Assembly: GCF_032362555.1 (NCBI RefSeq)
Contig: NC_083505.1
Location: 9,043,501 to 9,107,500 of the forward strand
Source of the DNA: Amyelois transitella
Lineage: Eukaryota; Arthropoda; Insecta; Lepidoptera; Pyralidae
Direction: 5' to 3'
DNA: 64,000 nucleotides
Shown here: positions 1 through 64,000 of the stretch, one piece after another
Layout: every line of letters begins with the position of its first letter
Position numbering within the stretch: position 1 is the stretch's first letter
Translations under genes and position numbers: made by a program
Notes under the pieces: model-generated
Told to the model about the DNA's origin: nothing
The model's input: the letters and a program-made list of their open reading frames with translations, nothing else
Database searches by the model: none

Positions 1-2214
1 ATAAAGATTAATAGTTTTTTCAAATATTTTCACAGCATGTAAGTTAGTTAATGCTCAGTCGTAATCATATTTGAAGCCAATAGCTGGGAATGCAATGAAG
101 AATTTGCGTTCTCATTAGTTCGTATAATACACTTTGAAACAGTGACGGGGTATTATCAAAACCTCACAGAAATATGTGTTAACTTTTACCTCTCTGTTAA
201 CATTTGCTTCTTCGTTCGTCCAAAATTCGGCATGACTGATGATGATGACTCTATTATTTCCAACCTGACTCTAGGAAAAAAGAATATTGTCCGTCATTGA
301 TATGTCAGACCTCTGAACGCCATGGTTAGTCCGTTTTAGGGAGTGGTTCTGTAGTTGCATTACTGTAATCTGACAGCAGCAATCGTGTAATTTAATGAAC
401 ACTTCCCTAATCGAGTGACGAGCTGAAAGCCGCCCGCTCGGACGAAAAATAACATTAAAATAGGATTTTCAATTTAAGTTGTTCCCTTCAGTTTTTGAAC
501 TTTAAAATTGAATCGTCACAATGGAAACCGTAAACTTTTATCTAAACTGAAGGCGAATATATTTATTTTTCCACTATTTTTATAAAAGTAAATATTACGA
601 CGAGATCTATTAGTGTGAATTTCTTAGTTGTGCCATTAGGAACACTCATCTGGGATACCACAACTATTTACAACAGTAGTTGTGATTAGTTGTGCTATTC
701 GTATTAAAAACACATAACTGGAATGGCACATCTAGTTGTGCATATTAGTTCGTCCACGAGGAAAACGTGGTGAAATTAAGTACTTTTCGGAAACTCTTTT
801 AGAAATTTATACATAAGCAAATTGTCATAGTAAATTAAGCTTTACCTATACTTATATTTCTAGTTAAGCTTGGTATTTGTATATACCTAATATTTTGCCT
901 AAGATGTAGTTGGTCTAGCCGTTGTTACTTCACCAGCCTTCTGGCAACTTTCCAGGTGCATTAAACATACAACAATTGCACTTGTAATTTGCAACGTGGA
1001 TATGGAATAGTATTAAGTAAAATAACTAACAATGAAATCAATTTAACTAAACCACATAACTTGAATGAGCGAAAATTCAGTAAATAAGCTTGTAAAAATG
1101 CATAGGTATATAGTCCACCCTGAATAATTAATATCACACGTGTTCATTTATATATAACTAACTTTTGCCCGCAAATGATAATTAAAAACAAACATCATGG
1201 ATTTCTTCAGTGGCTTAACCATGAAGAGGTAATAAACAAACTTACTTTCGCATTTATAATATTGGATTATAATATATTTTATGCGGTAACGAAATTACTG
1301 GTAACGTAGCAATTTTAATTGCTATAGATATCGCATCGTTCATATAGCGGAATTAGTCGCACTTCACAGCCTCGCGCTATAATTTGAGTATAATCTGTGC
1401 TTGCGTAGGCCATATTTAGGTCATGCAAATAAACACAACGTGAAATGCATTCTTTATGTTCTTTTAGGATTTGATGACAGGCGCCGATGGCGGCTGATGA
1501 CGGAGGGACCGATTGCCGAGTGAGGGAGCTATTTGCGTCTTCAGCTGACGTCCACACATTATCCCACCGATCCTACCTAAAATATACGACATTTGGTACG
1601 GGACCATTTTACACGTTGATCACCAATTTATCAAAAATGTTTCCGTCCTTTTGCTATTTTTCCGTCAAAATGTTCATATTGGCTATTAAATTCAATGTCC
1701 ATACTTGCACAAAGTTGTAACTGATATTTTTATCATAGCGTATTTTGTCACCCCGCTCTCAAACAAGTAATTTATTGTTGCTATAGTTGCAGTAAAAAGA
1801 TATGGTCAAAGTACAGATTGCCCTCAACCAATCTGTGGGTAAAGGTCTACAGTCACATGCCCACCTAACACCAGGCCTTGCAGATTGCACTAGGAATTTT
1901 TGGTGCTTATTACTGGAATTAATTTTTTATTCATTCATTCAATCATGCATACCTATTACCTGATTGACTATTCTATCTATGTTCATATAGAGTATGACTT
2001 TATATTCCTATAAAACGAAATTAAATAAAATATAAATCCAATAGCATCGACATTCACCCGTTTTCTGCTTGCTCAAGATGGATGAGGAAAAGGTTAATAA
2101 CGAAACGCGCCGTCCAAATTGATCGTCTGTTGAATTCCCGCTAAAACAACCTTATGTACGGTCAATTAACTTAGTATCTATATACGAAATTAAAAAAAAA
2201 TATGGCTTATAGTT
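1..2214. other. Gene-free AT-rich stretch
   Basis: I see no coding exon with usable splice sites and no repeat I can name here. The short reading frames near 1315-1720 overlap on both strands and show no family resemblance, so I treat them as chance. Confidence 0.5.
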
Positions 2215-2320
2215 CTGGTTGCGTTCTCACCTATCTGAAGAGGAGCCCGGGGTCCTGATTTGATAAGTCAGGTTTTTACACAACCGTTGCCAGGGAGTTA
2301 ACGTAACGTGAGAGAATAAT

Positions 2321-2578
2321 GTGTCGTGTTTCCCGGCGCTTTAGAATAGAATCACTCCAAATCTTCCCATGGATAAAAGGCGGCTAAGTGAAAGGCTAAT
2401 AACTTGTGATTCTTCTTATAGGCGATGGGCTAGAAACCTGTCACTATTTCAATCTCAATTCCATTATTTAGCCATAGAGCTAAAAGTGAGCTTTCAGTGT
2501 ATTCAAGGCTGTTGGCTATGTGTAGCCAGCAAGGGATACCTTAGATAACAGATAAGGGACGTGACTATGTTTATATAT
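2321..2578 (+). repeat. RTE-tailed SINE-like repeat, diverged copy
   Basis: An old member of the SINE-like family found throughout the window. It starts near the diverged GTGTCGTGTTTCCCGGCGC head. It then carries the GGCGATGGGCTAG core, a CTGTCACTATT block, a stretch matching GTCTTTTCAAGACTGTTGGC in other copies, and ends near GGGACGTGACTATG. The closest full comparison is 63730-63960. The sequence just upstream (about 2225-2300) resembles parts of 20460-20540 and 47085-47170, another dispersed repeat I cannot name. Confidence 0.6.
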
Positions 2579-3684
2579 ATTTATTTAAAACTTTATTTCA
2601 CATAAAAAGTACAAAAGGCGGACATAAATGCCGTTTGACATTCTCTACCAAACTACCAACTAACCAAACAGTAAAACTTAGAAAGTTAGTGGTGCGAAGC
2701 GCACATGCGTTCTGCAAAATACGTTCATTATAAACAAAATACATATAAAATTTATACATATATGTATATTAAATTATTTACAAACAGAGACTTTCCAGAA
2801 ATGACAACCGAATGTTTCAAAGTAATTTGCGTATATGATTTAAATTGTAGGCAAAGTCATCTGAAAAACCAGCTGAGAAGCGTCAAGTAAATGAACAAAG
2901 GCAGAGGTTTTAAGCCCCAATTAATATTTGCATGGTACTTGGCAAGGCCGCTAACGAGCCTGGCCGACGGCGTTATTGCTTACCTATGTGTGCCACTCTA
3001 AAAAGGTCAAATAAACCTAAATCAGCGTTTTTATCCCAGTCCTTTTGTAATGACTGGCATTTTAAAATTTATTCTTGGAAAGGAATTTCGGTTCATTGAT
3101 GCTGCATTGCAACATTTAGTAGTCCTCAAAATTTCGCTAAGGTTAATTTTAATTTCAAGTTAATATTTTTTAAGAGAGATTTAAATGAAATTATCAGAAA
3201 TTATTTTAGTAAGTATATCAGTTGCAGTCTTTTATACCGCGGGGAATTTCGTAGAGAATCTACGATTACACAGCGTTACATATACATGCTACAGTGCTAC
3301 AAAGGGATGGGAGGGGAGCGACAGCAACTGTAACTGCAACGAATACCTACTATGTTGCGAAACGCAGGTCTAAATAATAATAAACTTAAACATCACTGAT
3401 GATTGAGCTTATCAACATTATTAATATGTGTATATATATAATTTGTGTTCTGTTTTCTGATTTTCTTTTTCTTATATAAAGAGTTCCTTTATTTTTCACA
3501 ATGATCCGTGGTCAACGAGCGAGTGTAAACCAGCGGGCTACTGCTCCATCTGCACTGTTCTTCTACCGCCAACACATTATCATTGTTAACACGCCAACTA
3601 CCATCACAATACACACTGACAGATTTTGTATTCTAGTAGGAGAGCATATTATGGTGGATATTAACCGCGTTGCGAGGTTGCGTT
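2579..3684. other. Intergenic; possible repeat 3' end at 2580-2700
   Basis: Positions 2580-2660 (TTTATTTCACATAAAAAGTACAAAAGGCGG and following, described in part) look like a dispersed lepidopteran repeat end, recalled from general familiarity only. The rest holds no recognisable gene except the weak small-peptide candidate at 3185-3373. Confidence 0.3.
3185..3373 (+). CDS. Candidate small secreted cysteine-containing peptide (62 aa), doubtful
   Basis: An ATG-to-stop frame of 62 codons. The first ~20 residues (MKLSEIILVSISVAVFYTAG) resemble a signal peptide: a lysine near the start, then a hydrophobic run ending in small residues. The remaining ~42 residues contain five cysteines, including an N-C-N-C-N pair and a terminal CC. 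An odd cysteine number is unusual for a disulfide-knotted peptide, and I recognise no family. A GTAAGT and a CAG lie inside the signal-like stretch but are too close to be a real intron. The next 120 bases give no clear poly(A) signal. It may be a chance frame or the remnant of a multi-exon gene. Confidence 0.2.
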   Translation: MKLSEIILVSISVAVFYTAGNFVENLRLHSVTYTCYSATKGWEGSDSNCNCNEYLLCCETQV

Positions 3685-3685
3685 T

Positions 3686-3898
3686 TTATCGTACCTGTTG
3701 AAATGTTTGGTTGTTTTTTAATTCAATTGCCTCACGAATTAACCTCGGGTAAAAATGTCCTTCGTTATACAGTACCTGCGTGCGAAGAAATTTTATCCAG
3801 TGATTTGCGCCTGATTCCAGTAGATGTTTCGCTACGGCCGACTTATTAGTTTGTCGGTTTTTTACAGCTGCAATATAAGTATAATACCCTTTCCGCAA
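3686..3898 (-). pseudogene. Penelope-like retroelement fragment (GIY-YIG endonuclease C-terminal part)
   Basis: Reading the minus strand, the frame contains KSAVAKHLLESG followed by about 15 residues and then FYPRLIREAIELKNN. Arrangement and wording fit the C-terminal half of the GIY-YIG endonuclease of Penelope-like elements, where a 'SAVAEH...' stretch precedes 'RLIREAIEI'. The N-terminal GIY and YIG strands are not readable upstream (3900-4100, minus) because of stops, and no reverse transcriptase is found nearby, so this is a dead remnant. The call depends on recalled family sequence and should be treated as probable. Confidence 0.55.
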
Positions 3899-4049
3899 CG
3901 GACCGCTTCTCTAGGCTTAAGTTGGAATTACCGCAACTGCAATCCACCTGGGGTTTGCAACAGTAAGATATTTTTTGGCGGTTGGTATGGACAACCTCTT
4001 CAGTCTAGTGCCCACTTTGTTCGTCACACCTTTAACATGGGTATGTAAG

Positions 4050-7000
4050 TACACCGGCTGTCTGCTGACCTCCTTGTGTTAACGACCACTTCTCCATATC
4101 TTGCATCTCAAATTCATCTGGTATCGTTATTAGTAAGTACCTCCTGAACATAATCTAACTCACGCTCAAACTGACCAGGGTCACAAATATCTATTATGCT
4201 CTGTTCTTGAGTGACGTCAGAACGGCCTACAAGGGTTGGTGACTGGTGATGGGACGTAGCAAGCAGTATTTATCCATCTCAGTGTGTGTGTAGGTTTATG
4301 GTAAAGACGGTGAGACAACGATCCATCTGGTCTTACGGTGATCTTTCGGTCTATTCAGTAAAGGCAACGATCTGTTCTTTTCCAACTCAAAAGTAAATTT
4401 GAGTTTTGGATAAATAGATTTAAGGTATTGCACACATAGATCTACTTCGGCTTTATCTCCTTTTGCAAAGATTATAGTTCACATATCTTTATGATCTTAG
4501 GGCCCAGATCAAGAGCTTACTTCGAAATATTCCATCCAGATATTATTAGCAAGTTCTGTATAATAGGTAATATTGGCCATAAAAAAGAAAATAATTATCA
4601 TCCAAGCATTTACATAAATTATATTATAATTAAAATACAATGTACTCGTAACTACAAATGTATATTTAGAGTAATGTTTTATTACGGATGGTGGATGTTG
4701 TGTTGTTACTTACAGAGTTTAGTGAGTTGTATACCTCCTAAGGGTGTTGTGAATCCTTATATGTTTAACTACAAACCGTTACAAATGCTGCGAATATGTC
4801 CCGTGCGAAATAATCCTAACTAATTTTTGAATTAATATTATTTGCTATAAAAATAAATAGCAAATATAAAATTTATTCAAACTGCACCAAGAAGAGAAAA
4901 AATATAAGTAAATAAACAATATAAGAGATTTATTTTAAAACAGCTTCGTTTATTTTAAAATGATGATCCTTAAATGATAGATCACTTTAATAAAACTGCG
5001 CTGAAAACATCATATCGAAACATTTTAATTTTGAGTTAGTCCATTTTGTGGTCCAACTTTGATAACACATTCAGACAAATTTTTCGGCATAATATAAACG
5101 CTATAAATTATTAAAATACACGAAAATGTTAAGAAGTTTTAAAGCAAATCCACTCATACTTATATATCTATACTTTTATACCAAAGCGCCGACGTAACGA
5201 GATTTTTCAGAAAATTTGATTCCCGGCAATTTTCCTTGCGGAATGGATTATTTTTCCGGAGACGCGACGCGTTAGCGTGATTTAATATCAACCCTACAAC
5301 AATTTAAATATTTCTCGCAAGATTTATTATTTCAGATCAAATGTAGGTTTTGGATTTAATTGGATTGTATATATATATGTATAATAATAATATAAAAGTG
5401 ATTTACAATCATCACAGGAAATAATAGTAGGTAGGTAGGTATACTCTCTGTGATATATATTACCTGTGATGATTGCAAAACACTTTTATATTTATTTTAA
5501 GTTTTTCGGGTTACGAAGTCATAAAATTGGGGTTTCAAGGGGGCGACTTATACAAAAAATTCCAGTTCAGAAGTTTTGTTCCTATTTATTGTCCTGAATA
5601 AAAATAAGTAAGGCAGATCTTTGCATAGTACTAACACTTACTTTTTAGGTCGCCTTGTCATACAATGCGTCATTAATCTGTATATTTATTATATGCTGGA
5701 AACCACATGACTATGAAATTTATAAACGAATACCTTTACTGATTTATGTATATTGATTAAATTTTAAACACCAAAAGATTTTGCGTATTTATTAATCATA
5801 AAAACACGTTTCGCTTGATAGGTAATATTTTTTGAGTAAAATTCTGTTGCTACAAAATGATTGAGCGCGATCGCGCGTGAAATAGCATCTCAATCTTGAA
5901 TTCAGTCTAACATTTCTGTCTAACAAGAACATGATAGGCCGATGCGAGATATAAATGTAGGTATTACATTTTCTTTAGAACATTTTTTTAAAAGTTATAT
6001 TTTGTGAAGATTCAATATTTTTTTTATTTAATAGTTTTCATAGGTTATCCTAAAACTAAACAACTACAAATAGTATCACTAAAATTACTATCACTAGACA
6101 AGCAAACATTGTTGCTGTCCAATTAGAAGAAATGGAGTTCCTGGTTGCTGAATTTAGTCCATGTTTTCTTACCTCCGAGTTCAGACTCATACTCACTAAA
6201 ATATTCATTCGATCCTGAAATAAACGTTGCAAATGTTGACGGCCGAGTATCCTTCACTATGAAACTGGTTCAGTGTAAATTTCTATTTAGATACTTATAT
6301 TTAGTTTGACGTAACGATAGCTTCCCCTTTATCAAAAAGGGTGACGTCAAATACACTTTGGTGGAAAATAAATGAATGAAAGAGTAAAATTATTTCTTTA
6401 TTTGCCCAAGCCCGGCCCAATTTATTGTTGGGTCCCAGGACGCTGATTAAAATGCATAGATAACAATAGACATTGCAGATCAAACATTTTTGTTCTTTGT
6501 GTTTATAACAAAGGACAATGGTGACGCAGAGCTACTGAATTGAGAGTTACTCCTTGTTCTATACCTATGTATATTTAATAATGAACTGAACAAAAAAATG
6601 TCTTGACTCTTTGCAAATGTAGGTAAATGTAGTATTTTTTGGGTGGCACAAAACTGTAAAGAAGGCTCACAGGAGTGATTCCGTGACATTTAGTGTCGTG
6701 ACTCTTAGTAGTGTCGGCGCCCGCTAGAGAGCTCGTCAGAGGGCTCACAGAGCACTAATTGTCAGTAGCTCTGTTTTCTAATACAAAAATTTGATAACAC
6801 AGATCATGACGCCTTAAATATATTAAAGCACTAAAAAAACTTTCGAACCCAATTTTCACAAATTTATTTTAATTAATAGAATAACTTTTTCTGGCTATAT
6901 TGTATTCATTAATGTTTCTATCCTTGTGCTCGACTCTTAACACAAGTTTAGAAATCACATAGATATTGAGCTAGTCTCAAAATAGATTAGAGTCAGTTAA

Positions 7001-7095
7001 ATGATAATAATGCCTCTCATAGATCAAATACATGGGTTTGTTCTATACTAATCTAATAATAATACGTGTATTATTATTAGATAACACGTGAAGAA
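4050..7095. other. Gene-free stretch apart from a hairpin at 5391-5490
   Basis: No gene is recognised. The 110-codon frame at 4491-4823 ends in a cysteine/proline-containing tail, but it has no recognisable domain, no signal peptide and no convincing splice context, so it is not called. Confidence 0.45.
5391..5490. repeat. Imperfect inverted repeat (hairpin, MITE-like)
   Basis: The left arm at about 5391-5418 reads TATAAAAGTG then ATTTACAATCATCACAGG. The right arm at about 5463-5490 is its reverse complement with a few mismatches (CCTGTGATGATTGCAAAACAC then TTTTATA). About 44 bases of loop lie between, including a GTAG tandem repeat. No target duplication was found. Confidence 0.55.
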
Positions 7096-7225
7096 AATTT
7101 TTTGAATCTCAATTCTATAATTAAGCCAAATAGCTGAACGTGGCCATTCAGTCTTTTCAAGACTGTTGGCCTTGTCTACCCCGCAAGGGATATAGACGTG
7201 TGTATGTGTATGTATGTATGTACGT
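7096..7225 (+). repeat. RTE-tailed SINE-like repeat, 5'-truncated
   Basis: This copy begins at TTTTTTGAATCTCAATTC. It continues through GCTGAACGTGGCC, GTCTTTTCAAGACTGTTGGC and CTACCCCGCAAGGGATATAG, and ends in a TGTATG microsatellite. Its 3' half matches the other family members closely. Confidence 0.8.
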
Positions 7226-8156
7226 GAAGAAACCCATGCATTTGACTGACCATTGTTAAAATGGTCGTGATATATGTGATACCTACTGTGCCTACTTAAA
7301 AATATGTAGAGCACACCATCTGATCACTATTTATTTCGCGCTCATCAGTTGTGTTGTTGCCAGTTATCCACATTGCACTTAAAGCAACTAGTAGGTAAAA
7401 AAAAACTAACTCTCAAGCTTTTGTCGCAGTGAAGCGTTGACAGCGCTTCAGAAGAATTTTGTACACCTGTAAAATCTTTCTTTCTTGTCACAGTGTGGTT
7501 CCAATTGTATTCCTTTGACTAAGCCTTAAGCCATTGAAGTGTTTCTTCTTTACTTAAGGGGTTTTTAACGGTAATAATATCATATTTAATCTGTGTCAAA
7601 AGGGGGCCGAACCGACTTAGAACGTACTCAGGGGGCTGAGTACCGCGTGTCATTGTCACTCTTGCTAGAGCAGAGACGATGTCTCTTTGATGGAAATTAA
7701 ATACGCGAAAGTATGCTTCTTAGAATCTGTCATATTTTAAAATAAATTGAAGAATCTAACTTAAATTTTCGAAGCTAATAAAATGAAGAGTTATTTCAGT
7801 ATGGCTATATTGTCACTTCGTCTGCAGTTTGGTTATGAAATGGTTTTTAGTAATTTTTAAAATGCTCGTTCTCTCTCTCTCAAAAAATATGTAAGTTTCA
7901 GAAAACGATCTTAGAAGATAAACCATGGAACTCTCCTTACATTATTACAATCAAATTTATCTTTTATTCAACAATTTTTATTGGAGTGGTTTGAATCAGT
8001 CAGTTTATTTGTTTTAATATAAGTATTAACCTAGTACTACGGTACCTATTAGTAAGTAATAGGTAGGTAGTTATCTTGTTTATAGGTAGTTTAGTAATGA
8101 ACATTTTGTCGAGCAGAATTGGCATTTTTACAATGCATATATCACGAAAATATTTA
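7226..8156. other. Gene-free stretch
   Basis: AT-rich sequence without a recognisable gene or repeat. A CT microsatellite lies near 7870-7882, and short TAGGTA repeats near 8040-8080. Confidence 0.45.
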
Positions 8157-8785
8157 ATACATACATAATCACGCCTCTTTCCCGGAGGGGTAGGCGATCT
8201 CTGTATACTTCCTTCGCTTCATCCACATTCATAACTCTTTTCATGCAAGCTCTGCGGTTTCGGGTACTCTTGACCTGACCCTTTGCCTGAACGTCCTTAA
8301 TTTGATCAAGATACGTTCGTCTAGGCCTACCCACTTCGACCTTTCCCTCCACACTCTCCATGTATACCTATCTGATTAGTCAATCTGCTTTCATTCATCC
8401 TCTCCACATGACCAAACCATCTTAACATACCTTTTTTCTATTCCTGTAACTAACGCGGGTATCAAGGCCTAGCTAAGGAAAATTTGTAATAAAATGAAAA
8501 ATATCCAACATAATGAACAACTTTTATTATGAATCAGTCATGTACTTAAATTACTACAAAGTTTAAACAAAAAATAGCTTCTCTAGCTTAAAACCAAAAC
8601 AATATATAACTTTTTTAAAAACGCAATCTGTGGGCCTTATTATACTAGAGTAGAATAAAAAGGACTATACTTTAAACTATTCAAAAATCAACTTAAACTA
8701 CGTTAATTGGTATTCTTGAGATCAATAATCATTAACATAAAGCAACAGGAAGCTTAGTAGTCTTAGAAAATTAAATAAATTGTCC

Positions 8786-8931
8786 TTATTCACATCCATC
8801 AGGACATTGAAAGTCATCAGCATCTTCTGCAGTCAAACCGACACACTCTTCGTGGTACCACTTGGAGCAACGCGAGCATTGCATCGTCCATTCTATCTTC
8901 TTTGCAGGCACGACAGTACCAACTCACTTGT
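8786..8931 (-). pseudogene. PHD-like zinc-finger tail of a pogo-type transposase, frameshifted
   Basis: Read on the minus strand, one frame gives WYCRACKEDRMDDAM. The adjacent frame gives MQCSRCSKWYHEECVGLTAE followed by DADDFQCPDGCE and a stop at 8786-8788. Together these show the C-x2-C, C-x2-C, W-Y-H-x2-C and F-x-C-P-x2-C spacing of the PHD finger found at the C terminus of some insect pogo-like transposases. One frameshift between the first and second cysteine pairs disables it. Confidence 0.65.
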
Positions 8932-9104
8932 TTTTGTGATTTATCTTTAATGGAAGTAGACTTTCTTGCAGATACGGTTTTAGCTTTCTTAGGATTTAAA
9001 GTCTTTTTAAACTTCTTTTTTTCTTTTCTACCTTTAAAGTTTTCGTCTTGTTTATTTTCTTACTTTTGTTACCTTTAACTGCTTTACTATTTATTTTCTC
9101 TTGA

Positions 9105-9278
9105 TTATATTTGTCCCAAACTTTTCTTTAAACTTCCCGACTGCAGATGATTTCTGATTGTTCTTCTAGGAACCTTATATTTCTCTGCAGCCTTAGACGC
9201 ACTCAAAGTTCCTCTTTGTACCACTCTAACAGCTGCGATCAGATCGTCTTCTGACCACAATGCCCGTTTGGGTGGCAT
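9105..9278 (-). pseudogene. pogo-type transposase N-terminal HTH (psq-like) fragment
   Basis: ATG at 9276-9278 opens a 57-codon frame starting MPPKRALWSEDDLIAAVRVV. It continues through ASKAAEKYKVPRRTIRNHL, the psq/CENP-B-type helix-turn-helix wording that opens pogo-family transposases, where it binds the terminal repeats. A stop follows at 9105-9107, and the next reading is lysine-rich and broken. The rest of the transposase is missing apart from the zinc finger at 8786-8931. It is the N-terminal stub of a dead transposase. Confidence 0.7.
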
Positions 9279-9938
9279 CGTGCAATACGTACATACTACC
9301 CACCTACAAACATCATAAAAACACGCTTCTACTTATATAGCAGTTTAAAAAAATAATAAGGCCTATAGTAAAATTGTATAGGCCTTAATATCCGCCAATC
9401 ACGGGTTTACAGAAAAGAATTATAATAAATGTTTCACAACTACAAGTCCTTTAATACGGTAACCTACGAACAAGCATACATTAATTAATAAACGGACATT
9501 CAATAAAGGTTTGTAAATATGATATTTTCAAAATAACTTACGTTTTATTGGAATACATTTTTTATAATTCTTGACGCGTGACCGCACCGCTGAATGATTT
9601 CGACGACGATTGCGAAATAGCGTTCGTCCGCTATTTCGCAGCGACTTGTATACGCTCTGAGCTTTTGTGAGTGTAACTTTGATCGTCGATTACTGTATTT
9701 CGTGCGTTTTTTGTTCCTTAGGCCTTATTGTCATCCTTAATACCCGCGGGTACCTTACATCTTCTTTCACATCACAACATTCCCTTATCACGCTGTTCCT
9801 TATCCGGTCACTCAATTTCATACCGAACATACTCCTTAACGCTGTCATTTCCACTGCATTTATTCTGCTTTCGTGCTTCTTTTGCCATACCCAACTTTCA
9901 CCCCCATACATTATTGTCGGGACCAAAACGCCTCTGAC

Positions 9939-10184
9939 GGCCTCTGTGGCGCAGCGGTAGTACGCTTGTCTGTGACACCGGAGGTCCCGGGTTCGAATCC
10001 TGGCCAGGGCATGATGAGAAAAGAACTTTTTCTGATTGGCCTGGGTCTTGGATGTTTATCTATATGAGTATTTATTATATAATAATAGTATCGTTGAGTT
10101 AGTATCTCGTAACACAAGTCTCGAACTTACTTCGAGGCTAACTCAATCAGTGTAATCTGTCCCGTAAAAAAAAAAAAAAAAAAA
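9939..10184 (+). mobile_element. tRNA-derived SINE with poly(A) tail, nested in the RTE copy
   Basis: The head is tRNA-like, with an A-box-like TGGCGCAGCGGTAG and a B-box GGTTCGAATCC, the pol III promoter arrangement. An unrelated body follows (TCTGATTGGCCTGGGTCTTG, then CTCGTAACACAAGTC and ACTTACTTCGAGG), ending in about 20 adenines. A second near-complete copy at 48636-48870 has the same head and body, so this is a dispersed SINE and not a functional tRNA gene. It splits the RTE sequence between 9938 and 10185. Confidence 0.9.
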
Positions 10185-10644
10185 TACGCACAGCCAGCCG
10201 AGCCTTTTTGGGAATTGTGACTGCTCATAAAGGCATGCAAACCATGTTCCCCGCGTTCACTCTCCTTTGAATATCACTATCACACTTGCCATCTGATGTA
10301 AACTTTGATCCTAGATATACAAACTCTTTCACTTGCTCAACTTTTTGTCCTCCAATTAAAATATTACATGTTGTCATTTCTTTCTCCATTTCAAAAACCA
10401 GTGTTTTATTTTTACTTACGTTCACTTTCATTCCTTTCTCATTCAAAGCTTCATGCGTACAGTTTACCATCTCCTGTAAATCTTCCGCTGATGACCTGAT
10501 GCCAGTATAACCTGATCGTCGGCATAGAGCCGACATTTGACGAGTAACTCATTCATCCTTTATCCACTTTCCGACTCTTTCATATCTGTCAAACAACTAT
10601 CAATAAGTAAATAATATTTACACAAATAAAGTTGGACTCGAAAA

Positions 10645-10745
10645 AAGTTCGACACTTGTGTTACGACATAGTAACTCAAAGATACTATATTTTATAATAA
10701 ATACTTATCTACATCCAAGACCCAGGACAATCAGAGAAAGTTTGT
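10645..10745 (-). repeat. tRNA-derived SINE body fragment
   Basis: The minus strand carries the body of the SINE seen at 9939-10184 (TCTGATTGTCCTGGGTCTTG, GATAAGTATTTATTATA, GAGTTACTATGTCGTAAC). The tRNA head and poly(A) tail are missing. Confidence 0.75.
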
Positions 10746-11216
10746 TTGAAAGCCTCGTTCTAGCTAAGCTAACCCACGCCTACACTAGATGGATACGCTT
10801 ATTCTTTTTGTGGTTTATTTCGACTTTCGTATCACAGAGATGTATTCTAAAGTGCTGAGCACCACACGAAATTTTATTTATATTATATATATATATATCT
10901 ACAACAAGAAAAACCAGCAAGAACTTAAGGAAACTTTGTACAAGGGCAGTAAGTACTTATTTTTAAAGAAATTTCCTCCAGTTTGTCGCAAAAGCAATGA
11001 AGTATAGCTTATTTTCAGTTTTCACTGCGACATATAAATATATGAAATCATATTGACTTGATGAGCCAGAATGACCTATTTCATCTCACGGGACAACCAG
11101 GCTAGCGATCTGTTAATAAAATTTCTGAAAATTTCATATCACCAGTTGAATATGAGAATTATAAAAAAATAATTATAAAAGTAGCTATTGTAGAGCTTCG
11201 ATAGGTTTGTTATCAT
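10746..11216. other. Gene-free stretch before the composite insertion
   Basis: I see only AT-rich sequence with a TATA microsatellite near 10880-10900 and no recognisable gene. Confidence 0.45.
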
Positions 11217-11275
11217 TATATTAGTATTTTAAATATAAACACATATAAGTACATTAGAACTAAGATCGAATTGAA
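11217..11275. repeat. Left copy of a 59-bp direct repeat (target-site duplication)
   Basis: These 59 bases are identical to 18705-18763. A few bases at either edge (TATA at the start, AA at the end) could belong to the insert, so the true duplication is 53-59 bp. The two copies bracket the BEL and RTE sequences together. Confidence 0.9.
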
Positions 11276-12313
11276 AAAAAAGAAGAAAAATCTTCCCGCC
11301 TTTTTTTTGAACGTTTTTCCGAATACACATCTTTTTATCGAGTCCAGAGTTTTATTTTCGTCAAAAATTATAAATCAGGACTAGTTGTCCTCATCATGGT
11401 CCTTCGAGCCGGATGATAAATTTATGTGGATCTGCGTTAATATGAATAATTTCAGTAAAGACGATTATTAATATCACCGGACTCGAGGCGGCATTACTAC
11501 CTAAAGGAAAATTCTGCAGATGACGAAGTACATTTATATGGTGTTAAGTAGTAATATTATATTTAAATAACTAACCCAACACTCGAACAGGTAATGTTAA
11601 GTGTGTTAATTAAGGATTTTATAAGGTTAGTACTATTTATAACACTTTATGTTTGTTAATACCTAGCATCTTTCTCCATTGTTTTTTACGTAATATTTGC
11701 TATAATTATATCCAAATTATACTTAATTAAATAGGTATAGGAAGCATTGTTGTTTCATTATTTGGATATATTATTTGTTATTTTAGCAAATTCTTTTATT
11801 ATTCACGTAAAATAAAGGTGCATAGGTCAATTTATTGTTACTAAGTTATCATCGCAGGTGTATCATAGGAACCTAGGTAGGTCAATTTTTGTTGCCGTCG
11901 TGTATGATTGTAATTTGTTATTTCGGTTTAATGAGCCTATTTTATTCATGGTGATGTACTTATTTTCAATGCAAAGTAATTAATTAACCCGATAGTTTAT
12001 TTTTGCAGCAAAAATCACTTAGGCCCTTGTTATCATTTAATAGACAGTAAAGTTTGTTTATTTTAATTTATCGACACATTCATTTTCAATTAATGCTTTT
12101 TGTTATTTTAATTGTCGACAAATTATTGTTAGATAATGAACGCATTAAATTGGTAGGCATAACTGTATCTTTACTTTAAACATCGGTTGTTTATATTTAC
12201 ATTGTAAACATTTCAGGTTGACCACATCCGTTTCCCAATATGTCTGAAGAAAAGGAACTTGTTAAGAAACGTGGTAGTTTTAAGGGACGTTTGACGCTAT
12301 TCATCAATTACGG

Positions 12314-15300
12314 ATGGGGAAGATCGAAAGTATGTATGAACTTTACAATGAGGTACAGTTACGTTTAGAATGTTTAGCTGACGATATCAATTTTCGATTA
12401 ACCGAACGAGCTGAGTTCGAGTCTTTGTATTACAACTCACTGTCTAGGGCACAGGACTTACTATATAAGTACAATAATGATAAAGAATCGGTAAGTAGTG
12501 ATAAAATTACCCGTATTAGTCAACGTAAGCCTGTTAGGTTGCCCACCATTCAGCTCCCAAAGTTCAACGGGACTTATAGCAATTGGTTGGAGTTCCGTGA
12601 CACTTTTATCAGCCTTATTCATTATAATGACGAAATTGACCAAATTAATAAATTCCATTACTTGCGAGCGTCTTTGGAGGGATCTGCTGCTGTTGTAATT
12701 CATGCCGTTGAGTTTTCAGCCGGAAATTACGACATAGCTTGGAAATTGATATGTGATCGTTTTGACAATAAAAGATTATTGGTGCAGAATCATTTATCCT
12801 CCTTATTTAATTTAAACACTATAGTAAAAGAGTCATCTTTTGTGTTAAAAGATTTAATTGATCAACTTAATAAAAATCTACGTGCATTGGAGTCACTAGG
12901 TGAGCCTGTGAAACACTGGGACACTTTATTAATATATATAGTGACTTGTAAATTACCTCAGCAAACATTGCGTGAGTGGGAGGATCATAAGGGTCGCATA
13001 GATAAGGATATAGTAATTACATTTAGTACATTCCTACAATTCATTCGCACGCGCTCTGACTTATTGGAAACCTTAGAGTTAGCGCGAGCTCGCAATAATG
13101 CTTCTCCCTCTAAGCATAGTACAGGTAGGATACAATCTATGCTTGTTGCTCAGAATCCCAATAATAATAATTTAAATAATAAGTTGTGTCCGCACTGTAA
13201 GTCGGATCACTTATTAAGTAGTTGTTCACAATTCCTTGCGCTTAGTGTAGACGCCCGTTTCAAGTTAATGCCTAACTATAAAGTTTGTTATAATTGTTTT
13301 CGTGTTGGTCATTTCGCCAATCGTTGTAAAAGGCCGGGTTGCAAATTGTGTAAACGCCGTCACAATATATTGTTGCATTTGACGGATAATAAGCATGTTT
13401 CAAATTCTTGCAATAATAATGATAATAAAAATACATCACGAGATAGCTCATTTGTTTTCATGCCTTCGTTACCGCCCGCTGACGCTGGGACAAGCACTGA
13501 TGCGAGTGCAAATAATTTAACTTTGTCTGCGCATCTCAGTTCGTCTTGTGGTGATAACGGTGAACACCGCGGTGGTGTTTTGTTGTCTACCGCTCTTATC
13601 AAGTTATGTGATCAGAACGATCGTGAGCACATAGTGCGGGCCCTGCTTGATAGTGGTAGCACTTCATCATTTATGACAGAACGCTTATGTACTCGGCTCA
13701 ATTTGAATACTAGTCATGTTAACGGTTCAGTCTATGGCATAAATAACGTGAGTTCTCATGTAGGCAAAATATGTCACGTAAAGATGACCTCTTTATACAA
13801 CTCTTATACTGCAAAGTTAAGTTGTTTTATTTTGCCATCATTAATGAGTGTTATGCCTTGTCGCGAAATCGACATTTTAGACTTGAATATTCCAGATAAC
13901 ATATTTTTAGCGGACCCCACATTTAATAAGCCGTCAGAAGTAGATATATTAATAGGTGCTGATCTCTTCTGGGACTTGGTCGGGTCACAGAGAATTAGAC
14001 TAGGTGTAGGTAAGCCGGTACTGTGTGACACGTTACTAGGCTGGATAGTTTCCGGTCCTGTTACTTATAATCAAGGCAAGCGTAGGTCAAATGATATTTC
14101 TTGTAATTTTACTCAGACAGATTCCTCTTTTAATAATGATTTTAATAAAATTCACAATGATTTGGTGAAGTTTTGGAATCTGGAAGAGATAAACCCTCCA
14201 TTCTCTCATTATTCACCTGAAGAAAGGTTATGTGAGGAACATTTTTTGAAAAATACGACACGTTTAGATGATGGTCATTTTTGTGTTCGTATTCCAATGA
14301 AGCAAAGTCCTTCCATGTTAGGAGACTCATTCCAAAGGGCATCTAAATGTTTTTATTCTCTAGAACGTAGACTGAAATCAAAGCCTGACTATGGCACTAT
14401 GTATCGAGATTTCATGTCTGAATATATAGAGTTAGGTCACATGACTGAAAAAACTAATATTGATATTAGTAAAGGATATTTTATTCCACATCACGGAGTG
14501 CTGCGTGAAAGTAGCACTACTACAAAGTTGCGTGTAGTCTTTAATGCAAGTAGCCCTACTTCTACAGGACTTTCATTTAATGATGTGCAGATGGTGGGAC
14601 CTACAGTGCAGGATGACCTCATATCTATACTTCTTCGGTTCCGGCAACACAAATACGTGTTGTCAGCTGATGTTGCAAAGATGTATAGATGTATTTATGT
14701 TCATTCTGCTGATAGGCACCTGCAGCAGGTACTGTGGCGCGATAATGATGGCGATCCTGTCAAAGTTTTTGAGTTAAACACAGTTACTTATGGCACGTCT
14801 AGTGCACCATATCTTGCTACGCGTTGCCTTCAGCAAATAGGTATTGATTATAAAAATAACGATTCCCAAATGGGTGAGTCATACCCATGTAGCAAAGATA
14901 AGATTGCTGAAATTATCATGCACGATTTTTATGTAGATGACCTGCTGACAGGAAGTGATGATTTAAATGAGGTTAAGTTTATTTGCACAGAGGTTACCAA
15001 CGCACTGGCTTCGGCTTGTATGCCGCTTAGAAAATGGAGATCTAATGTTACGGAATTAGTTTCTGAAGCTTCTCAGTCATCGTTAGAGTTAGACATAGGA
15101 CCTAACGAATCTAATAAGTTGTTAGGATTAGACTGGTTTGCTAGTTCTGATGAATTGGGATTTTCTTGCTCCACGTTGCCTCCTAAGGATTGTGTGACTA
15201 AGCGTGACATACTCTCTGCCATAGCACGGATTTTCGACCCCTTAGGTCTTTTATCACCTTGTGTAATAACTATGAAAATGCTATTGCAACGCATGTGGTT

Positions 15301-17485
15301 GGATAAAATCTCATGGGATGAGCCATTATCTCCGGTACTTAATGATATTTGGAACACTATTGTGAAGGCATTGCCAATTATTAATGATTTTCGTGTTCCG
15401 CGCCTTGTTGTGTGTGACGTTTACACTACGTTGGAACTTCATATATTTACAGACGCGTCTGAGCGTGCCTATGGCGCGTGCGTCTATGTACGTAGTGTTA
15501 ATCATAAGGGTGAATATTTGATACGGCTTCTAACGGCTAAAAGTCGAGTGGCACCGATTAAGCCGACCACCATTCCAAGGTTGGAATTGTGTGGGGCTGT
15601 GGTCGGAGCCCGTTTATGTGAGAAGGTTCTTAGTTCTTGGCGAGTAAAACCAAGTCAAGTTTATTTCTGGACTGACTCCACCATAGTATTGGGTTGGTTG
15701 CAGATGTTGCCTGCTAAGCTTCAGCCATTTGTACGCAATCGCGTTGCTGAAGTTTTAGACAAGGCGGGCCACTGCACATGGAGACACGTTCCAACCGATC
15801 ATAATCCTGCAGACCTAATATCTCGTGGTGTGGATATTAGTGTTCTAAAATCTTTAGACTTATGGTGGAGCGGTCCCAGCTTTCTAAAGCAACATAGTTC
15901 ACATTGGCCTTCTCCATGTAAATCATTAGAGTTAAACGATCTGCCTGAAACTCGACCTTCTGTTTCTTTGAGCGCTACTATTCGTAATGATAGTCTAAGT
16001 TACACTCTTATAGATTTTAGTAGATTTTCAAATTATTTAAGGCTTATCCGCACTGTAGGTACTGTTTTAAAATTTATTAAATTGTGTAGAAAAAAGCCTA
16101 CAGCTAGTAAATTTCTGTCACAAGACGATTTGCAGGATGCACTAAATGTTGTCATTATCCAAAGTCAAAAGGAATCATTTCCTGAGTATGAAATGCTTTC
16201 TGGTAATCGTAAATTGCCAAATAAAAGCGCCCTTATTAAATTTAATGTATTTCTTGATGATAATAAAATAATGCGTGTTGGAGGACGCTTAGTTAATTCC
16301 TTGTTTTGTTTTGAGAAAAAGCACCCTATTATTTTACAGTCCACTCATAAATTTACAAAATTACTTTTTGAATTTGAACATATAAGGTTAATGCATGCAG
16401 GCCCACAATTGATGTTGGCTTCTATTAGAGATTCGTACTGGCCTATAGGCGGACGAAATTTAGCGAGGAGTTGTTATCGTAAGTGTGTACGTTGCTGTCG
16501 CATATCAGGCAGAACAGTTAGTCCTATAATGGGCAATTTACCACAGCAGCGTCTCCTTCCAGGCGGTTATCCCTTTCAGTGCACTGGTGTGGACTATGCT
16601 GGTCCCATCATGGCTGCTAGTCGGCAAGGTCGCGGATATAAGCTGATAAAAGTGTACATTGCAATTTTTGTGTGTTTCACCACCAAGGCTATCCATTTGG
16701 AGCTGGTGAGTGACTTAACGAGTAATAAGTATTTACTAGCATTATTTCGATTTATTTCGCGACGGGGAAAGCCCGATAATATTTATTCCGATAACGGTAC
16801 CTCATTCGTAGGGGCCTGCAATGAACTTTCGAAGTTTCTTAAAACTAATTGTGATTCCTTGAGCGAACAATTAGCTAATGATGGTATCAAATTCCATTTT
16901 ATCCCTGCGTATAGCCCTCATTACGGCGGTCTTTGGGAAGCGGGTGTCAAGTCAACAAAATTCCACCTTAGGCGAGTGTTGGGAAATTGTAACCTTACGT
17001 TTGAAGAACTTAACACCACGTTAGTTCAGATTGAGGCGATATTAAATTCACGTCCACTGACGCCTCTGTCTTCCGATCCAGCAGATTGCACCCCATTGAC
17101 TCCAGGACATTTTTTGATAGGCCGGCCCCTTACTTCACTTCCACGGCATGATATCAAGGACCATTCCACTGCTTCATTATCACGTTTCCAACGAATAGAG
17201 CAGTTACGCCAGCATTTTTGGGCTCGTTGGAGTAAGGAGTTCGTATCTGAGTTGCAGCACAGAACCAAGTGGCAAAAGGGCAACGATACACTGAAGCTGG
17301 GAGCATTGGTCGTCGTTAAGGAAGATCATCTACCTCCTCTCAAATGGCGATTGGGAAGAGTCATTGCCGTCCATCCTGGATCAGATGGAATTGTTCGGGT
17401 GGCAGACATCACCACATCTGTTGAAGTCATACGAAGAGCTTTCAATAGGATTTGCCCTCTACCCGTCGACGCAGAGTTTGGTTGA
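12314..17485 (+). CDS. BEL/Pao Gag-Pol polyprotein (1723 codons from this ATG)
   Basis: A long uninterrupted frame with the domain order of BEL/Pao elements. The Gag core of the DUF1759 type begins near residue 75 (LPKFNGTYSNWLEFRD). CCHC-like knuckles lie at about 293-345 (C-x2-C-x3-H, CYNCFRVGHFANRC). An aspartic protease has LLDSGSTSSF near 445. The reverse transcriptase has VVFNASS near 741 and the YVDD box near 873. RNase H follows, with TDASERA near 1045. The integrase catalytic residues sit at VDYAGP (~1425), SDNGT (~1491) and WEAG (~1540), with a DUF5641-like tail after it. The protein would act in the cytoplasmic particle and in the nucleus. A better start is probably the ATG at 12240, which opens a typical basic N-terminal segment, but that frame differs from the main one and is lost near 12312. 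This copy therefore appears to carry one small frameshift at its N terminus and is otherwise open. Confidence 0.9.
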   Translation: MGKIESMYELYNEVQLRLECLADDINFRLTERAEFESLYYNSLSRAQDLLYKYNNDKESVSSDKITRISQRKPVRLPTIQLPKFNGTYSNWLEFRDTFISLIHYNDEIDQINKFHYLRASLEGSAAVVIHAVEFSAGNYDIAWKLICDRFDNKRLLVQNHLSSLFNLNTIVKESSFVLKDLIDQLNKNLRALESLGEPVKHWDTLLIYIVTCKLPQQTLREWEDHKGRIDKDIVITFSTFLQFIRTRSDLLETLELARARNNASPSKHSTGRIQSMLVAQNPNNNNLNNKLCPHCKSDHLLSSCSQFLALSVDARFKLMPNYKVCYNCFRVGHFANRCKRPGCKLCKRRHNILLHLTDNKHVSNSCNNNDNKNTSRDSSFVFMPSLPPADAGTSTDASANNLTLSAHLSSSCGDNGEHRGGVLLSTALIKLCDQNDREHIVRALLDSGSTSSFMTERLCTRLNLNTSHVNGSVYGINNVSSHVGKICHVKMTSLYNSYTAKLSCFILPSLMSVMPCREIDILDLNIPDNIFLADPTFNKPSEVDILIGADLFWDLVGSQRIRLGVGKPVLCDTLLGWIVSGPVTYNQGKRRSNDISCNFTQTDSSFNNDFNKIHNDLVKFWNLEEINPPFSHYSPEERLCEEHFLKNTTRLDDGHFCVRIPMKQSPSMLGDSFQRASKCFYSLERRLKSKPDYGTMYRDFMSEYIELGHMTEKTNIDISKGYFIPHHGVLRESSTTTKLRVVFNASSPTSTGLSFNDVQMVGPTVQDDLISILLRFRQHKYVLSADVAKMYRCIYVHSADRHLQQVLWRDNDGDPVKVFELNTVTYGTSSAPYLATRCLQQIGIDYKNNDSQMGESYPCSKDKIAEIIMHDFYVDDLLTGSDDLNEVKFICTEVTNALASACMPLRKWRSNVTELVSEASQSSLELDIGPNESNKLLGLDWFASSDELGFSCSTLPPKDCVTKRDILSAIARIFDPLGLLSPCVITMKMLLQRMWLDKISWDEPLSPVLNDIWNTIVKALPIINDFRVPRLVVCDVYTTLELHIFTDASERAYGACVYVRSVNHKGEYLIRLLTAKSRVAPIKPTTIPRLELCGAVVGARLCEKVLSSWRVKPSQVYFWTDSTIVLGWLQMLPAKLQPFVRNRVAEVLDKAGHCTWRHVPTDHNPADLISRGVDISVLKSLDLWWSGPSFLKQHSSHWPSPCKSLELNDLPETRPSVSLSATIRNDSLSYTLIDFSRFSNYLRLIRTVGTVLKFIKLCRKKPTASKFLSQDDLQDALNVVIIQSQKESFPEYEMLSGNRKLPNKSALIKFNVFLDDNKIMRVGGRLVNSLFCFEKKHPIILQSTHKFTKLLFEFEHIRLMHAGPQLMLASIRDSYWPIGGRNLARSCYRKCVRCCRISGRTVSPIMGNLPQQRLLPGGYPFQCTGVDYAGPIMAASRQGRGYKLIKVYIAIFVCFTTKAIHLELVSDLTSNKYLLALFRFISRRGKPDNIYSDNGTSFVGACNELSKFLKTNCDSLSEQLANDGIKFHFIPAYSPHYGGLWEAGVKSTKFHLRRVLGNCNLTFEELNTTLVQIEAILNSRPLTPLSSDPADCTPLTPGHFLIGRPLTSLPRHDIKDHSTASLSRFQRIEQLRQHFWARWSKEFVSELQHRTKWQKGNDTLKLGALVVVKEDHLPPLKWRLGRVIAVHPGSDGIVRVADITTSVEVIRRAFNRICPLPVDAEFG

Positions 17486-17512
17486 AAGAGAGGCTTTCAA
17501 CGCCCGGGGGCA

Positions 17513-17572
17513 TGTTTGCGCCAATTAATTATCTGTGCGCAATTTTCATTGTAAAAAAAAAGAAGAAAAATC
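17513..17572 (+). repeat. Truncated 3' LTR of the BEL element
   Basis: It starts with TG immediately after the G-rich CCCGGGGGCA tract. It runs about 60 bases to GAAGAAAAATC, where RTE coding sequence (GCCTATGACAGAG) begins with no spacer. Only its last ~19 bases can be compared with the 5' end of the element at 11276, where they match. Confidence 0.7.
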
Positions 17573-18685
17573 GCCTATGACAGAGTTGAGAGGAATGAAT
17601 TGTGGTCAGCACTTTCTATGCATGGGGTGAGCAGTCTCTTAATACGAGCACTGAAATCCTTATATGAGGATTCGAGTGCTTGTGTCAGGATAAACGGAGC
17701 GCACACTGAGTGGTTTAAGATTGAGAAAGGCGTTAGGCAAGGATGTGTTGCGTCACCGTGGCTGTTCAACCTATTTATGGATAGCTGTTTGACAGATTTG
17801 AAAGAGTCTAAAAGTGGATTAAGGATGAATGAGTTACTCGTCAAATGTCTGCTCTATGCCGACGATCAGGTTATACTGGCGTCATCAGCGGAGGAGTTAC
17901 AGGAGATGGTAAACTGTATGCATGAAGCTTTAAAAGAGAAAGGAATGAAAGTGAACGTAAGTAAAACTAAAACACTGGTTTTTGAAATGGAGAAAGAAAT
18001 GACAGCATGTAATATTTTGATTGGAGGAGAAAAAGTGGAGCAAGTGAAAGAGTTTGTATATCTAGGATCAAAGTTTACATCAGATGGCAAGTATGATAGT
18101 GATATTGAAAGGAGAGTGAACGCGGGGAACATGGTGAATGGAGCTTTGCATGCCTTTATGAGCAGTCAGAAACTATCCAAAAAGGCTCGACTGGCTGTGC
18201 ACAGGGGCGTGTTGGTCCCGACATTAATGTATGGGAGTGAAAGTTGGGTATGGCAAAAGAAGCATGAAAGCAGAATAAATGCAGTGGAAATGAGAGCGTT
18301 AAGGAGTATGATGGGTGTGAAATTGAGTGACAGGATAAGGAACAGCGTGATAAGGGAATGTTGTGATGTGAAAGAAGATGTAGTTACAGGAATAGAAAAG
18401 GGTATGTTAAGATGGTTCGGTCATGTGGAGAGGATGAATGAAAGCAGGTTGACTAAGCAGATATACAAGGAGAGTGTGGAGGGAAAGGTCGGAGTGGGAA
18501 GACCTAGACGAACGTATCTTGATCAAATTAAGGACGTCCTGGTAAAGGGTCAGGTCAAAAGTACCCGAAACCGCCGAGCTTGTATGAAGAGAGTTATGAA
18601 TGTGGACGAAGCGAAAGAAGTATGCAGAGATCGTGGCAAGTGGAAAGAGGTAGTCTCTGCCTACCCCTCCGGGAAAGAGGCGTGA
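17573..18685 (+). pseudogene. RTE-clade reverse transcriptase, C-terminal part only
   Basis: The frame is open from the junction; the first ATG is at 17600. It contains VRQGCVASPWLFNLFMD and LLYADDQVILA, the latter being the RT catalytic YADD box. The thumb and C-terminal region follow, with FVYLGSKFTSDGKYDSDIE, GSESWVWQKKHESR and a terminal SAYPSGKEA. The endonuclease domain and the front of the RT domain are missing because of 5' truncation. A protein from this frame would not be active as a retrotransposase. Confidence 0.9.
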
Positions 18686-18704
18686 TTTTATGTATGTATG
18701 TATG
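17573..18704 (+). mobile_element. 5'-truncated RTE LINE fused to BEL, with (TATG)n tail
   Basis: The sequence begins inside the reverse transcriptase gene at the AYDRV motif and runs to the 3' end, which is TGATTT followed by a TATG microsatellite. It then meets the right copy of the 59-bp direct repeat. Its protein is identical, over 361 residues, to the corresponding part of the minus-strand copy at 38502-40028, so both are recent. There is no gap between the BEL 3' LTR fragment and this sequence. Confidence 0.9.
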
Positions 18705-18763
18705 TATATTAGTATTTTAAATATAAACACATATAAGTACATTAGAACTAAGATCGAATTGAA
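18705..18763. repeat. Right copy of the 59-bp direct repeat (target-site duplication)
   Basis: Identical to 11217-11275 and lying immediately after the TATG tail of the RTE sequence. After base 18763 the two flanks diverge: A-run of BEL on the left, TTCATGAATG on the right. Confidence 0.9.
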
Positions 18764-19575
18764 TTCATGAATGTAGTATATAATGACTGTTTGTTTATCT
18801 AAATAATTAAGATATTAAAATTAACACTTTTGAGCAATCTGTCACTATTAAATGACCGTAGCCTCTCAATGTTTTAAGTCTTTTGGCTCTGTCTACCCTG
18901 TAGGGATAAAGACGTGATTATAAAGTAGATACTTATATAGGTACTTAAAGCTCGTAACATTAGAACTGAAAATTTTATCGATAACTCCCCAATTTATTTT
19001 CATGTTAAATTTTTTTTTTACATCTCTACTCGCGTTAAATTAAAATCTACCGCTTCCATACTGAAATGCCCTACCACTAGTTTAACTGTGAAATTTTTAT
19101 GTACAAATAAAATAACATTGAATTGAATTACTAATGAATTTTACGTTCCTTTGTGCTCTGCTCATTCTACGTTAAAAAGATACTTACTACATAGGTAACT
19201 GTACCTTTCGCACCCCTTTCTGATAGACGGAAGCTCAATATAAGCAATAAGTAGGATTTAGAGCGCAATTGGCGCCAGGTGAGGCAAACTGACATTGAAG
19301 CACAAGCCTTGTGAACACGTAATTGCTTTAGTTAATTAATGATCGTGATAAATGGACCCACCTATCTACTGTTTGTTGTTATGGAAACTAAAACTTTCAT
19401 TCTGCAGCTAGATTGACTTCCATATATACTTATTAAGATGCCTTGTAATAAACAGAAATAGTTTACATCTCAACAACTCAGAAAAAACAAAGTGCTTGCC
19501 AGTTGCTTCTCTTACCGTGTACTCGTACATTGTAAAAGTTAGTCAAGAAAAAGGCTAATAAACTTAAGGTTCTTA

Positions 19576-19705
19576 AAAAATTTGAATCTTAATTCCATCA
19601 CTTAATTTTTCTTACAGCTGAACGTGGCCCTTGAGTCTTTTCGAGAGAGTTGGCTGTCTGCCGCGTCAGGGCTAGTAACGTGATAACATGTATGTAATGT
19701 AAGTA
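19576..19705 (+). repeat. RTE-tailed SINE-like repeat, 5'-truncated
   Basis: Family blocks seen in order are TTTGAATCTTAATTCCATC, GCTGAACGTGGCC, GTCTTTTCGAGAGAGTTGGC and AACGTGATAACATGTATG. It is diverged but collinear with other copies. Confidence 0.65.
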
Positions 19706-20636
19706 AGTAATGTGAATGAAACAGAAAGCTTAATAAATTATATAAATATATATAAATAAATACAATTACATATTTAATAAAAAGGCAAAAACAAATATAG
19801 AAATACTATCGTTGCCGCTTGCCTGCATTTGCACCGACGTTTCCAGCTATTCGCCTCGAAGAAAAATAAAACGAAAACTTTTTATCGCGAAATGTTTGTG
19901 TCTGCAAAAAATGCCTCGTGTATTTTGAGATTGGGGCGGGAACAGCCGACGATGGAACAGGACCTTATATTCGAGATTTATTTTATGGCGCAGTCGTAAA
20001 TCTAAATGGCGCAAATCTTCATTCTCAAACAACGAGGGAGTCGTGGCTTGAGATGACAACAGTACATTTAATTTATTTTTGTACTAATAAAAAATTGTAT
20101 AGTAACTAAATGCAATAGATAAATACAATATATTCACTGCTATAACTACCTATAACTGAAGAAATGTAAATAAGTAGCTACTACTACCTTATTAAGAACT
20201 TTTCAAGTAATGTACAAACGTTTACGTTTCAAACATTTGTGCAGATAAACATGACCCCCTGTATATACAATCCAAAACCAATAAGGTGTCAGATTTATAT
20301 ATTCAGTTTGTCCAGTCTGTCCAGCCAGAATTTTCAATTTGCTTTACCTACTTTAATTTAGGTAGTATCGTCTAGTCAATAGTAAAACGATTTGGGTGGG
20401 GTGCCTACCGCTCATGTATAGGTTGATAGGTCTTCCTTCTTCTTCCTTCTGGAGTTTATCCCGGTTACATACTCACCTCTCTGGAGAGGCATCGTGGGTG
20501 CACTCTTTGACCATAATCCTGGAGTGGACAACACGAAGCAATTCCCGTTTAACCACGGCATTCCTTTTATGGGAACCTTACTCTGGATCTGCCTTGTGAT
20601 TTCCGGCAATTATGAATAGAACCAATTCATAAATTT

Positions 20637-20795
20637 CCCATGAATGCCGTAGAAGGTGACTAAGGGATAAACTTGGTACTCTCTTTCTCTTCTCATCATA
20701 AAGCCATACAGCTGACTTGGACTTTTAGTCATTTCAAGACTGTTAGCTCTGTCTATTCCGCAAGGGATATAGACGTGATAAAATGTATGTAAATC
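20637..20795 (+). repeat. RTE-tailed SINE-like repeat, partial
   Basis: Contains GGTGACTAAGGGATAAAC, CATAAAGCCATACAGCTGAC, ATTTCAAGACTGTTAGCTC and CGCAAGGGATATAGACGTG followed by TGTATG. An internal deletion removes the GGCGATGGGCTAG core. Confidence 0.65.
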
Positions 20796-21829
20796 TGGAA
20801 CATGAAAAACTGCACTAAATACATGTGTCTATTCCTTTGTTCGCTATGATATCCATGGGAAAATGATAAGAGTGGTAATATTTTTGAAGTACCGGGAGCC
20901 GCAGGGCACATGTTTTTAATTGGGACTTATAACACTGATGCTGAATAATAAGTTGATCATTTGGTATTCGCCAAACAGCATGAATGTTAGAAAGCATAAA
21001 AATAGATAGGTACTTTTAATTTTATGGTCTAAACTCTAAATATTTGTAGTAATGGACACCCGCGTCTCCGCCAGGTGTTAAAATGCCTTTTTTAAATTAA
21101 TAGAACTTTTATCCATGGCCAGAAAAACTAAAGAAAAATAACTGTCATAAAATTTTTGACAGATCGCAGCTGTGCGCTGTTGGATGTTTCTGTTGTTTAG
21201 TTAAAAAGTCGTAGATGTGTATTTTGTGGTTAAAATCATAGTTAAAACACATTATTTTAAGTTTAATTTACTGTAAGCACGACTGAGCTTTGCAAAAAAT
21301 ACAATTGTCTGGAATATGACGGCGGTAAATAACTTTGTTTTTATTCACATCTCAATGGTTTTCCGTTTGCGGTTTATACAAACATAGTAAAAGTACACAA
21401 TATTTAAACAAATTACAAGCTTTTTATCCGATAAAAGATAAATCCATCATAGTAAAAACTTATTCTGGATGTCTTTATAACCTATTAATTTTCAATATGG
21501 CTCACCCTAGACAAAAATAAAGAGTATTATTACATGTAGCTTGTCTTCCTGACCTGTCAACTTATTATAATTAAAAAACAGGTATATTCATCAAAATGGA
21601 TTGTGTTATTAGATGAAGATAACAAACATACAACAAAGTGGTTACATAAGTTACCCTTGTTGTTGTTTTAATAAAATATTTATACTTAGTGAAGGTTTTT
21701 TATTTTCAGATTCATTATAATAAAAGAACACCTGTCATGTAATGTTAATGTAAGTTTATTATTGTTAATGTCAATTTTACAGAAATAAGTGAATGTTTTT
21801 AAACTTGGGCCCATATCTTTTTAGGAATC

Positions 21830-24800
21830 ATGGATCCAGTGTTGGACAATGATTGGATTGGAATTAAGCAGGAACCTGTAGAAGAGACAAAAAATGTCGG
21901 AAATATTGTCCGCAGTTGGCAAGCAAGGGAACTTGGAATAGTCCCATCCAATAGCCCTTCTAACAAAAAAGTCCTTGAAAATGCTGCTGAAGATATTCTT
22001 GTACGAAAACAACTTAATATTAGGGTCAGTATTACCAGTAATTTATAAGTTGATTACCAGCCACAAACTATATTTTTGATTTTATTGAGTACATTAGTGC
22101 CGTGTGGTTCCCGGCACCAGTACAAAAAATAATAGGACAACTCCATCTCTTTCCTATGGATGTCGTAAAAGGCGACTAAAGGATAGGCTTACAAACTTGG
22201 GATTCTTTTTTTTTTTGCCTATCAGTCTTTTCAAGACTTGGCTCTGTCTACCCCACAAGGGATATAGACGTGACTATATGTATGTATGTATGTACATAAG
22301 TACTGCATTCTGAAACCATATCTTCTACCTCTTTGGAGGTGTGGTATAGAGGATGGTCATAGTGGTACTCCAAATTTGATTTCTGTTCTACAGTAAAATC
22401 TCTTTATTCGCGGGGTATATGTTCCATAAATATGCCTCGAATACAGAAACCGTGAATACAGAATGGGGAAATTTATATGGGTTTATACGTTCCTAGATGC
22501 CAAAATAAAAAACGCAAATATATAAGAAAATCCATTTTATTGATGATTTTGAACATTTTGATTAATCATTATCCTCAGGCTTAGGCAATGGTTTGAAGAA
22601 TTTTGTTATTTTCTCTTGCTTGGCAGTTTTTAATAGCTTCGACAATTCAGACTGATACTCAGTAGTCGCATTAGCAATTTTCCTCTTAAAATTAAGACTT
22701 CGTTCCATAGATGGATCAAGGTTCACAAAGCAATTGCAAAGCTCATTTGCCATTATTAAACCTTCACTTAGATTTTTCAGAGTAAATGTCACATTTTCAG
22801 TGCTTGTGGAAGCGTCTTCTTCAATGGGCTGTGAATTTAACATTTCCTCCAAGTCGGTTTCAGTCAAATCTTGTCACTTGATTCTATCTGTTTGAACCCT
22901 TCTCGTCCTATTCCATTTGCAATTTCGGCTATGTTTGCTGTCAATGTTTGAACTTGCACGGATTCTTCATCATTTTCCGCAATCAGAGCAGACCATAGTT
23001 TTTTCCAGCATGACTTCAATGTGTGTGGTTTCAGTTCTTCCAATGATTCTTTTATGTTTACGATGCATTTTGCTATGTTAAATTTCTTCCAGCATTCCAT
23101 AACATTCATATCAGGATTACACTCCATATTATCCATATGAAATTTTAGACCCGCGAATAAAGAAATTTTTTGCCGCGAATAAAAAAATTAGGATGCATTT
23201 TTTTAAACCGCGAATAGTGAAAACGCGAATGACGGAAGCGCGAATAGGGAGCTTTTACTGTACTTCTAAAATTTAAGAGCTAACTCTTGTTTGTGGAATT
23301 AACTGGAGCTTCTTCCATTCATGTCTTTCCTCTATTCGTTTTTTTATTTGTTTGTATAAAATTTACTTTTTGCTTTATTTGATCAAAATATTTTATTTTA
23401 TGCCACCCTTTTCGTTAATTTTTTCTTCTTATTCAGTTTTTAAAAAAATCGTCATTTTCGAATAAATGGTCTACCTACCCTCTCCTATTTTATCGTTTTT
23501 AAACTGGTTCTTTCTTCTTGTTATAATTTCTAAATCCTATTTCTATCACTAAATATAAAAACAAATATATAAACACTTTGCTGTGGAACTGAAAGGTTTT
23601 AAGATGTAGTTCAGGTTGGGAGTAGCAAAGCAATTAGGTTATACAAAAACATATGAAAACCTACTGAGCATGCCACAGTAGCGGCTACTAAAGCACCATT
23701 TAAGTGAAAACTGTTTATAATAAGTGTTTTATTTTACATACATACAATCATGTCTATATCCTTTGCAGGGTAGACGGAGCCAACTGTCATGAAATTGTCT
23801 GAGAGGGCTGAAATGAAATGTTTGGCTTAATATGGAGATTCAAATAGTGACAGCTTGCTAGCCCATCGCCTATGAGAAGAATCCCAAGATTATTAGCATT
23901 ATCCTTAGTGGTGTAAATTATGCACTACCATATTCACTTTGAATTGTTTAAGAAAATTATAATACACAAGATTTTAAGATAAAACTAAAGGTTTAATGCA
24001 AAATATTTTAAGCCATACCCAATCCTAATCTCATATATTGAATTTATGTTTCAGTCATGTGATTTACCTGGATATCCAAGATCAACATTTTTGATGGTTT
24101 TCAGCCCAGATGGGTGAGTTCTCTGGTTTGGTATACATAATTTTATTCTCTTATATTCAATTATAAAACTAACTTAAGTATAGACAATAAATTTTATATT
24201 TTTATTTAAACTAGATTTTTTAAAATCAATTAAAATTAAACAACATAATACCTATATTAAATATGTATTTTATATTCATATTCCTTATTTGATTTTGTTG
24301 ATTTTTTTTGTCAATTTTTCAGCACCAAAGTGGCATCTACTCACGGGAACCACAATGTTTATGTTTCTGAATTAGCTAGTGGGAAGCATGTTCGTATACT
24401 TAAAGGTCATCCCCGCACACCCTGGTGCATCGCCTTCCACCCATCACACCCCCAGCTGATCGGTTCCGGTTGCCTTGGTGGCCAAGTACGTGTGTGGGAT
24501 ATTGAAAGTGTAAGAAAATTTTCATTATTTTATCATTTGCTTTAATATATTTACTTTGTTTAATAAATCTGTTAATATAAAGATAAAAAAAAAATAATAA
24601 TACATGAAATGAAATCACCCGAACTAATGTACCTAATAAATGCAAAATCAATTTTGTTTGTTATAACTTCACACTTAAACTGCTGCACCATTCTCTGTGA
24701 ATTATTGCAAAAAACAGAGTACACTAAAGCTTGTAAAATGTATTTTGCACTCATGGCAATATATAGGTATTATAATTGCAAGTTGGTCTCGGGCTCCTCA

Positions 24801-27800
24801 CAGAGGAGATTGCAACAAAAACAAATGCCAAGATGTTGATGATGATTTATTGTTACAGGGTGGAAGTGAAGTGTGGAATGTTCGCAGTGAGACAGTGATA
24901 GCATCTATTGCATTCCATCCTCGTGAGCAGCTGTTAGTTATTGCAACACATAATGAACTTTATTTCTGGGATTGGAGCCACCCAGCACCTTTCACTAAAG
25001 TGTGTACTAACAATGTCAACGAGAAAGTTAGGTAAGAGCTTTTATTAACATAATATTCTAACTTTTTCTTAACATTCAGTCATTCATTCCTTCATAAAAT
25101 CACATCTATATCTCTTGCGGGGTAGACAGAGCCAGCAGTCTTGAAAGACTGACAGGCCACTTATACCTGTTTTAAGATATGTTTTTTACACTTATAAAAT
25201 GAAAAGATTAAATTAATACGAAATTTGGATCAGCAAAGCTGATGTTAGTGTTTCTTATTGTCCCCTAAACTTTGTAATAACATGTTAACTAAATTTGTTT
25301 ACAGGTATGTCGCTTTCGACGCGCTGGGACACAAACTGATAACTGGGATATCATACATACCTGGTGGTCCTCAAACACTACTGCAGGAACAACAGCCATT
25401 GCGACCCACAGCTAACACAAGCAATAGCAGAAGAGATGACTCTGACGATAATAGCGACAGGCCAGCGGAAACCTCGGGAAGCTCTGAAGATCTTATGGCG
25501 AATTCATATCAAAACTTAGTACAAAGATATGATAGCCTCGTAAGGAATTATCAGCGGTTGTTTAGAGTTCGACATAGGCTGGTGAATATCAACAACCCTT
25601 CACCACCAAGTACCGTAAGTACTTATTTCTCATTATTAAATATACCTACCTAGTTTTTCAAATAATTTTTTTACACAGATTTATGAACTCATTTTCAATT
25701 GTACTGTCATTACTTTCATTTCACATTTCAATTGTATCATATTGATTTGCTGATGGTAACTAACTACGACAGCTTTTTTCTGTCTAAAAGCCCACGTAAA
25801 GCGTGATGCCGCCTCTGTGATTAGTTTAAGAAGCAGCAAACTGTAACACGTTTTTTTATCATCAGCTTAACCGGAAAACGTCCACTCCTCTAAAGAGATC
25901 CGCCTTGAACGATAGGAACTTGACCTGATTTTAGAACCTTGACTTTCCGCAACCTTGATTCGGTCGTCCTATGGTTGCTTTTCAAAATCTACCCTATCGG
26001 GATTGCCACATTTGCCACCACTTGGCGATCTATTTCAATCTGAAGTATTTGGGCATCATCACGGTTTTAGATTGACCGAGGCACGGACCCGATGGAGACG
26101 GACGCGTCGCCGAGCCGCGGCACGCCGCTGTGGTCGCCGGCCCGCGCCGCCGCTCCGCAGGACAATGGTAGGGACCCAAGACCCACAAGATTTTACTTTC
26201 GCGTTCTAAATACCTAACGTGACATTATTTTTGGATTCTGAGGTAAGTTTTTAATGATATTAAACAATTAAAGAGATACAAATGAGATCAAAAATCCACA
26301 TATCATGTAATTTTCATTTTGTAAGCCCAACGGATATTTTTTGTTTTTACTGTTCATACTTTCATTTCCCGTTTTACAATTTGGCAATCGAATATAAAAT
26401 TGTAATTGCTTTATTCGTTACGCACGTAAACACTGTTTACATTACTTTTTTTTCAATTTTGTTTCATAGCTAACGCAAGCAGTTCCAGGAGACAAGACAG
26501 CGGAGACAGCGAAGGTGAAGGCAGCAGCAGTCGCTTGTTGAATCTCGACGTTCTGTCCATCAACGGGAACTCATCATCGAGTTCCAGGTATAGGATGAGA
26601 CAAAAATATTGTATTATGTTGTTCAATATTTCTGAAGATGCGGTACCTATAAGTACCTCTTACAAACAAATAATCAAAATTACTAACTTTCTTTTTCTTC
26701 AGCATATATTCAGCCACTGCTGGGCATATGCCTCTCCAATATCTAACAACTAACTTTACCTCTCTCTTATATTACAATAACTAGAGTACACTAGCAGCTA
26801 CGCACGCGCGTAAAAAAAATTGCTTCGCGGTAATTTTAGCCGTCTCTTAGGGCATCTCTAGACTGCTTAAAGAACCTATGCCAAATTTTTAAGTCTCTAA
26901 AACCAACGGTCTGTTGGTCAGTCAATCAGTACTTAATATATATATATAGATTTTCTAATACGATATTTCTATTTTTAAATTTTTATTTCCAGAAATCTTG
27001 AAACAACATCAAATCCAAGACAATCAATATTTGGATCAAGATCTTCAGCGTTTATGCCGCTAAGCGAAGCCTACAGACGCACAGCTCGGGCGGGAGAGGC
27101 TTCTGAACGTTCCAGTAGACTTTTACCAAACCCTTTTTCATCTACCAACACTGCGCCAAGAGGCCCCACTAGGCTATTCCCCGACTACCGGCTACAACAA
27201 TTTATTAGAGAGCTGAACAACTCGTCCCGTACCAGCATTTTTACATCCTCAAGACAGGATTCCGACCGACAAAACTTTGCACATGATTTCGCACGACGAA
27301 GACGAAATTCATCACCATCTACATCTCGAACTAATCCATTACACCCAAATGATTCTCCGTCAACATCTTCAACACCACCATTGTCTAATTCTGCAGCTGC
27401 AACCCGAGCTACTCCAGGGCCGTCTAGACCGACAATGACAAACTCATCAACACAAATGAGCCCCTCAAGTGCACCCGTTGATGCCCAAAGTATTAACGAA
27501 AGCCTTGATTTGATTCGCGATATTTTAAGAGATTCTGGTACAAGATTATTAAATTTGATCACAAATATGTCTTTATCAACACTAGCTAGCGTAGAACGAA
27601 ATAGGCGGTTAAATAACTCGCGACCGCATTCTGACGACAGCGAAGGCAGCAGCCGACAAAGGCCGCCTATTAGAACTCGCGTACGATTATTTAGTTCTAT
27701 TATAAGGCGAGATCTCCTAGCGTCAAGTTCCGATTCTGATAGCGATCAGTCTTTGGAAGTCAACATTTTTCGGACGAGAAACACAACTTTTCGAGAAGAC

Positions 27801-30800
27801 GATGCGAGAGTCGACGATTTAAGCAATACAAATGACCCTGTTCCAGACAACGTGCCGCCTGCAACCAATCGGATGGTTTTCGAGCTTAACAACGATGCTC
27901 GAGATCGGGAATCGTTCAAAATTTCTTTGCCTAAATCTTTATTTAGGGTTCGATCACAAAGTAATGCAACTGGAGAAGATGTCTCTTCTAATACACAAAT
28001 TAATTTAGAGTCCAATCAAAACAGCCCCTCAACATGTGGCGACAGAGCATCAACAAGTAAGGAAGGTGAATCAACGGAAAGGGATTCAACTTCGACAAGT
28101 AGGATTGGCACATCGACTAGTATTGATGGTGCATCGACAAGTAAGGATAGCCCATCGTCGACTATAATTACAATTCCTAAGTATTTATTTAGAGGTCGAT
28201 CAGAAAGTAATACAACTGGAGAAGATACCTCCTCGAGTACACAAATTAATTCTGAGTTCAATCATAACCGCCCATCAACAAGTCGCCAAAGAGCATCAAC
28301 AAGTAGGGAAGACGAATCTACAAAAAGGGATTCAGCTTCGACCAGTAAGGATAGCCCATTGTCGACTATAATCAAAATTCCTAAATATTTATTAAGATGT
28401 CGATCACAAAGTAATGCAACTGGAGAAGATGCATCCTCTAATACACAAATCAATCCAGGGTTCAATCATAACCAACCATCAACAAGTCACGAACAGGTAT
28501 CAACAAGTAGGGAGGGTGAATCCACAGAAAAGGATTCAGCTTCCACAAACAGGATTGACACATCGATTAGTATTGATGTTGCATCGACGAATAAGGAAGT
28601 TCCATTGACGAGTAGGGATGTTCCACCGACAAGTAGGGATAGTCCATTGACTAGTAGGGATGTTCCATCGACGAGCAGGGATGTCCCATCGACGAGCAGG
28701 GATGTCCCATCGACGAGTAGGGGAGTCCCATCGACGAGAAGGGATGGCCCATCAATGAGTAGAAATGTCCCATCGACAAGTAGGAATAGTCCATTGAGGA
28801 GTAAGGATGGCCCATCGACGAATAACGATGGTCCATCGACGAGTACAGATAGCGCATCGACAAGTAGAGATGGTGCACCGACAAGAAGCAATGTGGTTTC
28901 TTCAGAGGAAGCTTTTAGAAAAGTGAAAGGAGGCGTAAAAGCACTACACAAACATACAGCGCAATTAGCAGATATATGGGTACACGGGAATCGGATCACA
29001 ATCCGCGAATTGCGCATTATGTGGGAAAATCTAAGGCGACGCGTGCTAGCATTACACAGAGAAACAGGAAGACAAGACGTACCAAGTTATTACACTCGAT
29101 CTTTACTAGAAAGATGTATGATGCTGACTGAAATGTCGGATAATCTTAATCTTGTGTCTAATAGGAACGCAAGAAGTAATCAGAGAAACGATGTTGGTAG
29201 TAGACCAGGAGAAGAGGCTCGTGACGAATCTAATCCAGATAATTTGGGCACTTCAAACCGCAGTGAAAGTAACACCTCGACTGGCAACACAAATGACAAT
29301 AGGCAAACACAACCACCTCGTAGGTCGGCAGCGGCTAGATCACCAAGCTTCCGTTCCTTACCATCCATGAGAAGAAGGTTACTTTCTAGTTATAGATGGA
29401 GGCCAGAAGATGAACTAAGAAGAAGGTACCGCATTCCAACTTCTAATCGTCTCACCGCTCGTCGTAGAGAACTAGCACGAGCTTTTGAAATTAGTGCTAG
29501 TCGCCATGAGATACGTATGCGAGCCATGCAAGTACTTTCAATCATGTTTAATATGATGATGATGTGCCTGGAAGAGCGCGGTCTCAGTCAGATCATTATT
29601 GATATGTTGCGAACTTTGAAGAAAGCACTGGCATTGACATGTTTAATCTTCATGATGAATAGAAACCGTGCAGGAAGCAGTAATACACCACCTACCCAAA
29701 ATGTGGATTCGCTCAATGTCATACGCATTCAGAATGTCGATCATACCGGTCCCGTCAACGTTGATGGCCCTGACGACCCTGCCTCCCCACAAGTGCCTAA
29801 TGAAACAGAAGATTATCAAAAAAAGAGCGAAGAAAATAATGAGACACAAGAGCCAACACCTTCAACTTCACAAGCTCCACCTTGTCCAACGGCATCTGCT
29901 TCTAATAGAGCTTCACAAAGATGGAGTAATAGACTAGCCGTACAAATTGCTGCGGCGAATAGAAACAACTCCGCGACAGCTAGAAGTAGACGAGATCTTT
30001 ACCAAGAATGCAAAAGACTGAAAGCCCTACATAGAACAAATCCAACTGCTCATCCATTAATTAAAAAGAGAGTTTTACCACCTGCATCAACTTACAGAAT
30101 ACCAACGCTGCGTCTTTTGCCAAGTACATTAAAATGTTCCGGTTTGGTAACACCGAGGCCAAGACCCGTAAACAATGACGAACCAGTCGCCGGTCCGTCG
30201 AATGAATCCCCTCCGGCTGAAAATCAGAACCGCGAATCGCTAATGAATGAATTTGAGCACAGAGTCAATTTGATTCGTATAGCACACGCTCAAGCAGCTG
30301 GCTTGCGACATGCTGCACGAAACAGATTTAGGCGTCTTCAAACAATTCGCTTATACACTCCATCTTCGGTACGGGAAATGTTTGCTCTTCAGACTAATAA
30401 TTCTGATACCCAACCGGGAAATCGCTCACCCCAAAATGGTTCCGAACTTGGCGGTAGACGTACTTTTGCTGCCTATGCACCTGTAGCTCCCCGAGCAGAA
30501 TCAAATGGCAGGTCACTAGATGATTTCCGTGCGGCATTTAATAATTTGACAATGCCGCTGATGCAAGTTAACGATCAATCCCCACCTAACGCGGAGGCTC
30601 AAGGACCGCAACCGCAAAGATTTCCTCGAATACATGAATATTTGCAGCCAATCATATTAGCTCAGGTAAGATAAATTATTTTCTTTTAGGTTAATTATTC
30701 ATTATTATTTTGAAAAATCCACACTAATATTATAACGAGGGAAAACCATTCGAAAGCTACATTATCAACGAGTAACATATATAGGCTATATTTTATTTTG

Positions 30801-33800
30801 GAAAAATAATAGGGTTCCGTAAGATTTTGGGTTTTTCGGATACAAGTTGTAAAAAATCAACCAGAAAAGTAACTTATTTAGCATACGCTGCCTAAACTAT
30901 AAAAGATAAAATCATATAATGATTTAATTAACTGTAGATCTTATAAATATCCATAAAAAGTCCGCAACACACTATATCTGTCTATGTCGAGTGGGGCAGA
31001 ACAACCATTTTTTATTTAAAAATCTTTTTTATTATATGCTGTTAATCCTTATCAGAATAATATAAAAAATATCTAATTATAGTTTATGTAGATAATATTT
31101 GATCTTTGAATAATTTAAATTGGATGTTTGATTTTGAAGTTATGGCGAAATTAAAATACGAGTAATTACGATTTCTGCCGTACGGCCCGTTGGGAAATGG
31201 GCGTCACTAAGGCGGGTGTCTTTCTAGTTATGTAATGTAACTGATAAAATATTTTATTGGTAGTAATCCAGACCTAAAAAAAAGATTAATTTTATTGTAT
31301 GTTTGTAACGGATAAAATCAAAAACTACTGAACCGGTTCCAAAAATTCACCATGTTAACCGCTAAATTATCTTAAAGTGCCATAGGCATTTATTTGTTTG
31401 AAATATGCAATTGAGATTTTAGACAAACCAATCAATATTTATAAAGAAATCTGGGAAGAAGAAAAAGAAGAATAAGTAACTATAAGGTATTTATATGTTA
31501 AAAGATATATGAATTAATAGGTGCATTTTGAGCAATATTACTACACCAAGATATTAATCCTAATGATAAAAGTTATTAAATCATCAAGATAATTTAACGG
31601 AGAAATTTTTTTCCCTATACGGCACATTAATGGGATTGATAGATTCTGAAATAACGTGATATTAAAATGCGCGCTCCGAATTATTTTAAGTACATACGTA
31701 GGTACTGTTAACCTTGGCTAGAGCGTCTGCGTCGGTGTTCGAATTCGAATAGATACAGTGACCGAGTTAAATAAGAAAACAATGCGTGTGGATGTCCAGG
31801 TTTAAATCCTTCCTCGACTATGTACCAATGATTCATTTCTTCAAATCATTAGTTTTAGTTTTTAGAGTTTCGTTCATTAGTTTTAATATTAACAGATGTA
31901 CGGTGATTTTTAATTTTTGATAGTAAAAAATATATTACTTATAAAAAATTTTGTGATAAAATATCTCCGCGATTTCTTGAGCGAAAATTTCCCTCGGGAA
32001 TAGTAAATTAATACTTTGTACTCCGAAGGATGCGCCATATATGTATTGAATTTGTGTCGTTTTAGACAACCCCTAAAAAGTTACGCGTTAAGTAATAATT
32101 CCTAAGTAGGTATATGCAAAGATTCAAAATTGGTTGTGTGGAAAAAGCATTAAGAGGTAACAAATACGAGGGTCAAACTGAAAGTTTTTAGAAAATCAAA
32201 AACTGAGCATTCTACTATAATATTATTTTTATTATATCTTTTCAAAATAGTGTCTCTTTACGTCAATACGATGGAACCATTGGGAGAAGCACCTTGCCCA
32301 CTCTTCCTTAAGTGTCTCTTTGACGGCCCTTTCAAACGCAGCGACTGCGACCACTCTGCATTAACTGTTTTTTTGATCTAGAGGATTTGAAATCCGAATT
32401 CATTTTTTAACATAACAAATGGCCAGTTCTAAAAACTTTTAGTGTCGCCCTCGTAAAACTTAGAAGGACAAATGTATCTGTCATCCCACGGGAATGTCTA
32501 TGAAAACTATTTAATTAAATAACGTTAATTTGGCACGTTTTCTTAGATTTCCCGAAATTACCGCAGGAGAGAAAAACGGTTCATTGTGCTAACAAATTCG
32601 TAGGCTAGAGCACGCCTAAGCCTTTAGGAGTTTTCATCCAGGAAAAAGACTGAAGGATGTCCTAAGAAAGAAGATGACGTTTGCAGTTCATTGCGTGACT
32701 TTGAATTTGTTAGCGTAGATTACATTGATGCTAGTCGTTTCTTTGATCTAAATATATTATTAAACATTTCTGTTTTGTAGATTATTCCATATTTTACAAA
32801 TTGTTTATAAACTTATTCATTGTAATATAGAACGCGATGGTGTTGGACGTGGAGGGTGGGGGAGGCGGCGAAGGCGGCGGCGGCGGGGGCGGGGGCGGGC
32901 CGAATGCAGTAGGCGCGGGGGGCGCGGCGCGGCGCATGAGCGGGCTCGCGGGACTGCTGGACGCGGGCATCATCTCCGAGCCGCAGTCCCCGCCCTCACA
33001 CCGCGTGCAGGCCTGGGACTTTACCACCGGAGACACGCCCGACATCGCTGACAGTGAGAGCTATTCTAAACTCGTCCGTAACATACAACGTGATGGGAGT
33101 AGACGTGGAGGGGGGTAGCAAATGAAGCGGGCTATTTGTCCATACATACATATAATCACGTCTTTATCTCTTGCGCGGTAGACAGATACAACAGTCTTGA
33201 AAAGACTAATAGGCCACGTTCAGCTGTTTGGCTTATTGATAGAATCGAGATTCAAATAGAGACAGGTTGCTAGCCCATCGCCTAAAAAAGAATCCTAAGT
33301 TTATAAGCCTATCCTAAAGTGTCACCTTCTACTATTACCTAGTCCTTTTCTTTTTCCCGTTGGTGCCGGAAACCACACGACAATGTTGAACAATCGTAAA
33401 ACAAAATATACACTCATCTGTGAAAAACAAGAAACAACATTTAATGCCCTGATTTTGGGGTTTATAATGATTCTTAATATACATATATTTAGTAAACATA
33501 AATAAATCAGGCACGAAGAATGTGGTGGTGCAGCGATGCAAAATTCACAACGACGCCAGCATCGATATCTCCAAAGACGGACGAATATTGGTCGCGTTAC
33601 TTCCCGTGCCGCGATTCAGGAACCGTGATTTAGCAAACCATTGGCTTGGTGAGTAAAATTGTATAGCACATTATAATAGAAATGTTGTTCGTTGCCTCTT
33701 AGCGCTTGTCCTGGTTTCATCCTTTTTGGGGACCCATGTATGCCTTTCGACCATGATTTAGAAATGGGTCTCTCTTTCTCTAGCCACTCCCTAATTACTG

Positions 33801-35677
33801 AGGATCGTGGCCAATGACTTTCATGGAAAAAATTGTGCAGTGGTTTCCCGTTGCCTTCTGCACCAGTTTTTCTAGGCTTATTTCGACCTCAAGGCCGCTG
33901 AAGCTTCTTCCAGAAAGTAGCCTTACTGGATGTTAAGGGTGTCTGATTGGGGTGACGCTAATGTCATCAACATGTAATTGTCAAGTTTAACACGTCAAAA
34001 ATACAGACGTGTCTTTTCTCCGCGAAAGAGTGCTCTTCAACTGGCCCCCTCTTTCTAAGGTGTTTTCTTATCATCTTGGATTATTAGTCACTAACGTCAC
34101 GTACAAACTAGATTTCGGCATGAAGCTAGACCGCTTCCAAAAAGCAGGGCATCATTTCAATGGTCTGGCGGTAGGTACTTTGGACCCGAATGGCTACTAA
34201 AGTTATATACTGTCCAAGTTCGCTCGTGCATGGAGTACTGAAATCACCTCTGGGATGGCTCAGCTAAATACCAACTTGAAGCATTAGACCCTGTTGACCG
34301 AAGCGCCCGCAGGCTTATATAACAACGTGATAAAGTAAACCCACTATAGTGTGGCATAGCCAATTAAAATGTTTAATATTCTAACAGGCGAGTACTCGCT
34401 GGGTCACCGGGTGCAGTGTCTCCCAGCAGCTATTGGCCTACGAGTATGTGACCCGTATGTGCCCCTATCACCCACCGAGCGCCAACTATCGGTGGGCTTT
34501 GAATTAGCGTTGAAAATATTTGGTTTTCCTTCCCTACAGGCGTATACTCGCTGGAGTGGGGTCGCCTGGGGCAGTGCCTCCACACAGCTGTGCTGGAACA
34601 GAGCGCGGTGTCAGTGGCGTTGTCGCCCACCGGCCGCCATCTAGCAGTGGGGCTTGGCTTACGGCGAATCACCAACTCTCCTCGGGCTAGGAACAACGTC
34701 ATTGCGCTACTGTACAAACTAGAACCAATTGGTAAAGTACTATATTATATACTAGCTGTGCCAGCGACTTCGTCGAATAGTTATTTTGGGCATCCCTCAA
34801 GGATGAATAATTTTCCCCGTTTTTTTTTTCACATTTTTCATTATTTATTTGCTCCTTATAGTTGCAGCGTGATGTTATATAGCCTTAAGCCTTCCTCAAT
34901 AAATGATCTAATCAACGTAAAAAAAATTTGAACCAGAAGTTCCTGAGATTAGCGCGTTCAAACAAACAAACTCTTCAGCTTTATAATATTAGTATAGTAC
35001 AGGTACAAATAGATTTAGGTATATATATATACTAGCTGTCCCAGCAAACGTTGTTTTGCCATATAAATATTTATTAAAATCTATTCTAGTTAAAAATGTT
35101 AAGGGTGGACAACCCTTATCACTAAGGGGTATGAAAATGTTCGCCGATTCTCAAACCTTGTCAATATGCTCACAAAATTTCGGAGGAATACGGAAACGAA
35201 CATTGTGACACGAGAATTTTATATATAAGATATAATAAATTATTTTACTCATACTCTGCTTTTTGCTGAAACTGCCTGTAAGTTATTTCTAAATAAAGGG
35301 TATTAGAATGACATCTTTATGTAGGTCTGTCTTCTCGGTAACTGTATTATTTGATTTATTAAATCATATTGCTGTTCCAATAATTTCGTTTTCATAATTA
35401 CGCATCCTATGCACAAAAAAAGGTTCTAATGCTACGTATTATAGACTTACTACAGATATTAGTAAAGTAATGATTCTTTAATATTTCCACGTGAGCATAG
35501 CCCCTTAATTTACATTTTACAGAAAGCTCAAGTCGCACCGGCTTGACACCGGTCAAGGAATTGGAGCAGAACTGGGCGCACAGTCTTACTAGTCTCAACT
35601 GCATCCGCTGGGCGCCGCAGCCGGGACAAGGCCTGGTCTACGCCAACAACACTGGACAACTCATAATCATGAGCTAA
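21830..35677 (+). CDS. AMBRA1: AMBRA1: WD40 scaffold of autophagy and Cullin-4 ubiquitin ligase
   Basis: AMBRA1 is a DDB1/CUL4 substrate receptor and a BECN1-linked scaffold promoting autophagy. I read 12 coding exons: 21830-22024, 24055-24113, 24323-24509, 24859-25031, 25305-25614, 26071-26167, 26470-26587, 26993-30665, 32831-33053, 33511-33648, 34540-34731 and 35523-35677. All phases agree and give about 1839 residues, longer than the roughly 1300 of human. The N-terminal half-propeller shows [33 protein letters not shown] and LYFWDWSHP. The last four exons give the C-terminal blades ([43 protein letters not shown]-stop). The acidic, Ser/Thr-rich middle is mostly one 3.7-kb exon with internal repeats. 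Exon 9 opens with a glycine-rich run. The start ATG follows an acceptor at 21824, so an upstream untranslated exon is implied. Confidence 0.93.
22096..22294 (+). repeat. RTE-tailed SINE-like repeat in AMBRA1 intron 1
   Basis: It has the intact 5' head GTGCCGTGTGGTTCCCGGCA and the GGATGTCGTAAAAGGCGACT block. After GGGATTCTTTTT it jumps, by internal deletion, to CCTATCAGTCTTTTCAAGAC. It ends with CAAGGGATATAGACGTGAC and a TATG tail. Confidence 0.85.
22391..23260 (-). mobile_element. Tigger/pogo DNA transposon relic in AMBRA1 intron 1
   Basis: The 870-bp element has inverted terminal repeats starting CAGTAAAA(T/G)CTC and continuing to ATTCGCG. TA lies at both sides (22389-22390 and 23261-23262). 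On the minus strand it encodes only the C-terminal part of a Tigger-type transposase, in two frames joined by a frameshift near 22865. The DDE catalytic region and DNA-binding domain are deleted, so this is a non-autonomous fossil. Confidence 0.85.
22562..23136 (-). pseudogene. Tigger-type transposase C-terminal remnant, frameshifted
   Basis: The first frame (22864-23136) includes [20 protein letters not shown] and [15 protein letters not shown], the region after the DDE domain where Tigger/jerky proteins have 'W..Y.I...I.NI..AW..I...TL..CWKKL'. A second frame (22562-22867) continues with [11 protein letters not shown], the usual acidic 'ELL.SH' tail. A single-base shift near 22865 separates them. 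No other part of the transposase remains. Confidence 0.75.
23735..23916 (-). repeat. RTE-tailed SINE-like repeat in AMBRA1 intron 1
   Basis: The minus strand shows CAAAGGATATAGACATGATT with the tail TGTATGTA, then GGCGATGGGCTAGCAAGC and CTTGGGATTCTTCTCATAGG in the family order. The 5' head is missing. Confidence 0.75.
25079..25175 (-). repeat. RTE-tailed SINE-like repeat, short 3' fragment
   Basis: The minus strand carries GCCTGTCAGTCTTTCAAGAC, TACCCCGCAAGAGATATAG and ATGTGATTTTATGAAGG, matching the 3' end of the family. It lies in AMBRA1 intron 4. Confidence 0.7.
27930..28598 (+). repeat. Three in-frame tandem repeats inside AMBRA1 exon 8
   Basis: Three units begin at 27930, 28176 and 28380 with [24 protein letters not shown] and [12 protein letters not shown]. 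Each continues with a TGED-SS-TQIN stretch, then a PSTS/ASTS-rich, acidic tail. Unit lengths are about 82, 68 and 73 codons, differing by the removal of serine-rich blocks in the second. The repeat keeps frame and lies in the disordered middle of AMBRA1. Confidence 0.85.
28599..28880 (+). repeat. Coding minisatellite: 21-bp (7-residue) repeat in AMBRA1
   Basis: About 13 consecutive copies of a 21-base unit encoding variants of P-S-T-S-R-D-V, including three nearly perfect central copies near 28667-28729. Period and frame are preserved throughout, so expansion or contraction changes length without breaking the protein. Confidence 0.9.
30666..32830. other. AMBRA1 intron 8
   Basis: The largest intron after intron 1. 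It contains a MITE at 32167-32453 and a short Helitron-like block near 31300-31365 (AAAACTACTGAACCGG). The rest is AT-rich with nothing recognisable. Confidence 0.6.
32167..32453. mobile_element. mariner-type MITE with TA duplication (AMBRA1 intron 8)
   Basis: The 287-bp insert has imperfect terminal inverted repeats of about 29 bp. The left end reads CGAGGGTCAAACTGAAAG then TTTTTAGAA; the reverse complement of the right end reads CGAGGGCGACACTAAAAG then TTTTTAGAA. TA lies at 32165-32166 and 32454-32455. The interior has no open frame, so it is non-autonomous. Confidence 0.8.
33142..33382 (-). repeat. RTE-tailed SINE-like repeat, near full length (AMBRA1 intron 9)
   Basis: The minus strand reads from the head TGTGGTTTCCGGCACCAACG through GGCGATGGGCTAGCAACC, GCTGAACGTGGCC, TCTTTTCAAGACTGTTG and AGAGATAAAGACGTGATT to a TATG tail at about 33142. 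All family blocks are present. Confidence 0.85.
33670..33960. repeat. Unnamed dispersed repeat in AMBRA1 intron 10
   Basis: The stretch with GAGGATCGTGGCCAATGAC and GCAGTGGTTTCCCGTTGCC resembles a repeat common in moth genomes, from general familiarity. There is no second copy in this window to confirm it. Confidence 0.35.
34000..34330 (+). pseudogene. Fragment of a jockey/CR1-type LINE ORF2 (AMBRA1 intron 10)
   Basis: In one frame, 34225-34320 reads SCMEY, stop, [20 protein letters not shown], then SARRLI. This fits the post-RT 'VRPCMEYCCHLW.GAPKYQLEPFDRVQRRA' wording of jockey/CR1 elements as I recall it. Upstream frames at 34009-34200 are probably more of the same element in shifted frames. 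It is heavily degraded. Confidence 0.55.
34388..34510 (+). pseudogene. Decayed tandem duplicate of AMBRA1 exon 11
   Basis: An acceptor (CTAACAG) opens sequence that in the same phase encodes [16 protein letters not shown] followed by about 11 residues and [14 protein letters not shown]. This aligns with the true exon 152 bases downstream (34540-34731: [18 protein letters not shown], then [14 protein letters not shown]) with one residue gap. There is no GT donor at the matching end, and reading through runs into the next acceptor out of frame, so it should not be usable as an alternative exon. Confidence 0.75.
34752..34997 (-). mobile_element. Short non-autonomous Helitron (AMBRA1 intron 11)
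   Basis: Collinear with the copy at 53706-53970: 3' end GCTAGT on the minus strand, the body AAGGATGAATAATTTTCCCC, and a 5' region ending CTTTATAATATTAGTATA on the plus strand. The 5' TC is degraded to AC. Confidence 0.75.
35032..35230 (-). mobile_element. Short non-autonomous Helitron, second family
   Basis: On the minus strand it starts TCTTATATATAAAATTCTCG and ends GGGACAGCTAG. A precedes and T follows it, as Helitrons require for insertion between A and T. The interior CAAAACAACGTTTGCTGGG is a familiar insect Helitron end. It lies in AMBRA1 intron 11. Confidence 0.8.
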
Positions 35678-38477
35678 ACACATGATGTACAATAATATTG
35701 CATTAAAAAAAACAATGTAATATTTTTAACAGTCACTGCCATTGGACTGAGCATGTGTAAGTCGCCGCGAGCTCTTGCCAATTTTTCGTTTAAACCTTTA
35801 ACTTTTTTTTGGGACAAATTCAGACATAATATCCCTCCGTATGACAGATTTGGAATCACTCCGGCCTTGGCTTATAATGTCTTTTTATTTAACAGGCAAG
35901 TTTTATTACGGACGTAGTCACTTTTATCCATCAACGACTGCCCTACAGGAAGATCACGAACGTCATCGTCGTAATACAATTTTGGCTTGCCTTGACCACA
36001 GTGTAATTTTTATTAATGGCTTACAATTTGTAACATGAGTAAAAGATATCTTGCGATTCGCAGTTTTTTAACATTTGAGTGTAAAACCTATGATATGGTC
36101 CTGAAATATTGCAATGTTTTATTAGGAAATTACAAATACCTATTGTCTTATGATCTCGGTGTCATTATACTCATAAACCTATGATTTCGAATTTATACTT
36201 ACGATTGTTTTGGGTTTTGTAGTTTTACGAGAGATTTAAGAGTTCCTGACAATTGCGTAAAATTGAAGAAATAAAATTAACAACAGTGATCTCAAATATG
36301 TGTCGAAGGCGATGAAGTAATGAAACTGAACTAAAATTATATTTATAAAAAGATATTTTTAATTCATTTATTGTACTTTGCAAGAAGTGGACTGAACAGA
36401 GGTAGAAAGACTAAAATAATGTAATAGGCTATCACATGACCTCTATTACATTTTTGAAAGCTAATAAAACCCTGATTGCTATAGGTAAATGATTTGTAAA
36501 TTTAAGCGATTAATTGGTGATAAAATCTATCGACTCTTTAATATATAAATCTTTATACCGGTCGTAAATAATAATACAAAAATTTAACGTTTTGGTTACA
36601 GTGCAGATCTCAGTCATACATATGGCAATCGATATTAAAACAAAAATTATTTTACTTTGCTTGATATAATATATAATATTTCAATAAAAATATTCACCGA
36701 CAGCTCAGTGTGATAAAATAAATAACTATTTCCGTACCCTTGTCACATCCACTGTAACCAAATTCTAAATTAGCCGCCTTTCTAAACAAGCTATCTATAG
36801 TGTAAGTATATTAACGGAAAAGGTATCCAAGTGGAACTTGAAAGATTTATCTTATATTAGTACTGGCGTTAACTTCCAGAAATTTTAACCATTGCTTGTA
36901 CATTTATAATTCTAAACTTTATGTATTTATTTTCCATAGTTTAATTAGTGTTTATTGTCTTAAGACTACTTACTTTAAAAATAAATAACATACAATATTG
37001 CTTTGTTATAATTATGTTATGAAATACATCAGAATCTCAGTGCAAGCTATATCATGATGTGTTTCATCACAATGTATTTTATTTTTAGATTAAGTACATA
37101 AACTTGGACCTTATGTAGGTAATAAGATTTTATTAAAGTATGTTACCCCAATGTAGGTTAAGGAAAGAAACTGTAGGATACACTGTATTTAGTAACATTT
37201 AAAAAAAATTACAAAATAATGATAACGTCAGTTCTTTTGTGAAACGATATTTTTTTCACTTAGTTTGTTTTCCTTAAATTTCGTGCATCATTGCCAATGT
37301 TGCAAAGGTTTATTTGCGGTACACATGCCACAATCAAAAAAGGTCAATGACCGTAAAAATGCTCTGCTAGAGGCCTGTCCCGAATTTCAATGTGCTAAAA
37401 AATTCGATGAAGGTATTTATCAAGTTCAATTACAATTATAATTTTTGTATTATACTACTTTACTACCCAAAAACTACATTCCGGACACTATGGCCGGCTT
37501 TTTTTTGTGTATAATTTTTAAAAGACTATTTATTTATTTATTTAACTTTATTTACCTACTTTGAGCAGGGTTGTTTATTTCAATCGTCCTCTTATACTGC
37601 TACATTCTTTTATGATTTTTTCCTGGCAAGGGGTCTGCAGTTTCCATGGTAGTATATTGCATGCCAAACCCGCCGGTTTACTATTGTTTAACAAAAAACG
37701 TATGACAAAAGATCATTTTACAAACAACGTTAGAAAAACTTATCATTTGACAAACTTTCATATCCCAAACGTATTACTTTAAAAACAATCGTTTGATATA
37801 ATACAGGTTTCGCAAATGTTTTACTTGGAAAATTATTAATCTGTTAAAATATTATTTTAAAAGTAATCACATTAGGAAATAATTCGTTTGCCAAATTGGT
37901 GACTGTACAAAAAGTTAGAAGATAAATATTTTCTAACCAATACTTGTTTCATATAGGAATTTATGAAATAAAACACATTCGAGCTTCGGTCGCATGATGA
38001 CGCCATCACAAACTGATTTATTATATAGAAATAAGTAGAATTCGGTTGTGGTCGAAGTTCTAGCCTAACCAAACCAGCCATTTCAGTTTACCCTACACAT
38101 AATTATTATATGATTTCGTGCTTAAAGTTAAATATTCGTATGTGTAATTTTTATATTTTGTCAAATGTTGTTTATGCTTTACGTTGTTTTGCCAACTAAC
38201 ATGTTTAAACAAATAATCAATTTGTGAAATATAGTTTTAGCATATTATTATTTTACAATTAATATATTGTCTAATGAGTAGTTTATTAAACAATCGTTTG
38301 TAAAATAATAAATTTAACAAGTATAATTTTGTCAAACGTTATTTTTCAAATGAAAATTTGTTATTTGTTTTTTGTCAAATGTTCGGACACCCAAACCCGC
38401 CATCTATCCATATGGCTTTCTACAATCGTTTTTTCCTTTTCACATCCAATAATTTGTTTTCTTTTTTACGTTAGGTT
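35678..38477. other. AMBRA1 3' flank and intergenic region
   Basis: A canonical AATAAA lies at 36270-36275, about 590 bases after the AMBRA1 stop, and is a plausible poly(A) signal. Beyond it the sequence is AT-rich. A simple-period block at about 37680-38395 is described separately. No gene is recognised. Confidence 0.5.
37660..38402. repeat. Degenerate short-period block flanked by CCAAACCCGCC
   Basis: Between two copies of CCAAACCCGCC (near 37663 and near 38391) lies about 700 bases in which variants of 'TTGACAAAC', 'TTTGTCAAA', 'CGTTTG' and 'AAATAATC' recur every 15-20 bases on both strands. The reading is AT-rich and non-coding. I cannot assign it to a named family. Confidence 0.5.
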
Positions 38478-40034
38478 TATACATACATACATACATAAAA
38501 ATCACGCCTCTTTCCCGGAGGGGTAGGCAGAGACTACCTCTTTCCACTTGCCACGATCTCTGCATACTTCTTTCGCTTCGTCCACATTCATAACTCTCTT
38601 CATACAAGCTCGGCGGTTTCGGGTACTTTTGACCTGACCCTTTACCAGGACGTCCTTAATTTGATCAAGATACGTTCGTCTAGGTCTTCCCACTCCGACC
38701 TTTCCCTCCACACTCTCCTTGTATATCTGCTTAGTCAACCTGCTTTCATTCATCCTCTCCACATGACCGAACCATCTTAACATACCCTTTTCTATTCCTG
38801 TAACTACATCTTCTTTCACATCACAACATTCCCTTATCACGCTGTTCCTTATCCTGTCACTCAATTTCACACCCATCATACTCCTTAACGCTCTCATTTC
38901 CACTGCATTTATTCTGCTTTCATGCTTCTTTTGCCATACCCAACTTTCACTCCCATACATTAATGTCGGGACCAACACGCCCCTGTGCACAGCCAGTCGA
39001 GCCTTTTTGGATAGTTTCTGACTGCTCATAAAGGCATGCAAAGCTCCATTCACCATGTTCCCCGCGTTCACTCTCCTTTCAATATCACTATCATACTTGC
39101 CATCTGATGTAAACTTTGATCCTAGATATACAAACTCTTTCACTTGCTCCACTTTTTCTCCTCCAATCAAAATATTACATGCTGTCATTTCTTTCTCCAT
39201 TTCAAAAACCAGTGTTTTAGTTTTACTTACGTTCACTTTCATTCCTTTCTCTTTTAAAGCTTCATGCATACAGTTTACCATCTCCTGTAACTCCTCCGCT
39301 GATGACGCCAGTATAACCTGATCGTCGGCATAGAGCAGACATTTGACGAGTAACTCATTCATCCTTAATCCACTTTTAGACTCTTTCAAATCTGTCAAAC
39401 AGCTATCCATAAATAGGTTGAACAGCCACGGTGACGCAACACATCCTTGCCTAACGCCTTTCTCAATCTTAAACCACTCAGTGTGCGCTCCGTTTATCCT
39501 GACACAAGCACTCGAATCCTCATATAAGGATTTCAGTGCTCGTATTAAGAGACTGCTCACCCCATGCATAGAAAGTGCTGACCACAATTCATTCCTCTCA
39601 ACTCTGTCATAGGCCTTTTCCAGATCTACGAATGTGCAATAGACTTTTTGACTCTTGGCCAAAAACTTTTCGGCTATGCACCGCAAGGAAAAGACCTGAT
39701 CAGTACATCCCATTCCCTTTCGAAATCCCGCTTGAGCATCCCATATTTTGTCATCAGTTTCATTCCTGACTCTATTAATCAATACCTTAGCATACAATTT
39801 GCCGACGACGCTAAGCAGGCTTATACCACGATAATTTTTGCAGTCCAGCTGTGACCCTTTTCCTTTGTAAAGTGGCACGATAACAGCCTTACACCAATCT
39901 TTTGGTACTCGGCCGCTTCTCCAACACAAATTGAAAAGGCAGTACAACTGACTAGCTACTACGCCTTTTCCTGCTTTAAGCATCTCGACCGACACTCTAT
40001 CACACCCAGCAGCCTTTCCCGCTTTCATACTCTA
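38478..40034 (-). mobile_element. RTE-clade LINE, 5'-truncated but otherwise intact
   Basis: Minus-strand element with a (TATG)n tail at about 38478-38498 and a 5' end at about 40034. TTAGGTT occurs on both sides (38471-38477 and 40035-40041), a short target duplication. It shows no stop or frameshift from the truncation point to its end. Confidence 0.9.
38502..40028 (-). pseudogene. RTE-clade reverse transcriptase, 508 residues, N-terminally truncated
   Basis: The ATG at 40028 is an internal methionine in 'MKAGKAAGCDRVSVEMLKAG', just before the RT domain. Next come FNLCWRSGRVPKDWCKAVIV, GISLLSVVGKLYAKVL and QAGFRKGMGCTDQVFSLR, with the first catalytic aspartate in FVDLEKAYDRV. These are followed by VRQGCVASPWLFNLFMD and LLYADDQVILA, then the C-terminal domain ending SAYPSGKEA. 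The apurinic-type endonuclease domain normally in front is missing, so the copy cannot nick targets by itself. The last 361 residues are identical to those at 17600-18685. Confidence 0.9.
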
Positions 40035-40041
40035 TTAGGTT

Positions 40042-42036
40042 ATAATGTTATGAAGTTCTTGTGCACACTGTATTTTCCCGATTTCTTTTTACTAGATCAT
40101 GAATATGCTTAAGTGGACAGTGAGATTAGGTTTAAATTATTTTCATTTTTGATTTTTCCATTATTATATTAACACTAATTTTAATATTTTGTTTATATAA
40201 AAGAGTTTTTCTTTTATTCATGTGATTAGAAATGGCAATATGTGAGAAACTGTAAAAGGATTTTCAATCCTTTATGATATGTATAGATTTATTCGTGTAG
40301 GTAATTTAGTATAACAAGTTCCGTTATAATTTTAGGAGACTGATTGATCTTATCAGGGTAAGATTTGATTTCATTACGTTTCCTAAACCAGGAAAATGAA
40401 CACAATGGTAATAATACATTTTGCAGTTTGAACTGAGATCTTACTCTCAATTGTAATTTCTTAAAACTACTGCCTAGTAAAAATATAAGCCGACGACATG
40501 GTCCTTTCTCAATTAAATTTCCATAAAACTATTACAGCTCAATTCAACTAGGTACAATACAGTTTTAATAAGTCACCTTCATTCGTTCGTTCACCATAAT
40601 ATTCTATGAGACTATGGAGAACCATTAAATATCAAGTGGTACTCATTGTACTACATACCAACATACTCGTATATAACGAATCACTGAAGTGGAACATCAT
40701 TGTTGTATGTTGTTGCTTCTATCTGGTATAATTTCATAATGAGCAACATTCACGTTACTTGGCTTTTTAAAATTTCAGTCTTTTACAGAAGCCATTTACA
40801 TTACCTACTTATTGTGTTCTTCTTCAGATATAATTACCTACTGCATTAATGTAGATACAATTAAGAAAAGGTGTACAGTTTGTAACATTACGGTTCATCT
40901 AATAAATATATAATGATACTATCGATCGTTTATTTATTATAACGTAGTACGTTATTTTAAGCAATATTTGGTTAATTTTAACAAATACTTAGAAACGTGA
41001 ATGATGATAAAATATGAATATTAAAGTAACAAACGTGCTGATGGTACGGAAATATCCGCGCGCGAGTCCGACTCGCACTTGTTCGGTTTTTGTTAGAATC
41101 GCTAAGACCTGGAAATCCCTCTCCGAATTTCTTTTCCCCGACACCTACAACTTGAGGATTTTCAATATTTAGGAAGATTAAAGTCAACAGAGAGATAATC
41201 AAGAAGACTAAATGATATAAATATTTTATTCGGTTTCCACATAATATAATAATTGTAATAATGATCGTGACAAAATAAAAATTATAACATACAAAAATTT
41301 TGACAACTTAAATGTCTATAACACATTAAAAATACAGTAATTAGGAGAAATTTTGGATTAATTTACAGATTGTCTACGAAGCGCTTATGCAACAAATATG
41401 AAAAATATATTGTTACAGAAACTAAGACGCTGAAAATGGTACAAATATATATTTTAAGAACGACATTCAATACAATGTTACATAAAGATAACAAATACTG
41501 ACAATATATAATATTACAAAATACTTTGCTTCACGTAACAATCTATAATTCTGTAGGTGAATGAGAATATAAAAGAAAACAGAACAAAAAGTTTTGATAA
41601 AAATGTTGTACATTATATACAAATCTTCATTATAGATCTAGGACTCTCGATATTTTCTCTTCAAAAAGCTCTGAACTTAGGGATAGTAGGCAATGTGACA
41701 AAATATATTTCGATTGTGACTCCGGCGATGTCACTAAACACGTCATAAAACTAAAATGGTTTTAACAACTTACAAAGGATATAAGTCAAACCATAAGTAA
41801 CACTAAGTTCTACAAATCTTCATTAAAAATGTTAATTTGCTCGTAGCACAAATATACTTTCATCCCTGACTCATCACAGACCATATTTAAAATCCATTTA
41901 GAATTCCAATGATTTTATTGAATTCTGTCTTTGCCGCAAACACCCTCTGGTGACTTAGAAGCATTTAAATATAATAGCATCTATAACTAACTTCTTGTTG
42001 AGGAGGAAGTTGCGATATAATGAAATGCAATAAATG
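40042..42036. other. Intergenic region downstream of Mo25
   Basis: I see no gene. The Mo25 3' untranslated region should occupy the right edge; its likely poly(A) signal (TTTATT on the plus strand) is at about 41914-41919. Confidence 0.5.
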
Positions 42037-45000
42037 TTAGTGTTCCACCGGTTTGAGCTCTTTGATTTGCTTTATAAGGTAAGCTTTCTCGTCGTTGAAC
42101 TGCTCATCCTCGGAGCGGTCCGTGTGGAACTTGGTGAGGAAGTCTACCAGCTTGTCCTGATTCCTTAGCAGTATATCCAAAATTGGTTTTGGTTTATTTG
42201 GATTAGCTACAAATACCTGAAATCAAGATAAAACTGTGAAATAAAAAAAATAAGGCGCATAAACTTGGGATTCTTATTTTAGGCGATGGACTAGCAATTT
42301 GTCACTATTTGAATCTCAATTCCATCATAAAGCCAAACAGCTGAACGTGGCCTATCAGTCTTCAAGACTGTTCGCTCTGTCTACCCCGCAAGGGATATAG
42401 ACGTGATTATATGTATGTATGTAGCAAATAAAAAAATAGGGACTGTAAAAAAAATGATCAATTCCCGAAGTTCGTCTACAAACAAACTATGTTTTGAAAA
42501 CAGTAGGACTATTATCCGAAATAGTTTTTCGTATATGAACTTTATGGAAGTAAATTTCACAGACTATGTCGAATAAAATTTATTTTACGATCTTAAAATT
42601 TCTTTTAAACCCGAGATTATTTTACCTTAAAAACATGGAAAGCCTCGAACTGTATATTGCGAGATTTCTCTTTCAACATGTTCATCATGAGTTTTAGGTT
42701 GTCAGGATTGGTGATGTATCTCGTCATGATGGAGAAGTTGTGTCGGTCGAGGAGCAGCTCCCCAAGCAGCTTGAGACTCTGCCGTCGAGTGACGTAGTTC
42801 TCAGAGTTTAACAACCTCTGATAATGGCTGAACACTTTATCGTAGTTTGCTTCTAGAAACTCCGCACACAACATTTTATGTCGCGTTAGCAATTCCTGCA
42901 ATTAAGGCGCTACATTCAGATTACATGTACCTCGATGCGGGCGAGAGGCTCACCCCGCGCGGGGCTCACCCCCGACCACGCTTGCCCCGCTAGATCGCCG
43001 CCGCACCATAGCCGCTGGCGCGTGACCTCACGTAACCCGAATAAAGTTTGCGAATGCAATGGAGTCCGCATCAGAATATTTATTGTTTTTGATACAATAA
43101 AATTATTTTACAAAAAACATACATATATTAAATTACATTATAAGCAATGATATAGTTGCGGATGTATGCAAACATTTTGTATGAAATGAATAAGTTTGTA
43201 ATGGTTTTAAAAAAACTACTCGTAATTACTTATTCGTTTTCGTAATGTATATCATAATAATATATTTTATGGCTTCGGAACCCTAAAAATATATGGTTTT
43301 CTATCTTGGGTTGTCGTTGATGTCGGCGTCGGAATAATCCCATGACTATCTAAGTCCATAATATCAACTGTCGACTCCACACCATCCGCACTTCTCTGTT
43401 CGGACATTGTCAACGACGATATCGGAGACAATTTATTTTTCCTAAAAATTAATAACAATCAAATAATGGGATAATGACTGTGATCGTGCCAAATGAAGAA
43501 AGCGAAGAAAAGTAAACCCTGCGACGTCTTGCAGCTGAGGTAGTACCCTGAATAATACAGTTACCTAGGAGTAAGTACCTATAGAAAAAGACATAGAACG
43601 ATTGTTCTATCCAGTAAAAAGTACTGTTTCCGTAGGCAAAGACCAGGGCAACAACTAGTGACAGTATAACCGACGGCGGCGGAGCTGTTGTTTGTTGTTG
43701 TTTTATCTATCTATCTACCTACTGCCGCCCCGCCACAAGCCGGTATCAAATGAAATATTTTTCACCTTCAGTGTTTGCGGAGAAAATCTCAGTAGGCATC
43801 TATATGTCTATCTATTAGTAAGTGTAATTAGTACCCACCATCTAAATTGTCCCATATGGGAAGCTCTTCCAAGTTTTTTTTTTTAACATGCTAACATGAC
43901 GTAAAATTATACACCTATTTACACTAAACGAAACAAATAAACTGTATTAAAAACTAACCTAAACTATCTATAATATATTTCAGAAAGTACCAAAAAAAAA
44001 AAGTATCAAAATCCACGATCCTAAATAGGTACCTACGTAATATCACCCCGGCCGACAGAAAAGCGACGCGTAAGATTCAGAGATCAACGACACAATTCAT
44101 AAAGCTGAGCTGACAATTATGTACAGAAATAAATTCAAACAAAATGAATGTGGGAAATTAAATACTTCGCAGAATATTTTTCAACGACGCTCGGAGCGAC
44201 TGGCACAGGTCCTGCGTCCGAGAATGTGATCCGCGGAGTGAAGGCACGCTTACAAAGGATAGCGCTTTATACCACCCGGTCGTGTAGGAATGAGACAGAG
44301 ATAAAGTGTCAACACTCTACTGTCCAGTATTATTGTCGCAACAATTTTAATTCCTGTTTTCATCTATTTAGTTTAATGACGTCTAAACAAAACATCCAAT
44401 CGAAATTTCATCTTCCAGAAGTTATTATTTTTTAATGATCTTCAATTTGGTACAAAATTCAAATTTTAAATCCTTATAGTGTGAGATAAATAATCGAAAT
44501 CTAGACTTGTGTTCCTGAATTTTTTTGATCGAGGATTTTTGTTCCAATCGTGTTTTCATCTTCCACAAATATAATTGAATATATTTACTTTCATATCCTA
44601 AAATATTGAAACAATACAAGTTATATTTTATGAAAAAAAACCAAGTGAAAATGACCCAAAATCTATGATGTATCGCCTTAAGAGAGTGCTATAATCATTA
44701 TTGAAAACAATATATATTTTTTTTTTATTTTATTTTTTTTCTTTTTTTTTTTTTTAATAATTGAATAATTTGTGATATAAAATTAAAGGTTACTTCATAT
44801 TTTTATCCAATAGATAGGTTATTCACGTTCAAGTTAGTTACTCAAATTAAATAAACTAATTCTATCATCAAATCCTTTTCTTTAACAAAATAAAGATTTT
44901 GTACAGACATGATGACAAAATGAATCCCAGGTCTTCATCATACTTTCTGAATTTATTTATATATTTGCCTACATTATTAGAATATTGGCAAAATCGATAT

Positions 45001-48000
45001 ACTAGCATACGATGTATTTTCCTTCCTTTTGTAATGCCCACAGCATCTTTAAGTGGCATTTTGCTGGATCAAGTGTTTCAAAACATAAAGAACAGACATA
45101 TCCATTACAGCTATTAATTACCGTGAACCAGAAGGTATTGATTCCATTTACAAGCCTACCATATCAGTATCCTACGCAAATGAGTCATTAACGTGATATA
45201 ACGTCTTATAATGAATCACGACACTAGTATAATCGATTTGTAAATAAAATATATTATGTACTTTCACCAGTACAAAATACGTTCATTTCTAACAATTTGA
45301 TTTTTTTTTTTCATTTACCTACAGTCATACAGGTGATTTTGAGGTTGATTTTTAACATTTTACTGCAGTGTGAATAAATCTGACAAAAAATGCACTAAAT
45401 CTTGTTTATCAATAGAATCATATCAATGTGTAAAGATGTCAATTACTAGATAAGAAAAATACATGCATACAGATTAAAACACACTACCTAACCTAAACAC
45501 TTCCTATAGGTGTAAAATTGTTATTTCTTAATATATGAAGATGTTTATCCAAAAAAACTTGGTTTCACTTTCCTGAGGATTTTTCAATCTTAATTGTACC
45601 TAGTTGATAAAATCTTTTCAAATAAGGCACATTTACATATTTGCACAATGTGCCTATTGTGCATTCCTAACAATTTTTTTTTAACTAATACCTGATTGTA
45701 TTTGTAGTAATGTATTTTTTTTAATTACAATACAAATTGTAATTGATAAAATCTGAGCGGAAACATCAAATATCATACCTTAAAAGTAGAAAAGGCATCT
45801 GATGCAATATCAAAAGTGGAAACTTCTACATAACGGAAGAAATTATAAAAATCATCTGAGTACAACATGATCTTCGCCAGCGCCTCATATCTGGCGCATT
45901 CCCGAAGCATAGTACCGCAGTTAGATGCTATTTCCTGATGTTCATACCTGAAAAAATATATACACTCTTTAGAAATAATTTCAACTTAAAAAAAAAAAAT
46001 TAAAAATAAAGCAAGTTATTATTGTTAGATTCTTTTATTACATGATTAAATTTATTGTGTTCATAATTGTATATTATGTATGTATAATCTGAAACATATC
46101 TGGTACAAACATCCCCAACCCACTGGCGAAATTGTAACCTGAATTGCAATGGGCCATCCTTTTCACCAGATATGACCTGGAGAGGGGTTCACCATTTCTT
46201 TTATTTCTTTTATATATTATATTTGCTTTGAGCCATAACATTTATTGGATGTTTCATATCTTCTCCCCAGCAGCCCAAGGTCTCCGAAAATGTGATTATA
46301 TATGTTAGTATTCCCTTAGCATATGTCACTTGAATGTATCTACATTATATGCAATCGAGGAAAATAAATTAATTTTAAATTTGTTGAATTGCAGTTGCTA
46401 CTTAACCTTTAGATGATAGAATAATTATAATCCATACACATAATTACTGCTTTAGAATACAGAATAATACCATAGAAGTGTTAAGTTCTAGTAGATGTAT
46501 TATTGGAACCCAATTCTGAGTTTAATTTCACAGCTTTACAAATAAATTCTACAGTTATATAGACAAATACAGTATCGCTTACACTCATGATCACTCACTT
46601 ATCACGAATTTCTCTTCTCTTAAATTATTTCGTTGGTTATGGTTGGTTTGGTATGGGTACTTGAAATAGATTTTCAATCATTTTTAAGGTAATTAACCAC
46701 AATCGCTGTAGTTAATGATGAGATATTTTTATATTTTCACTATTTACAACTATTAAGATACATGTCATCATCAATTTTAAATTAGCAATAATTTAAAACT
46801 GGTATTCTAGTAATTCAGTCCTAATATGAAAACCTATTCCAAACAGTGATAAATAAACTATTACCAAGAATATTTTGAAAATTTACCCTGACATCAAAGT
46901 GAAGAGAATCTCTGGTTTAGTGCATATGTACTCAACTGTGGGCGACCTAGTGCCAATCTGACGTCGCAACACATTGTTGAACACTTGTGCCACATCCTTC
47001 TTACCCTCAAAGTCGATCCGATTTAAATTCTGTGGAAGATTAACTCAAATCAGTTTTACATATTGTCTTGTTCCTCCTTGCTTTAGGCCTGGTTGCTTCC
47101 TCACCTCTCTGCAGAGGAGCCCAGTGTATGCTGTTGACCATGGATCCTTGATTGGTTGAGTCAGTTATTACACAAAGCCACTCCTACCTGACCCCTGCAA
47201 CTTTTGCAAGTAGCAAGTAACCTTACCCATATTGGATTCATGATTACACATCCAGTTGCCTGAATGTGCATGCAGTTTCCTCATGATGTTTTCCCTCACC
47301 ATAAGAGCATTGTAACATAACTTGGAAAATAAACAATGATACATGGCTGAGGTGAGATTTGAACCTATGCCTTTCTGTGTATCACACTTTTTAAATGGAT
47401 ATACCTTACCGATTCAACCATCAAAGTTCTACATATTGTCTTATTCCTGCCATAAAATGACAAAAAACTCACTTGTATAAGAAGCAACAGCAGATTTGTG
47501 TTATAAAGCTCTTGTGCCAATTGTGCTACAATGATGTCTGTTTGAGGCTCTGCATCAGATGTGCCATACAGCATGTTTTTAATCAAAACCTGAAGAATAA
47601 CCAAAATAATTAAATAAAGAATTCTTACAAAAGCATGAAATATAAATACCTATATATTTTTTAATTAAAAGTGCCTTATTTTGATAATTAAGATATAATG
47701 ATTTCCTATTCTGTGCTCTCTCGCTTAATATTTTCAAACTAAGGTTCAAAGCATAATATATATTTAAACATAAAGTAAAACTTTATATTAATAAGTAAAG
47801 AAATTAATTTGAATTTGATGTTTCATGTTAACTATATCAAATCATTATAACGCCCATAACAAAGGTCCCTACAAAAAAATTACAACCAAAATTCAACAAT
47901 TAATTGAAACCAACTTTATAGTGGTGTTGTACCTTCAAACTTACCAAATTTTTGCTTACATCTTCTTGAGCCTTCTCAGCTTTCTTGTCGCCTCTTTCTA

Positions 48001-48073
48001 ATGCAGTAACTGCATCTTTTAAAGATCTCACTAGCTCCGCTGGGCTCTTCTGAGACTTACCAAAAAGAGGCAT
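42037..48073 (-). CDS. Mo25: Mo25 / CAB39, armadillo-type scaffold of LKB1-STRAD and STE20 kinases
   Basis: Mo25 binds STRAD and activates LKB1, and also activates STE20-family kinases, in the cytoplasm. Six coding exons on the minus strand: 48073-47945, 47589-47473, 47029-46887, 45947-45779, 42895-42626 and 42216-42037. All are in phase and give 335 residues, against about 341 for human. It starts [20 protein letters not shown]. Conserved stretches include [88 protein letters not shown] and [19 protein letters not shown]. The helical-repeat fold is complete. It is head to head with lysyl-tRNA synthetase, 1.2 kb apart. Nothing unusual was seen in the coding sequence. Confidence 0.96.
42251..42423 (+). 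repeat. RTE-tailed SINE-like repeat in the last Mo25 intron
   Basis: Contains AAACTTGGGATTCTTATTTT, GGCGATGGACTAGC, GCTGAACGTGGCC, CCCCGCAAGGGATATAGACG and a TATG tail. The head before AAGGCGCATA is missing. Confidence 0.85.
42896..45778. other. Large Mo25 intron (2.9 kb)
   Basis: A GC-rich patch at 42935-43030 and homopolymer T runs near 44715-44756 stand out. The 63-codon minus-strand frame at 43267-43458 has no recognised family. Nothing else is identified. Confidence 0.5.
47085..47360. repeat. Unnamed dispersed repeat in a Mo25 intron
   Basis: Blocks CTCACCTCTCTGCAGAGG, CCAGTTGCCTGAATGTGCAT, TCCTCATGATGTTTTCCCTC and GGTGAGATTTGAACC resemble a very common moth repeat, by general familiarity. 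Parts of it also appear near 2225-2300 and 20460-20540. Confidence 0.45.
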
Positions 48074-48484
48074 AGTATTTCAGTATAATGGAAAAGCGAC
48101 AAAGTAATACCTTCTACATAAGACTGTACCTGAAATCAGTTTATACCGAAAATAGGTGAGATGTACTAAAACATAACAGTGAAAATCTAGCACTTGCACT
48201 TCATATTCACGAGAATGTAAGAAAATGAAAATGAGAATTGACAAATTCAAGACTCCAATGCCAACCTAGCTTTATATTACTAAACGTGTGTTATTTTATA
48301 TTTGTAACTATAATATTACTTTTGCTGTAATCAAATCCACAAATATTACGGATTATAACTCACTTTCAGTTAAAATAATAGAATTTTTCGATCACAGACA
48401 GGCAAAACGAACAGCTGTGATGTCAAGCAAGTCAATACGTTTATTGCCAGTCGGAAAAATATAATAAAAAAACTTAAAATTTAC

Positions 48485-48520
48485 TCAGGAGTTCATAACT
48501 CAAAAGTTATGAACTCCTGA
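48485..48520. repeat. Perfect hairpin palindrome, 16-bp arms and 4-base loop
   Basis: The left arm TCAGGAGTTCATAACT (48485-48500) and right arm AGTTATGAACTCCTGA (48505-48520) are exact reverse complements around CAAA. It lies about 410 bases upstream of the Mo25 start. Confidence 0.95.
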
Positions 48521-48635
48521 CCATGAATGCCAAAGTTAAGACTCACGAGTCCCGCCCTTATTCACAAACGTCATCATGGAGGTTAATACAAAAGGTTAAT
48601 AGCTGCCTTTTAAGTATTATCTATAAACAACTGAT

Positions 48636-48870
48636 GGCCTCTGTGGCGCAGCGGTAGTGTGCTTATGTGTCACTGGAGGTTCCGGGTTCGAATCCCGTCA
48701 GGGCATGATGAGAAACGAACTTTCTCTGATTGGCCTGGGTCTTGAATGTTTATCTATATAAGTATTTAATATAAAATATAGTATCGTTGAATAAGTATCT
48801 CGTAACACAAGTCCCGAACTTACTTCGAGGTTAACTCAATCTGTGTAATTTGTTTCGTATATATTTATAT
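48636..48870 (+). mobile_element. tRNA-derived SINE in the Mo25/LysRS spacer
   Basis: The same family as 9939-10184: head GTGGCGCAGCGGTAG with B-box GGTTCGAATCC, and body TCTGATTGGCCTGGGTCTTG through TACTTCGAGGTTAACTC. The tail is AT-rich and no longer pure A. Confidence 0.88.
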
Positions 48871-49283
48871 TTATTTATTTATCAATGTTATGTAAACACT
48901 ACTTCGCTCTAGTACTTTCAAGTCAGCACCGATTGTGATATTATTGATTGACAGTGTAATAGCCCAGTATGAGCCCGCTTCAATACGTTTGCGATATCGT
49001 TATGTACTAGGATCGTGATAATATTGACCCATGTAATGTGCGCCACACTGACACTCATTCAATCTTGCACAAGCCCTGAAGCTAAGCTTACACCCGAGAC
49101 AACAATTAAAAAATAGTCCCTCTTGTCATTGTCACTCACGAATAGAACTGACATTAACAGGTTCAGTGTGTCATGCACGTTGACCAACGTTGCTATTATT
49201 TTTAGGTTAAGTTTATGATAGAATTGTGAGCTAGTTGCTAGAGGGCTAAATTCATTGAATTAATCAAATAGATCAAGCAAGCA

Positions 49284-53266
<3,983 letters not shown>

Positions 53267-53462
53267 TTTTATATAATATTTAATTAATGGTGTGCTCTGG
53301 CTCTTTTATAGTTTCGCTTAATTTAAATTATTGTCGACTAACATTGATTCGTTTTATTTAATCTCGAGATCCTCAGTTTTAATAGGTAGGTAGGTGCTAC
53401 TTAGAATATACGAAAATTGTTATGGAAATGGTAAAAGAAGTCATATAATTGACGTTTGTTTC

Positions 53463-53702
53463 CAGGCACCAATAGAAAAAAGGTCCTCATCTCCTTCCCT
53501 TAGATGTCGTAAAGAGCGACCAAGAGATATGCTTATAAACTTCGGATTTTTCTTTTAAGCAATGGGCTAGCAACCTTAGACTATTTGAATCTCAATTCTA
53601 TCATTAAGCCAAACCGCTGAACGTGGCTTATTGGTATTTTCGAGACTGTTGGCTCTGTTTACCCCGCAAAGGATATAGACGTGTTTATACGTATATATGT
53701 GA
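53463..53702 (+). repeat. RTE-tailed SINE-like repeat
   Basis: All blocks from CAGGCACCAATAG through AGATGTCGTAAAGAGCGACC, AAGCAATGGGCTAGCAACC, GCTGAACGTGGC and CCCCGCAAAGGATATAGACG are present. It ends in a degenerate TATG tail. The 5' hairpin is truncated. Confidence 0.85.
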
Positions 53703-53705
53703 TTA

Positions 53706-53970
53706 CTAGCTGTGCCCGCGACTTCGTCCATGTGGAATAGTTATTTTGGGCATCATTGAAGCTCTCAAAGATGAATAATTTTCCCCGTTTTTTCACATAT
53801 TCCATTATTTATTTGCTCCTTATAGTTGCAGCGTGATGTTATATAGCCTAAAGCCCTACTCGATAAATGGTCTATTTAACGCAAAAGGAAATTTTCAATT
53901 CGAACCAGTAGTTCCTGAGATTAGCGCGTTCAAACAAACAAACTCTTCAGCTTTATCATATTAGTATAGA
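53706..53970 (-). mobile_element. Short non-autonomous Helitron
   Basis: On the minus strand it begins TCTATACTAATATGATAAAG, preceded by A, and ends GCGGGCACAGCTAG, followed by T. These are the Helitron 5' TC, 3' CTRR and A/T insertion rules. The body AAAGATGAATAATTTTCCCC matches 34752-34997 and 62302-62501. Confidence 0.85.
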
Positions 53971-54792
53971 TATGTATGTATGTACGTGATTATATGTTTG
54001 TATGTTCATGATTATATTTGTATTAAATTGACCCTCTTAATGGCGTAAAGTATCTGTGGTCCAAATAACATATGAGGCTGACTTATTTCACGTCCATATT
54101 GGTGCAAAGCAGATATCAAAGCCCTGGGAGCAACCTAGGTCCTTACAAGCTAAGACCTGCGTGTGATTGATTACACAGATGTTCCACAAAAACGGCATAT
54201 GCGTCGTTGCACCACCTTGAAGCCTTTACTTAATTCCACAATTCTAATTGTCAAGTTGCGCGGTAGACCGAGCCCGATAGTCTCAGACAGAATCGAAAAC
54301 TTAAGTACAGCTGAATGGCGTTATGATATAATTATTGGCAGATTGATTAGATAGCCCATTGCCTTACATCAATTAAATTTGAAATAAAGCCTGGTAAGTA
54401 AGCCCATCACTGAGATAGTTATTGCATAATAATGTTATATGTGGCCCGGCAGCTAACAGCCTACTCAAGAAACCTAGGCTCACTCCATAAAAAAACAATA
54501 AGTTTATTATAACGCATCCTCAATGCTTTTTAATGTACGCTGCCTTTTTAATTGTGGATTTTCGTTTATATTTTGGTTGACTGGAAGGAAACCCAGATGG
54601 GATAAGTCCGCCATTGTACATATTCTCCTAAATCCAGAATTGTTTTGTAATTTGTTATATTTATTTTTATTTACAATGGCCCGGGGTCCACCTAGTTTTA
54701 TTCATACTATTAAAAATAATACAGGTATTAAACACGCACACGGACCTTTATTTTATTTTGGAAGTTTTGATTATTAAAAAATAGTATAATGC

Positions 54793-54828
54793 AACACAAT
54801 GGTTATATTTATATATAACCATTGTGTT
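54793..54828. repeat. Perfect hairpin palindrome, 16-bp arms and 4-base loop
   Basis: AACACAATGGTTATAT (54793-54808) pairs exactly with ATATAACCATTGTGTT (54813-54828) around TTAT. Confidence 0.95.
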
Positions 54829-54849
54829 ACCTATCTTACTATTAAAATA

Positions 54850-55046
54850 TCCTACTACTATTATAAAGGCGAAAGTTTGTATGGATGTTTGTTACTCTTT
54901 CACGCAAAAACTACTGAACCGATTACCATGAAATTTGGTATGTAGGTAGCTGAAGACCCAGAATAACACATAGGCTACTTTTTATCCCAGAGTTCCCGCG
55001 GGATTGATAGGGTTTCCATGCGGACGAAGTCGCGGGCGGCCTCTAG
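54850..55046 (+). mobile_element. Short Helitron of the Lep1-like type
   Basis: It starts TCCTACTACTATTATAAAGG, preceded by A, and ends GCGGGCGGCCTCTAG, followed by T. The interior CACGCAAAAACTACTGAACC and AGTTCCCGCGGGATTGATAG match a very abundant lepidopteran Helitron. It has no coding capacity. Confidence 0.85.
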
Positions 55047-55253
55047 TATATATATATATATATACATACATATATGAAAGAGATGCAAACTAATAATTAG
55101 AAAACAGCCCTTCAAAATCACCCTTCACAATAAAATTACCTTTATGTATCAAAGTCATTTTATATTTAGTACATTAAAAATGTTTGATATAAATTTTGCT
55201 TGATAGCTGTTAGATACCTATCTTGAATTGCCGTAAAAACGTCATGTTTTCAT

Positions 55254-56132
55254 TTAATCATCTTCCACATCCTCATTTTCATTCAAACAAGTTGAGTTGT
55301 AATGCTCTCCTAATTTGTACATATGTCTGTGATATGCCAATATAAGTGGATCTCCAACAAACTCTTTGCCCTGTTCAATTGTTTCTGGCCCTGAAGCTTG
55401 TATTATATTTATAGGACATTTTAATGAACTTGATAAAGCTCTTATTTCTATTTGTCCACCCCAAACTTTCGTACTCCGAATTTTTTCACAATATTCTTCA
55501 AATTCTTGATCTGTAAGCATTTCATAAGTCTCAGAATTACTCATAAAGGGTATAAAATCATGTTTGTTCTCTTTTATATAATCGGCAACTTTATTTCGTA
55601 ATTCTTCAATTGAAAAGTTTTGTTGCCTCTTTAATGACAACTGATGTGCAACAGCTTTGTAAAGACAATCACCATCAGAAGGTATTGAGAATATCTTCAA
55701 ATTTCTTTGTTTCAATTTAGCATTAATAGCTTGAATTTCTTTATTTCTCGGTCCATGTATATTTTCCTTTTCTTGTTGCTTTATTTGTTCTTCTCTTTCT
55801 TTTTCTTGTTGCATTTTTTTATCTCTACGCTTTTGGGCCTTTGAAACTCTAGTTTTAGCCACTTCATCTGTTGTACTTGTATCTCCTTGTTCAACATGTT
55901 CAATTATATTGTTATCCACAATGCCGTCTAGTTGTTTCTGGACAGCCTCCAATTCTTCTTTGTGACGACTGTCTTGCTCAGCTTCGAGTCGAGCTATTTC
56001 TGCTGTCAATTCTTTTTTTTTCGACTTATCATTTTTTGCGGTTTTCTTAAGCGCTTGAATATGCGCTTGTAATTCTTTCTTCTCTTTTCGGTGTCTACTT
56101 TCTACTGAGGATACTATATCATTATCTTCCAT
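55254..56132 (-). CDS. OTUD6B: OTUD6B-type OTU deubiquitinase (292 aa), intronless
   Basis: A cysteine protease that removes ubiquitin; the vertebrate form is linked to proteasome assembly and translation initiation. The frame runs uninterrupted from ATG at 56130-56132 to TAA at 55254-55256, giving 292 residues against 293 for human. Residues 10-70 and 95-145 are charged coiled-coil segments. The OTU domain spans about 145-280: SDGDCLYKAVAHQL carries Asp153 and nucleophile Cys156, WGGQIEIRALS is the conserved middle, and GEHYNS holds catalytic His277. All three are present. It is head to head with the PAF-AH gene (1.58 kb). The absence of introns, unlike all its neighbours, could mean a retrocopy; the full length and intact catalytic residues suggest a working gene. 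Confidence 0.93.
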   Translation of the reverse strand: MEDNDIVSSVESRHRKEKKELQAHIQALKKTAKNDKSKKKELTAEIARLEAEQDSRHKEELEAVQKQLDGIVDNNIIEHVEQGDTSTTDEVAKTRVSKAQKRRDKKMQQEKEREEQIKQQEKENIHGPRNKEIQAINAKLKQRNLKIFSIPSDGDCLYKAVAHQLSLKRQQNFSIEELRNKVADYIKENKHDFIPFMSNSETYEMLTDQEFEEYCEKIRSTKVWGGQIEIRALSSSLKCPINIIQASGPETIEQGKEFVGDPLILAYHRHMYKLGEHYNSTCLNENEDVEDD

Positions 56133-56614
56133 GTTAATCTTAGCAATAAAATAAATAAAACGTGGCTATATAAAAATTCAACAGAAATAAACAGAAAATA
56201 ATCAATAGTTGTAGGAGAGGCGGTTAAAGAAAAACAGACACGTCGAAAAATTCTATGACAGTATACATCTTTTTACATATCAAAAGAAAGAAAGAAATGC
56301 AAGCATGTTAAGTTTACAACAAGTACCTTTTTATAACATCGCCTTTGTGTTGTAATATTTAGAGAAAATTAAATTTTATGTTTAGGTATAAATGTTGATG
56401 TATCTGCAAGTTCAAATAAAAAATGTGATGACGTGTGACATTGACAATGACAGCAATAAGTTGCTTACACACTAGACAAACGTACGGCAAAGAAATTTTA
56501 CTAAAGCATAGGTGCTTGAGAAAAAAGTGTACACTTCCACAAACTAAAAAGTTGTATAGTTGTAAAAACTAGTGTTGTCCAATCGCTTTGATCGATGCTC
56601 ATTAATACTTATCC

Positions 56615-56655
56615 ATTTAGGAGTTATAGATAAATTTTATCTATAACTCCTAAAT
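56615..56655. repeat. Perfect 41-base palindrome (20-bp arms, 1-base centre)
   Basis: ATTTAGGAGTTATAGATAAA (56615-56634) is the exact reverse complement of 56636-56655, with a single T between. Its AGGAGTTATA core resembles the AGGAGTTCATA of the hairpin at 48485-48520. Confidence 0.95.
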
Positions 56656-56762
56656 ATTCAAATAAATAAATAAAGAAATAAATTATATATGAATGATTGC
56701 AAGTTATTTGGGCAAATGACTATAAATTACTATAATATATTATTATATTTGTTGGTGTCGAA

Positions 56763-56966
56763 TCCGTACTAATATTATAAATGCGAAAGTGAGTTTGTTT
56801 GTAACCTCTTCACAGTTAAACAATAGAACCGATCTGCATGACATTTTGTGTCACGATTAGTGTGGAGTACGGAAAAGACAGGATACTTTTTATGCCGCTA
56901 AAAACTTAAGTTTCCATAGGTGGAGTTAAATTCGCGAAAAAAGCGAAGATGCGGGTAAAAGCTTTT
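56763..56966 (+). mobile_element. Degraded short Helitron
   Basis: It begins TCCGTACTAATATTATAAAT and continues with GCGAAAGTGAG; the 3' side is degraded near GCGAAGATGCGGG. A related partial stretch (GTGAGTTAATTTGTTTGTTT) follows at 56985-57080. Confidence 0.65.
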
Positions 56967-57715
56967 AATGTTATAAACTCAAAAAGTGAGTTAATTTGTT
57001 TGTTTGTTACGTCCTTAGTTAAACCACTCAACCAATCTGCATAAAATTTTGCATACATGTAGTCTAAAGTACAGAGAACAATAGCCAAAATTACTTAAAA
57101 TTTAAAGACCTTCAAAACTTCAGAGCCAAGAAGGGAATCTAACTGTAGTTTTCGAGATGAGTCTTATAATTAAGACGAAAATAGTGCGCCCACGCAGGTA
57201 CAAACTTTGTAAATAATAGTGATTCTATTATACAACCACCACATGAAATTTATAATAAAATAAGATTAAATGTAATAAAAAAGCTAAATACAAAACAAAA
57301 TACAACATTTTAAAAGATATAATCACCTGGGCATATTAAGTAAGAGTTAGTACATAACAACATACATGCAATCATGTCTTTAAGAATAAAACTTCGCATC
57401 AACTAATGACAATAACAACTATGAATGTGGGTATAGCCAGGCGCTGATATTAAGACTACGTATTTAAGTGTCGTGTGTGACGTGATCATGCAACATGTTC
57501 CACCAAAAAAATCGCATGTAGAGAAAGTTGCTTCATATTAAAAAATATTGTGACTAAGTTTGTGACATTGACAATTTACACTCATGTTTGACACATCAAA
57601 GAAAAACCAAAAAAGTAAGTAGCAGGTACAGGAAAGAAGAAAATCAACCGCTAAGCAATTTTACTATTAATTTTTACTATTTCAAGAATTTATCATCAAT
57701 TATCTATTAATAAAA

Positions 57716-59208
57716 ATGAATCCTTGTTCAGTCCCTACTCCCCAAATAGATTCTGAAGGGGATGGACGATGGAATAGTATTGTAAGTACATACCTATGAA
57801 TTTTATGAATAAATAATTGATTATCGTAATCACGCTGCGAATAAAAGGTTTCAGCATTATCAAATTTTCTTGTATTTTTCCTTTGAATAAATTATTTTAT
57901 GTATTTGTTTTTTAGCACAATAGATTTCTCTCCGATGCAAAAGGGAAAGATGCAGATGTAATTTTTATTGGCGATTCTATTTTACAAGCGTTAGAACATA
58001 CAGAAGTTTGGAATCAATGGTTTGCTCCTCTACACTGTCTTAATTTTAGCATTCACAGAGACCAGACACAGAATGTCCTTTGGCGAATTAAGAATGGAGA
58101 ACTTGATCATGTTGACCCCAAAGTAAGACCATATTTCTATTTCATTTTTGATCAGTTGATTTACTTACGTACTTACTACAGTTTTAGTTTTACTGATTCA
58201 TGAATCTTTATTTGTGAACACAATTAGAGCATGGGTGGCGGTGGTGTTATTTTCAAAGTCATGTACATTAGTTTGAATACTAACTGATTCTCTTACAGAG
58301 AGGAAAAAAACAAAGGACATTTAGAAGATGTTAAACACAATACACTTCTATGTATATTCAATAAAGATATCCTTTATTAAATTTATCCCACTAAATCTTT
58401 ACAGGTGATAGTGGTGCATGTTGGCACAAATAATGTTGAATATACCCCTGAGCAAGTGTGTGATGGCATATTAGAAATAATAAGAACAATCAAGGAGAAG
58501 CAACCAAGTGCTTACATAGTACTGCCAGTAAGTACATTAAGTTAACACTTGACTAACGTCAATTGTAAGCTTATTATTGAAGATTTCAGTAACCTAGAGT
58601 AACAAGTCTGGTCTATAACAGAGACATTTAAGTAAGTGTTAATCTGAAAGAGATCACAATTGCACTTTGACCACTTTTTGTAAAGTCAACCATGTGACAA
58701 GTAACTCTGTATGGAACTCTATGAAGAGGCGAATTACAGTGAATTTAGGTAGGTTGATGTGTCCTGTGCAATAAAGTGCTTCTATTTATTTATACCTGTG
58801 GTACTTTATGAGACAATATTTTAAAAATTACATTATAATCTATTCTATTATTTCTCTTACTTTCTGTTAATGTTTTAATAGTTTTTAAGACCAAACTAAG
58901 TAAATAATTTCAAAAAATTGTTTCAGAGCCTACTCCCACGAGGCCAACATCCTAACAACTTAAGAGAGAAAAATTCAAAGATTAACCAGCTGCTACGGGA
59001 AAAGGTTGCAAACATGAACAATGTTGAATTAGTTTCTATAGACAAGGGTTTTATACAAAATGATGGCACTATAAGCCATCATGACATGCACGACTACCTC
59101 ATTCCAAGTAATGCTGCATGCCGCAAAGCCTTCGAACCCATTTATGATCTCCTTCAGCAGATTCTATCTGAAGGTGAACCTGAAAAGGATTTGACCCCCT
59201 CAGAATAA
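57716..59208 (+). CDS. PAF-acetylhydrolase Ib catalytic-type subunit, active site degraded
   Basis: Homologue of PAFAH1B2/PAFAH1B3, SGNH-fold subunits that remove the acetyl group of PAF and bind Lis1 in mammals. Four exons: 57716-57781, 57916-58122, 58405-58527 and 58927-59208. Phases agree and give 225 residues, against about 230. Conserved stretches are VIFIGDSILQALE, NVLWRIKNGELDHVDPK, VVHVGTNNVEYTPEQV and LLPRGQHPNNLREKNSKINQ. Aligned to human numbering with a constant offset of four, the nucleophile Ser47 (Ser43), Asn104 (Asn100) and Asp192 (Asp188) are kept. The oxyanion Gly74 is Arg70 (NFSIHRD instead of NFGIGGD) and the catalytic His195 is Ile191 (HDYLI instead of FDFLH). PAF hydrolysis is therefore unlikely; a scaffold role is possible. 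The Drosophila homologue is reported, from memory, to be inactive as well. Confidence 0.92.
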
Positions 59209-60556
59209 TTTATATGTATTAACTATGGTAGCTTTTTTATAATGCAGCAAGCTCATTGTGATTATATAGTACTTACAGGTTAGCTTTTTTTATTAATAGT
59301 GGTAAGATTCAGTGCTTAAGATTAAGTTTATAAACTTTTACATTCCAAATTAGACTATTTTTAGTTTTGTGATTGGCTGTGTTTTTTATAAAACAAATTC
59401 ATATAAGATAGAAAAATCTGGACTTGCACAGGGTACTTAAACCTAAGGTACAATTTTTATTACAACATTTGAGACCATTCTTGCAAATATCAATAATGTA
59501 TTCCTAAATCCTACTTCTAATTTAAGTGGTTAATTAAATTGAATTGTATTATTTTGTTTTAATAATAATTTCGTTGGAAAGTGTATTTACAATACTATCT
59601 ATTTCCAAGAACGTTTATGAAGTTCATTTATTTTAACTTTGCAAAAATTGTGTGGGAATGTATTTTTTCAAATATTTTTTTTATAGGCTGAAAAATAGTA
59701 AAAGTATTAAAACTTCAGTTGCAAAATTAATTCTGCCAAAGATTATAAATCTTTAACCAAAGGTGAACAATGCAAAGTGATAATTACTTCTTATATTTAA
59801 ATGAGTGCAATTTAAGTATCTCATGAATCAAATTGTGTAATATAAAAATAATGAAATGATGTACCTATTACAATAATTTACTCATGATTATAAGATTTTA
59901 ATCATTGTATGGATTCATGTTAGGTAGTGTATAATGAAGAGCAGAACCAGTTTTGGTCTTGAGATATACTGAATTTGTATTTTTTTTTTACACCATTCTT
60001 TATACTGGACATTTCTTCCCTTAAACAAATGTATGTTGAGTTTTGTGAAATATCATTGTAGAGTAGTAGCTAGTAGCTATTTAAGGTACTGTTAGGTACT
60101 CATGTTGCCAAACAATGTTGCTTGAATCTCGAATCGTTATAAGTATTTATTTGCATGATAAAGCTTAAAAATAAACAGTGCAATTATTTCCATAAAATAC
60201 TTTCATTCCTTATTTCTCCCTATAAGTCATTCACTCTAGATTAGATTGATTTCCATTTTAAAACTAGTTTTTCAACATAATTTTAAAACTTTATCTGTAA
60301 AAGATATTCTTTACATTTTGGTAAAGATTTACTTTTGGTTTAGGTTATACATATATTGAATATCTTATGTATAACTGCCTACTGAAATCTAACAGAATAT
60401 AATAATACAAAAAATAACTAGAGTGTCAAACACAAATTTGGTGTTTAAAAAAAAATGCAAAGAACTTTTAACTATATTGCATTTACTATTAAAATAAATA
60501 ATACATACACATAATGAAGTCCATAACTGAAAATAGTAGCTTCCTTTACTGAACAT
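59209..60556. other. Tail-to-tail spacer between PAF-AH and NDUFAF6
   Basis: AT-rich sequence. AATAAA occurs near 60169, a possible distal poly(A) signal for the PAF-AH gene. No repeat or gene is recognised. Confidence 0.5.
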
Positions 60557-63240
60557 TTAATATTTATTCAGTAACCTTTTGTAGTATAGCTGAAATGGTA
60601 AAGTGGGAGTTCTGAGCTGTAATATTTTACTAAAAACGTTGAAATGTTGTATTTGTAGCTTTTGCAGATATGCATCCACAAATACTGCGGGCAGTAATAT
60701 TTGATTAACTATTTTAGGTACTGTGATACTTCTAGCCTGGAAACAAAAAAAAATACACCTATTTAATCTGTAGAAGTGTTAAATTTAGTACAACAGTACA
60801 TATTATAATGATCGCTATTTTCTCTGTCTGTATGTATGCACTAATTTGAGAAAGTGATGGATGGATTTTGTTCTTGTTTGAAATGTTGGAAAGTGGGATT
60901 TCTGTGGAAGATTTATATCTTAATGCTACCAATGTGAAGCATGTCACTAGTTGAAAACATGAAATAAAATGAGAATGGGCATAATATTCTTCTTAGAATG
61001 TTATGAAAAACCCATTTCTATGAAAATCTGTTTGTTACCCAAAAACAACTGGATTCTTTAACAATGTGTACTTTTTTAATCAAATGGAATTTAAGTTTAC
61101 AATAATGTACCTTTATACATATTTATAAATTCATGTTCTTGAGGGATAATGACTTTGCACACATTTTGCATAGGAAGTGGAAGTATTTTGGACTTCCAGA
61201 AATATCCTTATTAAAAAATATTTAGCAAATAATACCTTGGTCAAATGATGATTAGCTCTGCTGGCTATTTCAAAGGTCACATTCCTCATTTTGTCACTGT
61301 CTATACATCTCAGTACAGTCTCTTGGCTAATATCATTTTTCATAAGAATATCCATAGGTAGAGATACCATTTTGTGATGGCTGGATACTTGTAAAGATCT
61401 GTAGCAATAGTTATCTGCTGGTTAACACCATAATTATGGATGAATGTAAAGAGTGCCGTGTGTGCTGTTCCCGGCACCAATAAAAAAAAAAGAATAGAAC
61501 CACTCCATCTATTTCCAATAGGTGTTGTAAAAACTATTCCTCTTTTAGGTGATAGGCTAGGAATTCGTCACTATTTGCATCTCTATTCTATCATATTTAG
61601 CCAAATAGCCGAGCATGGCCTTTAAATCTTTCCAGTTCTGTCTACACTGGATATAGGGATTTAGACGTGATTATGTGTGTAAGTATGTAATGTACTAAGA
61701 ATGGCAAGCATGAGGTAGATATTAAGAGTGGCTGCTGGAAATAAAGTGAATGGAGTATTAAGTACATTATTTTATGGGCTGCTGCTGAAGGGTATTGATT
61801 AATGCTCAACTGGTTGTTCATCAGGGAATGAAAAAATATGCGTTGCAATGCATACCTAAAACATAACAGGTGTGCACAATTTTACAAGTATTCTTGTCCA
61901 ATATTTTTTGCAAATTAAAAATTATAACCTTAGAATGTTGACTATGCCTTGAGCTTTTCCGAGATGAGATGCGGCATGGTCAGCGTACACACTCTTAACA
62001 TTGGCAATACTTAAAATAAGGTAGAATACTGATGATACAGTATCCTCAGCATATCTTTCCACATCTTCCATGCTTCGGAAATATTTAGTTTTCAATAATG
62101 TGCTTCTAGATGAAATTAGTTTTTCTAGATGTCTTCTTGGAAGTTTATAAGTGCTACAAACCTGCAATACAATCAAAACAAAATTTACAGTTACTTTCAA
62201 AAATAGGAAGGATTAGCTAAACTCTTGTTAATATGTAAATGCTAATTGATCACCATAGGTATAAACATAAAAACATTTAACCTTAGTGGGACTGAAATAT
62301 TTACTAAAATTATAAAGCTGAAGAGTTTGTTTGAACATGCTAATCTCAGGAACTGGTTCGAATTCAAAAATTATTTTTGCATTTAATAAAACATTTATCG
62401 AAGAAGGCTATATGCTATTTATTATCAATTATTCCTCCTTGAGGGCTTCAATGATGCCCAAAATATCTATTCCACACGGACAATGTAGTGGGCACAGCTA
62501 TAGAAGAAAAAGGAATTTATTTTTCAGGAAATGCCAAATTGTCTTTAATATGTTTTAGGTCAATTAAGGGAAAAAAGTGAAGGTGGCTTAGAAGTCTTTT
62601 CAAGACTGTTTGTTTGCTCTGCCTACCCCACAAGGGATATAGACGTGAGTATATATATGTATGTAAGTAATGAAAAAAATACAGATTAATCATACCTTAT
62701 ATAATTCTTGTGCCACGGGATTTGCAGGTATATTTTTTAATGATTGGCCTGGGTTATAAATTTCATTTAGGGTATCTAACCAAAACTGAAGACGGAAGTC
62801 TGCAACCTTAGGATCTGAAGTTACATCTTGGACTCTGGCTACTTCTACATTAAATGCTCTAACCACTAATGCTGGTGAGCGTATGGCCTTTGTCATCAAA
62901 AGCGTAGCTAGAAAATTCTCATAGTCATGCTGTCTATCTGTAACAGAAAAATCAAGTACCAGAAAGTGCAGGGGGTTTACTTATATTTCTATATGTTATA
63001 AAATGCATAGCTCTTCTAAGTCAGATCCTTCTTTGGAAGCTCGATAAAGCAACTTATTTTTTTAGTTTTTTAAGATAATATCTAGTTTAGTTTACAAAAG
63101 TGCACAGAAATTACCTACCTTACAACATTAGCGCAATAATTCACACCATTTTTATCAGAGTTATTCGTTGAGTATAATCTAATAAATGTAGTGGGGTTTC
63201 TGGCAACAATTCTTAAATGCTTAGAAATATTCACATTCAT
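60557..63240 (-). CDS. NDUFAF6: NDUFAF6, mitochondrial complex I assembly factor (squalene/phytoene synthase fold)
   Basis: Homologue of human NDUFAF6 and Drosophila sicily, needed for early complex I assembly. Five exons on the minus strand: 63240-63119, 62933-62696, 62161-61929, 61398-61236 and 60736-60557. All in phase, they give 311 residues (human 333). The N terminus MNVNISKHLRIVARNP then TTFIRLYST is basic and hydroxylated, as expected of a mitochondrial presequence. Conserved stretches are SPALVVRAFNVEVARVQDV, FRLQFWLDTLNEIYN, YAEDTVSSVFYLILSIANV, ADHAASHLGKAQGIVNILR and VSLPMDILMKNDISQE. The family lacks the paired DxxxD motifs of true prenyl synthases and is regarded as non-enzymatic. 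The second exon needs the acceptor ATAG at 62934; the CAG four bases upstream would create a stop. It is tail to tail with the PAF-AH gene. Confidence 0.94.
61452..61690 (+). repeat. RTE-tailed SINE-like repeat in an NDUFAF6 intron
   Basis: Head GTGCCGTGTGTGCTGTTCCC then GGCACC, followed by ACCACTCCATCTATTTCC, AGGTGATAGGCTAGG, ATATTTAGCCAAATAGCCGA and TTAGACGTGATTATGTGTG. It is diverged but close to full length. Confidence 0.8.
62302..62501 (+). mobile_element. Short Helitron in an NDUFAF6 intron
   Basis: Plus-strand copy of the 53706-53970 family: ATTATAAAGCTGAAGAGTTT near the 5' end, CTAATCTCAGGAACTGG, TCCTTGAGGGCTTCAATGAT, and a degraded 3' end GGGCACAGCTAT. Confidence 0.75.
62575..62670 (+). 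repeat. RTE-tailed SINE-like repeat, 3' fragment
   Basis: Contains GTCTTTTCAAGACTGTTTG, CTCTGCCTACCCCACAAGGG and ATATAGACGTGAGTATATAT, then TATG repeats. It lies in the NDUFAF6 intron between coding exons 2 and 3. Confidence 0.8.
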
Positions 63241-63729
63241 GTTTAATGAAATACTTTGCACCTATATAATTTACTTTTCTTTTCTATTTTTGCTAGGCCT
63301 ATTTTTGAAAAATATTCTCGTGAGTTTATATCATAGGTTGACAACAGCGACAGTGAGTGACAGAAAAGTACCTATTACCACGCTTCTACCCATTGATCAT
63401 CATCACTGATCATAGTATTAACACTTTCAATGGACATCTGAGTTCATATGAAACGTTCATCGCTAAACCTACATAATAGCTATCATATTACTTATTCGAT
63501 CAACTATCTATAGACAAGAAATTACATTAAATTAAATGAAAAGTTTGTCAAAATAGGCAGACAAAATATATTCGCGACATTTCCATTACTTCAAAGATAT
63601 GTAGGATTCACTACTTTTGGCTTAGGTTATCTATTGTAATAAAATAACACAAAGAAGAAGTAAAAGAACTATCCCTTATCAGACACAAATTTGGTGTTTA
63701 AAAAAAATAGAATTATATATATAGTAAAT
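63241..63729. other. NDUFAF6 upstream region
   Basis: The promoter and 5' leader of NDUFAF6 should lie here. No specific motif is placed with confidence, and no other gene is seen. Confidence 0.4.
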
Positions 63730-63960
63730 GTGCCGTGTGGTTCCCGGCAGTGCCGTGTGGTTCCCGGCACCAATACAAAAAAGAATAGGACCACTCCATC
63801 TCTTTCCCATGGATGTCGTAAAAGGCGACTAAGGGATAAGCTTACAAACTTGGGATTCTTTTTTAGGCGATGGGCTAGCAACCTGTCACTATTTGAATCT
63901 CAATTCTGATATAGATCTAATTCGGATATAGACGTGACCATATGTATGTACGTATGTATA
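63730..63960 (+). repeat. RTE-tailed SINE-like repeat with a duplicated 20-bp head
   Basis: The 20-base head GTGCCGTGTGGTTCCCGGCA occurs twice in tandem (63730-63749 and 63750-63769). The best-preserved 5' half in the window follows (ACCACTCCATCTCTTTCCCA, GGATGTCGTAAAAGGCGACT, GGCGATGGGCTAGCAACC). After AATCTCAATTCTG it jumps to GATATAGACGTGACC and the TATG tail, an internal deletion. Confidence 0.88.
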
Positions 63961-64000
63961 CATATAGTAAATTCGTACTATTGAAATAAGCAATACATAC

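Follow-up and report, generated by a model that had tools for sequence, protein, structure and literature searches.

Within the 64-kb window (the whole stretch of DNA analyzed), a BEL/Pao element (positions 11276 to 17572, plus strand) is fused directly to the 5'-truncated 3' end of an RTE-type LINE (17573 to 18704, plus strand). BEL lies on the 5' side of RTE in the same orientation, no spacer separates the two, and the RTE part ends in a (TATG)n tail. A 59-bp direct repeat encloses both elements together: in an exact comparison, positions 11217 to 11275 are identical to positions 18705 to 18763, as described in the initial annotation. The (TATG)n tail abuts the right copy of this 59-mer, which that annotation had also read correctly from the sequence. 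The left copy adjoins BEL, with no intervening RTE sequence. The final AA of the left copy could equally be assigned to the A-run of BEL.

We assign the two 59-mers (both listed on the plus strand) as the left and right target-site duplications. Among the exact same-strand repeats of at least 30 bases in the window (n = 11), the 59-mer ranks first; from base composition, ∼1e-24 exact pairs of this length would be expected in 64 kb. The initial annotation had named dispersal of the 59-mer as evidence that would count against its reading. This is ruled out, as a 41-base piece of the repeat (≤3 mismatches) has only two matches in the 327-Mb assembly, namely, the two copies in the window. The target site itself has TTT at positions -11 to -9, and the duplication begins with TA, a combination found at 1.3% of window positions. 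A "Tn-TA" target signature has been described for RTE-clade LINEs (PMC13295347), and the chimera site carries it.

The BEL part has a gag-pol frame of 1,733 open codons (12284 to 17485, plus strand; protease A17, reverse transcriptase, integrase, and DUF5641). Pfam matches to Peptidase_A17 (2e-54), DUF1759, and DUF5641 in this frame exceed their cutoffs, while those to the reverse transcriptase, integrase, and DUF1758 fall below theirs. Upstream, positions 11397 to 12283 (plus strand) hold the BEL leader, with a variant of the primer-binding site, and the gag start region. A 64-nt deletion at 12304/12305, absent from other BEL copies, shifts the gag start out of frame. A spliced intron was rejected as the source of this gap, which is flanked by CAATTAC repeats and lacks GT...AG.

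An alignment to other genomic copies, as proposed in the initial annotation, fixed the BEL family LTR at mostly 160 to 167 bp, beginning with TG and ending with CA. Both ends of both LTRs were present in all paired copies examined (16/16), 15 of which had 0 to 2 differences between their LTRs. Target duplications measured 5 bp in 13/16 and 4 bp in 1/16. The initial annotation had given two full LTRs and duplications of 4 to 6 bp as the mark of integrase-made BEL copies; in all, 14/16 of the paired copies have duplications of 4 to 5 bp. A leader-based search retrieved 22 BEL loci outside the window (L004 to L025); the U3 start was kept in 21/22, and the remaining one had diverged.

Because other BEL copies keep both LTRs and mostly have 4- to 5-bp duplications, the copy in the window is abnormal. 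Compared with 21 other 5' LTRs, its 5' LTR (11276 to 11396, plus strand; LTR end CTCATCA at 11396) lacks the first ∼41 positions, which belong to U3, and thus consists of R-U5. The LTRs carry 40 nt ahead of the A-run in which the window BEL begins, so the earlier estimate of ∼39 missing bases was correct to within 1 to 3 bases. The 3' LTR begins at 17513 and, as annotated, is cut at the junction: only its first 60 nt (17513 to 17572, plus strand), comprising U3 and ∼20 nt of candidate R, are present. In other BEL copies, U3 sequence and not the 59-mer precedes the A-run of the left edge, and the GAAAAATC of the right edge continues into TTCCCGCC and not GCCTATG. In searches that used the BEL ends, the queries stopped at the edges, and their matches are therefore no independent proof of these edges. 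Neither feature of an integrase-made copy is found in the window BEL: both LTRs are cut, and the duplication is 59 bp long, with RTE separating the 3' LTR from the repeat.

The window BEL thus starts at LTR position ∼41 and stops at LTR position 60, and its ends overlap by 17 to 19 nt. If this overlap is taken as R, which here comes from the shared ends and not from RNA, the element has the layout R-U5...U3-R. As judged from sequence, this would be the layout of genomic RNA with a short R rather than of integrase-ready DNA. The linear DNA of a BEL element would begin with U3. By eye, we saw no TATA box or AATAAA in the BEL U3, and TATAAA is present further 3' in the LTR; together, these suggest that the candidate R may lie elsewhere in the LTR.

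The RTE part has a Pfam RVT_1 match and, over 1,137 columns, shares 99.9% identity with another, longer RTE copy of the window (38478 to 39614, minus strand). With the whole insertion as the query, this match begins exactly at 17573, confirming that BEL is joined without spacer to a 5'-truncated RTE. The junction at 17572/17573 has a single match genome-wide. A composite family with a repeated BEL-RTE fusion is therefore rejected for this assembly, and one occurrence is what a private event would be expected to leave. A splice-made fusion is likewise rejected, as BEL reads on with TTCCCG and has no GT donor. Within 3 nt of the junction, GGCC is followed by TATG on the RTE side, which resembles the template switches reported between GCC and A/U in Magnaporthe (PMC2104539); we do not count this resemblance as evidence.

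To place the 59-bp duplication in context, we examined other RTE copies, whose 3'-end pattern has 15,188 matches in 327 Mb; some 1,900 RTE copies extend to ∼0.9 kb. The sample was nonrandom (mostly the first 30 exact matches on one contig, C1) and comprised 47 distinct 3' ends, 4 of which ran off the locus, leaving 43 evaluable. Duplications of 8 to 17 bp flanked 20/43, all with RTE parts of ≤228 bp, and none was found in the other 23/43. The four evaluable copies with RTE parts of >300 bp yielded no duplication. One of the four was the RTE half of the chimera, for which BEL served as the flank; another was the RTE copy at 38478 to 40031 in the window, where no repeat longer than 7 bp was seen by eye. 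A search for displaced duplications in the 1.5 kb upstream of 12 RTE loci gave two 10-base matches only and no second chimera. According to the initial annotation, duplications produced by LINE target-primed reverse transcription are longer and variable, a statement that fits this RTE family poorly. The chimera's 59 bp lies outside the 8- to 17-bp range of the other copies, a range obtained from short copies only, and this counts against an RTE-made event.

The target sites of these copies show a modest T signature. T peaks at position -11 before the duplications (0.60 of 20). TTT occurs within -14 to -7 of 8/19 duplications, compared with an 18% background, and is missing in 11/19. One of the 20 duplications (L070) was dropped from this count because it looks like the tail itself.

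We consider it probable (∼0.8) that the insertion was made in a single event by the RTE machinery from both RNAs, BEL and RTE. The one-chimera reading of the initial annotation is supported in that the BEL ends fall within 19 nt of one LTR coordinate and the target resembles the RTE-clade signature. We infer a single event, RNA as the template for BEL, and a template switch as the link. Within a LINE-made event, a switch from RTE RNA to BEL RNA is the favored link; the main alternative, that the RNAs were joined beforehand, is considerably less probable. In the proposed sequence of steps, the RTE endonuclease would nick the target, and the (TATG)n end of the RTE RNA would be copied at the nick by target-primed reverse transcription. 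After ∼1.13 kb, the enzyme would pass to BEL/Pao RNA near its 3' end, inside the R of the 3' LTR, and copy ∼6.3 kb to or near the 5' end, in the R of the 5' LTR. The cDNA end would then join the upstream target strand at the A-run, and fill-in of a 59-nt stagger would produce the direct repeat. An end-to-end jump onto an intact mRNA is expected to leave poly(A) at the junction; none lies there between BEL and RTE, which counts against the proposed event.

A BEL-RTE fusion RNA that already existed, through read-through or RNA ligation, and was then copied by the RTE machinery overlaps the preferred reading and would leave an identical end product. Ligation has been proposed for U6/LINE-1 chimeras in a published account (PMC13174262), and RTE 3' ends are frequent enough that BEL copies often lie near one. 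However, no other locus in the assembly bears the junction, read-through would require a BEL whose 3' LTR was already cut and fused, and splicing is improbable where BEL continues into TTCCCG without a GT donor. We therefore regard a prejoined RNA as unlikely. Two successive insertions, in which an RTE with a 59-bp duplication later received an integrase-made BEL at its 5' edge and deletions then trimmed the LTRs, are far less probable still, even though nested transposons are common and the small LTR differences of most paired BEL copies (15/16) speak for recent integrase activity. One deletion would have to stop precisely where the left 59-mer ends and the other precisely at the 5' edge of RTE, both inside the LTR and within 19 nt of one coordinate, and the left 59-mer passes to BEL with no RTE sequence between.

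A staggered double-strand break repaired by capture of BEL and RTE cDNA, without the LINE endonuclease, would account for the long duplication by a 59-nt stagger, and capture of reverse transcription products has been reported in mouse zygotes (PMC4516963). Captured fragments need no natural 3' end, yet the RTE part runs to its own (TATG)n tail immediately beside the duplication, at a target similar to the RTE signature; break repair is accordingly quite improbable, if slightly less so than two insertions. An assembly artifact or artificial join might be suspected where both parts are repeats and a 99.9% identical RTE lies 20 kb away. Such a misjoin would not place an otherwise absent 59-bp duplication at both outer edges, and the assembly consists of 33 contigs for 327 Mb, making an artifact the least probable explanation of all.

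The preferred reading, a single insertion made by RTE from both RNAs, has counterparts in known systems. Bipartite chimeric retrogenes of LINEs include U6/L1 in mammals and MINE (WEIRD/MGL) in Magnaporthe (PMC2104539 and PMC13174262). As described in those reports, the partner RNA lies 5' and a 5'-truncated LINE 3' in the same orientation, with a direct join that needs no homology and flanking duplications. The insertion in the window likewise has a LINE with its natural 3' tail, a direct same-orientation join, and enclosing repeats. It differs from the chimeras of these reports in its partner, a 6.3-kb LTR-retrotransposon RNA as opposed to a short or 1.1-kb noncoding RNA, in having an RTE-type LINE, and in a duplication of 59 bp compared with 10 to 20 bp. 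With respect to a full-length RNA source, the BEL part shows the R-to-R layout with the 17- to 19-nt overlap (candidate R), no poly(A), and the 64-nt deletion.

The BEL part also resembles the processed pseudogenes that LINE-1 has made from HERV-W (PMC5016936 and PMC5537654); HERV-W is described as the sole human ERV group mobilized by LINE-1 (PMC5537654). Those copies, as reported, share the R-U5...U3-R layout with truncated LTRs, an LTR-element RNA source, and a LINE-type duplication. They carry their own poly(A), whereas the chimera has no poly(A) at its 3' duplication and instead has the RTE (TATG)n tail there, which points to priming on the LINE RNA. An L1/MaLR-LTR chimera in a mouse Axin1 knock-in construct also places an LTR-element piece beside a partial L1, with switching or transduction suggested in that report (PMC6500023); that chimera was engineered and has LTR pieces and 6-bp duplications, whereas ours is a natural insertion that would join a whole LTR-element RNA to a LINE. 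Compared with an RTE-clade (Bov-B-like) LINE insertion with the Tn-TA signature as reported (PMC13295347), the chimera shares the microsatellite-like tail, the T-stretch ∼10 nt upstream, and a duplication starting with TA; it differs in the added BEL cargo and the unusually long duplication.

LINE chimeras and LINE-copied LTR RNA (HERV-W) are each known separately, and the BEL-RTE pairing was not found among the papers listed by the literature searches; of the titles listed, none named a BEL/RTE or BEL/LINE chimera. In a published account, the LINE chimeras described so far involve mainly short or noncoding RNAs and pieces of mRNA (PMC13174262). We lean only slightly toward the broader reading that, in an animal (probably insect) germline, a single priming event may take an RTE reverse transcriptase off its own RNA and on through an entire LTR-retrotransposon genomic RNA of ∼6.3 kb. 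LTR elements would then have a second, integrase-free route into the genome, and copies made in this way would be recognized by their R-to-R ends, the tail of the LINE, and the length of the duplication. If so, unrelated retrotransposons would exchange machinery outside mammals and fungi, and an RTE enzyme would be able to continue for 7.4 kb across two templates. Such copies would also let the RNA ends (R) of LTR elements be read from genome sequence.

The insertion in the window has the architecture set out in the initial annotation: its left and right 59-mers (11217-11275 and 18705-18763) are identical, are the longest exact same-strand repeat within the window, and enclose 6,297 bp of a BEL/Pao retrotransposon (BEL, 11276-17572) and 1,132 bp of an RTE-type LINE (RTE, 17573-18704). 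The repeat does not behave as a dispersed one, since a 41-base piece of it, searched with up to 3 mismatches, matched only these two copies in the 327-Mb, 33-contig assembly. In a genome-wide search, the BEL/RTE join at 17572/17573 was found once, and no bases are common to both sides of the break. Pfam placed Peptidase_A17, DUF1759, and DUF5641 above cut-off in the 1733-codon BEL frame (RT, integrase, and DUF1758 fell below it) and matched the RTE frame to RVT_1. Among the other open frames in the window are a 1231-codon S/T/R-rich frame with internal direct repeats (26979-30674; repeats at 27930-28894) and two that, by eye, resemble a lysyl-tRNA synthetase exon (50411-50890) and an OTU-domain protein (55254-56165).

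Ordinary copies of the BEL family were drawn from searches with its leader (40 of 137 candidates scored) and its 3' end (40 of 119), with loci extracted for 30 of the 40 in each case, so all counts are lower bounds. These loci define an LTR running from TGTTTGCGCC to CTCATCA, mostly 160 to 167 bp long (one pair of 140 bp and one LTR of 175 bp). All 16 paired copies retain both ends of both LTRs, as anticipated for integrase-made insertions; the anticipated 4- to 6-bp duplications held for 14 of them (5 bp in 13 and 4 bp in 1), with none in L006/L045 and the diverged pair L020/L050. Because paired LTRs differ by 0 to 2 substitutions in 15/16 pairs, the BEL family is young. The pairing left out other loci, including L016, L018, L022 to L024, and L038. 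Outside the window, the U3 start is present within 3 mismatches in 21/22 leader loci (L004 to L025; L025 has diverged), and the 3' LTR is complete in all 17 3'-end loci that reach it from far inside (L035 to L051).

Of these 17 loci, 13 (L036 to L042, L044, and L046 to L050) lack ∼1.35 kb of pol at nearly one place, 14480-15832 in window coordinates; this stretch is intact in the window copy, L035, L043, and L045, and L051 is disrupted at another point. Thus, a deletion subfamily that is young and probably nonautonomous appears to have spread. Just past the 5' LTR, the window copy (11397-11420), L004, and L012 carry the primer-binding-site variant TGGTCCTTCGAGCCGG, and most other loci shown carry TGGTCCAAAACCGAAGCCGG; the two variants perhaps use different primers. 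The window BEL is also the only one of 14 aligned copies with a 64-nt deletion between CAATTAC repeats, which leaves the start of gag in a different frame; the extra bases are present in all 16 other 5' loci compared. The deletion fits reverse-transcriptase slippage and could be older or younger than the insertion.

The ends of the window BEL bear out the earlier description of a copy missing the first ∼39 LTR bases on the left and cut in its 3' LTR at the junction: it begins in an A-run after LTR position 40 and stops at LTR position 60 (17572). Its first 17 bases equal its last 17 (19 when the two A residues that close the left 59-mer are included). Ends this close would arise by chance with a probability of ∼0.3% if the right end fell randomly along 6.3 kb, or ∼12% if it were confined to the LTR. 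An R region of ∼20 nt is plausible for BEL by analogy, since short R regions exist (11 bp in MMTV, 21 in RSV, and 10 in Sire; PMC3601003). In other BEL LTRs, a U-rich stretch follows position 60, as would be expected 3' of a poly(A) site. Counting against R at positions ∼40 to 60, no TATA box or AATAAA is visible in U3, and TATAAA lies further 3' in the LTR. Because linear BEL DNA would start with U3, the window copy is most simply explained by an RNA template. The resulting R-U5...U3-R layout is described in PMC5016936 as the recognition mark of LINE-made HERV-W pseudogenes; the window chimera differs from these in that the tail at its duplication is that of the LINE.

RTE copies are numerous. 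A 43-base 3'-end pattern (up to 3 mismatches) matched 15,188 times in the 327-Mb genome, and a 45-base pattern ∼0.88 kb from the 3' end (up to 2 mismatches) matched 1,885 times; therefore, most copies look 5' truncated, as is usual for LINEs. One 3'-end match per ∼21.5 kb seems a very high load for a single LINE family. The RTE part of the chimera is 99.9% identical over 1,137 columns to a longer opposite-strand copy 20 kb off (38478-40031, minus strand), itself 5' truncated and with a duplication of at most ∼7 bp by eye. Two RTE 3' ends ∼40 kb apart (L064, G000 C1:189264; L066, G000 C1:229712) share flanks and duplication and are probably one insertion later duplicated together with its surroundings.

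The target site lends mild support to RTE insertion. The left 59-mer begins with TA and is preceded by GGTTTGTTATCAT, resembling the RTE-clade signature described in PMC13295347 (a T-stretch about ten bases upstream and a T/A start). Before RTE duplications, T peaks at -11 (0.67 of n = 15 and 0.60 of n = 20, in overlapping sets), and TTT occurs at -14 to -7 in 8/19 versus 18% of window positions, being absent in the remaining 11. The expectation of long, variable LINE duplications fits this family poorly: 20 of 43 evaluable RTE copies have duplications of 8 to 17 bp, and none was found for the other 23, among them the RTE part of the chimera itself (four further copies ran off the locus). The 59-bp duplication is thus an outlier, although the RTE part is ≤228 bp in all 20 copies with a duplication, so that the 8- to 17-bp range describes short insertions; none was found for the four evaluable copies of >300 bp.

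That one LINE-made event drew on both RNAs is very probable, and a template switch within that event is probable. For the full reading, in which the RTE enzyme left its own RNA and copied BEL RNA in one priming event, we estimate a probability of roughly 0.5. Because no poly(A) lies between BEL and RTE at the join, the enzyme would have landed inside BEL RNA, at the R end, or used deadenylated BEL RNA. We treat the insertion as a single event, known from this single case.

In PMC2104539, LINE chimeras are described as pairing a full-length 5' partner with a 3' LINE that is 5' truncated at random sites; the two parts share one orientation and are joined directly, and repeats flank the whole. 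The window chimera has the structural traits (truncated LINE, shared orientation, direct join, and flanking repeats), and the BEL partner is likely, if not proven, to be full length; randomness of truncation is a property of many copies and not of one. The proposal of a LINE-made BEL and RTE chimera is a sound one. The chimeras of Magnaporthe, as reported in the same source, likewise lack homology at the join. LTR pieces beside LINEs are an idea already in print, since a mouse study that used a constructed L1/MaLR-LTR chimera regarded sequences of this type as possible template-switching products (PMC6500023). Among the papers listed in the literature searches, whose scope excluded most subscription journals, no BEL/RTE or BEL/LINE chimera was found. 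The window chimera would thus add a BEL/RTE pairing to the LINE chimeras already known.
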